DNA from: Propionivibrio soli
Lineage (GTDB): Bacteria > Pseudomonadota > Gammaproteobacteria > Burkholderiales > Rhodocyclaceae
Assembly (NCBI RefSeq): GCF_025770765.1
Contig: NZ_JANZKY010000001.1
Coordinates: 124,001-188,000, forward strand
Length of the DNA: 64,000 bases
Reading direction: 5' to 3'
The notes under the pieces were generated by a model. It made no database searches. It saw only the letters and a list, made by a program, of their open reading frames with translations, and was not told where the DNA came from. This document shows, in pieces, positions 1-64,000 of the stretch (its first letter is position 1; each line of letters opens with the position of its first letter). The position numbers and the translations under genes were made by a program.

Positions 1-562
1 GGTCCGTCTTGTTGATACGGTTGATGTAGCCAATCACATGCGAGGCGATCGGGCCCAGCGGATACTGTCGAAACAACCGCGCCTTCACTTCGACGCCCGG
101 AAAAAGGTACCGGTTGGCAGCGAAGCGCGCGACCTCTTCGTCGCTCAAGCGCGTTCGGATCGGCAGACTCTCGAAGGATTTGCTTTCATCCAGGAGTTTC
201 TTGAAGCGCCGTTTATCCTTGTGTTCGATCTCTACGACCTTGCCCAAGCGCTCGATCGTGTCGTCTAGATCGTCGACGGTGGACGGCGTGATCTCAAGGG
301 TAAACGCCGTGTAGTTGCGAGCGAGCACGGTACCGTTGCGGTCGACGATAACGCCTCGGTTCGGCGGGATCGGCACCAGCGAAATGCGATTATCCTCGGC
401 ACGCGTCGTGTAGTACTCATGCTGGAATACCTGCAAATAAACGAACCGGCCGATGAGAACTGAAAACGCCAGGACGACCACAGCCGCCGCAATAACGATA
501 CGGAAGCGGAAACGGTCGAGTTCGCTATCCTGAGACGCGAATGGCGAATGCCGGTTGTACAA
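1..562 (-). CDS. mrdA: Penicillin-binding protein 2 (transpeptidase MrdA), N-terminal part
   Basis: Encodes the N-terminal 187 residues of the elongation-specific class B penicillin-binding protein that cross-links peptidoglycan during lateral wall growth; the rest lies beyond base 1. Translation shows a short basic cytoplasmic tail, one membrane anchor at about residues 22-42, then the pedestal/dimerisation domain with the family hallmark NRGVIVDRNG and, near the end, a YPLGPIASHVIGY segment. The proposed start is TTG at 562, preceded by a GAGAG ribosome site 8 bases upstream and 11 bases after the mreD stop, which fits one mreB-C-D-mrdA transcript. The catalytic SxxK domain is outside the window. 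Identity is secure from sequence and context; the start codon is less certain because it is a rare TTG. Confidence 0.88.
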   Translation of the reverse strand, partial: MYNRHSPFASQDSELDRFRFRIVIAAAVVVLAFSVLIGRFVYLQVFQHEYYTTRAEDNRISLVPIPPNRGVIVDRNGTVLARNYTAFTLEITPSTVDDLDDTIERLGKVVEIEHKDKRRFKKLLDESKSFESLPIRTRLSDEEVARFAANRYLFPGVEVKARLFRQYPLGPIASHVIGYINRINKTD

Positions 563-573
563 GGTGCGGTCTC

Positions 574-1095
574 TCAGATGGGCCGGTTCGCGTCATGATC
601 GACCGGTTGAAACTGCGGCAGCAGCAGAATGAAAGTGAGCGGCCACCACAATAGAGTACCAACGAACGGGCCGATGAAGTATCCCCATCCCGGTAGTTCA
701 ATCCCGGGCATGGCGCGGACGGCAAACTGCACGCACTGCACAATCAGCAGCAACGGCAACACATGCAGCGCCTGCTGCCCCAACGGGAACCAGAGAATGC
801 GCCGCGACAAGGCGGCCGCGGCATAGGTGGCCAGCACGTACGCCAGCGCGTGCTGACCCATCAGGCTCGCATCGGCGACATCCATCGCCACCCCAAGGAC
901 GAATCCCCATCCCATGCCCACATGTCTGGGCTCGCGGATGCTCCAGAAAATGAGCACCAAGGCGACCCAGTCGGGCATCCAGAACCAGGCGTCCGTGGGC
1001 AGGAAGTTCAACACGAGCGCAACCAACAGGCTCGCCACGATGAACCAGGGCCTCACCGGCTGCAGGATGCGCGAAGACGAAAATGTCGGTTGCAT
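574..1095 (-). CDS. mreD: Rod shape-determining membrane protein MreD
   Basis: A 173-residue, very hydrophobic protein with about five membrane segments, matching the size and topology of MreD. MreD is an inner-membrane partner of MreC and MrdA in the elongasome that directs peptidoglycan synthesis along the cell cylinder. The sequence contains the DAWFWMPDWVALVLIFW stretch and the GMGWGFVLGVAMDV segment typical of beta- and gammaproteobacterial MreD. It starts 4 bases after the mreC stop and ends 11 bases before mrdA, so all four genes should be cotranscribed and translationally coupled. MreD sequences are weakly conserved, so the call rests partly on its place between mreC and mrdA. Confidence 0.92.
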   Translation of the reverse strand: MQPTFSSSRILQPVRPWFIVASLLVALVLNFLPTDAWFWMPDWVALVLIFWSIREPRHVGMGWGFVLGVAMDVADASLMGQHALAYVLATYAAAALSRRILWFPLGQQALHVLPLLLIVQCVQFAVRAMPGIELPGWGYFIGPFVGTLLWWPLTFILLLPQFQPVDHDANRPI

Positions 1096-1099
1096 GGCG

Positions 1100-2038
1100 C
1101 TAATCCTTCTTCAATGCCCGTTTCTTCGCCGGCGCGGGCTTTGCCGCCGGCTTCGGTCCGCTGTTAGCCTCCTTGTTCAATTCAGGGGGCAACGCGGCGA
1201 CTTCGCGCGGGTCGAGGACAAGCACTTCGCCGTAGTTCTCGACGCCAGCCACCGGCTCGCAATTGATCCGAGCGAAGGAGTACGACGTATCACGCTCGAT
1301 ATGCACGACTTTGGCCACCGGCAAACCGGGCTGAAAGATCCCGTCAAGCCCCGACGTTACAAGCAGGTCGCCGTTCTGTACATCGGCGTTGGCCGGCATG
1401 AAACGCAACTCGAGTTGCCCGTTGCCCAGGCCGAAAACCACCGAGCGCAGACCATTACGGACAATCTGGACGGGAACGGCCTGTTCCTTATCGGTAATCA
1501 AAGTAATTTCAGAGACGAAGGGAAACACGCGGGTCACCTGTCCGACGACCCCGGCGGCGTCCACTACCGGCTGCCCGGCCACGATCTTATCCTGCAAGCC
1601 CTTATCGACCACCACACGCCGCGAGAACGGATCACGCGCTGCGTACAGGATCTGAGCCACATGACCACTCACCTGCTGCCGCCCCTTCACTTCGAGCAAC
1701 TTGCGCAAACGCTCATTCTCCGCCTCGAGCTGTTCGGCACGAAGGAGCGTTCCCGCCCGTTCAAGCTGCTCGCGCCGCAGACGGACGGCTTCCTCCTCGA
1801 AACGAGCGACACTGGAAAAGAAATCGCCGGCATTGCGCAACGAATCGATCGGCGCATGCGCCATTTGCTGTATGGGATGCGTAAACACCGAGATCGCCTG
1901 ACGGGCGAGTTCCAGTGTGCGAAATCGCGAATCGACAAACACCAGCGCCAACGACAACGCCGCGTAGAACGACAGGCGCGCCAACGGCGCCGGGCCGCGC
2001 TTGAAAAACGGTGGCGGCTGATGGTCCATGGCGTTCAA
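1100..2038 (-). CDS. mreC: Rod shape-determining protein MreC
   Basis: A 312-residue bitopic protein: a short cytoplasmic tail with a basic segment (RGPAPLARLS), one transmembrane helix at about residues 22-38, a coiled coil at about 75-115, then the periplasmic beta-barrel core with GVVGQVTRVFPFVSEITLITDKE and a GDLLVTSGLDGIFQPGLPVA block. These are MreC signatures. MreC links cytoplasmic MreB filaments to PBP2 and sets PBP2 activity. The C-terminal 40 residues are Pro/Ala/Lys rich and probably disordered, a common tail in betaproteobacteria. A second in-frame ATG three codons later (MDHQ) is an equally plausible start. Confidence 0.95.
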   Translation of the reverse strand: MNAMDHQPPPFFKRGPAPLARLSFYAALSLALVFVDSRFRTLELARQAISVFTHPIQQMAHAPIDSLRNAGDFFSSVARFEEEAVRLRREQLERAGTLLRAEQLEAENERLRKLLEVKGRQQVSGHVAQILYAARDPFSRRVVVDKGLQDKIVAGQPVVDAAGVVGQVTRVFPFVSEITLITDKEQAVPVQIVRNGLRSVVFGLGNGQLELRFMPANADVQNGDLLVTSGLDGIFQPGLPVAKVVHIERDTSYSFARINCEPVAGVENYGEVLVLDPREVAALPPELNKEANSGPKPAAKPAPAKKRALKKD

Positions 2039-2178
2039 TTGGCTATACGGAAAACCTGACGGGCAAAGGCGCCGGGTGCAACGTTACGCGCACCTTCGGG
2101 CATTCGGCAATAGGAACGGCAGAATGAATCCGCCAGCGGTCCACCCGGCTTGCTCCACCGCGGCGTACCGGATGACGA

Positions 2179-3237
<1,059 letters not shown>

Positions 3238-3273
3238 TTAAAACCCTCGGGGGGTGCGGCGTATAAAGCATTT

Positions 3274-3302
3274 ATGATACCTTATATGGCTCTGTGTTTT
3301 AA
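3274..3302 (-). promoter_or_regulatory. Predicted sigma-70 promoter of mreB
   Basis: On the minus strand TTAAAA (3302-3297) and TATCAT (3279-3274) are separated by exactly 17 bases. They match the sigma-70 consensus at 4/6 and 5/6 positions and lie about 52 bases upstream of the mreB start. No comparably good pair was found for gatC in the same 101-base divergent spacer, although TATGAT at 3273-3278 could be its -10. Confidence 0.5.
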
Positions 3303-3323
3303 CACTTTACCGATTTCAAAACC

Positions 3324-3611
3324 ATGTCGCTGAGCCTGGAACAAGTCCGGCGCATCGCTCATCTTGCCCGAATCGAAATCAGCGATGCCGAGGCGGAAAC
3401 GACGCTGGGACATCTCAACGGGATATTCACCCTCATCGAAGAAATGCAGGCCGTCGACACGCGCGGCGTCGAACCAATGGCTCACGCGCAGGACATTGCT
3501 CAGCGCCTGCGCGAAGACAAGGTGACCGAAGAGAATCGTCGTGAGGCGCTGCAATCCGTCTCCCCTGAAACAGAAGCCGGCCTATACCTCGTTCCGAAGG
3601 TGATCGAATGA
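3324..3611 (+). CDS. gatC: Asp-tRNA(Asn)/Glu-tRNA(Gln) amidotransferase subunit C
   Basis: A 95-residue GatC, the small subunit that wraps round GatA and bridges it to GatB in the transamidosome converting mischarged Glu-tRNA(Gln) (and Asp-tRNA(Asn)) to the cognate aminoacyl-tRNA. The family patterns [29 protein letters not shown] and GVEPMAHAQ are all present, with the usual C-terminal [14 protein letters not shown] tail. It opens the gatCAB operon; its stop overlaps the gatA ATG by 4 bases (ATGA), so translation is coupled. It reads divergently from mreB. Confidence 0.97.
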
Positions 3612-5089
3612 TCCGGCGCAGCGTATCCGACTTGGCAAAGGCCCTGGCAGAAAAGGAAATCTCCAGCCTCGAACTGACTCAGCTTTACCTTGATCGCATC
3701 GCCCGCCACAACGACGCGCTGAATGCCTTCGTGTCCGTTGACGCCGAACGGAGCCTCGAGCAGGCAAAGGCCGCCGATGCGTTACGTGCCGCGGGCCGTG
3801 CGCAAGCCCTGACCGGCATCCCCATCGCACAAAAAGACATTTTCTGCGCCAAAGGTTGGCGGACGACCTGCGGCTCGCGAATGCTCGACAATTTCGTCAG
3901 CCCGTACGACGCTACGGTGATCGAGCATTTCAATGCCGCTGGCGCCGTGATCCTCGGCAAGACGAACATGGACGAGTTCGCGATGGGCTCGTCGAACGAA
4001 ACCTCGTATTTCGGCACAGTGAAGAACCCGTGGGATACGCAACGCGTTCCCGGTGGTTCATCGGGCGGTTCAGCCGCCGCCGTCGCCGCGCGACTCACTC
4101 CAGCGGCCACAGGTACGGACACCGGCGGCTCGATTCGCCAGCCGGCGGCGATGTGCGGCCTGACCGGCATCAAGCCGACCTACGGCGTGGTGTCGCGTTA
4201 CGGCATGATCGCCTTTGCTTCGTCACTCGATCAGGGCGGGCCGATGGCCCAATCCGCCGAAGACTGCGCATTGCTCCTGAATACGATGGCCGGTTTTGAC
4301 GAACGTGATTCGACAAGTCTAAACCGTCCGAACGAGGACTACAGCTGCGCCCTTGCTACTGACAAAGGCGGGCGCCCACTCGCCGGACTCCGCATCGGAC
4401 TGCCCCGTGAATTCTTCGGCGAAGGCTGCTCGCCGGAAGTCATGCGACTCATCGAGGACGCTATTGCGGAATACCGGAAACTGGGTGCAGAGACGGTCGA
4501 AGTGAGTCTGCCCAACATGAAGCTTTCGGTCCCGGCTTATTACGTCATCGCTCCGGCAGAAGCGAGCTCCAACCTGTCGCGCTTCGACGGTGTGCGCTAC
4601 GGCTACCGAGCCCCCGAGTACGCCGACCTGAACGACATGTACTGCAAGACGCGTGCGCAAGGGTTTGGGGCCGAGGTCAAGCGGCGCATTCTGATCGGGA
4701 CCTACGTCCTCTCGCACGGTTATTACGATGCCTATTACCTGCAGGCACAGCGTATCCGACGCTTGGTCGCGAATGATTTCGTCGCCGCCTTCAGGCAGTG
4801 CGACGTCATCCTGGGCCCCACTAGCCCGACGACAGCCTTCAAGCTCGGAGAGAAAGCCGCGGACCCGGTTCAGATGTACCTTTCGGACATCTACACGATC
4901 GCGGTCAACCTCGCGGGACTGCCGGGAATATCGGTCCCGTGCGGCTTCTCTACTGATGGGCAGACCCGCTTGCCGACCGGACTGCAATTGATCGGCAATT
5001 ATTTCGATGAAGCTCGCCTGCTTGACGTCGCTCATCGTTATCAGCAGGTTACCGACTGGCATACGCAATGCCCGCCCGCGTTCGCCTAG
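3608..5089 (+). CDS. gatA: Asp-tRNA(Asn)/Glu-tRNA(Gln) amidotransferase subunit A
   Basis: A 493-residue amidase-signature enzyme that releases ammonia from glutamine for tRNA-dependent transamidation. The Ser-cisSer-Lys triad is visible: Lys in [12 protein letters not shown] (about residue 79), the glycine/serine loop [14 protein letters not shown] (about 150), and the nucleophile region [12 protein letters not shown] (about 175). The C-terminal [12 protein letters not shown] and [14 protein letters not shown] blocks are also typical. Length and motif order are normal. It overlaps gatC by 4 bases and is overlapped at its 3' end for 22 bases by the next reading frame. Confidence 0.98.
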
Positions 5090-5631
5090 CAGCCCCGGCG
5101 AAACGGGCGGTTGCTGTCGCAGGAGCCGTGCTGTTGGTAGCGTGCGCAACACCCGAACAGCCACCGGCCCCGCCCGAACCCGTGAAGGAGACTCCTCCAG
5201 AAGTCAGCGCCGCCAAGCCTAAGAAAGAGGCCATCAAATCGCAGCCCTTGAAGTACTTGGTCGGCCGCAACTTGAAGCCGATGCCTGACAAGGCGCTCGA
5301 TGTACGGACTCGCTGCGGTTTCAAGGATGTGGGTGGCGGACATGGGAGCATGGATCTTCAGGTGACGAAAGCCGAGGTGAAGCGTTTCGTCGCCGAAGTC
5401 AGCATCCCGAAACAGGGGCTCTGCCGCTTCGACCTGAAGGATTTCGAGCAAACAGCGAAAATGCCCAACGTCGTGCTGACCGACAAGAGCGGTACGTGCA
5501 CCGTGCGCATGTGGGAGCAGGAGAAGGGCGTCACCGTTGCCTTCAATAGCTGCCAGACGCAATGCAGCGGCGACGCATTCAGTTATCTCTGGCCAATCCT
5601 GGTCGACACGCGCAGCGGCCGTTGCGCTTGA
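5068..5631 (+). CDS. Conserved hypothetical lipoprotein between gatA and gatB
   Basis: A 187-residue protein with a basic N-terminus, a hydrophobic segment and a lipobox LLVAC at about residues 22-26, so probably a lipoprotein. A Pro/Lys-rich linker follows (about 28-58), then a compact domain of about 125 residues with several cysteines ([23 protein letters not shown]) that could form disulphides in the periplasm. No known enzyme motif is visible and I do not recognise the family. The frame starts 22 bases inside gatA and ends 17 bases before gatB, so it is carried on the gatCAB transcript although its product should leave the cytoplasm. The start is the first ATG; a later start would remove the signal. 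Confidence 0.75.
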
Positions 5632-5648
5632 CAAGCGAGTAACACGCA

Positions 5649-7100
5649 ATGAAACACTGGGAAGTCGTCATAGGAATCGAGACTCACGTTCAGCTCTCGA
5701 CCCAATCGAAAATATTCTCCGGCAGTTCGACGGCCTTTGGCGCCGACCCGAACGCACAAGCGAACGCTGTCGACGTCGCCCTTCCCGGCGTCCTGCCCGT
5801 TCTCAACAAAGGGGCCGTCGATTGTGCAATCCGCTTCGGCCTCGCGGTCGGCGGACAGATCGCGCCGAAATCGGTTTTCGCGCGGAAGAATTACTTCTAC
5901 CCCGATCTGCCGAAAGGCTACCAGATCAGCCAATATGAATTGCCGGTGGTCGTCGGCGGCGAGGTCGCGATCCAAGTAGTGCAAGGCGACGAGGCTGAGG
6001 AAAAAACGGTTCATCTGACGCGCGCGCACCTCGAAGAGGACGCCGGTAAATCGTTGCATGAGGACTTCCACGGCAAGACGGGCATCGACCTCAACCGGGC
6101 CGGGACGCCGCTGCTCGAAATCGTCACCGAACCCGACATGCGATCGTCAGCCGAGGCCGTTGCCTATGCCCGTGCCCTGCACGCGCTGGTCCGCTGGATC
6201 GGTATCTGCGACGGCAACATGCAGGAGGGCTCGTTCCGTTGCGACGCCAACGTTTCAGTACGTCCGGTGGGGCAAGAAGAATTCGGAACGCGGCGCGAAA
6301 TCAAGAACCTGAACTCCTTCCGCTTCCTGCAGCAGGCGATCGATTACGAAGTGCAATGGCAGATTGCCGAGATCGAGGACGGCCGCGCGATCCAGCAGGC
6401 GACGGTTCTGTTCGACCCGGATACCGGCGAAACGCGGGCGATGCGCTCGAAGGAAGACGCCCACGACTACCGCTACTTCCCGGACCCCGACCTCCTCCCT
6501 CTCATCATCGATCGGGACTGGGTGGACCGCGCGCGCGCTGCCATGCCCGAGCTGCCTGCCGCCAAGCGTCAGCGCTTCGTCGATGAATTCAAATTGTCGG
6601 CTTACGACGCGGCGACGCTGACGGCGTCGCTCGAATTGGCCGGTTACTTCGAGGCGGCGCTTGAAGACGGAGGCAAGACGAACGCGAAAGCCTGTGCCAA
6701 CTGGGTAATGGTCGAACTCGCTGCACGCCTCAACAAGGATGGTCTCGATATCAGCCAGTCACCGGTGTCGCCTATTCAACTCGGTGGGCTGATCGCACGT
6801 ATCGCTGACGGCACGATCTCGAACAACATCGCCAAGAAGGTTTTCGAGGCACTGTGGAACGGAGAAGGGCGGACCGCCGACGAGGTTATTGAGAAACAAG
6901 GGTTGAAACAAATCACCGACAGCGGCGCCATTGAGGCGCTCATCGATGGCGTGCTGGCTGCCAACGCGGCGATGGTTGCGGAGTTTCGTTCGGGTAAGGA
7001 AAAGGCATTCAATGCGCTGGTCGGCCAGGCGATGAAAGCCGCCAAGGGCAAAGCCAATCCGCAGCAGGTCAACGAACTGCTGCGAAAAAAGCTGGGCTAG
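5649..7100 (+). CDS. gatB: Asp-tRNA(Asn)/Glu-tRNA(Gln) amidotransferase subunit B
   Basis: A 483-residue GatB, the subunit that binds mischarged tRNA and activates its side chain with ATP before amidation. It begins with the canonical [15 protein letters not shown] and carries [17 protein letters not shown], the zinc/kinase-like core with [13 protein letters not shown], and the C-terminal YqeY-like tail ending in [17 protein letters not shown] that contacts the tRNA elbow. Length matches the family. It completes a functional gatCAB set, implying indirect Gln- and/or Asn-tRNA synthesis in this organism. Confidence 0.98.
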
Positions 7101-7123
7101 GGAACTGGCGGCCTTGCGGCTTC

Positions 7124-7145
7124 GGGCCGGTTCGAATGCCGGCCC
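7124..7145 (+). terminator. Possible terminator hairpin after gatB
   Basis: A 7-bp GC stem (GGGCCGG / CCGGCCC) with an 8-base loop lies 24 bases after the gatB stop. There is no T-run, so if it terminates transcription it would need Rho or act as an RNA end-stabiliser. Low confidence. Confidence 0.3.
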
Positions 7146-7162
7146 CGCGCATCCGCCTCCGG

Positions 7163-7804
7163 CTATCGGGCGGGCGACGTCTTCGTTAGTTCCAAGTAAC
7201 GGCGCAAATCCTCGTCGTACTTCTGACGCACGGTTTCGAGTTCTTTCTGTTTGGCCGCGATCAGCGTTTCCTGCGCCTTGATCTCGACGTCAGCGTCGGC
7301 AAGCCCCTTCTGGATTTCGACCGGCAGCTTCTTTTTCTTGTAGAACTCGGCTTCGTTCTCGTACTTCTTGCGCAACGTGCGCGTCTCGGCGACCTTCGTT
7401 TCCGCGGACTTGATCGACTTCAGCACATCCTCTTCGGCACGTTTGCGCATCGCCTCGATGTCACGTTCGCTGCCATAGGTATTGAGCAACGCCTGGTCCT
7501 TGCGCTGTTGCTCGCGCCGCGCCGCTTCCTCCTGTTTGCGCTTTTCCTCCTCAGCGGCGCGTTGAACACGCTGCTCAGCTGTGAGAGGAGCCTCCACGTT
7601 GCGCAGCGTACGGCCTGACTCGCCGATTTCGCGATAAGCACGCCCATAACACGCCTGAGGGAGAATATCGCCGCACACCTGCTTGCCGCTGGCATCGTGG
7701 CAGCAGTAGAGCGTACCCGCCGCAAATGCGCCCAAGGGCAGCAAGCTTAAGCCAGCCAGTCCGCAAAACGCGGCGGCAAGTCGGCAAGAGCGGCCGTTAG
7801 GCAC
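7163..7804 (-). CDS. Exported coiled-coil protein, DUF4124-like N-terminus, unknown function
   Basis: About 213 residues with a signal peptide (hydrophobic LAAAFCGLAGLSLLPLGAFA), a short cysteine-bearing segment GTLYCCHDASGKQVCGD that resembles the start of DUF4124-type periplasmic proteins, then about 140 residues rich in Glu, Lys, Arg and Gln predicted to form a long coiled coil. I chose the GTG at 7804, which overlaps the pyrE stop by 8 bases and puts the signal sequence at the N-terminus. An upstream ATG at 7861 would add 19 residues lying wholly inside pyrE. Cotranscription with pyrE is likely. No function can be assigned. Confidence 0.7.
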   Translation of the reverse strand: MPNGRSCRLAAAFCGLAGLSLLPLGAFAAGTLYCCHDASGKQVCGDILPQACYGRAYREIGESGRTLRNVEAPLTAEQRVQRAAEEEKRKQEEAARREQQRKDQALLNTYGSERDIEAMRKRAEEDVLKSIKSAETKVAETRTLRKKYENEAEFYKKKKLPVEIQKGLADADVEIKAQETLIAAKQKELETVRQKYDEDLRRYLELTKTSPAR

Positions 7805-8444
7805 GCGGACCAACCCCGTACTCCTCACGGTACCGTGCAACCGCTGCTTCATATTGAGCAAAGTCCGGGCGTTGTCGAAGGAAACTCATCAGGTCGTCCA
7901 AGGTGGCCACGGAGACAACCGGTATTCCGTAATCCCGTTCAACCTCCTGGACCGCTGACAGATGCCCGGTGCCTCGTTCCATGCGGTCGAGAGCGATGAC
8001 AACACCGCATGGCGTCGCCCCGCCTTTGCGGATCAATTCAACCGACTCGCGCACCGAAGTGCCGGCGGAGATCACGTCGTCAATGATCAGCACACGCCCT
8101 GCGAGCGGAGCACCGATGATGTCGCCGCCCTCGCCGTGGTCCTTCGTCTCCTTGCGGTTGAATGCGAAAGGAAAACTGGAGCCGGCACGAGCCAGCGCAA
8201 GGGCGCTGACGGCAACCAGGGGAATACCCTTGTAGGCCGGCCCGAAGAGCATGTCGACCGCGACGCCGCTGGCCAAAATGGCCTTGGCGTAGAATTGCGA
8301 GAGGCGGTCCAGCGCGGCGCCGTCATTGAACAGGCCGGCATTGAAAAAGTAAGGCGAAAGCCGCCCGGCCTTGGTTTTGAACTCCCCGAAGCGCAGAACG
8401 TTCTGAGCAAGGGCGAATTCGATGAATTCCTGACGAAAGTCCAT
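7797..8444 (-). CDS. pyrE: Orotate phosphoribosyltransferase
   Basis: A 215-residue PyrE that joins orotate to PRPP to give orotidine monophosphate, the fifth step of pyrimidine synthesis. The PRPP-binding motif VLIIDDVISAGTS (about residues 122-134) is intact, as is the catalytic loop FNRKETKDHGEGG and the N-terminal QNVLRFGEFKTKAGRLSPYFFNAGLF block. The start at 8444 (MDFRQEF) matches other PyrE proteins; the frame is open 16 codons further upstream but that part is not conserved. It is divergent from exonuclease III with only 48 bases between them. Confidence 0.97.
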   Translation of the reverse strand: MDFRQEFIEFALAQNVLRFGEFKTKAGRLSPYFFNAGLFNDGAALDRLSQFYAKAILASGVAVDMLFGPAYKGIPLVAVSALALARAGSSFPFAFNRKETKDHGEGGDIIGAPLAGRVLIIDDVISAGTSVRESVELIRKGGATPCGVVIALDRMERGTGHLSAVQEVERDYGIPVVSVATLDDLMSFLRQRPDFAQYEAAVARYREEYGVGPRA

Positions 8445-8492
8445 GGCTCCCGTTTTAGTCGTTATTGACGCCGATATCGGCATGGAATCCAC

Positions 8493-9290
8493 ATGTTACG
8501 CATCATTACCCTAAACCTCAACGGCATTCGCTCGGCATGGACGAAGGGGGTGCTCCCGTGGGCAGCCGCCCAGAACGCGGATGTCATCTGCCTCCAGGAG
8601 TTGAAAGCCCAACACGCCGACCTCGCGCAGGACATGAAAAACCCTGACGGAATGCACGCGTTTTACCACGTGGCAGAAAAGCGAGGCTACAGCGGTGTCG
8701 GCCTATGGTGTCGCCGAAAACCGGATGCGGTCATCGAAGGCACAGGCAACGCCGAGTTCGACGCCGAAGGCCGCTACCTTCGCGCCGACTTCGGCAATCT
8801 GTCAGTCGTCTCGCTTTACCTGCCTTCGGGATCGAGTTCCCCGGAACGTCAAGAAGCGAAGTTTCGCTTCATGGAGATTTTCTATCCGCAACTCGTTGAA
8901 CTCGCCAAATGTGGTCGCGACGTCCTGGTTTGCGGCGACTGGAACATTGCGCATCAAGAGATCGATCTCAAGAACTGGAAAGGTAATCGCAAGAACTCGG
9001 GCTTTCTGCCCGAAGAACGCGCCTGGGTCACCAAGGTGATCGACGAAGCCGGCTGGTGCGACGTCTACCGGCGCTTGCACCCGGAAACGACCGAAGGTTC
9101 TTACACGTGGTGGTCCAACCGCGGGCAGGCCTGGGCGAAAAACGTCGGGTGGCGTATCGACTATCACATGGCGACGCCGGGCCTTGCCGCAGCGGCGACG
9201 GCAGCCGCCGTATACAAAGCCGAGCGTTTCTCGGACCACGCGCCGCTGACCATCGATTACGACTATTCGATCGAGAGCCCGAGCGCGTAA
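8493..9290 (+). CDS. xth: Exodeoxyribonuclease III (AP endonuclease)
   Basis: A 265-residue enzyme of the ExoIII branch of the endonuclease/exonuclease/phosphatase fold; it cuts at abasic sites and removes 3' blocking groups in base-excision repair. Metal and catalytic motifs are present: LNGIRSAW at the start, the acidic CLQELKAQ, the DWN motif in CGDWNIAH, WRIDYHMATPGL and the terminal SDHAPL carrying the catalytic histidine. Length is normal. It faces away from pyrE; that pair is often adjacent in betaproteobacteria. Confidence 0.95.
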   Translation: MLRIITLNLNGIRSAWTKGVLPWAAAQNADVICLQELKAQHADLAQDMKNPDGMHAFYHVAEKRGYSGVGLWCRRKPDAVIEGTGNAEFDAEGRYLRADFGNLSVVSLYLPSGSSSPERQEAKFRFMEIFYPQLVELAKCGRDVLVCGDWNIAHQEIDLKNWKGNRKNSGFLPEERAWVTKVIDEAGWCDVYRRLHPETTEGSYTWWSNRGQAWAKNVGWRIDYHMATPGLAAAATAAAVYKAERFSDHAPLTIDYDYSIESPSA

Positions 9291-9338
9291 GGGGACGCAT
9301 GAGAATGGCCGCCGCCCCGGCTCGGAGTGGCGGACGGC

Positions 9339-10181
9339 TCATTGCCCGGGCTTGCCGGTGGCCCCTGCAACACGAGCCACGATGAAGAGCCGTCGCATCG
9401 GAAAGAGCGTTGTGCCATCGTGCCGCCGCGGATAAGCGGTGTTGGTGCGGGCACAATAGTCGGCCCAGAAGCGCTCGCGCAGCCCGCCCACATGGCCGGT
9501 CTGCGCCTCGTTCTCTTCCTCCAGTTCGCTCAGGACGTCCATGACCGGGATCAACGCGGTCGCCTTGAACCATTCGGCAACCGCGTTTTCTCCTTCAAGC
9601 ACGTGCAGGTAAATGGTTTCCCAGATGTCGACCTCAGCGACCTTAGGTTTGAGCCAAGCGTAATACTGAGCCGGGTCCGCGACAGGATGGTTGAGCTTCG
9701 CCGCCATGATCCGGGTACGCCAAGCGGCGGACATCGGCAATCCGGCTAGTGCATCGTCGATCGAGGTATGTGAAGGCGCCGCGAAGTTGTGCGGCATCTG
9801 TACGGCGAGTAATCCACCCGGCTTAAGGAAACCGACGAGACGGGCGAGCAGTTTGTCGTGGTGAGGAAGCCAGTGCAACGCGGCATTGGAAAAAATGAGG
9901 TCGACGGGAGCGGATGGCTGCCAGGACGCAATCTCCGACAATTGCCACTCGACGCTCGGCAGGACGGCTTGAGCTTTCTCAAGCATTTCGGCGGAGCTGT
10001 CCACCCCCGTGACGTGCGCATCGGGCCAGCGCTCGCTAAGGACACGGACGACGTTTCCGGCTCCACAACCGAGATCGACGACGGTCTCCGGCGTACGCAA
10101 CGGCAAACGAGCCAGCAGGTCGAGAGCGGGACGCAAGCGCTGGTTGGAGAATTTGAGGTACTGAACCGGATCCCAGCTCAT
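9339..10181 (-). CDS. tam: Trans-aconitate 2-methyltransferase-like SAM methyltransferase
   Basis: A 280-residue class I methyltransferase. It begins with WDPVQYLKFSNQRLRPALDLL, the Tam family signature, followed by the SAM motif I VVDLGCGAGN (about residues 36-45), the acidic motif II ending VTGVDSS, and motif IV in LIFSNAALHWLPHH. Family members methylate trans-aconitate and so detoxify this aconitase inhibitor. It is about 25 residues longer than the E. coli enzyme, mostly at the C-terminus. It stands alone on the minus strand between exonuclease III and the yqjD-type cluster. Confidence 0.88.
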   Translation of the reverse strand: MSWDPVQYLKFSNQRLRPALDLLARLPLRTPETVVDLGCGAGNVVRVLSERWPDAHVTGVDSSAEMLEKAQAVLPSVEWQLSEIASWQPSAPVDLIFSNAALHWLPHHDKLLARLVGFLKPGGLLAVQMPHNFAAPSHTSIDDALAGLPMSAAWRTRIMAAKLNHPVADPAQYYAWLKPKVAEVDIWETIYLHVLEGENAVAEWFKATALIPVMDVLSELEEENEAQTGHVGGLRERFWADYCARTNTAYPRRHDGTTLFPMRRLFIVARVAGATGKPGQ

Positions 10182-10536
10182 CGTCTATCCCTCCTGCAAC
10201 GCGAATTGGTGACCACAGCGTACTCCTGCGTGCCGCGTTTTCACGTTCCGAGCTATCTTTTCCTCGCCACCGATGGGGAAATGCGTTTTCAATCGTTCGA
10301 CCCAGGCAGCCATCGGGCGTTCTCGACTCACCCGGGATAAATTGTTCGCAAGAATACGCGAGCTACGCGGAAACGGCCTCCCAGGCAAAACGGCTCGGCT
10401 CCGAATCGGCCTATGCGACCTGAGTTTTACGTTGATATGCGGGGGCAAATTGGATACTCTGAGAACAGAGGCTCCGGGAGCGGCCCCTGCGGTTTCATGC
10501 TCCGAAAACCATCCCTTTTTCGTGATGAGGTGCGCT
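10182..10536 (+). other. 355-base intergenic region upstream of the yqjD-like cluster
   Basis: No convincing coding sequence. Near its 3' end TTGATA (about 10433) and GATACT (about 10454) are separated by 15 bases and could be a short-spaced promoter for the downstream membrane-stress cluster. GATGAGG just before base 10531 is a good ribosome site for the ATG at 10537. Several frames stay open across this stretch but show no conserved residues, so I do not call a gene. Confidence 0.4.
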
Positions 10537-10857
10537 ATGGCTGAATTTGCCGACGTTTCGAATAACAGCAAACAAAAACTCGTTTCCGACATGAAGGTCG
10601 TCGTCGCCGATGCGGAAGAAATCCTGCGAGCGACGGCCGGCGTGGCCGGCGAAAAGATCGGCGACCTGCGCGAACGGATTGGCGAGCGTCTGCGCGACGC
10701 CAAACTGCGTATTGCCGACGCGGAAGCTGTCTTGGTCGACAGAACGAAGGCTGCCGCCCGGGCAACCGACGACTACGTCAATGACAACCCGTGGCGCGCC
10801 GTGGGCATCGCCGCCGGCGTCGGACTACTGATCGGCATCATCATCGGCCGTCGCTAG
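10537..10857 (+). CDS. yqjD: ElaB/YqjD-type DUF883 membrane-anchored protein
   Basis: A 106-residue protein with an amphipathic helical N-terminal two thirds and one C-terminal membrane helix ending in a glycine-rich GLLIGIIIGRR tail. This is the pattern of ElaB/YqjD proteins, which in E. coli sit in the inner membrane and bind stationary-phase ribosomes. The motif NDNPWRAVGIAAGVG is the family hallmark. The start ATG at 10537 follows GATGAGG by 6 bases; longer upstream readings lack family similarity. It heads a four-gene cluster with yqjE- and yqjK-like genes, an arrangement known from E. coli. Confidence 0.88.
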   Translation: MAEFADVSNNSKQKLVSDMKVVVADAEEILRATAGVAGEKIGDLRERIGERLRDAKLRIADAEAVLVDRTKAAARATDDYVNDNPWRAVGIAAGVGLLIGIIIGRR

Positions 10858-10869
10858 GGCGGCTGGGTC

Positions 10870-11280
10870 GTGGGGGAGGCACACGGCGGAGAGAGCGGCA
10901 GCCTGCTCTCCGCTCTTAAAAATATTGCGACGACGCTGCTGGCTGGAGGAAAAACGCGGCTCGAACTCCTTGGTAACGAGATCGAGGAAGAGAAGCTGCG
11001 CGTCGTGAGGCTGGTGATCATCGGGCAAGCGATGATGTTCTGCCTGGGAATCGGTATCGTTCTCGGCGTTGCCTGGCTGACCACGCTGCTTTGGGAAAGC
11101 CGAGCTGTCGTGATCGGCGGCTTCGCGGCCCTATTCTTGGTACTTGCGGGCGTTCTCGTCGGCCGGTTCCGGGAGGCAGCGCAACGTCAGGACCGGATCT
11201 TCGCTGCCAGCTTGGCGGAACTTGAAGAAGACCTGCGGCAATTGAAGGCGGCGCTGGGCCATGAACCGCCGACTCGGTGA
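10870..11280 (+). CDS. yqjE: YqjE-type holin-superfamily membrane protein
   Basis: A 136-residue protein with an N-terminal amphipathic helix, two strongly hydrophobic segments (about residues 50-72 and 79-100), and a charged C-terminal helix with LAELEEDLRQLKAAL. This topology and the ETRLELLGNEIEEEK-like segment fit the YqjE (phage holin superfamily III) family, which accompanies YqjD. Start is GTG at 10870, 12 bases after the yqjD stop. It overlaps the next gene by 20 bases. Its biochemical role is unknown in any organism I can name. Confidence 0.82.
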   Translation: MGEAHGGESGSLLSALKNIATTLLAGGKTRLELLGNEIEEEKLRVVRLVIIGQAMMFCLGIGIVLGVAWLTTLLWESRAVVIGGFAALFLVLAGVLVGRFREAAQRQDRIFAASLAELEEDLRQLKAALGHEPPTR

Positions 11281-11581
11281 GCTCCATGTCCGGCGCGGAC
11301 AGCTAATTGAGCGCATCGCCGCACAGCGCACGGCAATCAGCCGCGATTTCGAACCGGTCGGAGATGCCTTGCATAAAGCGGACGCCGGCTTGGCGGTAGT
11401 CCGTTCGGTTGTCGACAAGATCAAGCAACATCCGGTGATAACGGCGGCAATGGTAATCGGCGTCGGTAGCCTTAAAAAAGGCCGGCTCTGGCGTTGGGCA
11501 AAGCGCGCCGTTTCGTTGTGGCAGATTTGGCGCCTGATCGAGCGCAAACGCATGGAGCTTGGTCTGCGAGCGCGTTTGTGA
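11261..11581 (+). CDS. YqjK-like protein
   Basis: A 106-residue basic protein starting MNRRLGELHVRRGQLIERIAAQR, an N-terminal pattern shared with YqjK-like proteins. A mildly hydrophobic segment (HPVITAAMVIGVGSL, about residues 64-78) may associate with membrane, followed by a Trp/Arg-rich tail. It overlaps yqjE by 20 bases and its TGA overlaps the GTG of the next frame, so the four genes look cotranscribed. Family membership rests on context plus the N-terminal pattern. Confidence 0.7.
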   Translation: MNRRLGELHVRRGQLIERIAAQRTAISRDFEPVGDALHKADAGLAVVRSVVDKIKQHPVITAAMVIGVGSLKKGRLWRWAKRAVSLWQIWRLIERKRMELGLRARL

Positions 11582-11910
11582 CCGCTTCCGGACAAGGCGC
11601 GCCCGGTCAGGACGACGAAAGCGTCGTCTCGCAACTCGTTGCTTCGCAAAAACGCCATGTACGCGAAGTCGTCTCCGACATCGTGCGCGTGCGGGGGCTG
11701 ATGCCGCTGCTGATGAAACGACGCAATGGCGGGCGTTGGACGGCTGAGGAGAGACGAGAACTTCTCGTTCAATTGAGAGTTCTTTCACGCCTGTCGCCCA
11801 GCCTGCTCCTGCTGCTCGTTCCAGGATCGGCGCTGCTTCTGCCTGCCTATGCCTGGTGGCTGGACCGACGGCGAAGGCCGCGCCCGCCGCTCGCGAACGG
11901 CCCCTACTGA
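11578..11910 (+). CDS. Small membrane protein with LETM1-like hydrophobic segment, unknown
   Basis: A 110-residue product using GTG at 11578, which overlaps the previous stop (GTGA). A polar helical first half is followed by LVQLRVLSRLSPSLLLLLVPGSALLLPAYAWW in two pieces: a leucine-rich membrane helix ending in a proline-rich LLLP turn, then an arginine cluster. This resembles the membrane part of LETM1-type proteins, but the match is from memory of the pattern only. It ends the yqjD-like cluster. No function assigned. Confidence 0.6.
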   Translation: MTASGQGAPGQDDESVVSQLVASQKRHVREVVSDIVRVRGLMPLLMKRRNGGRWTAEERRELLVQLRVLSRLSPSLLLLLVPGSALLLPAYAWWLDRRRRPRPPLANGPY

Positions 11911-11972
11911 GACTCACCTCGCGGTTTGACAGCGACGAGTTGCAAACCCGTGTTTCTTCGTATTCTGCGGAG

Positions 11973-12713
11973 CTAAGCCGGCCAGACACCTTGAGCCACG
12001 AGCTGTTTGGTCGCCGCTTCCGCCCACCCTCGGTTGGCTGCCGGGCTGGCCGGACTAGGATGCAGTACGCGGCCAAAGCGCACCTTGTCCCGGCCGATCG
12101 CTTCGATTGCCCGGGTTTCTGCAAAGCCGCCGACACCGATAACCCAATCGGGTTGGACCGCCGATACAACGTCCCGCAGGTGCGCATCGCAAGCCGCATA
12201 TAGGGGTATCGTTTCTGAAGCCGGCAGCTTGTCGGGAGTCACATTGCGCCCCAGATCGAAGAACGCGAGCGGGCAGTAGTTCGCCACGAAGTGTTCGGCA
12301 AAGAATGCATCCGGCGTACCGAAGCGTTGAGCGAACAATCCCCAAAGGCGGCGACCGCTCACCTCGGAACGTGGGCAGGCGAAACCTTCGATGGGGCGCT
12401 TGGGGTTCTCCGACGCCGGCTTGCCGACAGGCGCCTCAATACCCATCCAGTCACGTACGGCGGCTATCTCGCCAAAAGGAACGCCGCACTGGACCATCCC
12501 AAACGGCCCCGGGTTCATGCCCAGGAAGACAACTTTTTTGCGACTCGCTCCGAACCGCTGCAGATAGAGTTCGTGCGGAGTCCAGGCATAAGAGAGCGGG
12601 TTGTAGACGTGCGACACGGGTGGTGAAAAATGGAGACGGTCGACCGCCTCCGAAAGCCGAAGGGCCGCATCGATCAATTGCTCACTGACTGCCGTATTCG
12701 TGTTGTTCAACAC
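11973..12713 (-). CDS. SMUG1-type uracil-DNA glycosylase
   Basis: About 246 residues of the uracil-DNA glycosylase superfamily, closest in pattern to SMUG1 (family 3). It has motif 1 GMNPGPFGM (about residues 69-77) and motif 2 HPSPASP followed by NRGW (about 218-228), plus NYCPLAFFD. Such enzymes remove uracil and oxidised pyrimidines from DNA. Start is uncertain: GTG at 12713 sits just behind an AAAGGA ribosome site, and TTG at 12710 has better spacing; longer readings run into the ampG coding region. It follows ampG by about 20 bases on the same strand. Confidence 0.85.
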   Translation of the reverse strand: MLNNTNTAVSEQLIDAALRLSEAVDRLHFSPPVSHVYNPLSYAWTPHELYLQRFGASRKKVVFLGMNPGPFGMVQCGVPFGEIAAVRDWMGIEAPVGKPASENPKRPIEGFACPRSEVSGRRLWGLFAQRFGTPDAFFAEHFVANYCPLAFFDLGRNVTPDKLPASETIPLYAACDAHLRDVVSAVQPDWVIGVGGFAETRAIEAIGRDKVRFGRVLHPSPASPAANRGWAEAATKQLVAQGVWPA

Positions 12714-12733
12714 GCATCCTTTCGGAAATATCG

Positions 12734-14236
12734 TTATCGGGCCTCGGCTGTCCCTGCCAGCGCGAGGAGCGGCTGCCGCATCCATCGCACCATCAGTACC
12801 CCGGGCAAAGCCACCAACACAGAGAAAAGGTAGAACGCCTCCCAACCGATGCTTTCGGTTAGCACCCCGGCCACAGGGCTCACGTAGATACGGCCAACGG
12901 CAGCGAGTGCGGAGAGCAGCGCGTAATGAGTCGCCGTAAACTTGTGATTGCAGAGCGACATCAGCAAAGCGACGAGCGCTACGGTGCCCATGCCACCGGT
13001 AACGTTCTCCGCCGCGACCACCGCCATGAGCAGAAAATCCAGCGCCGCCGGTTCGCGCAGCGAGACGATCACCCAGTCGAACGCGGGTACGGCGACGCTG
13101 CCCCAGGCGCCCTTACCGAGCACGGCGATCAGGTAGAAGCCGAAGTTGGATACGAGTTGCAGAACGCCGAAGAGAAGCAAAGCCCGATAGAGCCGCAGAC
13201 GCATCATCAAAGCGCCACCGGCGAAGGCCCCAAAGATGGTGAGCCAGATGCCGATGATCTTGTTCGCAATGCCCACCTCGGTCTGAGCGAACCCGAGGCC
13301 CTTGATCAGGAAAGCCGTCGTCAGGCTGCCGGCAAAGGCGTCGCCGAGCTTGTAGAGCACGATCAGCAGAAGAAACAGTGCGGCGCCCGGTTGCGCGAAG
13401 TAGCTTCGCAGGGACGCGTTGAGCGTCTCGAACCGTGCCAGTCGGGCAAACCACCATGCGAGCGGCGCAGCGGCTGCGATCTCGGCCATGACGAAGAGCA
13501 GCTGTACCCAATGATTCGCGCTCTCTGGCTCCAGCCCGAACACCTGCAGCACGAAACGCGCGATGTAGTAGCCGGCGAATACGCCGACGACCATGGCGGC
13601 AAAACCGGCCACCTCGCTCTTTGCATCCGACGTCGGCGGAAGGGATTCACTGCGCACGCGCGGCAGCAAAAACAGAGAGATCGCTGCCGTCGCCGCCATG
13701 ATGAGTCCCATGGACCAGTAGACGCGCGGCCATGACTGCCATTGGTCAGCCCAGATGAGCGCGATGCCGCCCGAAAGGATCATCGCCAACCGATAACCGA
13801 ACACATGCAGGGAAGCGCCTGGCCCATGCTCGACCTTGTCGGTCAACAGATCGGCCCGATACGCGTCGACAACCACATCCTGCGACGCCGAGAGAAAGGC
13901 AAGCAGGACGGCCCACTGCGCAAAGAGCATCGGGCGTGCGCTCGGCGACAGCTCCGACATGACGAACAGCGTCGCCGCAAGCGCCAACTGCGTGAGAACC
14001 AGCCAGCCACGCCGTCGCCCCAACCACGGGGGCTCAAAGCGGTCCATCAACGGTGCCCAAAGAAACTTGAACGTGTAGGGAACACCCACCAGACCGAAAA
14101 ACCCGATCGTCGCAAAATTGACGCCGTCGACCGTCAACCACGCCTGCAAGGCCTGCCCGGTCAGCGCCAGAGGCAACCCGGAGGCGAAACCCATGATGAG
14201 CACCGCTCCCAGGCGGTAGATGCGGCCAGGCGACAT
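12734..14236 (-). CDS. ampG: AmpG-family muropeptide permease (MFS)
   Basis: A 500-residue membrane protein with about 12-14 hydrophobic segments. The N-terminal GFASGLPLALTGQALQAWL and the loop FLWAPLMDRFEPPWLGRRRGW are strong AmpG signatures, as is SASQDVVVDAYRADLL. AmpG imports GlcNAc-anhydroMurNAc peptides from the periplasm for wall recycling and, in some bacteria, beta-lactamase induction. It starts 6 bases after metW stops, so it is probably cotranscribed with metX-metW although its job is unrelated. Confidence 0.93.
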   Translation of the reverse strand: MSPGRIYRLGAVLIMGFASGLPLALTGQALQAWLTVDGVNFATIGFFGLVGVPYTFKFLWAPLMDRFEPPWLGRRRGWLVLTQLALAATLFVMSELSPSARPMLFAQWAVLLAFLSASQDVVVDAYRADLLTDKVEHGPGASLHVFGYRLAMILSGGIALIWADQWQSWPRVYWSMGLIMAATAAISLFLLPRVRSESLPPTSDAKSEVAGFAAMVVGVFAGYYIARFVLQVFGLEPESANHWVQLLFVMAEIAAAAPLAWWFARLARFETLNASLRSYFAQPGAALFLLLIVLYKLGDAFAGSLTTAFLIKGLGFAQTEVGIANKIIGIWLTIFGAFAGGALMMRLRLYRALLLFGVLQLVSNFGFYLIAVLGKGAWGSVAVPAFDWVIVSLREPAALDFLLMAVVAAENVTGGMGTVALVALLMSLCNHKFTATHYALLSALAAVGRIYVSPVAGVLTESIGWEAFYLFSVLVALPGVLMVRWMRQPLLALAGTAEAR

Positions 14237-14242
14237 CAGCGC

Positions 14243-14848
14243 CTATTTCCGCCCGAGGCGGTAGAAGGCGAGGCTACCGTTAAGATTCGGGTCCTCGATC
14301 ACCGGCCGGCCGGATTCGTCGAACGCAAGTCGCTCGCGGATTTCGATGCCGAGCCGTGCGCACAACGCTTCAAAATCCGCGATGGTGAAGAAACGGACGT
14401 TCGGCGTGTCGTACCACTCGTACGGTAGGTCTTCCGACACCGGCATGTGCCCCTCGGCGATCGCCTCGCGATTGGTGCGGAAAGCAAAGTTGGGAAAGCT
14501 AACCACGGCCTCCTCGGCTACGCGCAGCATCTCGTTCAGGATACGTTCGGTGGCATGCATCGCCTGCAGCGCTTGAGAAATAACCACGTGGTTGAACGAG
14601 CGGTCTTCGAAACCGGAGAGGCCCCGTTCGATATCGATCTGGATCACGTCCACGCCATTTCGGATGCAACCGAGAACGCTTTGATGGTCGATTTCGACAC
14701 CGTACCCGACGACACCTTTGGTCTCGCGGAGATAGCGCAATAGGCGGCCATCGCCGCACCCGAGGTCAAGGACGCGCTCGCCCGGAGGAATCCAGTTCGC
14801 GATGACGGCAAAGTCGAACCGTTCGCGTTCTTTGGGCGTGAAGTTCAT
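14243..14848 (-). CDS. metW: Methionine biosynthesis protein MetW
   Basis: A 201-residue SAM-methyltransferase-fold protein. Motif [13 protein letters not shown] (about residues 26-37) and the family segments [24 protein letters not shown] and [23 protein letters not shown] identify MetW, which works with MetX in homoserine acylation. Its ATG overlaps the metX stop by 4 bases, the usual metXW arrangement in beta- and gammaproteobacteria. Expression should follow the SAM-II riboswitch upstream of metX. Confidence 0.95.
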
Positions 14849-15972
14849 ATCGAAATGTTCTCCAGGTACGCGCGCAGCACGGCATGGTAATGCGCGTCGT
14901 CAAGCAGGAAGGAATCGTGACCGGCATCGCAATCGATTTCTGCGTAGGCGACGTGGCGCCGATTGTGCAGGAGGGCAAAAACGATTTCGCGCGAACGCGC
15001 TGGCGAAAAACGCCAGTCCGTCGTGAAGCTGACAACCAGGAAGTTTGCCGTCGCACGCTCCAGTGCGGCGGGCAGATCACCGTCGTATTTGTAGGCGGGA
15101 TCGAAATAGTCGAGCGCCTTGGTGGTAATCAGGTAGGTGTTGGCGTCGAAGAAGCCGGCAAACTTGTCGCCCTGATAACGCAAGTACGATTCGACCTCGA
15201 AGTCCACGTCGTAACTGAACTTGTGCTCCCCGTGACGCAATTGGCGTCCGAACTTTTCGCCCATCTGACTATCCGACAGATAGGTAATATGCCCGATCAT
15301 GCGCGCCAAACGCAGACCCTTGGCCGGGACGACCCCATGTTCCGCATAGTGACCACCGTGAAAGTCGGGGTCCGAGAGGATCGCCTGCCGGGCGACCTCG
15401 TTGAAGGCGATGTTCTGCGCTGAGAGCTTGGGCGCTGAAGCGATCACCAGCGCATGCCGGATACGTTCCGGAAACTGCAACGACCATTCGAGCGCCTGCA
15501 TGCCGCCCAGGCTGCCGCCCATGACCGCGGCCCAAGTGTCGATGCCGAGGTGATCCGCGAGACGCGCCTGAGCCGCGACCCAGTCCTCGACGGTGACCAT
15601 CGGGAAATCGGCACCGTAACGCTTGCCGGTGTCGGGGTTGATCGATATCGGGCCAGTCGAGCCGTAGCATCCGCCCAGATTGTTCACACCGACGACGAAG
15701 AAGCGGTTCGTGTCGAGCGGCTTGCCCGGCCCGACCAGGTTGTCCCACCAACCGACATTCTTTGGATTGTCGGCATAGGTTCCAGCCACGTGATGGCCGC
15801 CGGACAGCGCGTGGCAAATGAGCACCGCATTCGAACGAGCGGCATTCAGCGTACCGTACGTTTCGTAGACGAGTTCGAAGCTTGGGAGCGACGCGCCGCT
15901 CCTCAGCGCGATCGGCTCATTGAAGCGGACGCGTTGCGGAACAACGACACCGACAGAATTTTCGAGAGGCAT
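14845..15972 (-). CDS. metX: Homoserine O-acyltransferase MetX
   Basis: A 375-residue alpha/beta hydrolase that activates homoserine for methionine synthesis. The nucleophile elbow [13 protein letters not shown] (about residue 140), the oxyanion-region [22 protein letters not shown], and the terminal Asp/His pair in [11 protein letters not shown] are visible. MetX enzymes next to metW may use succinyl-CoA rather than acetyl-CoA; the sequence alone does not settle this. The start at 15972 ([10 protein letters not shown]) follows the terminator and riboswitch on the same strand; an upstream start at 16017 would lie within the terminator and is unlikely. Confidence 0.95.
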
Positions 15973-15988
15973 ACACCGTCGTATCTTC

Positions 15989-16029
15989 AAAAAAACAAAC
16001 CCAGTCGGCCATAACAAAGCGGACTGGGT
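15989..16029 (-). terminator. Intrinsic terminator of the metX riboswitch
   Basis: On the minus strand an 8-bp stem ACCCAGTC / GACTGGGT (16029-16022 with 16006-15999) closes a 15-base loop and is followed by a T-rich tail (15998-15989). Its loop contains CCGCTTT (16022-16016), complementary to AAAGCGG in the aptamer 3' end (16041-16035), so an antiterminator pairing is possible. It lies between aptamer and start codon of metX. Confidence 0.85.
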
Positions 16030-16033
16030 AGAC

Positions 16034-16090
16034 GCCGCTTTAGCCGGATTTATTAAGCGCCCGCAAGCTGATCGTTCAAATCGGCGCTAG
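16034..16090 (-). promoter_or_regulatory. SAM-II riboswitch aptamer upstream of metX
   Basis: Read on the minus strand, AGCGCC (16088-16083) pairs with GGCGCT (16061-16056). The characteristic GATTTGAAC segment follows the first arm, CTTGCGGGCGC closes the stem, and a TAATAAATCC linker leads into GGCTAAAG (about 16046-16039), the conserved 3' pseudoknot strand. This order matches the SAM-II class (Rfam RF00521), which represses metX/metA-type genes in alpha- and betaproteobacteria when S-adenosylmethionine is plentiful. A terminator follows directly. Confidence 0.88.
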
Positions 16091-16155
16091 GGAGTCGAAG
16101 TTACTGCCGGGCTGCCGAAAAGTCAAACCGGCACCACCCACCGCTTGGCAACCGG

Positions 16156-17916
16156 CTAGACGTAGACTCCCGGAACAAAGGCGTTGAGCCGTTCGAGCTG
16201 CTCCTGGAGCCGGCCCGACTCTTCCATGCGCAGCATGCGGCGGACAACCGGGGTGAGAAGCGAAATATCGCTTTGTTTGACGCGCTGCTTCACGGCCGGA
16301 ATCTGCGCCGGGTACATCGAGAATTGCCGCAGACCCATGCCAAGGAGCAAGCGCGTAAGCGCGGGATCACCTGCCATTTCGCCGCACATCGACACCGGAA
16401 TATTGGCCTTCTCCGCGCTGCTGATTACATGCGAAAGCAGCATCAATACGGCCGGGTGCAGCGGGTCGTAAAGGTAGGCGACCTGCTCGTCGCTACGGTC
16501 GATTGCCAACGTATATTGAATCAGGTCGTTGGTACCGATCGAAACAAAATGCAGACGACGCAGGAACATCCCCACCGCCAGCGCCGCGGCGGGCACTTCG
16601 ATCATGCCGCCGATTTCGATGTTTTCGTCAAATGCCACGCGTTCACCGCGCAGGCTCGATTTCGCCTGTTCCAGCGCGGCCAGCGTCTGGTCGATCTGAT
16701 GCGCGTGCGACATCATCGGAATCAGTATTTTCACCTTACCGAGTTTCGAGACGCGCAGGATGGCCCGCAGTTGCGCCTGAAACGTCTTCGGCTCGCTCAA
16801 CGACAATCGGATCGAACGCAGACCGAGTGCCGGGTTATCCCGCCGACGGTCTTCGTCAATATCGGAATGCAGGTTCTTGTCGTTGCCCAGATCGAAGGTA
16901 CGGATCGTGATCGGGCGGCCGTCCATGCCCTTGACCGCCTTGCGATAGGCTTCAAATTGCTCATCCTCGCTCGGCATGTCGCCGCGCCCGAGAAAGATGA
17001 ACTCCGTCCGGAACAGGCCGACGCCATCCGCGCCGCTTTCTAGCACAGCTTCTACGTCTTCCGGTTCCTCGATGTTGGCCAAAAGGTCGATCTTGACCTT
17101 ATCCAACGTCGTCGCCCGCGCGGTCTTCAGCAGCCGGAGCTTCGATCGTTCGAGCTCGAACTGCCCCTTCTTGAGCTCGTATTCCTCAAGAACGCGAACA
17201 TCCGGATTGACGATCAGCACACCACGCGTGCCGTCGACGATCAGCGTTTCCTTGTCGCGAATGAGCTGCCGAGCATTGTGCAGCCCCAGGATGGCGGGAA
17301 TACCCATACCACGGGCCAGAATCGCCGTATGCGACGTGGCACCGCCGACGTCGGTAACGAACGAAGCGAAATGCTGATCCTTGAACGCCATCACGTCGGA
17401 CGGCGATAGGTCGTGCGCGACCAGGATGACGTTCTCACCCTTGATACCTTTTACGCTCTTAAACGACGGATTCGTCGGCCGACCGACGAGTTCACGCACC
17501 ACGCGTTCGACGACCTGGCGGACATCGTAGCTACGCTCGCGTAGATAAACATCGTCGATTTGCTCGAACTGCGCGACCAGGACTTCCATCTGCTGCACTA
17601 GCGCCCATTCGGCGTTGCAACGGCGTTCCCGGATGATCTGTTTCGGGACCTCTGACAGTTCCGGGTCGGAAAGCAGCATCATGTGCAAATCGATGAAGGC
17701 GCCGATATCCGCCGGGGAATTCCCGACGCTGTTCTTCATCGTCGCGAACTCTTCCCGCACCCGCGTAATCGCCGCCTCGAACCTCGCGATCTCCTTCTCG
17801 ACCAGCCGAGGTGCAATGACCATATGCGACACCTCAAGCGTCGCTTGGGATATCAGGTGGGCCTGCCCAATCGCAATGCCGCCCGATACCCCCAGCCCAT
17901 GCAGGGTAAAGCTCAT
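16156..17916 (-). CDS. ptsI: PEP-protein phosphotransferase, enzyme I
   Basis: A 586-residue enzyme I that takes phosphate from phosphoenolpyruvate and passes it to HPr. It has the phospho-histidine site GGATSHTAIL (His near residue 196), the PEP-binding signatures DGVGLFRTEFIFLGR and SIGTNDLIQYTLAIDR, and the active-site cysteine in SMCGEMAGD near the C-terminus. I start it at 17916 (MSFTLHGLGVSGGIAIG), which matches other enzyme I proteins and lies 8 bases after the ptsH stop. With HPr and EIIA-Man but no EIIB/EIIC here, it probably serves a regulatory phosphorelay. Confidence 0.96.
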   Translation of the reverse strand: MSFTLHGLGVSGGIAIGQAHLISQATLEVSHMVIAPRLVEKEIARFEAAITRVREEFATMKNSVGNSPADIGAFIDLHMMLLSDPELSEVPKQIIRERRCNAEWALVQQMEVLVAQFEQIDDVYLRERSYDVRQVVERVVRELVGRPTNPSFKSVKGIKGENVILVAHDLSPSDVMAFKDQHFASFVTDVGGATSHTAILARGMGIPAILGLHNARQLIRDKETLIVDGTRGVLIVNPDVRVLEEYELKKGQFELERSKLRLLKTARATTLDKVKIDLLANIEEPEDVEAVLESGADGVGLFRTEFIFLGRGDMPSEDEQFEAYRKAVKGMDGRPITIRTFDLGNDKNLHSDIDEDRRRDNPALGLRSIRLSLSEPKTFQAQLRAILRVSKLGKVKILIPMMSHAHQIDQTLAALEQAKSSLRGERVAFDENIEIGGMIEVPAAALAVGMFLRRLHFVSIGTNDLIQYTLAIDRSDEQVAYLYDPLHPAVLMLLSHVISSAEKANIPVSMCGEMAGDPALTRLLLGMGLRQFSMYPAQIPAVKQRVKQSDISLLTPVVRRMLRMEESGRLQEQLERLNAFVPGVYV

Positions 17917-17923
17917 CGAGAGA

Positions 17924-18193
17924 TCACTCGCCTTCACCGAATTTGTCCGCAATCAGTTTGAGAAGGGAATCGAGCGCGGCCTGTTCGTCGTGGCCCTGCG
18001 TTTCGACGACAATCGTGGAACCCTTGCCCGCGGCGAGCATCATCACGCCCATAATGCTTTTCGCGTTGATGCGGCGCGAACCTTTCTCTATCCATACGTC
18101 GGAGTCAAACGAACCGGCGAGTTGAGTGAGCTTGGCCGACGCGCGGGCATGCAGGCCGAGTTTGTTCGCTATTTCTATTTCAGCACGAGCCAT
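17924..18193 (-). CDS. ptsH: Phosphocarrier protein HPr
   Basis: An 89-residue HPr with the phosphorylated His15 in NKLGLHARAS and a Ser46 site in NAKSIMGVMMLAAGKG, the target of HPr kinase/phosphorylase in organisms that have it. The start at 18193 (MARAEIEI) is the family-typical one; nine codons upstream are open but extend toward the preceding gene. It sits between EIIA-Man and enzyme I with short spacers, forming a three-gene PTS operon. Confidence 0.96.
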   Translation of the reverse strand: MARAEIEIANKLGLHARASAKLTQLAGSFDSDVWIEKGSRRINAKSIMGVMMLAAGKGSTIVVETQGHDEQAALDSLLKLIADKFGEGE

Positions 18194-18225
18194 CGAGATT
18201 CCCTGTAATTCAATTCGCAAGAACG

Positions 18226-18615
18226 TTAATGCCGCTGCATGTTGATGACGCCGTCGTGACCTCCGCTGACGGCTTTCTTGACCAGTGTTTCCAACCCATT
18301 CTTCCGGTATGTGAGGGCGCGCAAAAGCATGGGAAGACTGACGCCGGCGACGCCTTCAATCTTCCCAGGTACGAGCAGCTTCAACGCCAGATTGGCCGGC
18401 GTCGCGCCCAGAATGTCGGTCAGAACAAGCACGCCTTCGCCGCCATCCACCTCTTCCAGCAGCCGCTTCGCCATGGGCAGAATGTCGAGTGGGTCGTCCT
18501 GAGCGGAAACACCAAGTTGGGCGATGAGGGGCGGGCGTTTGTTGAGAACGTGGCAGACGTTCTGGATCAGACTTTCGCCGAAAGTGCCGTGCGTTATGAG
18601 CAAAATGCCAATCAT
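18226..18615 (-). CDS. PTS Man-family EIIA component
   Basis: A 129-residue mannose-family EIIA domain with the phospho-accepting histidine in GILLITHGTFGESL (His9) and the GEGVLVLTDILGATPANLA segment typical of the fold. In betaproteobacteria a lone EIIA-Man beside HPr and enzyme I is thought to act as a sensor or regulator rather than in sugar uptake. It starts the ptsH-ptsI operon. No EIIB, EIIC or EIID gene is in the window. Confidence 0.93.
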   Translation of the reverse strand: MIGILLITHGTFGESLIQNVCHVLNKRPPLIAQLGVSAQDDPLDILPMAKRLLEEVDGGEGVLVLTDILGATPANLALKLLVPGKIEGVAGVSLPMLLRALTYRKNGLETLVKKAVSGGHDGVINMQRH

Positions 18616-18687
18616 GTGGCCCCCGGGAGGATTCCCAACATTCTAAGGGATTCCAAACGATTCGGAAGTCCCCGCGGGCATTTAGTC

Positions 18688-19719
18688 CTAGGGCTGGACG
18701 AGCTTCTCGGCACCGTCGACGAACTCAAGACGGCTGCGCATCGCCTGACTAACCTGAATTCGCCCCTCCGCGTCGACCCGCAACACCTTGTCGATTCCCA
18801 TTTTTCGTGCCGCCGAGGGCCAATCGGGGCCGGCAATGAAAAGCGGTTTGGAGCCCGCATCGGAAAGCGTCCCGGCGCCAGAGCGAGCTTCGACGAGGAC
18901 TGTGAGAGCTTGCGTATGGCTTACGGGCTCACCCCGCCGGGGATCAAGCAGATGGCAGTAGCGCTTGCCGTCGAGCTCGAAATAACGCTGATAGTCGCCT
19001 GACGTGCCAATGGCCTCACCATCACGCAGATCGATGGTCGCGAGCGGTCCTGGATGGCGCGGATGCTGGATGCCTACACGCCACGGCTCACCGTTCTTGT
19101 TCCCCATCGCCATCACATTGCCGCCGATGTTGATCAAGGCATTGCTGACGCCCTGTGCTTTCAAGATCGCCACGGCCCGATCCAGGGCAACGCCTTTCAG
19201 ATAGCCGCCGAAATCGATGGCCACGGCCTTGTTGCGGCTGCTCACTCGCGTCCCTTCGACGCGCACATCGCCAATCCCCGGCTTCGCCGTTCGCCAGGCT
19301 TCAAGCGCGGCGGTGTCAGGCAAGCGCGCCTGGAAATCGTCGGATTGGAAGCCCCACAGGCGAATCAAGCCGCCGATGCCCGGATCGAAGAGGCCATCGG
19401 AAGCGGCAGCAAGCCGCTGAGCATCGACGATGAAGTTCGCCATTTCCTGGCTGACTTCGATCTCGCGTCCGGCAGCGAAGGCCGCGTTCACGTCGCTCAA
19501 CTCGGAGGGCTGCCACGCATGGTACGTACGATGAAGCCGGTCGAACTCGCGCAGAACGGCCGTCGCCGCCGGCCGCGCGCGGGCCTCGGCTAATCCGGCA
19601 ACGAGAACTTCGACGCGCGTACCGAAAACGTAGGATTCTTGTCGGTGGAGCGGCGCCTTGGCGCACGCGGAGAGGAAAAGAACGACGAAAGCGAGGAGGC
19701 CTAGACCGATCCGATGCAT
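18688..19719 (-). CDS. apbE: FAD:protein FMN transferase ApbE
   Basis: A 343-residue exported flavin transferase that attaches FMN covalently to threonine in flavoproteins such as the Nqr and Rnf complexes. A signal peptide ends in the lipobox LSACAKA (about residues 16-22). Core motifs are present: AIDFGGYLKGVALDRA, NIGGNVMAMG, and the C-terminal HLLDPRRGEPVSHTQALTVL. The start at 19719 overlaps gshB by 19 bases. No ApbE substrate such as nqrC or rnfG is encoded in this window. Confidence 0.93.
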   Translation of the reverse strand: MHRIGLGLLAFVVLFLSACAKAPLHRQESYVFGTRVEVLVAGLAEARARPAATAVLREFDRLHRTYHAWQPSELSDVNAAFAAGREIEVSQEMANFIVDAQRLAAASDGLFDPGIGGLIRLWGFQSDDFQARLPDTAALEAWRTAKPGIGDVRVEGTRVSSRNKAVAIDFGGYLKGVALDRAVAILKAQGVSNALINIGGNVMAMGNKNGEPWRVGIQHPRHPGPLATIDLRDGEAIGTSGDYQRYFELDGKRYCHLLDPRRGEPVSHTQALTVLVEARSGAGTLSDAGSKPLFIAGPDWPSAARKMGIDKVLRVDAEGRIQVSQAMRSRLEFVDGAEKLVQP

Positions 19720-20654
19720 TCGCGCTCCAGCGTACTCACGAACATTGCCGCCGAGTCGAATCCTGTCTGCTGTGCAATTTCGACCATGCACGTCGGGCTG
19801 GTGACGTTAATCTCGGTCAGCCAGTCGCCAATCACGTCGATGCCGACGAGCATCAGCCCGCGTGCGGCCAGCACCGGGGCCAGCGTTTGTGCGATCTCGC
19901 GGTCGCGTGCGGTAAGCTCGCGCGCCACGCCGCTGCCACCAGCCGCAAGGTTGCCGCGCAGTTCGCCGGGCTTTGGAATCCGGGCCAGGCAATACGGCAC
20001 CACCTCGCCACCAATGATCAGGATGCGCTTGTCTCCGTCACTGATCTCCGGGATGTAGCGCTGCGCCATGACGGTCCGCGTGCCGTCGTGGGTCAGCGTT
20101 TCGAGGATGACGTTGCGGTTCGGATCGTTCTGGCGCACGCGGAAGATCTGACTGCCGCCCATGCCATCGAGGGGTTTGACGACGACGTCGCCCTGGACAT
20201 CGATGAAATCCTGAATCGCCCCGTTTTCACGGGCAACGAGCATCGGCACCGCGAACGACGAGAATTCGGTGATCGAAAACTTTTCGGAGTAATCGCGCAG
20301 GGCTTGCGGTCGATTGAAGACCCGCGCGCCTTCGGCCTCCGCGCGCGAAAGCAGCCACGTCGTGGTCACATACTCGATGTCGAACGGCGGGTCCTTGCGC
20401 ATGACGATGGCGGCAAAATCACGCAAGGGAACGACATGCCGGTCCATCTCCATAAACCAGTCGGTATCGTCGTCGAGCATCACGACGTGAGCCGCTTCGG
20501 CACAGACTCCGTGCAACGACGACCAGTGGATGGCGGACTGTTCGATGGCCCAGACGGCATGTCCGGAAGCTTGGGCGGCGCGCATCATCGCGACGCTGGA
20601 ATCCTTGTAGGCCTTGAGCGAGTCAAGGGGATCGAGAACGAAGGCAAAGCGCAT
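19701..20654 (-). CDS. gshB: Glutathione synthetase
   Basis: A 317-residue ATP-grasp enzyme that adds glycine to gamma-glutamylcysteine. It starts MRFAFVLDPLDSLKAYKDSSVAMM, has the substrate-loop region MRKDPPFDIEYVTTTWLL, the ATP-grasp core VVVKPLDGMGGSQIFRV, and the C-terminal DVIGDWLTEINVTSPTCMVE. All are standard for bacterial GshB. It lies 159 bases after gshA, in which I see no feature, and overlaps apbE. Confidence 0.97.
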   Translation of the reverse strand: MRFAFVLDPLDSLKAYKDSSVAMMRAAQASGHAVWAIEQSAIHWSSLHGVCAEAAHVVMLDDDTDWFMEMDRHVVPLRDFAAIVMRKDPPFDIEYVTTTWLLSRAEAEGARVFNRPQALRDYSEKFSITEFSSFAVPMLVARENGAIQDFIDVQGDVVVKPLDGMGGSQIFRVRQNDPNRNVILETLTHDGTRTVMAQRYIPEISDGDKRILIIGGEVVPYCLARIPKPGELRGNLAAGGSGVARELTARDREIAQTLAPVLAARGLMLVGIDVIGDWLTEINVTSPTCMVEIAQQTGFDSAAMFVSTLERECIGSV

Positions 20655-20813
20655 CTGAATACCCGTAGCGTTGGTTCAACCAAAATAATCGCACGAAAAG
20701 ACCTGCGAGGCTTTCTCGCCACGCGTTCCTAGCCTTACCAGCACCTCTTGTCAGCGCTCGGCCGGGCCGTCGGCGGGCGACACGAGCGTGTTCCTATTAG
20801 CGTCCGAGCGAAT

Positions 20814-22097
20814 CTAGTCCTCGGGCGGTGCCGTATTCTCAAGTTCGAGCGACGCCGCGAGTTGTGCCAGACGCGCGACCACGCCGTAGGCGTAGAAGCG
20901 ATTCGGCGCGGCGTCCGGATTCTGGCATTGGTCTGGCAAACAGCAGCTGGTCTCGAACGCCAGCGGCTCGAAATGCATGCCCGGCGCATTGAGGTTTTCG
21001 TCGGCGCCGCGGCCCGAATGCACCCGATAGAAGCCCCCGACCACGTAACGGTCGATCATATAGACAACCGGCTCGGCAACGCCGTCGCTGACTCGTTCGT
21101 GCGTATGCACCCCTTCCTGGATGATTACCTGCGAGACCTCGAGACCTTCCTTGATGACCGACATCTTATTGCGCTGTTTGCGGTTCAGACCGATCACCTC
21201 AGCGGCGCTCTTTACGGTCATGACGCCCATGCCGTAGGTCCCGGCATCTGCCTTGACGACCACGTAGGGTGTTTCCTCAATGCCGTATTCCTTGTACTTC
21301 TCGCGGATCAACGTCAGGACCGCGTCGACGTTGGAAGCCAGGCACTCCTCGCCTTGTCGCTCATGGAAATTCACGCTGCTGCACACGGAGAAGTACGGGT
21401 TGATCTGCCACGGATCGATGCCGACCAGCTTGGCGAACTCATCGGCCACCTCGTCGTAAGCGGTGAAATGGTTCGATTTGCGCCGCACAGCCCAGCCGGC
21501 ATGCAGAGGCGGGAGGACGAACTGTTCGTTGAGGTTTTGCAGGATTTCCGGGATACCCGCCGAAAGGTCGTTGTTGAGCAGGATGGCGCACGGGTCGAAG
21601 CCGTTGAGCCCCAACCGGTACTTGGTGCGCACAAGCGGCTCGAGAACCAGCTTGGCGCCATTCGGCAAATCGACCTCCGTCGGACGGTCGATTTCGGGAA
21701 TCAGCGTACCGAGGCGAACGTCGAGCCCGGTCAGCTGCAAGATCTTGACCAATTGCGCAACGTTCTGCAGGTAGAACGTGTTGCGCGTGTGGTTCTCGGG
21801 AATCAGCAGCAGACTCTTGGCGTTCGGGCAGATCTTGTCGATCGCGCTCATCGCCGCCTGCACGCAAAGCGGCAGAAACGCCGAATTGAGGTTGTTGAAG
21901 CCGCCCGGAAAGAGGTTCATGTCGACAGGCGCGAGCTTGACGCCGGAGTTACGCAGGTCGACCGACCCGTAGAAGGGTGGCGTGTGCTCCTGCCATTTGC
22001 CCCGCAACCAGCGTTCGATGGCAGGCGCGGAATCGAGAAACTTAGCCTCAAGGGCGAGCAGCGGCCCAGTGAGGGCGGTAGTAAGACGAGGAACCAT
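20814..22097 (-). CDS. gshA: Glutamate-cysteine ligase, Thiobacillus-type GshA
   Basis: A 427-residue ligase for the first step of glutathione synthesis. It does not resemble the E. coli GshA at its N-terminus but matches the shorter type first named from Acidithiobacillus/Thiobacillus, common in betaproteobacteria: PPFYGSVDLRNSGVKLAPVDMNLFPGGFNNL, then PENHTRNTFYLQNV and VVVKADAGTYGMGVMTVK, the ATP-binding loop. (The first pattern is given as consecutive short blocks.) Adjacent gshB supports the call. It begins at an ATG after AGGAGATAG-like sequence. Confidence 0.93.
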   Translation of the reverse strand: MVPRLTTALTGPLLALEAKFLDSAPAIERWLRGKWQEHTPPFYGSVDLRNSGVKLAPVDMNLFPGGFNNLNSAFLPLCVQAAMSAIDKICPNAKSLLLIPENHTRNTFYLQNVAQLVKILQLTGLDVRLGTLIPEIDRPTEVDLPNGAKLVLEPLVRTKYRLGLNGFDPCAILLNNDLSAGIPEILQNLNEQFVLPPLHAGWAVRRKSNHFTAYDEVADEFAKLVGIDPWQINPYFSVCSSVNFHERQGEECLASNVDAVLTLIREKYKEYGIEETPYVVVKADAGTYGMGVMTVKSAAEVIGLNRKQRNKMSVIKEGLEVSQVIIQEGVHTHERVSDGVAEPVVYMIDRYVVGGFYRVHSGRGADENLNAPGMHFEPLAFETSCCLPDQCQNPDAAPNRFYAYGVVARLAQLAASLELENTAPPED

Positions 22098-22137
22098 GAC
22101 TATCTCCGATCGAGTTCGGGGGTAGGACGCGCGCCGC

Positions 22138-23448
22138 TCAAAACAGTTTCTTGAGCTTCTCCCACCATGTTACACCGGCGCCCTGAGCGAACACGCGGAA
22201 GGAGGTCGGCAGCGGCGCCTGTTCCAGGCTGCGTTGCGTGAAAAGAAAACGTCCATCGCAGATGAAGCCGAGATCGCCCCAGTCTGCTTCATTCAATGCG
22301 TCGGCTAGCCGCCGCACGTCCACCTCAGGATCGTGGGGAAAGATAGCCAATACGGAGCCATCGTAGTGGGGGCAGTCATGCACGAAAAATGGCCGCGCCC
22401 GACGCGTCTTGCCGTTCACGTAGATGCGCGGCTGCTCGGACTGGAAATAGCTGCGACCCCACTGCCACCAGTTCGATTCGTCGAAGCGGCGGATGCGCCG
22501 CGCGATCAGGCGTGCCTTGTGAGGCAGCAAAGCTTCCGGCGGTGGCTCGCCCGGTGGGCACCAGATCATTCGCCGCGTTTTGCCGTCAGCCGCGGTCGTG
22601 GAGCAAACGAAATCGCGATTGCCAAATTCGCTGCTCGTATAAACCTCGTCGGCACCGGACACGGCTCCCACCTTGACGAAAGCGATATCTGAAAGGCGCA
22701 GCGGGTAGTCATGCCGAGAAAAGAGCAGGTGCCCCCCGCTTTCGATGAAGAGGCGCTCTTCCCATGGCGGATTTTCCAGGCTCGTCGCGCCCGAGGCCGT
22801 GCTCAGCGCGGCATAACGCGTGCAGCGGGAAGTATTGCCGAGCTCGAAGCGCCAGATCGCGCAATTGGGCGTCGCACCGTCGAACAGATGCACGTCACCG
22901 AGGTCGATGAAATCGGTGATCGTTCCCTGGGCGAAGAGCAGGCGGTTGAGCGGTACCGCCGACGTAGCCTTCAGGAGGTCGCGTGGGGTAATGAAAATGA
23001 GCTCTCCGCCCGGCTCCAGGTGGCGCAGGCACTTCTCGATGAAAAAGAGGTACAGGTTGGCACGCCCGTCGAGAACCGTCTCCCCAGCGAGGCGGCGGGT
23101 ACCGGATGAAATGTCCTGGTAGCGGACATAGGGCGGGTTGCCGATAATCGTGGCAAAAAACTCGTCGTCGGCGAGTTCAAAAAAATCCATGACTTCGGCA
23201 CCAGGCGGCGCATGCCGCGGGTCGATTTCGATGCCGAGAGCCCCCGGAAAACGCGCGAAAAACGCGCCGTCGCCGCACGCGGGCTCAAGTACACGGCCTT
23301 GATTGCGCACTAGGCGGCACATGCAGTCGACGATGGCGGGCGGCGTAAAAATCTGGCCGAGAGCCGCAATCCCGTATTCCCGGTCTTCGGGTTCCGCGAG
23401 GGTTGAAGGCATCTTGAGTCGGTCGATCGCCACGTGGTCGCAAAACAC
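22138..23448 (-). CDS. Class I N6-adenine DNA methyltransferase, orphan
   Basis: A 436-residue protein with SAM motif I VLEPACGDGAFF (about residues 52-63) and catalytic motif IV NPPY (residues 104-107, in IIGNPPYVRYQD), the signature of gamma-type adenine-N6 DNA methylases such as Eco57I/TaqI. The C-terminal half would be the target-recognition part (residues about 220-430), with WWQWGRSYF and FFVHDCPHYDGS segments. No restriction endonuclease or specificity subunit is adjacent, so it may be a housekeeping or epigenetic methylase. Start may be GTG 23448 (AAGGG 9 bases upstream) or ATG 23412. Confidence 0.82.
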   Translation of the reverse strand: MFCDHVAIDRLKMPSTLAEPEDREYGIAALGQIFTPPAIVDCMCRLVRNQGRVLEPACGDGAFFARFPGALGIEIDPRHAPPGAEVMDFFELADDEFFATIIGNPPYVRYQDISSGTRRLAGETVLDGRANLYLFFIEKCLRHLEPGGELIFITPRDLLKATSAVPLNRLLFAQGTITDFIDLGDVHLFDGATPNCAIWRFELGNTSRCTRYAALSTASGATSLENPPWEERLFIESGGHLLFSRHDYPLRLSDIAFVKVGAVSGADEVYTSSEFGNRDFVCSTTAADGKTRRMIWCPPGEPPPEALLPHKARLIARRIRRFDESNWWQWGRSYFQSEQPRIYVNGKTRRARPFFVHDCPHYDGSVLAIFPHDPEVDVRRLADALNEADWGDLGFICDGRFLFTQRSLEQAPLPTSFRVFAQGAGVTWWEKLKKLF

Positions 23449-23593
23449 CCGAGTATACCCTTGAACGCCGTTGCAGCGGAGGCATCGCGGGACGCGGCCA
23501 GATAACGGAATACTGGGCTGCCCCGGGGGTTACGAGCCGGCAAACGGAGTAAAGTTACGGGTTTCGATTTCACTTCGAGAGCGGAGAACGAAC

Positions 23594-24520
23594 ATGCGAA
23601 TTCTTGTCTTGGGTGCTGGCGGAATCGGCGGATATTTCGGAGCCCGGCTGCAGGAAGCCGGCGCGGACGTCACCTTTCTCGTCCGCACGCCGCGAGCCGC
23701 GCAACTGAGGAAAGGCGGTCTCGCCGTCTTCAGTTCGTTCGGCGACGTGACGGTAACCCCGAAGGTGCTCACGCGGGAGGAGTTGCGCGAGCCGTTCGAT
23801 CTCATCGTCCTCTCCTGCAAGGCGTACGATCTCGAATCGGCCATGGACGCCATCGCGCCTGCCATCGGTGAGCGGTCGGTGATTCTGCCGCTGCTCAACG
23901 GCATCCGCCACATGGAACTGCTCGATCAACGCTTCGGGGCCACGCATGTACTCGGAGGCGTGGCGCAGATTTCGGTGACACTCGGTGCCGAAGGCGAGAT
24001 TCGGCATCTCAATCCGATGCACCGGTTCACCGCCGGTGCTCGCGGTGGCGTTTCATCACCTTGGCTGGCCGAACTCGCGCAGGTCGCTGCCTCGGCAAGA
24101 TTCGATTTCGTGCTCTCGGACGCGATCGAGCAGGCCATGTGGAACAAGTTCGTCTTCCTGACCACGCTGGCCGGCGCGACCTGCCTCTTTCGCGGTAGCG
24201 TGGGCGACATCGTGGCTTCGGCGGCCGGCGAGCCGTTCGTTACGGCTCTGTTCGAGGAATGTGCCTCCGTTGCCGCAGCCAGCGGCTTCCCAACGCCCGA
24301 GGCGCAGGCGGCGCTGTTCCATAAACAGCTTACGGAGCGCGGTTCCGCACTGATCGCCTCAATGCTGCGCGACGTCGAACGCGGTGGTCCGACCGAGGCC
24401 GACCACATTCTTGGTGACATGCATAACCGTGCGAAGGCAAAAGGCGTAGCGGCCCCGTCGCTCGCCCTAGCCTACTCGCACCTGCAGGTTTACGCCGCGC
24501 GCCGCGCCGCCGCAAGTTGA
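23594..24520 (+). CDS. panE: 2-dehydropantoate 2-reductase family protein
   Basis: A 308-residue NADPH-dependent ketopantoate reductase-like protein. It opens with the dinucleotide-binding MRILVLGAGGIGGYFGARL and has the family lysine in VLSCKAYDLESAM, the central LLNGIRHMELLDQRFG, and a C-terminal domain with SMLRDVERGGPTEADHILG (catalytic Lys equivalent may be elsewhere). PanE reduces ketopantoate to pantoate for CoA synthesis; paralogues act on other 2-oxoacids. The start at 23594 is fixed by the Rossmann motif. It runs divergent from the DNA methylase and is followed 21 bases later by a phzF-like gene. Confidence 0.88.
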   Translation: MRILVLGAGGIGGYFGARLQEAGADVTFLVRTPRAAQLRKGGLAVFSSFGDVTVTPKVLTREELREPFDLIVLSCKAYDLESAMDAIAPAIGERSVILPLLNGIRHMELLDQRFGATHVLGGVAQISVTLGAEGEIRHLNPMHRFTAGARGGVSSPWLAELAQVAASARFDFVLSDAIEQAMWNKFVFLTTLAGATCLFRGSVGDIVASAAGEPFVTALFEECASVAAASGFPTPEAQAALFHKQLTERGSALIASMLRDVERGGPTEADHILGDMHNRAKAKGVAAPSLALAYSHLQVYAARRAAAS

Positions 24521-24541
24521 AAACAGAACGGGAGACGGCCC

Positions 24542-25333
24542 ATGATCTCGCTTGATCAGTATCAGGTTGACGCCTTCGCCGAGCGCGCCTTTGCCGGCAA
24601 CCCGGCCGCCGTCTGCCCGCTCTCGTCATGGCTCGACGACCGCGTGCTGCAAGCGATCGCCGAGGAAAACAACCTCTCGGAAACCGCGTTCTTCGTCCCC
24701 AGCGCCAAAGGATTCCACCTGCGTTGGTTCACGCCGGGCAGCGAAGTCGATTTGTGCGGGCACGCAACGCTCGCCACGGCGCACATTCTTTTCGAGCGGC
24801 TTGGCTACGCCGGCGAATCGATCACCTTCGAAACACGCAGCGGCGACCTACATGTGCGTCGTCGCGGCGCGCGGCTCGAAATGGACTTCCCCGCGATCCC
24901 GGTAACACCCTGCCCCACACCGGGCACACTAGTGCAAGCGCTCGGTGCGAAGCCAAGCGAAGTCCTGCGCGCGGACGTTTACCTCGCCGTTTTCGACGAC
25001 GAGGACATCGTGCGAACGATGACACCGGATCACTCCCTGGTCAGGCAACTCGACCTGCGCGGCCTCATCGTCACGGCGCCGGGGAAGACAGTCGATTTCG
25101 TAAGCCGCTTCTTCGCGCCGAAGATGGGCGTTCCCGAAGATCCCGTGACAGGATCCGCGCACTGCAAGCTGGTGCCCTATTGGGCCGCACGGCTGGGCAA
25201 AACTTCGTTCGCGGCGAAACAGGTTTCGAAACGCGGCGGCGACCTCCGGTGCGAATTGCTAGGCGATCGGGTGCTGATATCCGGATCAGCCGTTACCGTG
25301 ATGACGTCGAAGGTAACCTTCGACCATGGGTAA
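24542..25333 (+). CDS. PhzF-family isomerase/epimerase-like protein
   Basis: A 263-residue member of the PhzF/diaminopimelate-epimerase-like fold. Family features include QVDAFAERAFAGNPAAVCPL at the start with the catalytic glutamate in EENNLSETAFFV (about residue 46), DLCGHATLATAHIL, and FAPKMGVPEDPVTGSAHC. Most PhzF homologues have no known substrate; this gene has no phenazine cluster around it, so only the family is called. It is probably cotranscribed with panE and ends before a bidirectional terminator. Confidence 0.9.
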   Translation: MISLDQYQVDAFAERAFAGNPAAVCPLSSWLDDRVLQAIAEENNLSETAFFVPSAKGFHLRWFTPGSEVDLCGHATLATAHILFERLGYAGESITFETRSGDLHVRRRGARLEMDFPAIPVTPCPTPGTLVQALGAKPSEVLRADVYLAVFDDEDIVRTMTPDHSLVRQLDLRGLIVTAPGKTVDFVSRFFAPKMGVPEDPVTGSAHCKLVPYWAARLGKTSFAAKQVSKRGGDLRCELLGDRVLISGSAVTVMTSKVTFDHG

Positions 25334-25408
25334 AGCTCGGCAAACCGCTCATTCGGGATAGGAAGGCATATCTCTGGCCAAACTACCGGCTCGGTCACAA
25401 TGAAAACG

Positions 25409-25438
25409 AAAGGCCAGGAGATTCTTCCTGGCCCTTTC
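25409..25438. terminator. Bidirectional terminator between phzF-like gene and ahpF
   Basis: An 8-bp stem GGCCAGGA / TCCTGGCC (25412-25419 with 25426-25433) with a 6-base loop. On the plus strand it is followed by CTTTCATT and on the minus strand by TTTCGTTTTC, so it can end transcripts arriving from both convergent genes. Confidence 0.75.
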
Positions 25439-25456
25439 ATTACCGCGCCTGGCCGA

Positions 25457-27016
25457 TCAGGCCGGCACTGACGTGCGGATCAGATGATCGAAGGCTGAAA
25501 GCGAAGCCTTGGCGCCCTCGCCCATGGCGATGATGATTTGCTTGTACGGCGTCGTCGTGCAGTCTCCGGCGGCGAACACACCGGGCAGCGAAGTGCTGCC
25601 GCGAACATCCACCTCTATCTCGCCGCGCGGCGAAAGCGATAGCGTGCCTTTCAACCAGTCGGTGTTGGGCAACAGACCGATCTGCACGAAGATGCCTTCG
25701 AGCTCGAGCGTGCGCAGGTCGCCGGTTGCCCGCTCCTTGTAGACGAGGCCCTTCACCTTCTCGCCATCGCCAAGGACTTCCTGCGTCTGCGCGTGCGTGA
25801 TCACCGTCGCGTTCGGCAGACTGAACAGCTTCTTCTGCAGTACCGCGTCGGCGCGCAACGCCGTATCGAACTCGATCAGCGTCACCTGGCTGACGATACC
25901 GGCGAGATCGATGGCCGCTTCGACGCCCGAGTTGCCGCCACCGATGACGGCCACGCGCTTGCCTTTGAACAGGGGCCCATCGCAGTGCGGGCAGTAGGCG
26001 ACGCCGCGCCCGCGATACTCCTTTTCGCCCGGAACGTTCATCTCGCGCCAGCGCGCGCCGGTCGAAAGGACGACGGTCCGGCTCTTCAGCTCGGCTCCGC
26101 TCGCCAGACGCACGTGCGTCAGGCCGTCGCCGCCGACGGTCAGCGCTTCCGCACGCTGCAGATTCATGATGTCGACATCGTAGTCACGGACGTGCTGTTC
26201 GAGCCCAGCCGCAAGACGCGGACCTTCGGTCGCCTTGACCGAGATGAAGTTCTCGATGCCCAGCGTATCAAGGACCTGGCCGCCAAATCGCTCGGCGACG
26301 ACACCGGTGCGTACCCCCTTGCGCGCTGCGTAGATGGCGGCGGCCGCGCCCGCCGGGCCGCCGCCAATGACGAGGACATCGAACGCCGACTTGGACGCGA
26401 GTTTTTCCGCCTCGCGCTGCGCGGCGCCGGTATCGATCTTGGCGACGATTTCCTCGAGCGTCATCCGCCCCTGGCCAAACGGTTCGCCGTTCAGGAACAC
26501 GGTCGGCACGGCCATCACTTTGCGCGCGTCCACTTCGCTTTGGAACAGCGCGCCGTCGATCATCGTGTGGCTGATATTCGGGTTGAGCGCCGACATCAGG
26601 TTGAGCGCCTGAACCACATCCGGGCAGTTGTGGCACGACAGGGAAACGAAGGTCTCGAAATGGAATTTTCCGGGGAGCGAGCGAATCTGTTCGATCACCT
26701 GCGGTTCCACCTTGGGCGGGTATCCGCTCGTCTGCAACAACGCGAGAACCAGTGACGTGAATTCGTGTCCCATCGGGAGGCCGGCGAAGCGAATGCGTGC
26801 TCCTTCGCCGGGTCGGCCAACGGAGAACGACGGACGACGTGCATCAGTGCCATCGAAGCGGACGCTCACCTTTGCCGAAACCTGAGCGATGTCACTGAGC
26901 AGGCCTAGAGTTTCCTGCGATTTGGCATCGTCGGCCACCGAGGCGACAAGTTCAATGGATTGTTCGAGGCGCTCAAGGTAGCTCTTGAGTTGGCCCTTGA
27001 TGGTTGCGTCGAGCAT
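25457..27016 (-). CDS. ahpF: Alkyl hydroperoxide reductase subunit F
   Basis: A 519-residue flavoprotein that carries electrons from NADH to AhpC. The N-terminal thioredoxin-like pair has its redox centre in [14 protein letters not shown] (about residues 127-140), then FAD binding [19 protein letters not shown] (about 214-232) and the second redox centre [12 protein letters not shown] (about 342-353). Length matches E. coli AhpF. The start at 27016 ([14 protein letters not shown]) follows AGGGAGAACGA. It lies 124 bases after ahpC on the same strand. Confidence 0.97.
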
Positions 27017-27140
27017 TTCGTTCTCCCTTTGAAAATAGGTGGTGCGCGGTAGTACGGGTAGTGCAGTTTGTTGCGGCGGGAACCGCTTGCCGGAAACGTT
27101 CGTTCCGGCAAAAGCCCCCGCCCGGATTCGGCGGCGTCGG

Positions 27141-27707
27141 TTAGATCTTGCCGACGAGGTCAAGCGACGGAGCCAGCGTGGCCTCGCCTTCCTTCCACTT
27201 GGCCGGGCAGACTTCACCCGGGTGGGAAGCAACGTATTGAGCGGCCTTCACCTTGCGCAGCAGTTCGCTGGCGTCCCGACCGATGCCGCCGGCGTTGATT
27301 TCGATGATCTGGATCTTGCCCTGCGGGTCGATGACGAACGTCCCGCGATCGGCCAGGCCCGCTTCTTCGATCATCACACCGAAGTTGCGGCTGATCGCGC
27401 CCGTCGGGTCGCCGACCATCACGTACTCGATGTTCTTGATCGTGTCCGAAGTGTCGTGCCAAGCCTTGTGCGTGAAGTGCGTATCGGTGGACACGCTGTA
27501 GATTTCAACGCCGAGCTTCTTGAATTCGGCGTAATTGTCCGCCAGGTCGCCGAGTTCGGTCGGGCAGACGAAGGTGAAGTCGGCGGGGTAGAAGAAAACG
27601 ACGGACCACTTGCCGCGCAGATCGGCGTCGGAAACATCGACGAATTTGCCGTTATGGTAAGCCGTGGCTTTGAACGGGAGGACTTCGCTGTTGATCAGTG
27701 ATTTCAT
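27141..27707 (-). CDS. ahpC: Alkyl hydroperoxide reductase subunit C (2-Cys peroxiredoxin)
   Basis: A 188-residue AhpC that reduces peroxides. The peroxidatic cysteine lies in [18 protein letters not shown] (about Cys47) and the resolving cysteine in [11 protein letters not shown] (about Cys166), with a C-terminal SLDLVGKI typical of the E. coli type. It precedes ahpF. A ribosome site AAGGAGAATCAA stands just before the ATG. The AT-rich upstream region contains a partial match to OxyR half-sites, but this is weak. Confidence 0.98.
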
Positions 27708-27916
27708 TTGATTCTCCTTGCGTTTGGGTTGAAAGATCGTTGCGACAGGGAGAATGTTAGGGATGCCAGCTCAATTAATCCAATTGATTGTTTTTGTCTT
27801 TGTTATCGTTTTTTTCTATCAACGAATAGCGGCGCCTGGAATGCAGCGAGCAAGAGAGTCCCATGCCGATGCGCCGGTGGAGAACAGCTCACGGTTGCCT
27901 TTGAGTGTCCGCCGGG
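27708..27916. other. AT-rich divergent spacer between ahpC and ybiT
   Basis: No convincing gene. It contains a run TTATCG, seven T, CTAT, six bases, ATAG (about 27803-27829) that partly resembles OxyR half-sites (ATAG-N7-CTAT-N7-ATAG), with one half-site degenerate and one spacing short by one base. An open frame from 27763 would begin with a hydrophobic [20 protein letters not shown] stretch, but its remainder shows no protein-like pattern. Confidence 0.35.
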
Positions 27917-27945
27917 CGACACGCCGTAACACCTCGGCTACAATA
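27917..27945 (+). promoter_or_regulatory. Predicted sigma-70 promoter of ybiT
   Basis: GCGACA (27917-27922) and TACAAT (27940-27945) are 17 bases apart, matching the -35 consensus at 4/6 and the -10 at 5/6. Transcription would start near 27952, leaving a leader of about 75 bases before ybiT. Confidence 0.5.
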
Positions 27946-27963
27946 GCGGGCTTTGCAAAATCA

Positions 27964-28017
27964 ATGGCTTTGGCGCTTTCCTCACCCGAGCCATCAACGG
28001 CTTTGCCGTTTTCTTAA
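27964..28017 (+). CDS. Possible 17-codon leader peptide of ybiT
   Basis: An ATG at 27964 opens a 17-codon frame, [17 protein letters not shown], ending in TAA at 28015, 11 bases before the ybiT GTG at 28029. Its last codons lie inside a hairpin (27996-28010). No good ribosome site precedes it, so translation is uncertain. Short leader frames that control transcription or translation are known in front of several ABC-F genes, which makes it worth recording; there is no direct evidence that this one acts that way. Confidence 0.3.
27996..28015 (+). terminator. Terminator-like hairpin in the ybiT leader
   Basis: A 6-bp stem AACGGC / GCCGTT with a 3-base TTT loop followed by TTCTT lies 14 bases before the ybiT start. 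Upstream, ATGGCT (27964-27969) can pair with AGCCAT (27989-27994), so the leader could fold in two neighbouring hairpins. It could attenuate transcription into ybiT; the T-run is short. Confidence 0.4.
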
Positions 28018-28028
28018 GAGGTAATCGA

Positions 28029-29651
28029 GTGCTCGTCGCCGCCAACATCACCATGCAGTTCGGGGCCAAGCCCCTGTTCGAAAACGTCTCCGTCAAGTTC
28101 GGCGAGGGTTACCGCTACGGTCTGATCGGCGCCAATGGCTCCGGCAAGTCCACCTTCATGAAGATCGTCGCCGGCGAGCTCGAGGCAACGGCCGGCAACA
28201 TTTCGAAGGACGCGCACGAACGCATGGCGTACCTGCGCCAGGATCAGTTCGCCTACGAGGAACAACGCGTCATCGACGTGGTGATGATGGGACACCAGGA
28301 GATGTGGTCGTGCATGCAGGAGAAGGACGCGATCTACGCCAATCCCGAGGCCACGGAGGAAGACTACCTGCATGCCGCCGAACTGGAGCATCACTTTGCC
28401 GAATTCGGCGGCTATACGGCGGAAGCCCGCGCAGGCGAGCTGTTGCTCGGCGTCGGTATCCCGGCCGACAAGCACTACGGGCCGATGAGCGAGGTGGCGC
28501 CCGGTTGGAAGCTGCGCGTGCTGCTCACGCAGGCGCTGTTCGCCGACCCGGACATCCTGCTACTCGACGAGCCCACCAACAACCTCGACATCGGCACGAT
28601 CCGCTGGCTCGAAAACGTGCTCAACGAGCGCAACAGCACGATGATCATCATCTCGCACGACCGGCACTTCCTGAATCAGGTGTGCACGCACATGGCCGAC
28701 CTGGACTACGGCAAGATCACCGTGTATCCGGGCAACTACGACGATTTCATGGAAGCGTCGTCGCAGGCACGCCAGCAGCAACAGGCCGCGAACGCCCGCG
28801 CCAAGGAACGCATCGCCGAGCTGCAGGAATTCGTGCGCCGCTTCTCGGCCAACAAGTCGAAGGCTCGCCAAGCGACGTCGCGCATGAAGCTGATCGACAA
28901 GCTGAAGCCCGAAGACATCAAGCCGTCCTCGCGGCAGTACCCGTGGATTCGCTTCGAGTACGACGAGAAGGAAAAGCTGCACCGTCAGGCGCTGGAAATC
29001 GAGAGCCTGTCGTTTGCCTATCCCGGCAGCGAACGCCGCCTCTTCGACAAGTTCGATCTCACGCTCAATGCAGGTGACCGGCTGGCGGTGATCGGAGAAA
29101 ACGGCGTCGGCAAATCGACGTTGCTCAAACTGCTGATGGGCGAGCTCAAGCCGCTCTCCGGCAACGTCAAATGGGCCGAAAAAGCGCGGGTCGGCTACTA
29201 CGCGCAAGATCACGCCGACGAATTCAAGAGCGACGAGAGCCTGACCGAATGGATCGGTGGTTATGCCCGCGCGAACGCCGCCGAAGGCGAGGACCTCGAA
29301 ACGCTGATCCGCGGCACGCTGGGGCGCCTCCTCTTCTCGGGCGATGAAGTCAGGAAGCCTGTGCGCGTGATCTCGGGCGGCGAACAGGGACGGATGATCT
29401 TCGGCCGTCTGATGCTTACCCGAAACAACGTGCTCGTTCTCGACGAACCGACGAACCACCTCGACATGGAATCGATCGAGTCGCTGAATACGGCCCTTGA
29501 AAAGTACAAGGGAACGCTGGTATTCGTCTCGCACGACCGCGAATTCGTTTCATCGCTGGCGACGCGGGTTCTCGAAATCCGGCTTGACGGCACGATCGTC
29601 AACTACCTCGGCAACTACGAGGAATACCTCGCCAGCCAGGGTATCGAGTAA
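28029..29651 (+). CDS. ybiT: ABC-F family ATPase YbiT
   Basis: A 540-residue soluble protein with two ABC ATPase domains and no membrane part. Walker A motifs are GANGSGKST (about residues 36-44) and GENGVGKST (about 354-362); each half has an [10 protein letters not shown]- or [10 protein letters not shown]-type Walker B. The linker between domains (about 240-290) contains the charged helix of the ABC-F family. The sequence tracks E. coli YbiT almost block for block from [12 protein letters not shown] to the final [17 protein letters not shown] proteins act on the ribosome E site to relieve stalling; YbiT's exact task is less clear. Start is GTG at 28029 after AAGAGGT. Confidence 0.94.
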
Positions 29652-29659
29652 GGCTCAAT

Positions 29660-30238
29660 ATGCTGCGTTCGCTCGCTTCAATGACGCTGCGACTCGTCGG
29701 CTGGCATTCGGTGTTCGAAATGCCGCCGGGGCCGAAATCGGTGATCGTCGTCTATCCACACACCTCGAACTGGGACTTCGTACTCGGCGTACTGTGCCGC
29801 GTGAAGCATGGCGTCTTCTTGCATTGGGCAGGCAAAGACACCCTCTTCCGTTGGCCGCTACGCGGTTTCTTTCTGCGCTTGGGTGGCGTACCGATCAATC
29901 GGCGCGAGCGCACCGGGATGATCGCCCAGCTCGCCGAAGCCCTGCGCCGCGAGCCGACCTTCCACATCGCGATCACGCCGGAAGGAACGCGTTCCAAAAC
30001 CGACCACTGGAAATCGGGTTTCTATCGCCTTGCCCTGGCCGCCGACGCACCGCTGGGGCTCGGTTTCATCGATTACGGCACAAAGCGCGTCGGCGTCGAG
30101 CGCTGGATCAAACTCATCGGCAACGAGGAAGCGGACCTCGCATTGCTGCGCGCTTACTACGCCGACAAGAAGGGCCTGTATCCGGAAAAGTCCGGCGACA
30201 TCCGCTTTCTCCCGCGCCCTGCGGAAAAGAGCGCCTGA
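29660..30238 (+). CDS. Lysophospholipid acyltransferase-family protein
   Basis: A 192-residue member of the PlsC-like acyltransferase superfamily. The catalytic HX4D motif is YPHTSNWDF (about residues 33-41), the substrate-binding ITPEGTRSK lies at about 111-119, and VPINRRERTG forms the intervening block. It is shorter than PlsC and lacks a clear N-terminal membrane anchor. Homologues acylate glycerophospholipids or related lipids; the donor and acceptor cannot be read from sequence. It starts 8 bases after ybiT and is probably cotranscribed. Confidence 0.85.
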   Translation: MLRSLASMTLRLVGWHSVFEMPPGPKSVIVVYPHTSNWDFVLGVLCRVKHGVFLHWAGKDTLFRWPLRGFFLRLGGVPINRRERTGMIAQLAEALRREPTFHIAITPEGTRSKTDHWKSGFYRLALAADAPLGLGFIDYGTKRVGVERWIKLIGNEEADLALLRAYYADKKGLYPEKSGDIRFLPRPAEKSA

Positions 30239-30361
30239 TCTTCATCAGATAAGAAACACCGGCATTTCCGCCCAGGAGAGCACAACCATCCGGACGGATC
30301 GCTTACCGGCGTGCGATCACATCTCGGCACGGGAACGCTCTTTCTCGCTTCGCCAAAACTG

Positions 30362-31006
30362 TCAAGGAGCGGGCGTCGTCGTTGCGCTTTCCTTCTTTGA
30401 CGACGCTTCCGCGCGGGCCGCTTCCTTTTCTGCCCGTTTGGCTTCTTCCTTCGCGCGCTTCTCGGCGCGCTTGGCGTCATCTTTGGCACGCTTCTCCAGC
30501 TTTGCCTGACGCTTGGCTTCCTCGGCAGCCGCCTGCTCGCGCCCTTTCACCGCCTTGGCTTCCTTGTCGGCAATCTTCTTTTCGCGCTCCGTCGCTTTTT
30601 CGGCTTCTCGAATGCGAAACGCCTCGGCCTTTTCCTGCTGGTCTGCGTCACGTTTCACGCGGTCGGCTTGGCGCTGCACATCCTCGGCGTCAAGTTCGGC
30701 CCGTCGCGCCTCACGCAGGAAATCGCGCGCCGGCGCGTCAAGTTTGCGCGCCTCGATCGTCGCCTGTGTATGACGCTTCTTGGCGTCAGCAAGGCAATCG
30801 TTGACCAGAAACTTGTCGTAGCACGCGTCCTGCTCGGCGGCGAAGCGCTGATCGGCCTCGTGCTTCATCTGCGAGGCTCGGGCGCGCTGCGCGTCGGCCT
30901 CCTCCTTTGTTTGCGGCACAGGAACCGCTTCCGGCGTGGACGTCTCGGCACGCGCTATGGAACCGAGCAGCAACGCGGCAAGCAAGAAACAACGTATGTA
31001 CATCAT
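30362..31006 (-). CDS. Exported Lys/Glu/Ala-rich coiled-coil protein, unknown
   Basis: A 214-residue protein starting at MMYIRCFLLAALLLGSIARA, a signal peptide with cleavage likely after ARA. A segment with two cysteines follows (QDACYDKFLVNDCLADAKK, about residues 62-80), then about 120 residues of Lys/Glu/Ala/Arg heptad-like sequence with repeats of KRAEKRAKEEAKRAEKEA. Such proteins are common next to diverse genes in betaproteobacteria and have no known function. Start is 31006, giving the signal peptide; an upstream start at 31072 would bury it. Confidence 0.65.
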   Translation of the reverse strand: MMYIRCFLLAALLLGSIARAETSTPEAVPVPQTKEEADAQRARASQMKHEADQRFAAEQDACYDKFLVNDCLADAKKRHTQATIEARKLDAPARDFLREARRAELDAEDVQRQADRVKRDADQQEKAEAFRIREAEKATEREKKIADKEAKAVKGREQAAAEEAKRQAKLEKRAKDDAKRAEKRAKEEAKRAEKEAARAEASSKKESATTTPAP

Positions 31007-31257
31007 GGCAACCTCCAGGGGCCGTAATCTATCAGGCAGTCGGAACTTATGCCACGCGCGCAGCATGCCCACGTCGCCCTCGTGCCAGCGCCAGGGCCGT
31101 CACCTCGAGTCTGCGAGCCGTATTTCGCTGCGTGGAAAAGTTCGCTGCGCGAACCGCCGTCGATGCCGGGAACGCTCCGCAAGGAGTAAGACCCTGATGC
31201 ATTTGGTAGAATGTCGGGCTTCTGTTTACTCAACCGCCACCGCTCAGGGAGCCCGTC

Positions 31258-31872
31258 TTGAAAATCGTCTGCCTCGACCTCGAAGGCGTTCTCGTCCCCG
31301 AAATCTGGATCGCGTTCTCCGAACGCACCGGTATCCCGGAACTGCGCCGGACGACGCGCGACGAGCCGAACTACGACACCTTGATGAAGTACCGCCTCGG
31401 CATCCTCGCCGAACACGGGCTTGGGCTACCGGATATTCAGCAGGTCATCTGCGCGATGGGCCCGCTTCCGGGCGCGAAGGCGTTCCTCGACAAGCTGCGC
31501 GAGGATTACGAAGTCATCATCCTGTCGGATACGTTCTATGAATTCGCCCACCCCTTGATGCGCCAGCTGGCTTGGCCGACGTTGTTCTGTCACAGTTTGG
31601 AGACCGATGCCAGCGGGATGGTCGTCAACTACCACTTACGCATGCCGCAGCAGAAGCGCGAGGCGGTCAAACGCTTCCGCGAAATGAACTTCACGGTCGT
31701 CGCCGCCGGCGATTCGTACAACGATACGGCGATGCTCGGCGAAGCGCACGCCGGCATTCTTTTCCACCCGCCCGAAAACGTGATACGCGAGTTCCCGCAG
31801 TACCCCGTCACGCGCAGCTACGACGAACTGCGCGCCGAAATCGACAAGGCGTTCGCCCGCGTCGGAGGATAA
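31258..31872 (+). CDS. thrH: ThrH-type phosphoserine phosphatase/homoserine kinase-like
   Basis: A 204-residue HAD-superfamily enzyme. It begins with a TTG start (AGGGAG 6 bases upstream) and CLDLEGVLVPEIWIAF, where the first Asp of the DxE-type motif (DLEG) is the nucleophile. VIILSDTFYEF is motif II and AAGDSYNDTAML motif III/IV; HAGILFHPPENVIREFPQ is a strong ThrH signature. Pseudomonas ThrH dephosphorylates phosphoserine and can transfer the phosphate to homoserine, supporting serine and threonine synthesis. It is followed 8 bases later by purU. Confidence 0.93.
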   Translation: MKIVCLDLEGVLVPEIWIAFSERTGIPELRRTTRDEPNYDTLMKYRLGILAEHGLGLPDIQQVICAMGPLPGAKAFLDKLREDYEVIILSDTFYEFAHPLMRQLAWPTLFCHSLETDASGMVVNYHLRMPQQKREAVKRFREMNFTVVAAGDSYNDTAMLGEAHAGILFHPPENVIREFPQYPVTRSYDELRAEIDKAFARVGG

Positions 31873-31880
31873 GCCAGTCC

Positions 31881-32759
31881 ATGTATTCCAAACGTTACTA
31901 CACGCTCTCCGCTTCCTGTCCCGACCGGGTGGGCATCGTCGCCCGCGTCGCCAGTTTCATTGCCGAACACCGCGGCTGGATTCTCGAGTCGCGCTACCAC
32001 TCCGATCACAACAATATCGAGAGCAACGGCGACAGCCGCTATTTCATGCGCATCGACATCAAGGCCGAGTCGCTGCCTTTCCATCTCGCCGAGTTCCGCG
32101 AGCGTTTCCGGCCAATCGCCGAAGAAATGGGCATGACATGGAAAATCAACGATTCGGCCGTCAAACGGCGCGTGGTCATCCTCGTCAGCAAACAAGAGCA
32201 CTGTTTGTACGACTTGCTGGCGCGCTGGCAGTCGAAGGAACTCGACATCGAGATCCCCTGCATCATCTCGAACCACGACACCTTCAAGGGCTTCGTCGAG
32301 TGGCACGGCATCCCGTTCCATCATGTGCCGGTCGCGCGCGACAACAAGGAGGCTGCATACGCCGAAATCCGGCGCATCTATGAAGAGGTGAAGGGCGACA
32401 CGATGGTGCTCGCGCGCTACATGCAGATCATTCCCCCGGACATGTGCGACGCGTACCCGGGCCAGATCCTCAATATCCACCACTCGTTCCTGCCCAGCTT
32501 CGTCGGCGCCAAGCCGTACCACCAGGCGTACCAGCGCGGCGTCAAGCTGATCGGCGCCACCTGCCACTATGTCACCAGCGAGCTCGACCAGGGTCCGATC
32601 ATCGAACAGGATGTAATCCGCATCGACCACTCCGATTCCGTCGACGACATGGTGCGCTACGGCAAGGACATCGAGAAAGCCGTACTGGCCCGTGGTCTGC
32701 GCTACCACCTCGAAGATCGCGTTCTCGTCCACGGCAACAAGACCGTCGTTTTCCGCTAG
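31881..32759 (+). CDS. purU: Formyltetrahydrofolate deformylase
   Basis: A 292-residue PurU that hydrolyses 10-formyl-THF to formate and THF, balancing one-carbon pools. An N-terminal ACT domain (about residues 7-85; SCPDRVGIVARVASFIAEH) precedes a formyltransferase-fold catalytic domain with IPFHHVPV, LARYMQIIPP and the active-site LNIHHSFLPSFVGAKPYHQA and DQGPIIEQDV. The start at 31881 (MYSKRYYTLS) follows the thrH stop closely with GGAGG upstream. Confidence 0.96.
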   Translation: MYSKRYYTLSASCPDRVGIVARVASFIAEHRGWILESRYHSDHNNIESNGDSRYFMRIDIKAESLPFHLAEFRERFRPIAEEMGMTWKINDSAVKRRVVILVSKQEHCLYDLLARWQSKELDIEIPCIISNHDTFKGFVEWHGIPFHHVPVARDNKEAAYAEIRRIYEEVKGDTMVLARYMQIIPPDMCDAYPGQILNIHHSFLPSFVGAKPYHQAYQRGVKLIGATCHYVTSELDQGPIIEQDVIRIDHSDSVDDMVRYGKDIEKAVLARGLRYHLEDRVLVHGNKTVVFR

Positions 32760-32844
32760 ATCGCCACGGAGCGCCGCCGGCCGGCATACCGCCTGTCGGT
32801 GGCCAAGTTGACTCCGCCCGCGAACTGTTTCAAGGCTCTTCTTC

Positions 32845-34788
32845 ATGATTACCCTCAAGAACGTCACCTTGCGCCGCAGCGCCAAAGTGTTGCTCGACAG
32901 CGCCTCGGTGACGCTCAACCCCGGCGAGAAAGTCGGCCTCGTTGGCCGCAACGGGGCGGGCAAGTCGACGCTGTTCGCACTGTTCAACGGCGCACTGCAC
33001 GAGGATGCAGGCGACTTCTTCATGCCGGCGCAATGGCGCATGGCGCAAGTGGCCCAGGAAATGCCGGAGACCGACCAGTCGGCTACGGACTTCGTGATCG
33101 CCGGCGACACGGCGCTGATCGCCGCCGAAGCCGAAGTGCGGGCCGCCGAGGCATCCAACGACGGCGAGCGCATGGCCCACGCCTACACGGCACTGCATGA
33201 TGCGGGCGCGCACGACGCGCAGGCGCGGGCGCAGGCGCTGATCCTCGGTCTCGGCTTTAAGACTACCGAGGTCGATAGGCCGGTGAATAGCTTCTCCGGC
33301 GGCTGGCGCATGCGTCTGCAGCTTGCGCGAGCGCTGATGTGCCCGTCCGACCTGCTGCTCCTCGACGAGCCGACAAACCACCTCGACCTCGATGCGCTGG
33401 TCTGGCTCGAAACCTGGCTCAAGCGTTACGAAGGCACGCTGATCGTGATCAGCCACGACCGCGAATTTCTCGATGCCGTGACCTCGGTGACACTGCACAT
33501 CGAGAACGGCAAACTGACGCGCTACGGTGGCAACTACAGCGCCTTCGAGGAACTGCGCGCGCAGCAGCTCGAGTTGCAGCAGTGCGCGTACGAGCGCCAG
33601 CAAGAAAAAATCGCGCATCTCACGAAGTTCATCACCCGTTTCAAGGCCAAGGCGACAAAGGCTCGGCAAGCGCAAAGCCGGGTCAAGGCGCTGGAACGCA
33701 TGGAGAAACTCGCGCCGGTGCTCGCCAGTGCGGACTTCACCTTCGAATTCGGCGAACCCGCCAATCTGCCCAATCCGATGCTGGCGATGAACGAAGCGTC
33801 CTTCGGCTATCCGCCGCCCCCCGATGCGCCGGCCGGAACACCGCCCACCGTAATCGTGCGCAACGTCAGCAAATCGGTAACGGCAGGTCAGCGGATCGGC
33901 ATCCTCGGCGCCAATGGCCAGGGCAAATCGACGCTGGTGAAGACGATCGCGCGGGTGCTCGCGCCGCTCGGCGGTACCGTCACCGAGGGCAAGGGACTCA
34001 ACATCGGCTACTTCGCGCAGCAAGAACTCGACGTGCTCGAACCGCTCGACACGCCGCTTGAACATATGGTGCGCCTGGCCAAAAACGGCCTGCCGGCGGG
34101 CCAAAGCGGCCGCGAGCAGGATCTGCGCACCTTCCTTGGCTCATTCAACTTCGTCGGCGACATGGTCAAGCAGCCGGTCGGCACGATGAGCGGCGGCGAG
34201 AAGGCGCGACTTGTGCTCTGCATGATCGTCTGGCAGCGTCCCAACCTGCTCCTGCTCGACGAACCGACCAACCATCTCGACCTCGCCACGCGGGAAGCGT
34301 TGTCGGTTGCCCTCAACGAGTTCGAAGGCACCGTGATGCTGGTCAGCCACGATCGATCGCTGCTGCGCTCGGTCTGCGACGAATTCTGGCTCGTTTCGCG
34401 GGGCGGGGTCGCGCCATTCGATGGCGACCTCGACGACTACCAACAATACCTCCTCGACGAAGCGAAGCGGGTGCGCGAGGAGGTGCGCGCCTCCACGCGT
34501 TCCGCCAGGGAGGCGGCCGAGCCCATTCCGGCCCCGCAGACGGCGCGCCGCCCGGCGGTCAACGTCAAGGCTTTGAAGCGCGACCTCGGCAAGCTAGAAC
34601 AACGGATGCTCGAGCTGCAGACTCGAAAGCACGCGCTCGAAGCCAGCCTGTCGGCGGCGACGTCGCCGCAAGAGATCGGCACCATCGGGACCGATCTGCA
34701 GCAGCTTGACGCCGAACTCGCCGAGAACGAAGACCGCTGGCTGGCAATCTCCGAACAGATTGAGACCGAGGAAAACGGTACCGCCTGA
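32845..34788 (+). CDS. yheS: ABC-F family ATPase YheS
   Basis: A 647-residue twin-ATPase ABC-F protein. Walker A motifs are GRNGAGKST (about residues 34-42) and GANGQGKST (about 355-363), with signature FSGGWRMRL and MSGGEKARL and Walker [13 protein letters not shown] twice. The interdomain arm helix and a C-terminal coiled coil (about 570-645) fit the YheS group, and the sequence follows E. coli YheS closely. It is expected to act on ribosomes stalled at difficult peptides. It has its own 85-base upstream gap after purU and converges with an EamA gene. Confidence 0.92.
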   Translation: MITLKNVTLRRSAKVLLDSASVTLNPGEKVGLVGRNGAGKSTLFALFNGALHEDAGDFFMPAQWRMAQVAQEMPETDQSATDFVIAGDTALIAAEAEVRAAEASNDGERMAHAYTALHDAGAHDAQARAQALILGLGFKTTEVDRPVNSFSGGWRMRLQLARALMCPSDLLLLDEPTNHLDLDALVWLETWLKRYEGTLIVISHDREFLDAVTSVTLHIENGKLTRYGGNYSAFEELRAQQLELQQCAYERQQEKIAHLTKFITRFKAKATKARQAQSRVKALERMEKLAPVLASADFTFEFGEPANLPNPMLAMNEASFGYPPPPDAPAGTPPTVIVRNVSKSVTAGQRIGILGANGQGKSTLVKTIARVLAPLGGTVTEGKGLNIGYFAQQELDVLEPLDTPLEHMVRLAKNGLPAGQSGREQDLRTFLGSFNFVGDMVKQPVGTMSGGEKARLVLCMIVWQRPNLLLLDEPTNHLDLATREALSVALNEFEGTVMLVSHDRSLLRSVCDEFWLVSRGGVAPFDGDLDDYQQYLLDEAKRVREEVRASTRSAREAAEPIPAPQTARRPAVNVKALKRDLGKLEQRMLELQTRKHALEASLSAATSPQEIGTIGTDLQQLDAELAENEDRWLAISEQIETEENGTA

Positions 34789-34856
34789 CCTCCGGCCCAG
34801 CCGGGGCCGGCCGCGCCGCCTGACGCCGAAAACGTGAAGAGCCTCCGAGAGCGAAG

Positions 34857-35777
34857 TCAGCCGCCGGAGGTCGCGCTGGCTAGTGCCGCGGTTCTTTCGC
34901 GAGCCGAGGCGCGCTCGTGCGTTGCAACGTAAATGCCGCTGGCCACGAGGAGCGCGATTCCGGCGAGCGACCACGCGTCCGGAAAATCGCCGAAGGCGAC
35001 GAAACCGATCAACATCACCCAGATCAACTGCGAGTAGGTGAACGGCGCCAGCCGCGAAGCCGGTGCATGGCTGTAGGCCTTGATCAGCAGCAGGTGAGCC
35101 GAACCGCTGAGCACGCCGACGAACACCAGCAGCGCCGCGTGTGCCAGATTCTGCGGCGTGACCCAGATATAGGGAAGCGCCGCCGAGAGGAGCAAGGAAC
35201 CGATCAAGCCCGCGTAGAAGATCGAGGTGTAGGCGCTCTCGACGGCGGCGATCTTGCGCGTCAGCACCTGATAGCTCGCAAAGGCCACGGCGTTGCCGAT
35301 CGGCAACAACACCGCCCAGTGGAAAACGTCACTGCCAGGACGAATGATCACGAGCACGCCGATGAAACCGCTCGCGACGGCAATCCAGCGCGCGGCGTCG
35401 ACGTGCTCCTTGAGAAACACCACGGACAGTAGCGTCACGATCAACGGCGTCAGGAAGGCGATCGAGGTCGACTCCGCGAGCGGCATGTACTTCAGCGCAC
35501 CGACGAAGAAGAGCGAAGCGCCGACCAGCAGAAAGCCGCGCACGATCTGCACCCCGGGGTGCGCGGTACGCACGAGCCCCTTGCCCAGGCGCGGCCCGAG
35601 GGCGGCGACGATGAACACCAGATGGAAGGTGTAGCACGCCCAGACCACGAAGGCGACCGGATAGAAGCGTGTCAGGTATTTGGAACAAAGATCGGTGATC
35701 GAGAAGAGCGCGACGGTCACGAGGACCAGCACAATTCCCCGCAGCAGGCGGGGCTTTTCGGCAGTGGGGCTGTTCAT
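34857..35777 (-). CDS. EamA/DMT-superfamily transporter
   Basis: A 306-residue membrane protein with about ten hydrophobic helices in two EamA repeats (about residues 12-145 and 155-285). It starts at 35777 (MNSPTAEKPRLLRGI); the region upstream is open but hydrophilic and unconserved. The family exports small metabolites such as amino acids or purines; substrate unknown. It stands alone and convergent with yheS. Confidence 0.85.
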   Translation of the reverse strand: MNSPTAEKPRLLRGIVLVLVTVALFSITDLCSKYLTRFYPVAFVVWACYTFHLVFIVAALGPRLGKGLVRTAHPGVQIVRGFLLVGASLFFVGALKYMPLAESTSIAFLTPLIVTLLSVVFLKEHVDAARWIAVASGFIGVLVIIRPGSDVFHWAVLLPIGNAVAFASYQVLTRKIAAVESAYTSIFYAGLIGSLLLSAALPYIWVTPQNLAHAALLVFVGVLSGSAHLLLIKAYSHAPASRLAPFTYSQLIWVMLIGFVAFGDFPDAWSLAGIALLVASGIYVATHERASARERTAALASATSGG

Positions 35778-36099
35778 CAAAACGCGGGGAGGCAGATGGA
35801 AGCTGGAAACAAAAACGAAGAGATCCCCGGTGACGGAATCGACGGCAACAAGACAATGGTGCATCGCCTCGTCCTGCCACCAGCCCGCGCTAGCAGTAAG
35901 CGACAGGCTCGTCCCGATACTCTCCTAAACCGCCAGTGTACGGTAGAAACGGAGAATTCGCCGAGATTTGTCTCCGGAATGACGAAGCAACATAACCGCG
36001 TCCGCGTCTCGACAGAAGCGGGCTCCGTACCGTATCCGCGGAACGCCCGGCAAGTCCTTCGCGCTAGAATGGCGACATAGTCCTCCCGGCCTGTCAGCG
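35778..36099. other. 322-base intergenic region between EamA and vanZ genes
   Basis: No convincing coding sequence on either strand. A TAGAAT at 36065-36070 could be a -10 box for the vanZ gene but no -35 match lies 16-18 bases upstream. An interrupted inverted repeat CGGAG / CTCCG at about 35958-35984 has a long loop and is probably chance. Confidence 0.35.
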
Positions 36100-37191
36100 A
36101 TGCAGCCCTTGTCCCCGAAGCAAAAGCCAACGCCGCTAAGAACGCCGCTTCCGGCATCCGGGTTGCCCACCTACCTCGCGCTGTCGTACGCCGTCCTGGT
36201 CGTTTACGGCAGCCTGCACCCCTTCTCCGGATGGCGCAGCCCGGGATTACCGCTCCTGTTTTTCCTCGACGCCGGGTGGCCGCGTTACTGGACGGTTTTC
36301 GATGTCTTTGTGAACGCCTTGGCTTATCTTCCGCTCGGATTCCTCTTCACGCTGGCTCTGCGGCGCATTCCCGGAAATACCCTGTCCGCGCTGGTGGCGA
36401 CCTTGCTTGGCGCCCTCTTGAGTTTGTGTCTTGAGACGATCCAAGCCTGGCTTCCGGCACGGGTGCCGTCCAATCTCGACTTTGCCTGCAACGCGTTGGG
36501 TACCGCTATTGGCGCCGTGTTGGCGGTGCGCCACGGGCATCGCTTTTTCTATCGGGTGGCACTCCTGCAACGGCGATTGCTGGCGCCGATACCGCATGTC
36601 GAGTTGGGACTCGTTCTCGTCGGGCTTTGGCTCCTCACCCAGCTCTCGCCGGAGACAATCCTGTTTGGAGCAGGCGACCTGCGCCACCTGCTCGACATTG
36701 CATCCCCCTTGCCTTACGCCGCACCGTCATTCTTCGCCCTCGAAACAGGCACCATCGCCTGCAACACCGTCGCCATCGGGCTCGTGGTTCGCACCTTGCT
36801 GGTCAGAAACCCCTCTCCGTACTTGGTCTTGACCCTGTTCTTTTTCGTCGCATTGGCCATTCGCACGCTCGCCGCCGGCGTGCTCATCGATCCGTACCAC
36901 GCGTTGGCTTGGCTTACTCCCGGTGCGGGACTGGGTTTGATGATCGGTGGCTCGCTACTTGCCGTACTTCTGCTCCTTCCGGGTTGGGTACGTGTCGCGC
37001 TTGCCGGCCTTGCGTTGATGGCAGGAACCGTGCTGGTCAATGCCTCGCCGCCCAATCCGTATTCGGCGGTCGCTCTCGCCGCATGGCGGCAGGGCCACTT
37101 TCTAAACTTCAACGGATTGACACGGCTTGCTGCCAGCCTGTGGCCGTTTCTTGCACTTACCTACCTGATCGCACTCGGACGCCGGCTTTGA
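36100..37191 (+). CDS. VanZ-family multi-spanning membrane protein
   Basis: A 363-residue protein with about nine membrane helices. The N-terminal half carries the VanZ pattern: DVFVNALAYLPLGFL, then SLCLETIQAWLPARVPSNLD and CNALGTAIGA, i.e. the conserved E..Q..LP.R..S..D..N..G series. The C-terminal half adds four or five further helices not in short VanZ proteins. The family includes the teicoplanin-resistance VanZ but most members have no known role, and nothing here points to antibiotic resistance. A ferredoxin gene follows. Confidence 0.85.
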   Translation: MQPLSPKQKPTPLRTPLPASGLPTYLALSYAVLVVYGSLHPFSGWRSPGLPLLFFLDAGWPRYWTVFDVFVNALAYLPLGFLFTLALRRIPGNTLSALVATLLGALLSLCLETIQAWLPARVPSNLDFACNALGTAIGAVLAVRHGHRFFYRVALLQRRLLAPIPHVELGLVLVGLWLLTQLSPETILFGAGDLRHLLDIASPLPYAAPSFFALETGTIACNTVAIGLVVRTLLVRNPSPYLVLTLFFFVALAIRTLAAGVLIDPYHALAWLTPGAGLGLMIGGSLLAVLLLLPGWVRVALAGLALMAGTVLVNASPPNPYSAVALAAWRQGHFLNFNGLTRLAASLWPFLALTYLIALGRRL

Positions 37192-37253
37192 ATCAAGCCG
37201 GTGATCGGTTGTCAGAGAGCCACGCCAACTCCAATAACGAGAACTTCTTCAGC

Positions 37254-37562
37254 ATGAGCTACTACAAACACCACGTATTTTTCTGCTGCAATCAGCGCCC
37301 CGAAGGCGAGAGCTGTTGCAACAACCTCGGCGCCACGGTCGCCCAAACCTATGCCAAGGATCGGATCTCCGAGCTCAAATTGAAAGGCAAGGGCAAGATA
37401 AGGATCAACAAGGCCGGCTGCCTCGACCGTTGCGACGAAGGCCCGGTCCTCGTGGTGTATCCGGAAGAGGTCTGGTACAGCTACGTGGATACTGAGGACA
37501 TCGAGGAGATCATCCAGGAGCACCTGATCAACGGCCGTGTCGTCGAGCGGTTGAAAATCTGA
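37254..37562 (+). CDS. Thioredoxin-like [2Fe-2S] ferredoxin
   Basis: A 102-residue small iron-sulphur protein. Cysteines in HVFFCCNQRPEGESCC (about residues 11-22) and AGCLDRCDEGP (about 55-59) match the C-X(8-12)-C ... C-X3-C spacing of thioredoxin-fold [2Fe-2S] ferredoxins, which are related to the 24-kDa subunit of complex I. The partner is unknown. It lies in a plus-strand run between vanZ and an alpha/beta hydrolase. The start at 37254 gives the standard MSYYKHHVFFCC N-terminus. Confidence 0.9.
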   Translation: MSYYKHHVFFCCNQRPEGESCCNNLGATVAQTYAKDRISELKLKGKGKIRINKAGCLDRCDEGPVLVVYPEEVWYSYVDTEDIEEIIQEHLINGRVVERLKI

Positions 37563-37577
37563 CGACAGGGCCGGCCT

Positions 37578-38216
37578 ATGAAAACCAACGCTGAAACGGT
37601 CCACATTTCGGGACCGGCGGGCCCTATCGAGACCATTATCGAAAATCCGGGCAATCCAGTCGGTATCGCGCTGGTGTGCCATCCCCACCCTCTTTTCGGC
37701 GGGTCCAACACCAACAAGGTGACGCAGACGGTGGCCCGCGCGCTTGTCCGGTTAAACTACGTGGCTCTGCGACCGAATTTCCGCGGCGTGGGCCAGAGCG
37801 CCGGAAGCCACGACGATGGCCGCGGCGAATGCGACGACATGCTGGCTGTGCTCGCCGATGCCCGTCATCGCTTCGGCGACCTTCCGGTGGCACTCGGCGG
37901 CTTCTCTTTCGGCGCCTATGTGCAAACCCACGTTGCCAAAGGGCTGGCCGATGAAGGGCGCGCCGTAGAGCGCATGGTCCTCGTGGGGACCGCCGCTGGC
38001 GACGTCAAAGGAATTCGCCGTTATACGACCGGCACGGTCGGCGAAGACACCATCGTGATCCACGGCGGCGCGGACGAAACCGTTCCGCTCGCCAACGTGC
38101 TCGCTTGGGCGGAGCCGTTCGATCTACCGGTCATCGTGATTCCTGGCGCGGACCATTTTTTCCATAGACGGCTGCATATCATTAACGACATCGTGACACG
38201 CGCATGGCGACCATAA
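37578..38216 (+). CDS. Alpha/beta hydrolase
   Basis: A 212-residue hydrolase-fold protein. LVCHPHPLFGGS near residue 36 and RPNFRGVGQSAG near 66 form the oxyanion-side loops, GGFSFGAYV (about 108-116) is the nucleophile elbow, and GADHFFHRRL near the C-terminus holds the catalytic histidine. Members of this small CocE/NonD-like group are esterases or thioesterases of unknown substrate. It follows the ferredoxin by 15 bases and overlaps the ABC ATPase gene by 13. Confidence 0.88.
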   Translation: MKTNAETVHISGPAGPIETIIENPGNPVGIALVCHPHPLFGGSNTNKVTQTVARALVRLNYVALRPNFRGVGQSAGSHDDGRGECDDMLAVLADARHRFGDLPVALGGFSFGAYVQTHVAKGLADEGRAVERMVLVGTAAGDVKGIRRYTTGTVGEDTIVIHGGADETVPLANVLAWAEPFDLPVIVIPGADHFFHRRLHIINDIVTRAWRP

Positions 38217-39136
38217 ACGACAAGAACAGCCATGCCCTCGACGTATCGGGGTTGCGCAAAAGCTACGACGGCAACGAAGTCGTCGCCGGCATCAGCTTCA
38301 CCGCGACCCCGGGTACCTGCTTCGGGCTACTCGGCCCCAACGGCGCCGGCAAGACAACCACGCTGCGTTGCTGCCTCGGCCTGACCGCTCCGGACGCAGG
38401 CGACATCCGGCTAGGCGGTTTCGATGTACCTGAGGCGGCGGAAGAGGCACGTCGGCGCGTCGGCGTTGTCCCGCAGTTCGACAACCTCGACCCCGATTTC
38501 ACCGTAACGGAAAATCTGGTCGTGTACGGCCGCTACTTCGGCTTGGCTGATACCGAGATTCGTTCCCGAGTCGGCGATCTGCTCGATTTCGCTGGACTCA
38601 AAGGCAAGGAAAAGGCACGTATCCAGACACTCTCCGGTGGTATGAAACGCCGCCTGACGCTCGCCCGAGCGCTGGTTAACAATCCCGACATTGTCTTCCT
38701 CGACGAGCCGACGACTGGTCTTGATCCGCAGGCCCGTCACTTGATTTGGGATCGCCTTAAGCAACTCACCGCACGCGGTAAGACACTGATCCTCACGACC
38801 CATTTCATGGACGAGGCCGAACGCCTATGCGACCGTCTGGCAATTCTCGACCATGGGCGGCTCATTACCGAAGGCGCACCACGCGATCTGATCGCCGCGC
38901 ATATCGAACCGCAAGTCGTTGAGGTCTTCGGTGATGACGTCGCCGCGTGGGCGCGCCACCATCAAGGGCTCGGCGAGCGGCTGGAGGTGGCCGGAGATAC
39001 TGCCTTCTTCTATTGCCGCGACAGCGACCCGCTGCTCCACGCCCTCGCCGGCGAAACCGGGCTGCGCTACATGCACCGGGCGGCGACGTTGGAAGACGTG
39101 TTCATCAAACTCACAGGACGGGAGTTGCGCGACTGA
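38204..39136 (+). CDS. ABC transporter ATP-binding protein, NodI/CcmA-like
   Basis: A 310-residue ABC ATPase with Walker A GPNGAGKTT (about residues 46-54), signature LSGGMKRRLTLA (about 143-154), Walker B VFLDEPTTGLDPQ and the H-loop LTTHFMDEAE. Its C-terminal domain (about 230-310) resembles NodI-type exporters. With the downstream permease it should form an ABC-2 type export pump; the substrate is not evident and no nodulation gene is nearby. Confidence 0.93.
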   Translation: MATINDKNSHALDVSGLRKSYDGNEVVAGISFTATPGTCFGLLGPNGAGKTTTLRCCLGLTAPDAGDIRLGGFDVPEAAEEARRRVGVVPQFDNLDPDFTVTENLVVYGRYFGLADTEIRSRVGDLLDFAGLKGKEKARIQTLSGGMKRRLTLARALVNNPDIVFLDEPTTGLDPQARHLIWDRLKQLTARGKTLILTTHFMDEAERLCDRLAILDHGRLITEGAPRDLIAAHIEPQVVEVFGDDVAAWARHHQGLGERLEVAGDTAFFYCRDSDPLLHALAGETGLRYMHRAATLEDVFIKLTGRELRD

Positions 39137-39164
39137 ACGCGCCGTCCGACAACGAGCCATCGAA

Positions 39165-39956
39165 ATGATCAGAACGACCGCGTTATTTCAACTGCCCCGC
39201 CCGGGGCTGAATTGGTTCCCGGTGTGGCGCCGCAACTTTCTCGTGTGGCGCAAGCTGGCGATTCCCTCGATCCTCGGTAACCTTGCCGATCCACTGATCT
39301 ACATGTTGGGTCTTGGATACGGGCTCGGCAACATGTTGCCGGAAGTGAGCGGCGTCAAGTACGTCAGTTTTCTCTCTGCCGGCACGGTGGTCGCCAGTAC
39401 GATGAACGCGGCGACATTTGAGGCGCTCTACTCATCGTTTTCCCGCATGCACGTGCAAAAAACGTGGGACGCCATCCTGAACACGCCGTTGTCGCTCGAC
39501 CACGTCCTCGCAGGCGAACTCGTCTGGGCAGCGAGCAAGAGCCTGCTCTCGGGGCTCGCCATCCTCGTCGTCATCGGGGCGCTTGGACTCACGCAATCTC
39601 CATTGGCCCTGTGGGCGATCCCAGTAATCTTCCTGACCGGACTCACATTCGCAGCGATGGGCTTGATCGTATGTTCGCTGGCGCCCTCCTACGATTTCTT
39701 CATGTACTACTTCACCTTGTTCATCACGCCAATGCTGCTCGTATCGGGGATATTCTTCCCGGCGGACCAGTTGCCGGCCGCGGTGCATGCTGTCGCCAGT
39801 TGGCTGCCGCTCGCTCATGCCGTGCAACTCGCACGGCCCTTGTTGCTCGGTGAAGTCCCGAGCAACATCTTCGGCCATGTAGGCGCGCTGACGCTGATTG
39901 CGCTGGTCGCCTTTTATGTTGCATCTGTTCTCACGCGCAAGCGGCTGCTTAAATAA
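39165..39956 (+). CDS. ABC-2 type transporter permease, NodJ-like
   Basis: A 263-residue permease with about six membrane helices. The N-terminal block NWFPVWRRNFLVWRKLAIPSI and the GLGYGLGNMLPEV region are close to NodJ, and SGIFFPADQLPAAVHAVASWLPLAHAV is the typical ABC-2 C-terminal block. It starts 28 bases after the ATPase gene and is the last gene before the cobalamin riboswitch. Confidence 0.92.
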   Translation: MIRTTALFQLPRPGLNWFPVWRRNFLVWRKLAIPSILGNLADPLIYMLGLGYGLGNMLPEVSGVKYVSFLSAGTVVASTMNAATFEALYSSFSRMHVQKTWDAILNTPLSLDHVLAGELVWAASKSLLSGLAILVVIGALGLTQSPLALWAIPVIFLTGLTFAAMGLIVCSLAPSYDFFMYYFTLFITPMLLVSGIFFPADQLPAAVHAVASWLPLAHAVQLARPLLLGEVPSNIFGHVGALTLIALVAFYVASVLTRKRLLK

Positions 39957-40008
39957 CAGTACCAACGTCCTGTGGGTCGCCGCCGGAGATAGGCAGCAAG
40001 TCCGCCGC

Positions 40009-40037
40009 TTGACCGGTGTAGGTGCAAAGAGTGAAAA
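40009..40037 (+). promoter_or_regulatory. Possible promoter of the cobalamin-riboswitch transcript
   Basis: TTGACC (40009-40014) matches the -35 consensus at 5/6. It is followed after 17 bases by TGAAAA (40032-40037), a poor -10 (3/6). Transcription would begin near 40044, just before the aptamer. Confidence 0.3.
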
Positions 40038-40050
40038 TGCCGGCACCGTT

Positions 40051-40211
40051 CGGTTCGACGAAACGGAACACGGTGTGAATCCGTGGCGGGCCCGCCGCTG
40101 TATCCGGGGACGAACGCTGCAAGGTCGAGAGACCAGCCACTGACGGGGCCTACCCCGCCGGGAAGGTGTAGCGATTCGGATGATCCGGTAGCCAGAAGAC
40201 GTGTCGAACCG
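40051..40211 (+). promoter_or_regulatory. Cobalamin (B12) riboswitch
   Basis: The aptamer opens with GGTTCGAC (40052-40059) pairing with GTCGAACC (40203-40210) as P1. Conserved core elements follow in order: AAACGGAACACGGTGTGAATCCG, read in pieces at 40060-40083; GGCGGGCCCGCCGCTGT (40086-40102), the B12-box strand; GCCACTG (40136-40142); CGGGAAGG (40159-40166); and GTAGCCAGAAGACGTG (40188-40203). This matches the cobalamin class (Rfam RF00174). A terminator and the 47-codon peptide gene lie directly downstream, so adenosylcobalamin probably represses the peptide operon. Confidence 0.92.
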
Positions 40212-40215
40212 GTTC

Positions 40216-40285
40216 GGAGTCCAGGCAAGGGCTCCGGCAAAGCGCATGCAGTCGCGTGCACTTTGCCGGAGCCCTTTTTGTTTTT
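40216..40285 (+). terminator. Terminator and antiterminator of the cobalamin riboswitch
   Basis: GGGCTCCGGCAAAG (40229-40242) and CTTTGCCGGAGCCC (40261-40274) form a perfect 14-bp stem followed by TTTTTGTTTTTG. GGAGTCC (40216-40222) can instead pair with the first seven bases of the stem, GGGCTCC (40229-40235), across a 6-base loop, giving a plausible antiterminator. This is a standard transcription-attenuation platform. Confidence 0.9.
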
Positions 40286-40309
40286 GTTGATCTCATCGAG
40301 GAGCAGATT

Positions 40310-40453
40310 ATGTCGAACGCCATTCAAACCCCCGCCAACGCTCAGCCGGCAAAGAAAGAGTCCTCCCCCATCATCGCGGTGCGCAAAAGTTGCAATCCGG
40401 ACGGAATCGGTCTTTCGCACTATGTGTTGATGGACCGGAAAGCGGCCAAGTAA
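40310..40453 (+). CDS. cbpA: 47-residue radical-SAM-modified peptide precursor (CbpA-like)
   Basis: A 47-residue peptide, start ATG after GAGGAG with 6-base spacing. Residues 1-20 are polar and Ala/Pro/Lys rich and would act as leader; the distinctive part is RKSCNPDGIGLSHYVLMD (residues 25-42) with a single cysteine, Cys28. Its stop codon abuts the ATG of a radical SAM/SPASM enzyme, the usual arrangement of a ribosomally made peptide and its maturase. From memory, NCBI models a precursor CbpA with a maturase CbpB behind cobalamin riboswitches; I could not check this. The product and its function are unknown. No protease or exporter is directly linked, though an ABC exporter pair lies upstream of the riboswitch. 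Confidence 0.8.
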   Translation: MSNAIQTPANAQPAKKESSPIIAVRKSCNPDGIGLSHYVLMDRKAAK

Positions 40454-41830
40454 ATGTCGGTAGCCGAACAAAGCCGGGCCGGGGTCGCTGGCCCGCTGAT
40501 TCCGGTCGACATCGGGCATGACAGATACACAGCGCTTACCGACCCGAATACGGCCTTCTGGGCACTGGTGGACAAGAAACGCGTTGGAGAATCAGAGGCC
40601 CATGGTTCGCTGCTCGCCAGCTTCCATGAAAACGCGGCCGCCTTCGCACGCGAAATGCACGCCTTGCGCTTCGAGCTCACGCCCTCGGGCGTGTATCTGA
40701 ATCCGACCGAGCGTTGCAACCTCAATTGCACGTACTGTTATCTGCCGGGCCAGCAACGTAGCGAAGGTAGGCACATGCCGGTCGACACGCTACTCGTCTC
40801 GCTGGAGAAGCTGCGCACCTATTTCCGATCCGTAATGCCAGAAGGCCGCAAGCCGCGCGCCATTTTCCACGGGGCCGAGCCCTTGATGAACAAGGCAGCG
40901 GTCTTCGAGGCGATCCGCGCCTTTGGCGATCACTTCGCCTTCGGCATCCAGACCAACGGGACGCTGCTCGATGAAGAGGCGATGAGTTTCCTCACGTCGC
41001 GCAACGTCAGCATCGGCCTGTCGCTTGATGGGCCGATGCCGTCGATTACTGACGCGACACGGCTTACCTGGGGTGGCAAGAGCGTGCACGACAAGGTGCT
41101 CACAGCCATGGACAAGCTGCGTGGGTACGGCTCGTGGAGCGTCATCACGACGTGCACCACGGAGAACCTGCCGCATCTCACCCGCATGGTGGAGCTCTTC
41201 CACGCACGTGAAGTGCCGACGTGCATGCTCAACACCTTGCGTTGCACTCTGCCCGGAGCTCGCGGCGTCAAGCCAGCGGATGCCGATATGGCGCAGTCGT
41301 TTTTCGGGGCGCTCGACCGCAGCCACGCGCTATTCAAGGAGACGGGCCGCAAGCTGGTGGTCGCCAACTTCGCCAACATCCTGATCGCGATCCTAGCCCC
41401 GACAGCACGCCGGCTGATGTGCGACATCTCGCCTTGCGGCGGCGGACGGGCTTTCTTCGCTTTGGCCGCCGACGGCAGTCTCTATCCCTGCAGCGAATTC
41501 ATCGGCGTGCCACACTTTAACGGCGGCAATCTGTTCGACGCCGGAGGCGTGGAGGCGGCGCTCGCCTCGGAAGCCTTCAGGACCGTCACCGAGCGCGATG
41601 TCGATACGTTTCAACCGTGCAGCGACTGCGCGATCCGGCATTTCTGCGGCTCGCCCTGCCCAGCCGAAGCGCACGAGATGAACGGTGGCATGCAGCAAAT
41701 CGGCGCCTTCTGCGAATTCTATAAGGAGCAGGTCAACTACGCGTTGCGGTTGATTGCCGACGGCAAGGCCGACGATTATTTATGGGACGGATGGGACGCC
41801 GGGACGGAAACGACGTTTCAGGTGCAGTAA
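40454..41830 (+). CDS. cbpB: Peptide-modifying radical SAM/SPASM enzyme (CbpB-like)
   Basis: A 458-residue enzyme. The radical SAM CX3CX2C motif is CNLNCTYC (Cys88, Cys92, Cys95), which binds the [4Fe-4S] cluster and SAM. The barrel continues with FHGAEPLM and SIGLSLDGP. The C-terminal SPASM-type region has cysteines in CDISPC (323-328), SLYPCSEF, FQPCSDC, HFCGSPCP and AFCEFYKEQ, enough for two auxiliary clusters. An N-terminal extension of about 85 residues may hold the leader-binding part. It starts directly at the cbpA stop, so it is translationally coupled, and it ends before a strong bidirectional terminator. It would install a carbon-centred modification on CbpA; which one is unknown. 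Confidence 0.88.
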   Translation: MSVAEQSRAGVAGPLIPVDIGHDRYTALTDPNTAFWALVDKKRVGESEAHGSLLASFHENAAAFAREMHALRFELTPSGVYLNPTERCNLNCTYCYLPGQQRSEGRHMPVDTLLVSLEKLRTYFRSVMPEGRKPRAIFHGAEPLMNKAAVFEAIRAFGDHFAFGIQTNGTLLDEEAMSFLTSRNVSIGLSLDGPMPSITDATRLTWGGKSVHDKVLTAMDKLRGYGSWSVITTCTTENLPHLTRMVELFHAREVPTCMLNTLRCTLPGARGVKPADADMAQSFFGALDRSHALFKETGRKLVVANFANILIAILAPTARRLMCDISPCGGGRAFFALAADGSLYPCSEFIGVPHFNGGNLFDAGGVEAALASEAFRTVTERDVDTFQPCSDCAIRHFCGSPCPAEAHEMNGGMQQIGAFCEFYKEQVNYALRLIADGKADDYLWDGWDAGTETTFQVQ

Positions 41831-41863
41831 TCACGGAACGAACGTCGCACTTCCGAGGAAAAC

Positions 41864-41898
41864 AAAAAGGGGCGGATAAACCGCCCCTTTTTTTTTTT
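41864..41898. terminator. Bidirectional terminator between cbpB and the oxidoreductase operon
   Basis: A 7-bp GC stem GGGGCGG / CCGCCCC (41869-41875 with 41881-41887), loop ATAAA, preceded by AAAAA and followed by a run of 11 T. It closes the cbpA-cbpB transcript and, read from the other side, the minus-strand operon ending at 41914. Confidence 0.88.
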
Positions 41899-41913
41899 GC
41901 TCTGCCTAGACCA

Positions 41914-44757
41914 CTAGGCCAGCCCGTGTTTCACCTTGCTGGCCTGTTCCTGCGGCTTGAACAGATTGAACCGCGGCAGGAACTTGTCCCAATCGATGAT
42001 GTGGCCATCGATCTCGGGGCCGTCGACGCACGCATGCTTGCGTACCATCTTGCCCTCGATGTTCACCGGCACCATGCATGCGCCGCACATGCCGGTTGCA
42101 TCGACCATGATCGAGTTCAGGCTGGCGACAGTCTTCACGCCGTACGGACGGGTAAGGTCGCTGATCGCACGCATCATCATCGGCGGTCCGATCGTCACCA
42201 CTTCGGCAATCGCCCGTCCCTTGCTCTTCTTTCCGTTCTTGAGCATTTCTTCAAGCGGCCCCGAGACGAATCCCTGGATGCCGAAAGTGCCGTCGTTGCT
42301 CGTGTAGATGACGTCGAGCTGATCGCCGAATTCGGCCTTCAACTTGCCTACGCGTTCATCCTCGCCGGTCCAGAAGAGCAGGTTCGCACTGCGGAAGCCG
42401 GCGATCAAGGTGACATGATTACCGAGGCGCAGATGCTCGCGAGCGATCGGATACACAGGCGGCAAACCGACGCCGCCCGCGGTGAAGACCACCGTCTGCT
42501 TCTTCTCGTCATAGTGATGCAGTTCGCTCGGCAGGCCGAGCGGACCGGCAATACCGGTGAACGCGTCGCCGATCTTCATCCGGTTGATCTCGATGCTGGT
42601 CGTCCCCATCCCTTGCACGACGAGGCAGATGGTGCCCGCCTTGGCGTCCCAGTCGGCCAGCGTCAGTGGAATCAACTCGCCGTTGGGCCACGCGAGTACG
42701 CGGACAAACTGCCCGGCGCGCGCCGCCTTCGCGATCAGCGGTGCATGAACGATGAACTCGACAATGCCGCCGGCCAGATCGATCTTGTCCACGATCGTCT
42801 GCGGCGCCGCCCCCAGTCGCGAGTACGACTGTGCTTTCTCGACCATGTCGCGAATGCCGGCGTCCGATATGTCGATATCGCCGACGATTTCGCGGGCCGC
42901 CGCCTGCCCGTCGCCCGCCGCGCGGATCGCGGTGGAGCCACCGCGAGCGGCATCCCCGCCCGAATAGATGCCATCGAGCGAGGTCTTCTGTGATCCCTTG
43001 CCGAGATCGATCGTGCCCCACTTGGTCGTCTTCAGGCTCGGTTCGGAATCCTTGATGATCGGATTCGGATCATTGCCCAGCGCCATGATCACCAAGTCCG
43101 CCTTCATGATCTCCTTCTCGCCGGCGACCACCGGGCTGCGCCGCCCCGAGGCATCGGGCTCGCCAAGCGCCATGACATCGAGCACGGCCGACGTCACGAA
43201 GTGCGTCTTGTCGTCGCCGACGAATTCGCACGGCGAACGCAGTACCTTGAGCTGAATGCCTTCCTCCAGCGCATGGTGCAGCTCCTCGACGCGCGCAGGC
43301 ATTTCGCTTTGCGTGCGCCGATAGACGATCGTCACATTGCCGCCAAGCCGCCGCGCCGTGCGCGCAGCGTCCATCGCCGTGTTTCCTCCACCGATGATGA
43401 TGACCTGCTTGTCACGCGTTTCCGGTAACGGCGTCTCATAGTCCTCGCGCAGCCCCTGCATCAGGTTCACGCGCGTCAAGAATTCGTTGGCCGACATGAC
43501 GTTGAGCAGATGCTCGCCCGGAACGTTCATGAACCGCGGCAAACCGGCGCCGGTGCCAACGAAGATGCGCCAGAACCCGGCGTTGCGCAGATCCTGCAAG
43601 GTCGCCGTCTTTCCCACGACGAAGTTGGAGACGAACTTGCCGCCAAGCAGCTTGATCTTGCCGACGACGTCGTCAATCAGTTCGTTCGGCAGACGGAACT
43701 CGGGGATGCCATAACGCAGCACGCCACCGAGCGCGTGGAAAGCCTCGAACACGGTCACCGGGAAACCGGCGGCGGCCAGCAGATAAGCGTTGATGAGTCC
43801 GGCCGGTCCCGAACCGACAATCGCAATCGGCGGTTTCTCGGCCTTCTCCCACGGATCCGGCACGCCGGCAAAACGTTCGGCAACGCCGCCCGGATTGACG
43901 ACCTTGTCGCGCTGAGGCAAGAACCATTCAAGCTGTCCGATTTCGATCGGCTGCTTGGTATGCGCGCAAACGCCCTGGCACTGCAATTCCTGCGGGCACA
44001 CGCGCCCGGTCACGTTGGGCAGCGGGTTGCAGCTCTCGATGAGTTCCATCGCCTCGCGGAAGCGGCCATTGCCGAGCATATCGAGCACTTGCGGGATGTG
44101 AATTTTCACCGGGCAGCCGCCTTTCGGATCGGTCTTGCCTTCGACCCGCAATCCGAGTTCGCACGGCTTCTCATCACATTGCTTGTCGCGCAGCACCTCG
44201 AGCCACACGATGAGGTCGACTTCTCGAGCGCTGTACCCGAGATTCATGTAACCCAGATAACCCTGGTTCACCAGCCCGAAATCGACCGAGCGCTCTTCGG
44301 GCGTGCGGATGTACGGCGGGATGAAGCTCTCCGCCGGCCAGTTCTCCGACAGGCCCTTGAACATCGGGTAGCGATCCGAAAGATGTGTATCGAGCGCCTT
44401 GATGAACTTGCGCTTGAGGCGCAATGGCACTGCCCACACGAAGCGCATCAGCACCTTGCTCGTGTCGTCGTCGCGCAGCAGGAGTTCCCACATTTTGCGG
44501 ATGAACTCCGGAGAGAGTTCGTCCTGCTGGAACTCCGCGACCAGGGCACTGGTGCCGTCGGCGATGAACATGTCGCGGAACACCTGCGGCTCGTTGAGGA
44601 GGCGGCGACGCAAGAGATCCATCTGCCGGTTGAACGTTTCCACGGCTGCCGTCTGTTCCAGGGCCTCCACCTGAGAGCGCGTGCTTGCCAGCGCGTCGCT
44701 GGCCTGCCGATAGCGCTCCAGGTCACCCGGGCTGAAAGGAGTCGTACCGTTGCTCAT
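41914..44757 (-). CDS. Fused GltD-like flavoprotein and FNR-like reductase (NfnB-NfnA order)
   Basis: A 947-residue fusion. Residues about 1-200 form an N-terminal helical region I do not recognise. About 205-640 is a GltD-type module: cluster cysteines in GGCPVKIH and GRVCPQELQCQGVC, FAD motif IAIVGSGPAGL (about 308), NAD(P) motif IIIGGGNTAMDAART (about 451). About 650-930 is an FNR-like module with a C-terminal [2Fe-2S] site MCGACMVP ... HACVDGP (about 886-910). This domain pair is that of NADH-dependent ferredoxin:NADP oxidoreductase (NfnAB) or sulphide dehydrogenase, here in one chain. The gene overlaps the PFOR-like gene by 4 bases (ATGA), so the two products likely work together. Start MSNGTTPF at 44757. 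Confidence 0.87.
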   Translation of the reverse strand: MSNGTTPFSPGDLERYRQASDALASTRSQVEALEQTAAVETFNRQMDLLRRRLLNEPQVFRDMFIADGTSALVAEFQQDELSPEFIRKMWELLLRDDDTSKVLMRFVWAVPLRLKRKFIKALDTHLSDRYPMFKGLSENWPAESFIPPYIRTPEERSVDFGLVNQGYLGYMNLGYSAREVDLIVWLEVLRDKQCDEKPCELGLRVEGKTDPKGGCPVKIHIPQVLDMLGNGRFREAMELIESCNPLPNVTGRVCPQELQCQGVCAHTKQPIEIGQLEWFLPQRDKVVNPGGVAERFAGVPDPWEKAEKPPIAIVGSGPAGLINAYLLAAAGFPVTVFEAFHALGGVLRYGIPEFRLPNELIDDVVGKIKLLGGKFVSNFVVGKTATLQDLRNAGFWRIFVGTGAGLPRFMNVPGEHLLNVMSANEFLTRVNLMQGLREDYETPLPETRDKQVIIIGGGNTAMDAARTARRLGGNVTIVYRRTQSEMPARVEELHHALEEGIQLKVLRSPCEFVGDDKTHFVTSAVLDVMALGEPDASGRRSPVVAGEKEIMKADLVIMALGNDPNPIIKDSEPSLKTTKWGTIDLGKGSQKTSLDGIYSGGDAARGGSTAIRAAGDGQAAAREIVGDIDISDAGIRDMVEKAQSYSRLGAAPQTIVDKIDLAGGIVEFIVHAPLIAKAARAGQFVRVLAWPNGELIPLTLADWDAKAGTICLVVQGMGTTSIEINRMKIGDAFTGIAGPLGLPSELHHYDEKKQTVVFTAGGVGLPPVYPIAREHLRLGNHVTLIAGFRSANLLFWTGEDERVGKLKAEFGDQLDVIYTSNDGTFGIQGFVSGPLEEMLKNGKKSKGRAIAEVVTIGPPMMMRAISDLTRPYGVKTVASLNSIMVDATGMCGACMVPVNIEGKMVRKHACVDGPEIDGHIIDWDKFLPRFNLFKPQEQASKVKHGLA

Positions 44758-47700
44758 CGTATGATCTCCGCGTCGCAATTGGCCGACACCCGCTTGATGC
44801 GGGCCTTCAGCTCGGGGGTCACGGTCACGCGTTCAAGCGCGCCGGGAATCAACCGACCGACTTCACGGCTCTCGCCGTTGACGACGATCCGCGTTTTCTC
44901 GAACAGCTCGGACAAATCCTGGTAGCAGGTCTTGCAGTTCGTACACTTGACCTGATCCGCTGGGTCGTAGGTCACAATCGCTTCGGCCACGGCCACCGTT
45001 CCACCTGCTCCGCTCGCGGCGGGTGCCGGTGCTGCGGAAAGCGGCATGATCGGAATCACCGTGCCGTTGCCGACCGGCGCCTTGCTTGATGCAGCGAGTT
45101 CGGACATCGCGCGTGCAAAACTGTCGAGCGATGCGTCGCGTTGCTTCACCGAGTCGTTGTATTGCGCCTGCAGGGCCTCCACACTGGCGCGATGCGTGGC
45201 GCTCATGTGCGCCACATGCTGACCAGCGAGGAACTGCAACAGCGTCCAGTACTTGCGGCGCTCTTCAACGAGGTCGACGATCGCCGGCGAGACACCGAGC
45301 TTGACCAGGCGCTTCTTCGCATCCGTCGAATAGACGAACGGGGTCTTGCCGTCGCGCTCGGCCACCGGAAGATCGATGTACTCGTGAATGACGACGACGT
45401 TCGGCGCATCCGCTGGAAGCTTTCGGAACTGCTTCTTGAAGCGGATTTCTCCGACGGCGAAACTGGCCGGCGTGAGCGGCAACTGCATGAGCTGCAGGGT
45501 GCCGTCGTCATCGAAGTATTCGAGCGATGTTGTGGTCCAGGTGCTCTCGGGATCGGGATTGCCGTCCAGGCTGAACCACTCATGCAGCGTCTTACCGCGT
45601 CGCGGGTCGTGCACGAAGACGGGGTTCATGCGGCTCTCCACGGCGAGACGTGCTTGACGCGCCGAGGCGGCATCGGCAATTCCATGCTCTCCCTGGCACG
45701 GCGTATACACGTCGAGCACGGCCGGCGAATCGGTGTAGGTCAGGAACTCCATCGTGTTCTTCAGATAGTGCCCCTGCAATGCCGTGGTCGTCGAACACAC
45801 GAAGACGTTGGAATGGAATGACGCGATCAGCCCCAGCTCCTTACGCGCCTCGTGCTTGCCGTCGTGTGCTGCGCCATGCCGCGCGAGGTCGGAATCCTGC
45901 CCGATGAAGCTCGACGTTGAAGCCTGACCGCCGGTGTTCGAATACACTCCCGTGTTGAGTACGAGAACCTTGAGCGGCGTATTGCTGGCCAGGATGCGCG
46001 AGAGTGCGCCGAATCCGATGTCATAGGTCGCTCCATCGCCGCCGATCGTCATCACGGTCGGCAGTAGCGAAAGTTCCTGTTTCGTGAATTGCGGCCACGA
46101 AAGATAGCGCAGCTGCGCATCGTGCTTCTCCGGCACGTACGCGTCGTCGAGTTCAAGGCGGGCTTGACGCAGCGCGCGGATGGCGGGAATCGCCTGCGCG
46201 GAGATGCCCTCGAACATGCCTTTCGCCAGCGGTTGAGCATCCTGGAACAGGCTATTCACCCACGGATCGTTGTATGCGTTGAACGGGAAAGTGGACGCAT
46301 ACACGCTGCTGCACCCGGTGGAATTGGCGATCACCGCACCTGCCGGTCCGTTGCCCGTCGGGCCGCTCTCATAAAGGTAGAGCCGCTTTTCGAGCACGGC
46401 GATCAGCTCGCCGATGCGCTTGCTGCGCTCGGTGTCTTTCTTGCCGAGCGACGCCTGTTTGGCACCAAGCGCCTCGATGAGGTTCTCCAGCTCGATGATG
46501 TGATCGCGGCGCCGTTTCTCGGTAATGGCGTGATTTGCAGCCATCACGAGACGGATCGCCGTCACCTCACCGCACCCACGGCAGCCGCCATGACCGCCGG
46601 TCGTCGAGTAGTAGTTGCCGCGATCGAGCAGCAGGCGCTTGATTTCCCCGCCCGGTTCCGTGGCGCCATCGAAGAAGCGCGCCGGCGTGTTCGGCGTCTT
46701 GCTCATGAATTCGAAGCGATCCTGCAACGTTGCTAGCACATGGGCATCCTGCTCATGCGCGGCAAGCGCGCCCGGCCCGCAAACGTCAACGCATTCGAGG
46801 CAACCCGTGCATTTCCACGGGTCGACATTCGCCACAAACAACCCGCCGCTTCCTGGCGCCGCCTTTTCCATGGCGTCGAAGAACGGGCGGGTCTTCGCTA
46901 CCGGATAGGTGGCGAGGAGGTCGACCAGCTTGGTGAAGTTGCTGAGCAACGTCGCCTGCTTTACAGGCAACTTTGAAGCCGCTTCGGCCACGAGCTCATG
47001 GAACGCGCGTGCGTCCTTGCTTTGCCGATAGGCTTCGCGCACGCCCTCGGTGAGCGGATAAACATGGGCACGCATGGCGTCGCGCTGCGCTTCGCTCACA
47101 TCGAGTTTGGCGATGCCCGCGAGCAACAGCTCGTGAATGTCATGGACATTATTCGGGATGGCGGCGTCAGGGCAAACCAGCGCGCATTCCATGCACCCGG
47201 TGCACAGGTCGGGATTGAAGATCGGCACGGTACGCCGGAAGAGGCCTTTGTCCTTGGAACCGCCGGTTCCCGTCGGCATGAACAAACCGCTGCCGGGAAG
47301 CACCGGGGCTTCGGCAATCGTTCCCTCTCTGAACGGCGTCGCGATCATGTCGTCGAAATATTGCCGGTCGAACAAGCCGCCGCAGGCCGATGAACCGGCC
47401 GGCTGGCACATCGAGGCGGAAAGCGACACATTACGCAACGCGATCGCTGCCGGCTTGGCTTCGATCTTGGCAAAGGCTGGCTGCGTGTAGTCCACACGCC
47501 GCGTCGATTCGATGCCCTCGCAGATAACCTCCATATTGCCTTCGACGACGGCGGCCCCTTTGGTACCGAATTTCTTCGTGATCTGCTTGCGCACCTTTTC
47601 CAGGATCACCTTGGGCGCCGCGCCCGCGGCAACCTGCTTGACGTGGCCGGCCACGGCGCCGATGAAGGCGATGCCCATCATGCGTGTGGCAAGTTCGGGC

Positions 47701-49763
47701 GTCGGGGCATGTTTCTTGGCGACGGCAAACGCGTCGATGATGAAGAAGTTGATCTTCTTCTCGCGGATCGTCTTTCTCGCTTGCGGCGGCAGTTCTTCCC
47801 ACACCTGTTCGGGCGTGGCATTCGATTGCAGGATGAACGTTCCGCCGTCGGCCAACCCGCGCAGCGGGTTCGTATGGCTGAATGCGCGGTGATCGGGCGA
47901 GATCACGACCTCGACGTCTTCGAGCTCAGCGTTAGTGATCTTGACCGTCTCGGGACTCAGCGTGATGTAGTAGTTCGTCGGCGCGCCGCTTTTCTCCGAA
48001 CCGTATTTCGGCGCGGCCTTCGAGTGCATCTCAAGCACGCCGGCCAGAATGTCCGTGAGCAGCTTGCCGGATGCGATCGTTCCGTACCCGCCGACGGAAT
48101 GGAAGCGGACGCGGAATGCGGAGGGCGGGAGTAGACGCGGATTGGGCTCAGTCTCCAGCCCCATCAATTCGGTTTCCGGGTAGGCCGCCTTGAGCTTCTT
48201 CTGCAGTTCACTCATGCGCGGGTTCGGATTCTTCGAAAAGAACTGCGAACCAAGGTAGATCAGCGAGGCACCCTTGCCGCTCTCCATGTTCTTGAAGGCA
48301 GCGACCAGGTGACGCGGTTGCAGGTCGTGGCCGCCCAGCCCGAAGATCGCCGTGGTCAGCCGTGGCGCCGACTTGAGCGCCGGGATGCCGGGATGCCGTT
48401 CGGCTTCGCCGCGCTTCACGTCGCCGTTTTCACGCGCCTTAAAGAGAGCCTGGGTCACGAAATTGGTCAGCGCGGTTTGATCGGAACGTTCGAGAACGGT
48501 AACCGCCTTCTTGCCAGCCAGTGCCGCGACCACTTCCGCCTCGGGGAAGGGTTGCAGGAGCTTGATGGCGACGACACCGACCTTCTTGCCCTTGCTGCGC
48601 AGGTAGGTCACAACGGCTTCAACGTCGTCGGTGACCGAGCCGAGGCCGACCATGACCGTCTCTGCGTCGTCGCACATGAACGTATGCACCGGCTCGTACG
48701 TACGTCCGCTCAGCTCGGAATACTCCTTCATGGCGCGTCGAACAAGGCCAGGCACCTCGCTCACGAAGTGTGTGCGATGGTCCGCCGAACCCGCCTGGAA
48801 GTCTGGCTGGTTCTGCACCGGGCCGGTCAGGCCAGGGTTATTGACGTCGACTTGCGCCGGCACCAGCTGCCGTGTTCCCTTCTCGAAAGCGTTGAGCCAC
48901 TGCCGGCGCCACTGGCCCTGCAATTCCTCCGGAATCCAACCGAGGGTCTTGGCGATTAATGCGCCCTCATTGTCCTTTTCGACCTTCGCCGCATTGGCAT
49001 CGAGGAATTTCTTCAGTGCTGCGACATTGGCATCGGAAAGATCGACGGCGTGGCGGTCGATATATTGAGTCAGCTGGAATACGCGACCTTTGGAACCAAA
49101 CAAAATTTCCTGTGCCAAAGTCGGCGCAGGGATACGTCCTGCGGGGTCACCGAGGTATTCGCGAAGGAGATCCGGTTCGGGCAGGAGCGCCTCGCTCATC
49201 ATGTGGCTGGTGGCGAAACCGTCCATCGCATTGGCCACGGGGATGAGCGACAGCGCCGAGGTCCGATACGCGATCGCGGCGAGGTCGGCCGCTTCTTGCG
49301 GATTGGCGCCGAAGAGAATGGTGTAACCCGACGAAAGCAGCGCATACACGTCGTCGTGGCCGGCCATGACGTTGAGCGAATGCTTCGACACGACGCGCGC
49401 GGCGACCTGCAGCACGAACCCGCCCACCTTCTTGCCTACCGTCACATAGTGGGATTCAAGCGCGTACAGGATGCCTTGGCTTGAAGACGCGTTGGAAACG
49501 AACTGACCGCCGGTCAGGGTCGCACCAAGCGCTCCACTCTGCGCAGAGTGTTCGCCTTCGGGCTCAAAGAAGAACGGGTGCTTGCCCCAGACATTGACTC
49601 CCCCTTCGGACCGGAACGCCTCGTAGAGCTCTGCAATCTCCGTAGACGGAGTGATCGGATACCCGATTACGCCGCCACATACCTGGCTCATGACATGCGC
49701 CACAGCGCCATTGCCGTGAATGACGGTGGGAATGCCGGGGTACTTCGCTTTCTTAGCTTTCAT
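44754..49763 (-). CDS. Single-chain 2-oxoacid (pyruvate):ferredoxin oxidoreductase, extended form
   Basis: A 1669-residue homologue of NifJ/PFOR, which usually has about 1170-1200 residues. Order: pyrimidine-binding domain (start; YPITPSTEIAELYEAF), an unusual insertion at about 205-330, the transketolase C-like domain, the gamma domain (SVGGYGTIASGKLL), then cluster motif CTGCMECALVCPD (about 851-865), a spacer of about 120 residues, a second motif CTGCLECVDVC (about 983-998), the TPP domain with CRGCGEVTA (about 1053) and GGDGATYDIGFG ... NTGVYSNTGGQ (about 1236-1280), and a C-terminal tail with CTNCKTC (about 1606). It would oxidise a 2-oxoacid with CoA to acyl-CoA plus CO2, reducing ferredoxin. 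Substrate is inferred as pyruvate, not shown. Confidence 0.88.
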   Translation of the reverse strand: MKAKKAKYPGIPTVIHGNGAVAHVMSQVCGGVIGYPITPSTEIAELYEAFRSEGGVNVWGKHPFFFEPEGEHSAQSGALGATLTGGQFVSNASSSQGILYALESHYVTVGKKVGGFVLQVAARVVSKHSLNVMAGHDDVYALLSSGYTILFGANPQEAADLAAIAYRTSALSLIPVANAMDGFATSHMMSEALLPEPDLLREYLGDPAGRIPAPTLAQEILFGSKGRVFQLTQYIDRHAVDLSDANVAALKKFLDANAAKVEKDNEGALIAKTLGWIPEELQGQWRRQWLNAFEKGTRQLVPAQVDVNNPGLTGPVQNQPDFQAGSADHRTHFVSEVPGLVRRAMKEYSELSGRTYEPVHTFMCDDAETVMVGLGSVTDDVEAVVTYLRSKGKKVGVVAIKLLQPFPEAEVVAALAGKKAVTVLERSDQTALTNFVTQALFKARENGDVKRGEAERHPGIPALKSAPRLTTAIFGLGGHDLQPRHLVAAFKNMESGKGASLIYLGSQFFSKNPNPRMSELQKKLKAAYPETELMGLETEPNPRLLPPSAFRVRFHSVGGYGTIASGKLLTDILAGVLEMHSKAAPKYGSEKSGAPTNYYITLSPETVKITNAELEDVEVVISPDHRAFSHTNPLRGLADGGTFILQSNATPEQVWEELPPQARKTIREKKINFFIIDAFAVAKKHAPTPELATRMMGIAFIGAVAGHVKQVAAGAAPKVILEKVRKQITKKFGTKGAAVVEGNMEVICEGIESTRRVDYTQPAFAKIEAKPAAIALRNVSLSASMCQPAGSSACGGLFDRQYFDDMIATPFREGTIAEAPVLPGSGLFMPTGTGGSKDKGLFRRTVPIFNPDLCTGCMECALVCPDAAIPNNVHDIHELLLAGIAKLDVSEAQRDAMRAHVYPLTEGVREAYRQSKDARAFHELVAEAASKLPVKQATLLSNFTKLVDLLATYPVAKTRPFFDAMEKAAPGSGGLFVANVDPWKCTGCLECVDVCGPGALAAHEQDAHVLATLQDRFEFMSKTPNTPARFFDGATEPGGEIKRLLLDRGNYYSTTGGHGGCRGCGEVTAIRLVMAANHAITEKRRRDHIIELENLIEALGAKQASLGKKDTERSKRIGELIAVLEKRLYLYESGPTGNGPAGAVIANSTGCSSVYASTFPFNAYNDPWVNSLFQDAQPLAKGMFEGISAQAIPAIRALRQARLELDDAYVPEKHDAQLRYLSWPQFTKQELSLLPTVMTIGGDGATYDIGFGALSRILASNTPLKVLVLNTGVYSNTGGQASTSSFIGQDSDLARHGAAHDGKHEARKELGLIASFHSNVFVCSTTTALQGHYLKNTMEFLTYTDSPAVLDVYTPCQGEHGIADAASARQARLAVESRMNPVFVHDPRRGKTLHEWFSLDGNPDPESTWTTTSLEYFDDDGTLQLMQLPLTPASFAVGEIRFKKQFRKLPADAPNVVVIHEYIDLPVAERDGKTPFVYSTDAKKRLVKLGVSPAIVDLVEERRKYWTLLQFLAGQHVAHMSATHRASVEALQAQYNDSVKQRDASLDSFARAMSELAASSKAPVGNGTVIPIMPLSAAPAPAASGAGGTVAVAEAIVTYDPADQVKCTNCKTCYQDLSELFEKTRIVVNGESREVGRLIPGALERVTVTPELKARIKRVSANCDAEIIR

Positions 49764-50147
49764 GATGACATCCGAAGGTAGGTTGGAAAATCACCCGCAC
49801 TAAGACCGCTTCGCGGGTTCGCTCAGAACCGATTCGCGGAAGGAAGCGTTGCTTGTGTTGCTCGATTTTTGTCCGGCCGTCGTCAGCTACGCCCGGTCGC
49901 TACACGACCGACTCGAAGCCCAAAGGCCGATTATTGGGACGCTTGACCCATCCTCTCCGCACATTATTGTTTTGCTGATCCGGCGCGCTTTCCGTACTTA
50001 GTGCCATTACGGAACAACGTAATGCCGTGCCGGAATCATTTTAACCACACTTTTGCGGATAATGAAACGGCTTTTCAAAAAATAAATCAAGTCCCGGGGA
50101 CAACCCTCGCTGCAGGGAATTGGAGTGAAGGCTTCAGAAATCCGGAC
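49764..50147. other. Regulatory spacer between the two oxidoreductase operons
   Basis: About 380 bases without a convincing gene. It must hold the promoter of the 1669-residue enzyme. A perfect 7-bp inverted repeat with 6-base spacer (50005-50024) is the only clear element; I could not find a good sigma-54 or FNR consensus. Confidence 0.5.
50005..50024. promoter_or_regulatory. Inverted repeat, possible operator upstream of the PFOR-like gene
   Basis: CATTACG-GAACAA-CGTAATG, arms of 7 bases with a 6-base spacer, widening to GCCATTACG/CGTAATGCC with one mismatch. It lies about 240 bases upstream of the PFOR-like start on the minus strand. The regulator is unknown. Confidence 0.4.
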
Positions 50148-50177
50148 AAAAAAAACGGGGCGGATTAACCGCCCCGT
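50148..50177 (-). terminator. Terminator of the four-subunit oxidoreductase operon
   Basis: Read on the minus strand, ACGGGGCGG / CCGCCCCGT form a 9-bp stem with loop TTAAT and a run of T (plus-strand A-run 50148-50155). It lies 26 bases after the stop at 50203. Confidence 0.88.
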
Positions 50178-50202
50178 TTGGTAATTCAGCGACCTACGAC
50201 CG

Positions 50203-51825
50203 TCAGATGTTCTCCGGCTCCATGTTGATTGCTCCACACGGACACTCGGCCACACAAAGGCCGCAGCCCTTGCAGTAGTCATAGTTGAACTCGAAGCGTT
50301 TTCCGGGCCCCAGCTTGATCACCGCGTTGTCGGGACATACGCCGTAGCAGTTGTCGCACTCAAAGCAGTTGCCGCACGACAGGCAACGGCGGGCTTCGAA
50401 CAGCGCGTTCGTTTCATCGAGGCCGCCTTGCACTTCCTCGAAGGTCGACTGGCGGCGGATCACATCGAGCATCGGGCGCACGGTTTTCGGTGCGTCCGAG
50501 TAGTACCAGGTGTTGAGGCGTTCGAAGGTCGCCAGTTGATGCTTGGCCGGCGCTTCGTATTTCTCGCCCTTCAACCAGGCGTCGATATGGCGAGCCGCCT
50601 TCTTGCCGTGCCCGACCGCAACCGTGATGTTGCGCTCGGTCGGCACCATGTCGCCGCCGGCAAAAATGCCGGCATGGCCGGTCATCATGTTGGCATCGAC
50701 CTTGACCACACCATCGGTGACTTCGAGTCCCGGGACACCATTGAGCAAGCCAAGGTCCACGTCTTGCCCGAGCGCTAGGACCACCGAGTCGGCTTCCAGC
50801 GTTTCGAACTCGCCGGTCGGCTGCGGAAAGCCGTTGGCATCGAGTTCCATCTTCTCGACGGTAATACTCGAATCGCCGGCGTGCTTGATCGTCGACAACC
50901 ACTTGATCATGACGCCTTCCTGCAGCGCCTCCTCGACCTCGAAGTCATGCGCCGGCATTTTGTCGCGGGTGCGGCGATAGACGATGATCGGTTCGGCGCC
51001 CATCCGCTTGGCGGTTCGCGCCACGTCGATCGCGGTATTGCCGCCGCCATAGACGACCACACGGCGGCCGAGCATCGGCTTGTCTTCGTGCTCCATGCTG
51101 CGCAGCACCGAAACGGCGTCGACGATCTTCGAGACAGCTCCCGCCGGAATCGTTGCCCGCTTGCCGATATGAGCGCCGACGGCGAGGAAGGCGGCGTCGA
51201 ACTTCCCGGTCTGCATCGTTTCGAGGATGTTGTCGACCTTGGCATTCAGCTTCACCTCGACACCCAGGTCGATGACCCGTTGCATTTCGGCGTCGAGCAC
51301 GTCGCGTGGCAGCCGGTACTTCGGTATCCCGAAGCGCATCATGCCGCCGAGCATCGGACCCGCTTCGTACACGGTGACTCGGTGTCCCAGGCGGCGCAGA
51401 TGGTAAGCCGCCGACATACCCGACGGGCCGGCGCCGACGATCAGGATGTGCTTTCCGGTCTCGGCCGTCGGAACGACCAGCTTCCAGCCACGCTTGATCG
51501 CCTCGTCGCCGAGGAAGCGCTCGACGGAATTGATGCCCACGGCTTCGTCGAGCTTGGCCCGGTTACACGCCCCTTCGCAGGTGTGGTAACACACCCGCCC
51601 CATGATCGCCGGGAACGGGTTGTCCTTGGTCAGGTGCTGCCACGCCTTTTCGTAGTTGCCCGATTCGGCGTGGAAGAGCCAGCCCTGAATGTCCTCGCCG
51701 GCCGGACACTGGTTGTTGCAGGGCGGCAAGCGATCGACGTAGACCGGGCGCTCGGTCCGCCAGGAACCGGTGCGGTTGGCAAGCGACGAGCCGGGATTAA
51801 GGGTTATTGCAAACGGCTTGTTCAT
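50203..51825 (-). CDS. GltD-like flavoprotein with two-cluster ferredoxin tail (oxidoreductase subunit)
   Basis: A 540-residue flavoprotein. The N-terminus has cluster cysteines in PPCNNQCPAG and GRVCYHTCEGACNRA, then FAD motif ILIVGAGPSGMSAAYHL (about 128) and NAD(P) motif VVVYGGGNTAIDVART (about 262). The C-terminus (about 478-540) is a ferredoxin with CLSCGNCFECDNCYGVCP and DYCKGCGLCVAECP, i.e. two [4Fe-4S] clusters. It overlaps the beta-subunit stop (TGATG). The role expected is to pass electrons from the TPP subunit to NAD(P), as the PadH-type subunit does in phenylglyoxylate:NAD oxidoreductase; that analogy is from family knowledge. It also stands in for the separate delta ferredoxin, which is missing. 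Confidence 0.87.
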   Translation of the reverse strand: MNKPFAITLNPGSSLANRTGSWRTERPVYVDRLPPCNNQCPAGEDIQGWLFHAESGNYEKAWQHLTKDNPFPAIMGRVCYHTCEGACNRAKLDEAVGINSVERFLGDEAIKRGWKLVVPTAETGKHILIVGAGPSGMSAAYHLRRLGHRVTVYEAGPMLGGMMRFGIPKYRLPRDVLDAEMQRVIDLGVEVKLNAKVDNILETMQTGKFDAAFLAVGAHIGKRATIPAGAVSKIVDAVSVLRSMEHEDKPMLGRRVVVYGGGNTAIDVARTAKRMGAEPIIVYRRTRDKMPAHDFEVEEALQEGVMIKWLSTIKHAGDSSITVEKMELDANGFPQPTGEFETLEADSVVLALGQDVDLGLLNGVPGLEVTDGVVKVDANMMTGHAGIFAGGDMVPTERNITVAVGHGKKAARHIDAWLKGEKYEAPAKHQLATFERLNTWYYSDAPKTVRPMLDVIRRQSTFEEVQGGLDETNALFEARRCLSCGNCFECDNCYGVCPDNAVIKLGPGKRFEFNYDYCKGCGLCVAECPCGAINMEPENI

Positions 51826-52838
51826 CAGTTCGCCTCCTTGTCGAGCAGCGCATATCTACGAATGTTCTTATCCGCCAACGCCTGCAGACGGGCGATGGTT
51901 TCCACAGCGGGCGTCTTGCCGAACAGGTGGGCGTAACGCTTCTGCGGTCGCAGATATTCCTCGACGGGCAACAGGCGGCGAATCTTCGTCGAATTGGTGA
52001 TTTCGCCGTACTGCGCTTCGAACACCGGGAACAAGCCGGTTTCCTTCGCCAGGCGCGACAGTTTCATCGTGTCGCGTGAGGCAGCTCCCCAGCCGAGCGG
52101 ACATGGCACAAGGATATGGATGTAGCGGGCGCCGCGGAAGGTCATCGCCTTCTTCACCTTGTGTTCAAGGTCGCGCAAATCGGCGACCGTTGCCGTGGCG
52201 ACGTACGGGATTTCGTGCGCCATAGCAATCGCCGGCACGAACTTGCCTTGGCCGAACGGGTTTCCTGGTTCCGGACCCACAGGCATCGTGGTCGCTGTGC
52301 GGGCAGCGGGCGGCGTGGCCGAACTGCGCTGGACCCCCGTGTTCATGTAACCGCCATTGTCATAGCAGATGTAGAGCACGTCGTCATTGCGCTCGAACAT
52401 CCCGGAAAGGCAGCCGAAACCGATATCGGTCGTGCCGCCGTCACCACCCTGCGCCACGACGCGCACGTCGCCGACCAGCCCCTTCTTGCGCTTGACCTTC
52501 ATCGCCGCGGCGATACCGGTGGCAACCGCCGCCGCGTTACCGAACAGCGAGTGAATCCACGGGATCTGCCACGACGTCTCCGGATACGGTGTCGAGAATA
52601 CTTCCAGACAACCGGTCGCGTTGGCGGCGATCAGTTGCTTGTTGGTGGCGTGCATCGCCGCATCGATGGCGTAACGCGCGCCGAGTGCTTCCCCGCATCC
52701 CTGACACGCACGGTGGCCGGAATTGAGTGAGTTGGTACGCTCCATGTTGGCCTGCACACTGCGCTGATCGGGCTCGAGCAGGCGATTGCCGACAGTAAAG
52801 GTGCCGGTCTGGTAAAACTTGACAGGTTGAAAGCTCAT
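51825..52838 (-). CDS. 2-oxoacid:acceptor oxidoreductase, beta (TPP) subunit
   Basis: A 337-residue thiamine-diphosphate subunit. HRACQGCGEALGARYAIDAA (about residues 42-61) supplies two of the proximal-cluster cysteines and GGDGGTTDIGFGCLSG with CYDNGGYMNTGVQRS (about 140-185) is the TPP/Mg motif. It pairs with the alpha subunit to form the catalytic core. The start at 52838 (MSFQPVKFYQ) lies 11 bases after the alpha stop; the open frame extends ten codons upstream into alpha. Substrate (pyruvate, 2-oxoglutarate, branched or aromatic 2-oxoacid) cannot be told from sequence. Confidence 0.92.
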   Translation of the reverse strand: MSFQPVKFYQTGTFTVGNRLLEPDQRSVQANMERTNSLNSGHRACQGCGEALGARYAIDAAMHATNKQLIAANATGCLEVFSTPYPETSWQIPWIHSLFGNAAAVATGIAAAMKVKRKKGLVGDVRVVAQGGDGGTTDIGFGCLSGMFERNDDVLYICYDNGGYMNTGVQRSSATPPAARTATTMPVGPEPGNPFGQGKFVPAIAMAHEIPYVATATVADLRDLEHKVKKAMTFRGARYIHILVPCPLGWGAASRDTMKLSRLAKETGLFPVFEAQYGEITNSTKIRRLLPVEEYLRPQKRYAHLFGKTPAVETIARLQALADKNIRRYALLDKEAN

Positions 52839-52848
52839 GATGTCGTCC

Positions 52849-54102
52849 TCAACTGTGTTGGGCAACATGGCTGCCCACGTCGCGCAGGATGTTTTCAGCG
52901 GCCGGACCGGAGCGGCGCTTCTTGCGCTCCCGTTCCAGCTGCTTGTTCACGATGTCCCAGTCGAGATCGAGGAAGGTGAGTGCGGGCAGATCGTCACGCA
53001 GCGCCTTCTCGAACAGTTCATGCAACGACTTCTTGGTGATCGGCCGTCCACCGAGCCCTGCCACCACCGTGTAGTCGAGGATCTTGATGCCGTCCATGGC
53101 CGTACGGATGTCGGTGGCCAGGATGCCGCCAATACCGACGGCAAAGGTCTTCTCGACGACCACGACGCGCTTGGCGCCCATGAGCGCAGCACGCACCGCG
53201 TCGAGCGGGAACGGGCGGAAAGAAACGATGCCGAGGACACCGATCTTGGCGCCGGCGGCGCGCATGGCGTCGACGGTGTCCTTGATCGTACCGAGCAAGG
53301 AGCCCATGGCGACGATCACGGTTTCCGCATCTTCCATGCAGTAGCCGCGCACCAATCCGCCGGAATCGCGCCCGAAACCGGCCTTGAACTCCTTGGCGAT
53401 CGCGGGGATCAATTCAAGCGCCCGCATCTGCTTCTCGTGTTCGAGGTAGCGCACTTCGGCGAACGCTTCCGGTCCGACCATGGCGCCAATCGAAACCGGC
53501 TCAGCCGGGTCGAGTACCTGACGCGGCTCGTATGGCGGCAGGAAAGCGTCTACTTGCGCCTGGGTCGGCATATCGACACGCTCGTAGGCATGCGTGAGGA
53601 TGAAGCCGTCCATGCAGACCATCACCGGGTGGCTCAACTCTTCGGCAAGCTTGAATGCCTGGATATGCAGGTCGAGCGCTTCCTGGTTGGTCTCGGCAAA
53701 GAGCTGGATCCAGCCGCTGTCACGTTGCGAAATTGAATCGGAGTGGTCGTTCCAGATGTTGATCGGCGCACCAATTGCTCGGTTGGCCACCGTCATGACG
53801 ATCGGCAGTCCCAGACCGGAGGCGTTGTACACAGCCTCGACCATGAACAGCAGTCCCTGCGACGCGGTGGCCGTGTAGGTACGAGCACCGGCCGCTGATG
53901 AACCGATCGCCACGCTCATGGCGGCGAACTCGGATTCGACGTTGATGAATTCGCAGTCTTCCAGTTCCCCCGACTTGACCATCTCGCCGACCCCTTCGAC
54001 GATATGTGTCTGCGGCGAAATCGGATAGGCGCAAATCACCTCGGGGCGGCAAAGTGCGACGGCTTCGGCAACGGCGTGGGAGCCTTCGATTTGCTTAAGC
54101 AT
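52849..54102 (-). CDS. 2-oxoacid:acceptor oxidoreductase, alpha subunit
   Basis: A 417-residue pyrimidine-binding and transketolase C-like subunit. The N-terminal VICAYPISPQTHIVEGVGEM and EFINVESEFAAMSVAIGSSAAG, then TASQGLLFMVEAVYNASGL and VGAGANIWNDHSD-like APINIWNDHSDS are typical of PorA. A C-terminal block VGIGGILATDIRTAMDG belongs to the family. Its ATG overlaps the gamma-subunit end by 8 bases. Together with beta and gamma it makes a PorABC-type enzyme. Confidence 0.93.
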   Translation of the reverse strand: MLKQIEGSHAVAEAVALCRPEVICAYPISPQTHIVEGVGEMVKSGELEDCEFINVESEFAAMSVAIGSSAAGARTYTATASQGLLFMVEAVYNASGLGLPIVMTVANRAIGAPINIWNDHSDSISQRDSGWIQLFAETNQEALDLHIQAFKLAEELSHPVMVCMDGFILTHAYERVDMPTQAQVDAFLPPYEPRQVLDPAEPVSIGAMVGPEAFAEVRYLEHEKQMRALELIPAIAKEFKAGFGRDSGGLVRGYCMEDAETVIVAMGSLLGTIKDTVDAMRAAGAKIGVLGIVSFRPFPLDAVRAALMGAKRVVVVEKTFAVGIGGILATDIRTAMDGIKILDYTVVAGLGGRPITKKSLHELFEKALRDDLPALTFLDLDWDIVNKQLERERKKRRSGPAAENILRDVGSHVAQHS

Positions 54103-54688
54103 GAGCGACCTCCTTGCGGGCGTTTTCCACCCACGCCCGGACCATTTCGAAAGCTTCGGTAGCGCCGGCGACGTTGCCTTGCGCGACCTTGCCGGAAAAC
54201 TTCACCTTGATGGCGTCGCACACCGACTCGAGCTTGATCTTCCCTGACAGCGCGGCAAAGCCGGCGAGCAGCGGAACGTTGGGCATCGGACGGCCGACGT
54301 GCTTGAGCCCGAGATCCGTCGCTGCCAACGTGCACAGGCGATCGGCAGGCCAATCGCGGACGTAGTCCGTCAAACCCAATTCTTCAAAGGTGCTCTTGGT
54401 ATTGATCAGGATGAACCCGTTCTTTTTCAGGCCGGCAAAAACGTCGATCTGATAGAGCAGCGTCGGGTCTTGAACGATCACGGCATCCGGCTCCATGATC
54501 GGCTCGCGCAGCCGGATTTCCTTCTCGTCGATACGACAAAACGCAACCACCGGGGCACCTGTACGCTCGGATCCGAAACTCGGAAACGCTTGAGCATGGT
54601 GCTCTTCTTCGAAGGCGGCGATCGACAACATCTCCGCCGCCGTTACCACTCCTTGGCCTCCACGGCCATGAATACGTACTTCGAACAT
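54095..54688 (-). CDS. 2-oxoacid:acceptor oxidoreductase, gamma subunit
   Basis: A 197-residue gamma domain protein with the family-defining N-terminus VRIHGRGGQGVVTAAEMLSIAAF (read as two blocks), FPSFGSERTGAPVVAF and NVPLLAGFAALSGKIKLES. It binds CoA and completes the alpha-beta-gamma core. It is the first gene of the operon, with a GAGAGAAT ribosome site before the ATG at 54688. The four-gene order gamma-alpha-beta-flavoprotein is compact with overlaps throughout. Confidence 0.94.
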   Translation of the reverse strand: MFEVRIHGRGGQGVVTAAEMLSIAAFEEEHHAQAFPSFGSERTGAPVVAFCRIDEKEIRLREPIMEPDAVIVQDPTLLYQIDVFAGLKKNGFILINTKSTFEELGLTDYVRDWPADRLCTLAATDLGLKHVGRPMPNVPLLAGFAALSGKIKLESVCDAIKVKFSGKVAQGNVAGATEAFEMVRAWVENARKEVAHA

Positions 54689-54808
54689 ATTCTCTCCGCT
54701 TCGTGGTTATTGATGGCAACCCGCCGCTCCGCACGGGTGCTGTGCGGGCTGCCGGCTCCCTGGAGAAGAACAGCAGACCTCCCTGGAATCGCCAATTCTA
54801 GCAACTAT

Positions 54809-54845
54809 TTTCGCGCATTGCGAAACAATATTTCGCAATGCGAAA
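54809..54845. promoter_or_regulatory. Paired palindromes upstream of the oxidoreductase operon
   Basis: Four half-sites occur in 37 bases: TTTCGC (54809), GCGAAA (54820), TTTCGC (54831) and GCGAAA (54840). They can be read as two palindromes centred near 54817 and 54838, 21 bases apart and so on the same helix face, or as one inner palindrome TTGCGAAA-CAATA-TTTCGCAA (54819-54838). The element lies 121-157 bases upstream of the gamma-subunit start. The regulator is unknown; none is encoded nearby. It looks like a dimer-of-dimers operator. Confidence 0.7.
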
Positions 54846-54987
54846 TAAGAACGACTCTCACGAACAAGAGGTATTGGCCGGGTGGCTTGACCAGACTAGG
54901 GAGAGCGTACGACAGCTCCTGTGAGCCATGTCGGTCGGAGAAAGAGGGCGGGGCACTACGCCACCGCAGGGCGACTGCGCCGAGAGG

Positions 54988-55020
54988 AAGAAAAGACTCC
55001 CGCCGAAATGTTTCTTCGGC
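54988..55020 (-). terminator. Possible terminator after pilU
   Basis: On the minus strand GCCGAA / TTCGGC (55020-55015 with 55007-55002) form a 6-bp stem with a 7-base loop, followed by GGGAGTCTTTTCTTC. It lies 21 bases after the pilU stop. The T-run begins late, so efficiency is doubtful. Confidence 0.45.
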
Positions 55021-55040
55021 AGGGCGCAGGAAGGGCAGAG

Positions 55041-56177
55041 CTACACGACTTCGAGGTGGCCGATGCCCGAGTTGAGGTCGCGGTCCTTCGATTCTTTACC
55101 GTGCAGCTTGATCTGCAGGCGCAAGTCGTTAAGGGAATCGGCGTTGCGCAGGGCGTCCTCATAGGTAATGCGCCCGGCCTCGTAATGGTCGAACAAGGCC
55201 TGGTCGAAGGTCTGCATGCCCAGTTCGCGCGACTTCTTCATGATTTCCTTGATCTCGTGCACCTCACCCTTGAAGATGAGGTCCGAAATCAGCGGCGAGT
55301 TGAGCATGATCTCGATCGCCGCCACACGCCCTTTGCTGTCCTTCTTGGGCAACAGGCGTTGCGAAATGAGCGCGCGCAAGTTGAGCGAGAGGTCCATCAG
55401 CAACTGGTGCCGCCGCTCTTCCGGGAAGAAGTTGATGATACGGTCGATCGCCTGGTTGGTACTGTTGGCATGCAGCGTCGCCAGGCACAGGTGTCCGGTT
55501 TCCGCAAAGGCGATGGCATGGTCCATTGTTTCCCGATCGCGGATTTCGCCCATCAGGATAACGTCCGGCGCTTGCCGCAATGTGTTCTTCAGCGCCGACT
55601 CCCATGAGTCCGTATCGACACCGACTTCGCGCTGCGTGACGATGCAGCCTTTATGCTCGTGAACAAACTCGATCGGATCCTCGACGGTAATGATATGGCC
55701 TTGGCTGTTCTGGTTGCGATAGTCGACGAGCGCCGCGAGCGAGGTGGTCTTGCCGGTACCTGTCCCACCGACGAAGATCACTAAGCCGCGCTTGGTCATC
55801 GCGATGTCCTTGAGTACCGTCGGCAGCCCCAGTTCGTCGATGGTCGGGATGGACATGTTGATCGTCCGGCAGACAACGGCGACACGCCCCTGCTGCATCA
55901 GCGCGTTGACCCGAAAGCGCCCGATACCCGAGGGCGAGATCGCGAAGTTACATTCCTTCGATGCTTCAAACTCCGCCGCCTGGCGATCGTTCATGATCGA
56001 ACGCGCCAGTTCCGCCGTATGTTGGGAAGTCAGTACCTGATTGGAAACCGGCATCACGCGGCCGTCGACCTTGATCGCCGGAGGGAAGCCGGCGGTGATA
56101 AAGAGGTCGGAGCCGTTCTTTTGCGACATCAGGCGCAAAAGATCGTGCATGAACTTGAGAGCCTGATCGCGTTCCAT
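55041..56177 (-). CDS. pilU: Type IV pilus retraction ATPase PilU
   Basis: A 378-residue secretion-superfamily ATPase. It has Walker A GGTGTGKTTS (about residue 134), the Asp box ITVEDPIEFVHEHKG, Walker B GEIRDRETMDHAIAFAETGHL and the His box TLHANSTNQAIDRIINFFP. The N-terminus FMHDLLRLMSQKNGSDLFITAGFPP and the extra C-terminal tail mark PilU rather than PilT. PilU assists PilT in pilus retraction. It follows pilT by 36 bases. Confidence 0.95.
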   Translation of the reverse strand: MERDQALKFMHDLLRLMSQKNGSDLFITAGFPPAIKVDGRVMPVSNQVLTSQHTAELARSIMNDRQAAEFEASKECNFAISPSGIGRFRVNALMQQGRVAVVCRTINMSIPTIDELGLPTVLKDIAMTKRGLVIFVGGTGTGKTTSLAALVDYRNQNSQGHIITVEDPIEFVHEHKGCIVTQREVGVDTDSWESALKNTLRQAPDVILMGEIRDRETMDHAIAFAETGHLCLATLHANSTNQAIDRIINFFPEERRHQLLMDLSLNLRALISQRLLPKKDSKGRVAAIEIMLNSPLISDLIFKGEVHEIKEIMKKSRELGMQTFDQALFDHYEAGRITYEDALRNADSLNDLRLQIKLHGKESKDRDLNSGIGHLEVV

Positions 56178-56213
56178 AATTTGCCTCGCTATACCCGCTA
56201 TGCTGGCGGCGGC

Positions 56214-57260
56214 TTACGCCCCCGGGAAGTTGTCCTTGTTGGCGGCGCGGGCGCGCGCCTCGGCCGCCGATACGATGTTACGCCGAACGAGTTCGAGCAG
56301 GCTCTGATCGAGCGTCTGCATTCCGAGCTGCGCACCGGTCTGGATGGCTGAGTACATCTGCGCCACTTTGTTTTCACGGATCAGATTGCGGATGGCCGGC
56401 GTGCCGATCATGATCTCGTGCGCTGCAACGCGGCCGGAACCATCCTTCGTCTTCAATAGCGTCTGCGAAATAACGGCGCGTAGCGATTCCGAAAGCATCG
56501 ACCTCACCATTTCTTTTTCGGCCGCGGGGAAGACGTCGACGACACGGTCGATCGTTTTCGCCGCGCTCGACGTGTGCAATGTTCCGAAAACCAAGTGACC
56601 CGTTTCCGCACCGGTCAATGCGAGCCGGATGGTTTCGAGGTCGCGCATTTCGCCGACGAGGATCACGTCCGGGTCCTCACGCAACGCCGAGCGCAGGGCA
56701 TTGGCGAACGACAACGTATGCGGGCCGACTTCACGCTGGTTGATCAGACATTTCTTCGACTCATGCACGAACTCGATCGGGTCCTCGACGGTCAAGATGT
56801 GGGCGTGCTCGTTTTCGTTGATGTGGTTGATCATCGCCGCCAACGTCGTCGACTTGCCGGAGCCTGTCGGCCCGGTGACGAGCACAATTCCACGCGGATA
56901 CTCGGAAATATCCTTGAAGATTTTCGGACAACCCAGATCTTCGAGTGACAGGACCTTCGATGGAATCGTCCGGAACACGGCGCCGGCACCGCGGTTTTGA
57001 ATGAAGGCATTGACGCGGAAGCGGGCAAGATTCGGTATTTCGAACGAAAAGTCGCACTCGAGGGTTTCTTCGTACGTCTTGCGTTGCGCGTCGTTCATGA
57101 TGTCGTACACCATGGCGTGCACATCGCGGTGTTCCATTGACGGAAGATTGATTCTGCGCACATCGCCGTGAACGCGGATCATCGGCGGCAGACCTGACGA
57201 AAGATGCAGGTCAGATGCCTTGTTTTTGACACTAAAGGCCAACAGTTCAGTGATGTCCAT
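56214..57260 (-). CDS. pilT: Type IV pilus retraction ATPase PilT
   Basis: A 348-residue hexameric ATPase that depolymerises type IV pili for twitching and DNA uptake. Walker A is VTGPTGSGKSTT (about 130-141); VEDPIEFVHESKKCLINQREVG, LVGEMRDLETIRLALTGAETGHLV and TLHTSSAAKTIDRVVDVFP follow (given as separate blocks), all PilT signatures, as is the N-terminal MDITELLAFSVKNKASDLHL. It begins the pilT-pilU pair and is divergent from yggS, as in many proteobacteria. Confidence 0.97.
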   Translation of the reverse strand: MDITELLAFSVKNKASDLHLSSGLPPMIRVHGDVRRINLPSMEHRDVHAMVYDIMNDAQRKTYEETLECDFSFEIPNLARFRVNAFIQNRGAGAVFRTIPSKVLSLEDLGCPKIFKDISEYPRGIVLVTGPTGSGKSTTLAAMINHINENEHAHILTVEDPIEFVHESKKCLINQREVGPHTLSFANALRSALREDPDVILVGEMRDLETIRLALTGAETGHLVFGTLHTSSAAKTIDRVVDVFPAAEKEMVRSMLSESLRAVISQTLLKTKDGSGRVAAHEIMIGTPAIRNLIRENKVAQMYSAIQTGAQLGMQTLDQSLLELVRRNIVSAAEARARAANKDNFPGA

Positions 57261-57292
57261 TGCGTTCCGTCCTCAGCGGTATTCGGGCTCGG

Positions 57293-57301
57293 TGCTATAC
57301 T
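57293..57301 (+). promoter_or_regulatory. Predicted extended -10 promoter of yggS-proC
   Basis: TG-C-TATACT (57293-57301) is an extended -10 box (5/6 to consensus), followed by a T-rich initial transcript. Start would be near 57308, about 20 bases before the yggS ATG. No good -35 was seen, as is common with extended -10 promoters. Confidence 0.5.
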
Positions 57302-57327
57302 TTTTGGTCCCAGAGCAACGACTGATT

Positions 57328-58017
57328 ATGACAACAATTTCTGCTAAGCTGCAAGCCGTTCTCTCTCGTATCGAAACGGCCGCGCGCGCGGCGGGGCGCC
57401 TCCCCGATGAGGTTGCCTTGCTCGCGGTAAGCAAAACCTGGCCGGCGACACGGATAAGGGAGGCGGCCGCTGCCGGGCAAAGGCGGTTCGGCGAGAACTA
57501 TGTACAGGAAGGTGTCGGCAAAACGCAGGAACTGAAATTGTTGAACCTGGAATGGCACTTCATCGGGCCCCTCCAGGGAAACAAGACGCGCCCGATCGCG
57601 GAAACATTCGACTGGGTTCATTCGATAGACCGTTTGAAGATTGCCGAACGATTATCGGCCCAACGTCCGGCTGAACTTGCACCATTGCAGGTCTGCATCC
57701 AGGTCAACGTAAGCGGGGAAGAAACGAAAAGCGGAGTCAGCCTGGCACAGTTGGCAGAACTTGCCCGAGGCGTAGCAAATCTGCCGAGGATCAATTTGCG
57801 CGGGTTGATGGCGATCCCCGCGCCGAGCGAAGATGTCGCCGAACAACGTCGCGCTTTCCGCGCCTTACGGGATGCCTACGAAAAATTGCAAAGCGACGGG
57901 TACCCGTTGGACACGCTGTCGATGGGAATGAGCGACGACCTTGAAGCGGCGATCGCCGAAGGCGCAACAGTGGTGCGCGTAGGCACTGCAATATTTGGTG
58001 AGAGAAGCGGATTATGA
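57328..58017 (+). CDS. yggS: YggS-family pyridoxal phosphate homeostasis protein
   Basis: A 229-residue PLP-binding protein with an alanine-racemase-type barrel. LLAVSKTWPATRIREAAAAGQRRFGENYVQEG includes the PLP lysine (in VSKTWP, about residue 36) and the FGENYVQE block; WHFIGPLQGNKTRPIAE and the C-terminal LSMGMSDDLEAAIAEGATVVRVGTAIFG complete the family pattern. The start at 57328 (MTTISAKLQAVL) excludes an open but unconserved upstream part in the pilT spacer. Its stop overlaps proC by 4 bases. Confidence 0.95.
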   Translation: MTTISAKLQAVLSRIETAARAAGRLPDEVALLAVSKTWPATRIREAAAAGQRRFGENYVQEGVGKTQELKLLNLEWHFIGPLQGNKTRPIAETFDWVHSIDRLKIAERLSAQRPAELAPLQVCIQVNVSGEETKSGVSLAQLAELARGVANLPRINLRGLMAIPAPSEDVAEQRRAFRALRDAYEKLQSDGYPLDTLSMGMSDDLEAAIAEGATVVRVGTAIFGERSGL

Positions 58018-58826
58018 AAATCACGTTTATCGGTGGCGGCAACATGGCAAATGCCCTCATTGGCGGCTTGCTCAACCACGGCTTTCCTCCAAGCTCGATT
58101 GCCGTGATCGAGATCAGCGAAGAAGGTCGAGCTCGCATGGAAAAGAGCTACGGCGTTCGTTGTTATTCGGAGCCGGAAGCCGAAGCGCTGAACTGCGACG
58201 CGATCCTGCTCGCCGTCAAGCCGCAGCAGATGCGCGCCGCTTGCGCGCCGCTGCAGAAATACCTCAAGGAACAGCTTGTAATCAGTATCGCCGCAGGGTT
58301 GCGTTTGGCCGACTTATCGCGCTGGCTCGGCGGATATGACCGACTGGTGCGCACCATGCCGAATACGCCGTCGTTGATCGGCGCGGGGGTGACCGGCATG
58401 TTTGCCTCGCCCGGTGTTTCGGAGGCAGAGCGGTTGGGAGCCGAGCGAGTACTGCAGGCGGTAGGCAGCACGCTATGGGTTAACGAAGAATCGCAGATCG
58501 ATGCGGTAACCGCCATTTCAGGTAGCGGGCCGGCTTACGTTTTCCTCTTTATCGAAGCCCTGCAGCAAGCCGCCATCGATCTCGGTTTCACTCAGAAACA
58601 AGCACGCCAGCTTTCGATCGAAACGACGCTCGGCGCGGCCCGCTTGGCCGCACAGTCCGACGAAGCGGCCAGCACATTGCGCGAACGCGTGACGTCAAAG
58701 GGGGGGACGACGGAAGCCGCCATACGGACGATGATCGAGCGGGGCGTCAAGGAAGGCATCATAGCCGGCGCGTTCGCCGCGAACGCGCGGGGAGGAGAGC
58801 TCGGCGAGATGTTGGGCAAGGACTGA
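58014..58826 (+). CDS. proC: Pyrroline-5-carboxylate reductase
   Basis: A 270-residue ProC, the last step of proline synthesis. It has the NAD(P) motif ITFIGGGNMANALIGGLL, AVKPQQM, the middle MPNTPSLIGAGVTGMFA and the C-terminal proline/substrate motif AVTAISGSGPAYVFLFIEAL with VTSKGGTTEAAI. Length and order are normal. It overlaps yggS by 4 bases and precedes yggT by 1 base. Confidence 0.97.
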   Translation: MKITFIGGGNMANALIGGLLNHGFPPSSIAVIEISEEGRARMEKSYGVRCYSEPEAEALNCDAILLAVKPQQMRAACAPLQKYLKEQLVISIAAGLRLADLSRWLGGYDRLVRTMPNTPSLIGAGVTGMFASPGVSEAERLGAERVLQAVGSTLWVNEESQIDAVTAISGSGPAYVFLFIEALQQAAIDLGFTQKQARQLSIETTLGAARLAAQSDEAASTLRERVTSKGGTTEAAIRTMIERGVKEGIIAGAFAANARGGELGEMLGKD

Positions 58827-58827
58827 A

Positions 58828-59367
58828 ATGCTGATCGAGGCAGGTCTGTTTCTGCTCAACGCCGTCGTCGGCTTCCTGACGTTCGCCCTCCTCCTGCGTT
58901 TCTACATGCAGGCGTTTCGCGTCTCGTTTGCGAATCAGGTCGGTGCGTTCGTCGTCCAACTGACCAACTGGCTCGTCAAACCGCTACGCCGGGTGTTGCC
59001 CGGCGTTCTCGGCCTGGATTTGGCGAGCCTGCTACCGGCCTATCTTCTTCAGGTAGCGTTGTTGGTCGCTCTCCTCGCCGCCCGAGGCACGATCGTCGTC
59101 ATACCAGCGCAGCAGATGGCAATGATTGTTCTTTGGGGCGGCGTCATCGCCACCCTGCGCATGAGCATTTATTTGCTGATCGGTGCGCTCATTCTGCAAG
59201 CCGTTCTCTCGTGGGTTAATCCTTATTCGCCGCTTGGACAGCCGGTCGCCCAGATCACTCACCCATTTCTCAGGCCTATCCGACGCGTCGTGCCACCGAT
59301 CGCGAATATCGATCTTTCACCGTTGGTTGCCATTCTGCTCGCGCAGCTGATCCTGATCTTCCTCTAG
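58828..59367 (+). CDS. yggT: YggT-family membrane protein
   Basis: A 179-residue inner-membrane protein with two YggT repeats of two helices each: FLLNAVVGFLTFALLLRFYMQ (in two halves) and SWVNPYSPLGQPVAQITHPFLRPIRRVVPP, given as the hallmark PYSP...PFLRPIRR. YggT is linked to osmotic stress and to division/SepF-like genes in other phyla, but its function is not defined. It is in the conserved yggS-proC-yggT-DUF167 order. Confidence 0.92.
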   Translation: MLIEAGLFLLNAVVGFLTFALLLRFYMQAFRVSFANQVGAFVVQLTNWLVKPLRRVLPGVLGLDLASLLPAYLLQVALLVALLAARGTIVVIPAQQMAMIVLWGGVIATLRMSIYLLIGALILQAVLSWVNPYSPLGQPVAQITHPFLRPIRRVVPPIANIDLSPLVAILLAQLILIFL

Positions 59368-59666
59368 TGGCGGTGGGTCCGACTTGGCTCCGCCTTGCCA
59401 ATGGGCGGGCAACACTGACGTTACACGTGCAACCGGGAGCAAAGAAAACCGAAATCGCCGGAATCCACGGCGAATCGCTCAAAATCAGACTGGCGGCCCC
59501 CCCGGTTGACGGAAAAGCGAATGCTGCCCTGCTTGCCTTTATAGCCAAACGACTCGGCCTCCCGAAATCCGCCGTAGCGTTGAAAAGCGGCCAAAGTTCT
59601 CGACAGAAGGTGGTTGAGGTCGACAATCCCCCTCATGATGCGGCGCAGCGCCTGCTCGCCGGTTAG
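59367..59666 (+). CDS. yggU: DUF167 (YggU) family protein
   Basis: A 99-residue protein of the DUF167/UPF0235 family. The typical LHVQPGAKKTEIAGIHG, RLAAPPVDGKANAALLAFIAKRLG and SGQSSRQKVVEV are present. Start is GTG at 59367 overlapping the yggT TAG (TAGTG). Function is unknown throughout the family. It is the last gene of the yggS-proC operon. Confidence 0.92.
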   Translation: MAVGPTWLRLANGRATLTLHVQPGAKKTEIAGIHGESLKIRLAAPPVDGKANAALLAFIAKRLGLPKSAVALKSGQSSRQKVVEVDNPPHDAAQRLLAG

Positions 59667-59728
59667 CTACCCAAAGCCGTTTCGTCCCGGCGACATCACT
59701 GCGCAGAATTGCCTTGCTCAGTCGGCAG

Positions 59729-61015
59729 CTATCCGCCGAGACCGCCTTTACGGTCGAACACGACACGACCTTCAATGAGGGTCATCTGAGCGCGCCCGGT
59801 CATCTCTTGGCCTATGAACGGAGAGTTCTTGCCGCAACTGACCAAATTTTTCGCTGCCAATACCCAATTCTCTTCTGGATCAAACAGGCAGATGTCCGCA
59901 GGAGAACCGACCCCGAGTGCGCCCCGGTCGACCCCAAGCGCTGAGGCCGCATCGCAAGTCACACGGGCAAGTGCGGCCGCCAGCGGCAGTTGGTCTTCAC
60001 GCGCCCATTTGAGGACGAGCGGCAGCAGGAGTTCGAGCGCCGTCGCACCAGGCATTGCTGCCGCGAAAGGCAACTGCTTACCGTCCTCGTCAACAGGCGT
60101 GTGATCCGAACAGATGATCGCCGTTCCGTCCGCCGCTGCGGCGCGTAGTGCGTCGCGATCATTGACCGACCGCAAGGGTGGATCGAAACGGGCGCCACTG
60201 TCGAAGTAGCCAATATCGTGCTCGGAAAGGTGCAAGTGATGGACTGTGACGTCGCAACTCACCTGCAGCCCGCTGGCTTTTGCCTCACGCACGAGCGCGA
60301 CTCCGGCCGCCGACGAGATCCGTGCCAAATGAAGGCGCACACCCGTCTGCCGCGCGAGTTGCAAGGCCGTCGCGATGGCCACCGTCTCCGCACACACAGG
60401 AATCGCCGCGAGACCGAGCCGCGAGGCTACCTCGCCGTCGTGAGCGACACCATCCCGTGCCAGATAATGGTCTTGCGGCTGCAAACGAATCGCGTAACCG
60501 AAAGTTGCCGCATACTCCATGGCGCGCAGCAACACCTGCGTGTCGAAGATCGGGTATTGGGCCTGCGAAAAGGCGATACAGCCAGCCGACGTGAGACTGG
60601 CCATCTCGGCAAGTTTTTCGCCTGCAAGCTCCTGCGTCAGTGCGCCAATCGGATAGACGCGGGCTAGACCGAGCGCTTCACTGCGCCGCACCAGTCGCTC
60701 CACCAGCCCCGGCTCGTCCAGCGGTGGGTTGGTATCGGGGGGGCAAGCCACGGCGGTAACGCCGCCGGCGACAGCCGCGGTGAGCTCGGACTCCAGTCCA
60801 GGCAGGCGTGTGGACAGATCAACCAAGCCCGGGCAAGCAATGAGCCCATGGGCATCAATGACGGTGTCTGCCGTAAAACCGCCAGGAACCGGACCAACGC
60901 CGACAACTCGCCCCTCAGCAAGGAACAGTGAAACTTTCTCATCCACGCCGTTCTTCGGATCAATAACGTGCGCATTTCGGATCTCGGTCCGCATACGATT
61001 GTTTTCCTTTTGCAT
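59729..61015 (-). CDS. pyrX: Dihydroorotase-like protein PyrC', probably non-catalytic
   Basis: A 428-residue amidohydrolase-fold protein. Where active dihydroorotases have a D-x-H-x-H-x-R-E-P-G metal-binding block, this one has DLSTRLPG (about residue 62): both histidines are replaced (Ser and Arg) and the Arg-Glu is lost. That loss defines the pseudo-dihydroorotases called PyrC' or PyrX in Pseudomonas, which scaffold the aspartate transcarbamoylase dodecamer. CSDHTPVDEDGKQLPF and GATALELLLPL remain. It lies 3 bases after pyrB, as expected for that complex. A separate active pyrC must be elsewhere. Start could also be 60994, which has a better AAAGGA. Confidence 0.88.
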   Translation of the reverse strand: MQKENNRMRTEIRNAHVIDPKNGVDEKVSLFLAEGRVVGVGPVPGGFTADTVIDAHGLIACPGLVDLSTRLPGLESELTAAVAGGVTAVACPPDTNPPLDEPGLVERLVRRSEALGLARVYPIGALTQELAGEKLAEMASLTSAGCIAFSQAQYPIFDTQVLLRAMEYAATFGYAIRLQPQDHYLARDGVAHDGEVASRLGLAAIPVCAETVAIATALQLARQTGVRLHLARISSAAGVALVREAKASGLQVSCDVTVHHLHLSEHDIGYFDSGARFDPPLRSVNDRDALRAAAADGTAIICSDHTPVDEDGKQLPFAAAMPGATALELLLPLVLKWAREDQLPLAAALARVTCDAASALGVDRGALGVGSPADICLFDPEENWVLAAKNLVSCGKNSPFIGQEMTGRAQMTLIEGRVVFDRKGGLGG

Positions 61016-61018
61016 CGC

Positions 61019-61978
61019 TCAGTTCCCCGCCAGAATGCTCATGACCGCCATACGGACCGCTATGCCGAACGTCACCTGAGGCAGAATCACGGCTTGCGGA
61101 CCATCGGCCACCTCGGAGTCGATCTCAACACCGCGATTCATCGGCCCCGGGTGCATCACAATGGCGTCCGGCTTGGCGAGCGTGAGAACCTCGGGTGTGA
61201 GCCCATAGCATTTGAAGTACTCGCGCGCTGACGGCAACAACGCTCCGCTCATGCGCTCGTTCTGCAAACGAAGCATGATCACGACATCGCAGTCACGAAC
61301 GCCTTCGCGAAGGTCATGAAAAACGCGCACACCCATGCCGCCGATCTCCGTGGGCAATAGCGTTTGCGGACCCACGGCACGGATCTCAGCGGCGCCTAGA
61401 GTGCGCAGAGCGTCGATATCAGAGCGCGCCACGCGAGAGTGGAGGATGTCGCCGACGATGGCCACAGTCAGACGCGAATAATCCTTCTTGTAGTGACGGA
61501 TCGTGTACATGTCGAGGAGGCCCTGCGTCGGGTGTGCATGCCGGCCATCACCGGCGTTCACCACGTGCACATCGTCCCGCCCGACCCGATGTAAATGGTC
61601 GGCGATCAGGTACGGAGCCCCCGACGACGCGTGCCGAACGACAAACATGTCGGCATGCATTGCGACGAGGTTGTCGATGGTATCGAGCAACGTTTCGCCT
61701 TTTGCCGTCGAAGAGCGCCCGACATCGAGATTGATAACGTCGGCGGAGAGGCGCTTTGCAGCAATTTCAAAGGTTGTGCGGGTCCGTGTGGAATTTTCGA
61801 AGAAGAGATTGAAGACGCTCTTGCCCCGTAGAAGCGGCACCTTCTTGACATCGCGGTCCGAGACTTCAAGGAAGCTCGAAGCCGTGTCGAGAATGTGCAA
61901 AAGCACCTCGCGAGGCAACCCTTCGATCGAGAGAAGGTGAGTCAATTCGCCATTGGCATTCAGTTGAGGATTACGCAT
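61019..61978 (-). CDS. pyrB: Aspartate carbamoyltransferase catalytic subunit
   Basis: A 319-residue ATCase chain that makes carbamoyl-aspartate. The carbamoyl-phosphate motif [19 protein letters not shown] (about residues 55-73) and [20 protein letters not shown] plus [12 protein letters not shown] are diagnostic. The start at 61978 ([16 protein letters not shown]) overlaps the pyrR end by 8 bases. N-terminal extension of about 10 residues relative to E. coli PyrB fits the type that assembles with PyrC'. No pyrI is present. Confidence 0.97.
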
Positions 61979-62477
61979 GTTCGACGCGCCTCCACTGGAG
62001 AAGTCCTGATGGAGAGGCTTCAAGGACGAGTTCTTCGCTCGCGTCAAGCTCGACGTTCCACGCGCAGAATTCGGCGTAGATCGGCAACTCGCGGCCTCCG
62101 CGATCGGCCAGCACGGCAAGCTTGATGCTCGCTGGTCGCCCATAGTCGAACAGTTCATTGATTGCGGCTCGCGTCGTACGGCCCGTGTACAAAACGTCGT
62201 CGACCAGGATCAGTGAGCGGCCCTCCACGTCGAATGGAATCGACGTCGGCTTGACCTGCGGATGGAGCCCGCGCTCACCGAAATCGTCGCGATAGAACGA
62301 CACGTCGATGAGCCCGACCTCGCCAGGTAGACCGAGCAACTGATTCAGGCGTCGGGCGATCCAGGCTCCGCCGCTGTGGATTCCAACAAGAGTGGTATTC
62401 GGTTTCAGGTGCGGCCGAATGAGTTCCGCCAACTGCGCGCACTGCGCCTCGGCGTCAGGAAGATTAGTGAGAGGCAT
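61971..62477 (-). CDS. pyrR: PyrR bifunctional uracil phosphoribosyltransferase/regulator family
   Basis: A 168-residue PRT-fold protein. The PRPP loop is [18 protein letters not shown] (about residues 90-107) and [14 protein letters not shown] and [15 protein letters not shown] are PyrR-like. In Bacillus PyrR binds pyr mRNA to attenuate transcription; in Gram-negatives its regulatory role is not established. It overlaps ruvX by 14 bases and pyrB by 8. I found no PyrR-type attenuator in this window, because the upstream genes abut it. Confidence 0.93.
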
Positions 62478-62937
62478 GAGCGTTTCGAACTCCCGAGTCT
62501 TTGGAAATTTTTTCAAAATGGCATTGCAGGATGATTTGTGCGGCAAGCGCGTCAATATGAGATTTCGCGCTTTTGGCGTTATGTCCGGCCGCACGCGAGC
62601 GCTCTTCCGCTTCGACGGAACTCAGGCGCTCCTCGGCAAAGTGCACTGGCAAACCGAAACGACCCCGCAATTGGTTGCCAAAACGGCGACAACGCGCCGT
62701 CATCGCGTGCTCGGAGCCGTCGAGTGCGACCGGCAGTCCCACGACAAGAAAGACGGGGTGCCACTCGGCGATGAGCGAAGCAATGACACCGAAACGCTCT
62801 GCATTGCTTTCGCCACGCAGGGTGGTAAGTGGATGCGAATGCGCCAGTGGCCACTCCCCTACTGCGACGCCGATGCGTTTTTCGCCAAAGTCGAACGCCA
62901 GAACCGAGCCGTCGCGAAGAGTGTCTAGCTCAGGCAT
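62464..62937 (-). CDS. ruvX: Holliday junction resolvase-like RuvX (YqgF)
   Basis: A 157-residue RNase H-fold protein with [19 protein letters not shown] (acidic metal residue in DFGEKR), [18 protein letters not shown] and [17 protein letters not shown], ending [15 protein letters not shown] with the last acidic residue. YqgF proteins take part in 16S rRNA 5' processing and may resolve junctions. Start is 62937 ([11 protein letters not shown]), overlapping the yqgE end by 8 bases. Confidence 0.95.
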
Positions 62938-63499
62938 GTCCGGCGTTATCGGCGAGATTCGTGATATCGACGCCGAGGATTTCCATAGCCTTGGGAAGGC
63001 GGTCTTCGTAAGGGAGATCGAACAGAATGCTCTGATCTGCGGGAACCGTGAGCCAGGCGTTTTTTGCGAGCTCCTGCTCAAGCTGCCCAGCGCCCCAGCC
63101 CGAATAGCCGAGAGTGACCATCAATTCGCGCGGTCTTCCGACGCGGGCGACGGCCTGCAAAACGTCTTTGGAAGTCGTCAGGCCAACGTCCTCATTCACC
63201 GCCAGAGTCGATTGCCACTCGCCCACCGGGCGGTGCAACACGAAACCACGATCCGTTTGTACCGGACCGCCGAAAAGCACCGGTTGCCGTGCCAAGTCCG
63301 ATGACTCGAGTTGAACATCGATCTTCTCAAGAAGCGTACCGAGGTCCATATCGATCGGCCGATTTACAATGATCCCGAGCGCCCCTTGATCGTTGTGCTC
63401 AGCGATATAAATCAGCGATTTGGAAAAATACGGGTCCTCCATCGCCGGCATCGCGATAAGGAAGTGATCCGTGAGATTGACGCTCGTGCTTTGCCCCAT
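62930..63499 (-). CDS. yqgE: YqgE/AlgH family protein
   Basis: A 189-residue protein with the family pattern [29 protein letters not shown] (blocks from residue 9), [34 protein letters not shown] and [16 protein letters not shown]. The family is conserved next to ruvX but has no settled function; AlgH in Pseudomonas was linked to alginate regulation. It is the first gene of the yqgE-ruvX-pyrR-pyrB-pyrC' operon and lies only 40 bases from a divergent photolyase gene. Confidence 0.94.
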
Positions 63500-63539
63500 A
63501 CTCCTATTTTAATCGTCGATGCCAGGTGACACAAAGTTA

Positions 63540-64000
63540 ATGCAGCTTGATTCGGCCCTCGTCTGGTTCCGGCGCGATCTGCGCGATGTCGACAACCTTG
63601 CCCTCTCGGAAGCATGCCGGCGGGCCCGCCGCGTATTCTGCGCTTTCGTTTTCGACCGGGACATCCTCGATCAACTGCCTAGCAAGACTGACCGCCGCGT
63701 AGCGTTTATCCACGGCTCGCTGCTCGAATTGGATAGGGCGCTGCGAAAGCGCGGCGGCGGACTCATTGTCAGGCATGGCCGCGCGGTACACGAAGTGCCT
63801 CGTCTTGTTCAGGAACTTGGCGTAGCGGCCGTCTTCGCCAATCGTGACTATGAACCGGACGCCAAGGCGCGTGACGCATCGGTTTCCAACACGCTGGCCC
63901 AGGCCGGGATCGCGTTCGAGGCCTTCAAGGACCAGGTAGTTTTCGACGGCGTCGAGGTACTAACGAAAGGCGCGAAGCCTTACACGGTCTTCACTCCCTA
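63540..64000 (+). CDS. phrB: Deoxyribodipyrimidine photolyase, N-terminal part
   Basis: The first 153 residues of a cryptochrome/photolyase-family protein, cut off at the window end. It starts ALVWFRRDLRDVDNLALSEAC, the canonical N-terminus of the antenna-binding alpha/beta domain, then CAFVFDRDILDQLP, FIHGSLLELDRALRKRGGGLIVRHG and FANRDYEPDAKARD, all typical. The FAD domain lies outside the window, so CPD versus 6-4 or cryptochrome type cannot be decided. ATG at 63540 follows AGGTGA by 10 bases; an in-frame ATG at 63519 lacks a ribosome site. Confidence 0.93.
   Translation, partial: MQLDSALVWFRRDLRDVDNLALSEACRRARRVFCAFVFDRDILDQLPSKTDRRVAFIHGSLLELDRALRKRGGGLIVRHGRAVHEVPRLVQELGVAAVFANRDYEPDAKARDASVSNTLAQAGIAFEAFKDQVVFDGVEVLTKGAKPYTVFTP

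Follow-up and report, generated by a model that had tools for sequence, protein, structure and literature searches.

What does a bacterium gain from placing the genes of a short peptide and of a radical SAM enzyme behind a cobalamin riboswitch? A locus of this kind lies in a 64,000-nucleotide stretch of the Propionivibrio soli genome (contig NZ_JANZKY010000001.1, positions 124,001 to 188,000), which we refer to as the window; all coordinates below count from its first letter. A sequence-only reading had described the locus as a self-contained RiPP-type unit, likened it to PqqA/PqqD-type systems and pointed to a database family named CbpA/CbpB.

A two-gene unit behind a cobalamin riboswitch

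The riboswitch aptamer occupies positions 40034..40222 of the forward strand and matches the RF00174 covariance model over its full length (model positions 1-189 of 189); the match scores 77.8 bits (gathering score 31.5; E 1.9e-17), and its 5' end lies 17 bases ahead of the start first proposed. Between the aptamer and the peptide gene sits the intrinsic terminator of the expression platform (40227..40285, forward strand), the hairpin of which (40227-40276) has a computed folding energy of -44 kcal/mol (z -8.56; 0 of 200 shuffles are as stable) and is followed by the T-rich run TTTTTGTTTTT. A second intrinsic terminator (41864..41898, forward strand) closes the unit 3' of the enzyme gene and consists of a hairpin at 41864-41892 (-20.2 kcal/mol, z -4.86, RNA fold) followed by a T run. 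The riboswitch and the terminators before and after the genes, all of which had been proposed from the sequence alone, are thus borne out.

Enclosed by these elements are two genes on the forward strand. The first, cbpA (40310..40453; coding part 40310-40450, TAA at 40451-40453), is immediately preceded by GAGGAG and encodes a 47-residue modified-peptide precursor. The second, cbpB (40454..41830, stop included), encodes a 458-residue radical SAM/SPASM enzyme, and its ATG at 40454 directly abuts the cbpA stop codon, with zero bases between them. A 47-codon peptide gene followed by its enzyme gene and a terminator agrees with the self-contained RiPP-type unit of the earlier description.

Both proteins belong to the CbpA/CbpB family, as the peptide scores 56.1 bits against TIGR04164 (CbpA, cobo_pep; cut-off 35) and the enzyme 712.8 bits against TIGR04163 (rSAM_cobopep; cut-off 375), over profile positions 3-428 of 428. 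The pair is therefore a member of a system already named in NCBIfam, where it stands without a function; gene order and core are as in its relatives and nothing important differs. The label 'cobo' suggests that a curator had seen the link to B12. Literature text searches with the accessions, the names and combined riboswitch and RiPP terms, in which subscription journals were mostly outside the coverage, returned no paper on the pair, and passages of PMC9600662 hold nothing bearing on CbpA/CbpB. New here are the pairing of CbpA with CbpB at every locus, the invariant core, the generality of the riboswitch, the B12-gene neighbors, the tandem cores and the carriers without cobI.

Conservation of the pair and of its predicted B12 control

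Relatives were collected in two ways: (i) a pattern scan of species genomes with CbpB gave 419 stretches that encode a relative (E up to 1e-3), although some may not be CbpB, and of these the best 80 were kept; and (ii) among 150 family genomes searched by profile, 15 scored above the cut-off, counting that of the window. Within the window's genus, three of the four genomes searched carry CbpB. Since the 80 retained loci are by selection the closest to the enzyme of the window, we drew a second sample by profile from the phylum (398 genomes, 11 above the cut-off including the window's).

In 96 of 96 loci (L004-L099), CbpB is preceded at short distance by a CbpA core on the same strand. These loci encode 88 distinct peptides; in this set the window's genome appears twice, six further pairs have the same peptide in both collections and one pair comes from within one assembly. 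The same holds for all 10 other carriers of the phylum sample, at least two of which (L156, L157) repeat, judged by peptide, genomes of the first set (L062, L071). A CbpA core is absent from all 15 control loci, which surround other SPASM enzymes that scored below the threshold in the family search. Conservation of the peptide in relatives that have the enzyme, on which the RiPP interpretation leans, is hence found in all 96 + 10 loci examined. Record titles among the relatives name Proteobacteria, Planctomycetota, Nitrospinales, Nitrospirae, Verrucomicrobia, Actinomycetes and others, the non-proteobacterial records being mostly MAGs with names as given by their depositors. A plasmid collection yielded one CbpB match (Methylovirgula, L115), at which the pair is annotated cbpA/cbpB and no RF00174 match over threshold is present in the plasmid stretch, and a phage collection searched with CbpA yielded no match.

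The conserved block of CbpA, IIAVRKSCNPDGIGLSHYVLMDRK, lies close to the C-terminus. All 78 distinct cores are identical at R, C, G, G, L, S, H and Y, which defines the invariant pattern R-x2-C-x3-G-x-G-L-S-H-Y. The Leu two residues past the core Tyr is kept in 77 of them, and the Asp three residues past the Cys occurs in 54 and is hence variable. Our search motif demanded G-x-G-x-S-H and an aromatic residue, so that the motif-independent part of this conservation comprises the R, the C and both Leu residues, along with the use of Tyr as the aromatic residue; no locus was lost to the motif. With an E-value limit of 1 instead of the curated cut-off, TIGR04164 also matches all 41 peptides of an alignment, that of the window among them. 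For the 18-codon core, 87 distinct DNA versions give mean entropies of 0.47, 0.23 and 1.19 bits at the first, second and third codon positions, respectively. Such third-position variation is, at the level of sequence, the signature of a translated and strongly selected peptide and, together with the TIGR04164 score, indicates that CbpA is more than a chance ORF.

The N-terminal part of CbpA varies in length and sequence, and in some relatives the conserved block begins about 10 residues past the start; by eye, these N-termini look low in complexity and lack an obvious signal peptide. Three precursors contain two tandem cores, one each from a Neptunomonas MAG (L056), a Sedimenticola MAG (L057) and a Sedimenticola isolate (L058). 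A MAFFT alignment showed the CbpA core as similar to CbpB in its SPASM region, a likeness that was rejected as an alignment artefact (profile-profile probability 1.3%, five residues), and the four matches of the CbpA profile to solved structures at E up to 10 (best E 0.058) were judged to be due to chance.

The predicted control by B12 extends well beyond the window. An above-threshold RF00174 match immediately precedes the pair in 70 of the 80 loci, in 15 of 15 loci of the family set and in 10 of 10 of the phylum set, these sets overlapping; this is the tally that the sequence-only reading had called for. As for the other ten loci, in two (L038 and L080) the sequence begins about 210 and 320 bases ahead of cbpB, two have the riboswitch about 3 and 4 kb farther upstream, ahead of cobalamin genes (L032 and L040), and three hold the pair inside runs of cobalamin genes without a directly upstream riboswitch (L033, L054 and L076). 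The DNA covered at the last three (L012, L077 and L084; 3 of 80) includes neither a riboswitch nor cobalamin genes. Only covariance-model matches were used, since a bare B12-box heptamer occurs at least once, on either strand, in 10 of the 15 control loci and is thus uninformative. Four B12 riboswitches were found in the window's genome, and of the other three, two precede cbiM and bluB, each scoring above its family cut-off, and one precedes a receptor gene resembling btuB (best family TonB-B12; 319 bits, cut-off 599.7, on a truncated stretch).

The CbpB fold and the predicted modification

SPASM peptide maturases combine a CX3CX2C motif with a seven-cysteine SPASM pattern. CbpB has the former at residues 88-95 (C88, C92, C95) and the latter at cysteines 328, 346, 389, 392, 398, 402 and 420, all of which are invariant across 63 CbpB sequences; the Pfam SPASM model scores 21.1 bits, slightly below its cut-off of 21.5. 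An AlphaFold2 model computed from the 63-sequence alignment (pLDDT 88, pTM 0.88) was ranked by Foldseek closest to CteB, followed by anSME, ChlB, TigE and SuiB, and CteB, anSME and ChlB also lead a profile search against solved chains. PqqE takes rank 44 in the fold search. With these neighbors, and with a unit of two genes only that ends in a terminator, the comparison with PqqA/PqqD-type systems is not supported in detail, whereas the broader reading of a RiPP-type pair under a B12 riboswitch is.

Residues 16-73 of the CbpB model form three strands and then two helices, the start of an RRE-like order. When peptide and enzyme are modeled as one joined chain with AlphaFold2, the CbpA segment IIAVRKS (residues 21-27) is predicted as a strand; block 21-30 has a mean pLDDT of 78, and the values are below 50 from Gly32 onward, GLSHY included. 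These predictions suggest that I-A-x-R-K is the recognition part of CbpA and C-x3-G-x-G-L-S-H-Y the part that is modified.

The SCIFF ranthipeptide system CteA/CteB, the best match in both fold and profile, shares the radical SAM core and SPASM domain with CbpB at 18-20% identity in the fold alignment. According to PMC8326336, the CteA leader binds CteB as a β-strand at the RRE, and the CbpA strand of our joined-chain model resembles this arrangement. CbpA differs in having one conserved cysteine, not six, and CbpA/CbpB in being under a B12 riboswitch. The ranthipeptide maturase PapB (NF047865) is the second-best NCBIfam match of CbpB, which at 119.3 bits against a cut-off of 340 is not a member; it differs further in that the Asp three residues past the Cys is not invariant in CbpA. 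The invariant Cys and the predicted fold, closest to that of the thioether-forming CteB, suggest that CbpA may acquire a thioether bond of the sactipeptide or ranthipeptide type.

In the PQQ and mycofactocin systems, a short peptide is encoded next to a SPASM enzyme and its nearly constant core suggests one defined product. CbpA/CbpB resembles them in the adjoining peptide and SPASM enzyme genes and in the near-constant core, and differs in that the window unit has neither a PqqD-like gene nor further maturation genes.

A putative role in B12 economy

In 22 of the 80 loci, the pair has one or more cobalamin genes within about 6 kb, a raw count. The genes counted were CobB/CbiA, CobO, CobQ, CbiB, CbiC, CbiG, CbiX, CbiM, CobU, CobS and precorrin-methyltransferase types, the families of the query proteins being partly assigned by eye, and the 22 loci fall into about a dozen gene-order groups from proteobacterial, planctomycetotal and verrucomicrobial records. 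We also took a census of third genes, which covers 129 nearest neighbors from 70 of the 80 loci and omits ten near-duplicate loci, genes shorter than 110 residues and genes more than 4.5 kb away. GATase_3 and CbiA domains, which mark cobalamin genes, occur in 6 of the 129, UbiD in 5 (syntenic in Dechloromonas-like loci) and AAA_26 in 5 (overlapping the CobB hits); every other family among the 25 Pfam families listed, of 117, reaches at most 3, as HlyD-type membrane-fusion proteins do. No recurring transporter, exporter or peptidase was seen beside the pair in this census, which is rough in that the longest-ORF caller sometimes took an antisense ORF and the CbpB cluster comprises only 72 of the 80 loci; ORF cluster 1, in which antisense ORFs near the riboswitch are mixed, by eye, with sensor-type proteins, was left out. 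In the window, NodI/NodJ-like ABC exporter genes stand immediately ahead of the riboswitch. The NodJ-like gene has a counterpart at a single one of the 80 other loci (L029), and an ORF that runs antisense to the NodI-like gene recurs at three (L021, L029, L053).

The B12 genes of the carriers narrow the possible roles. cobI is present in 12 of the 15 family carriers and in 37 of 135 non-carriers (Fisher p 1e-4, kinship ignored); it is over the cut-off in 34 of 48 carrier records picked for spread from the 80, many of which are incomplete drafts, and in 8 of the 10 phylum-set carriers, including 6 of the 6 near-complete ones. Three family carriers that are 98-100% complete (G023, G053 and G129) give no cobI hit, and G023 and G129 lack CbiM as well. 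G023 and G053 have B12-receptor-like and BtuC-like genes (best families, below curated cut-offs) behind a B12 riboswitch, and in G129 genes for BluB, CobB and CbiB, all over their cut-offs, adjoin cbpAB. Because these three near-complete carriers lack cobI, a role solely in corrin-ring making or cobalt insertion is unlikely, and because some carriers appear only to import B12, CbpA would not be tied to the synthesis of the ring itself. CbiM is no correlate of the pair, as it occurs in 12 of the 15 carriers and in 96 of the 135 non-carriers (p 0.56). Compared with 47 non-carriers that are at least 99% complete and in at most 50 contigs, MetH is equally common (15 of 15 against 46 of 47) and MetE is found in none of the 15 carriers against 9 of the 47, a difference that is not significant (p 0.10).

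We therefore favor, with a probability of roughly 45%, the interpretation that CbpA is the precursor of a conserved, likely intracellular RiPP of the B12-deficiency response that helps to obtain or handle corrinoid. An internal corrinoid helper is favored because of the constant core, the B12 riboswitch, the B12-gene neighbors, the carriers that appear only to import B12 and the lack of any recurring export or uptake gene in the census. Ample cobalamin would stop transcription at the riboswitch, and a drop in cobalamin would allow cbpA and cbpB to be expressed. CbpB would then grip CbpA through the conserved I-A-x-R-K, probably as an added β-strand, and apply radical SAM chemistry to the invariant C-x3-G-x-G-L-S-H-Y segment. 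The likeliest product would carry one thioether ring formed from the single invariant cysteine, and a carbon-carbon link at the His or the Tyr is a possible alternative. Mature CbpA would be one defined compound, as opposed to a varied antibiotic; it would probably stay in the cell, act in the manner of cofactor-type or helper-type RiPPs and aid in obtaining, binding or allocating scarce corrinoid. A narrower version, to which we give only tentative credence, holds that the peptide itself binds or allocates corrinoid inside the cell, with a core nearly fixed across phyla, and is made only under B12 scarcity, by bacteria that make the vitamin and by those that import it. We know of no ribosomal peptide with such a corrinoid-binding or -allocating role, and our literature text searches returned none.

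The functions suggested in the sequence-only reading, a metallophore, a cofactor substitute or a redox peptide, are conjectural. The alternative that survives best, although we consider it unlikely, is a metallophore that is released from the cell, binds cobalt or corrinoid and re-enters through TonB receptors under B12 or cobalt shortage. It would account for the riboswitch upstream of the pair, for the TonB receptor genes in the same cluster at L017, L033 and L054, for the CbiM cobalt-transporter genes within about 3 kb at L032, L033, L040, L054 and L057, and for the NodI/NodJ-like exporter ahead of the riboswitch in the window. However, outside the cobalamin and UbiD families no exporter, peptidase or dedicated receptor recurs in the census (at most 3 of 129 neighbors, in the 25 families listed), the window's NodJ-like gene is shared with a single other locus, and the CbpA N-termini show by eye no obvious signal peptide. 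A cobalt-only carrier would be of little use to G023 and G129, which have neither CbiM nor cobI. A metallophore serving only B12 synthesis is thus disfavored, by the lack of recurring transporters, exporters and peptidases in the rough census and by these carriers.

The same genomes bear on the proposal that CbpA assists cobalamin synthesis itself, for example at cobalt insertion or at a corrin-ring step. The enrichment of cobI among carriers fits such a helper, as does the position of the pair at L032, L033, L040 and L054, where it lies in cobalamin runs between a precorrin-methyltransferase-type gene and CbiX; retention of the pair in G023, G053 and G129 without a cobI hit, two of them also without CbiM, renders it rather improbable. 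We assign a similarly low likelihood to a redox or cofactor molecule, made from the peptide and independent of B12, that would take the place of cobalamin in some reaction. Expression expected only at low B12 and a core as constant as in cofactor-type RiPPs would suit it, but no recurring partner enzyme is seen beside the pair, and the carriers retain MetH, show no MetE and, in 12 of 15 cases, have cobI. A bacteriocin or signaling peptide, which the RiPP-type layout and the adjoining ABC exporter gene pair of the window might evoke, is very improbable given a core that is constant between distant records and a two-gene unit without an immunity or export gene. Finally, that CbpA is merely a leader ORF timing the translation of the contiguous cbpB is scarcely credible in view of amino-acid-level conservation with free third codon positions, the tandem cores and the curated peptide family.

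The constancy of the core means that one solved product structure should serve all of the approximately 100 loci, and the persistence of the pair in carriers that apparently only import B12 narrows the search for the function of CbpA. The known B12 functions comprise synthesis, cobalt uptake, corrinoid uptake and remodeling. Should CbpA act in B12 economy, this list would gain a ribosomal peptide, which could explain how scarce cobalamin is shared out in bacteria.

Genes flanking the cbpAB pair

Immediately 5′ of the cobalamin riboswitch that precedes cbpAB in the window, NodI/NodJ-like ABC transporter genes occupy positions 38204-39956 (+). The score of the NodJ-like gene exceeds the NodJ-family cut-off, and the NodI-like gene scores under the cut-offs of the NodI models. 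As in the window, a NodJ-like gene lies close to cbpAB in one of the relatives' loci (L029).

At two further relatives' loci, genes of the trimethylamine-corrinoid methyltransferase family lie approximately 80 bases past cbpB on the opposite (minus) strand (L007:7458-9332, 260.8 bits; L010:7456-9033, 265.3 bits), with neither reaching the equivalog cut-off of 525. The gene at L010 contains a PYLIS_3 match barely above threshold. The Methylovirgula sp. HY1 plasmid pHY1 carries pqqA-pqqD-pqqE approximately 2 kb from its cbpAB pair (L115:9807-14756).

A SAM_alpha riboswitch elsewhere in the window

The window also harbors a SAM_alpha riboswitch (RF00521) at 16019-16097 (-), which scores 38.4 bits against a cut-off of 36. 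Two met-like ORFs reside immediately downstream, named from a reading of their translations as metX-like (14845-16017) and metW-like (14243-14848).

Duplicate cbpAB copies and paired riboswitches

Two cbpAB copies are present in a single assembly of Azoarcus sp. Aa7 (L049 and L052), where the peptides are identical, and in that of an Azoarcus MAG (L040 and L041), where one copy sits among cobalamin genes and the second has its own riboswitch. Three Planctomycetota records (L059, L064 and L065) feature two back-to-back cobalamin riboswitches upstream of cbpA, one of which points to cbpAB and the other to a series of genes of the cobC, cobU and cobS types, accompanied by a putative cobT.
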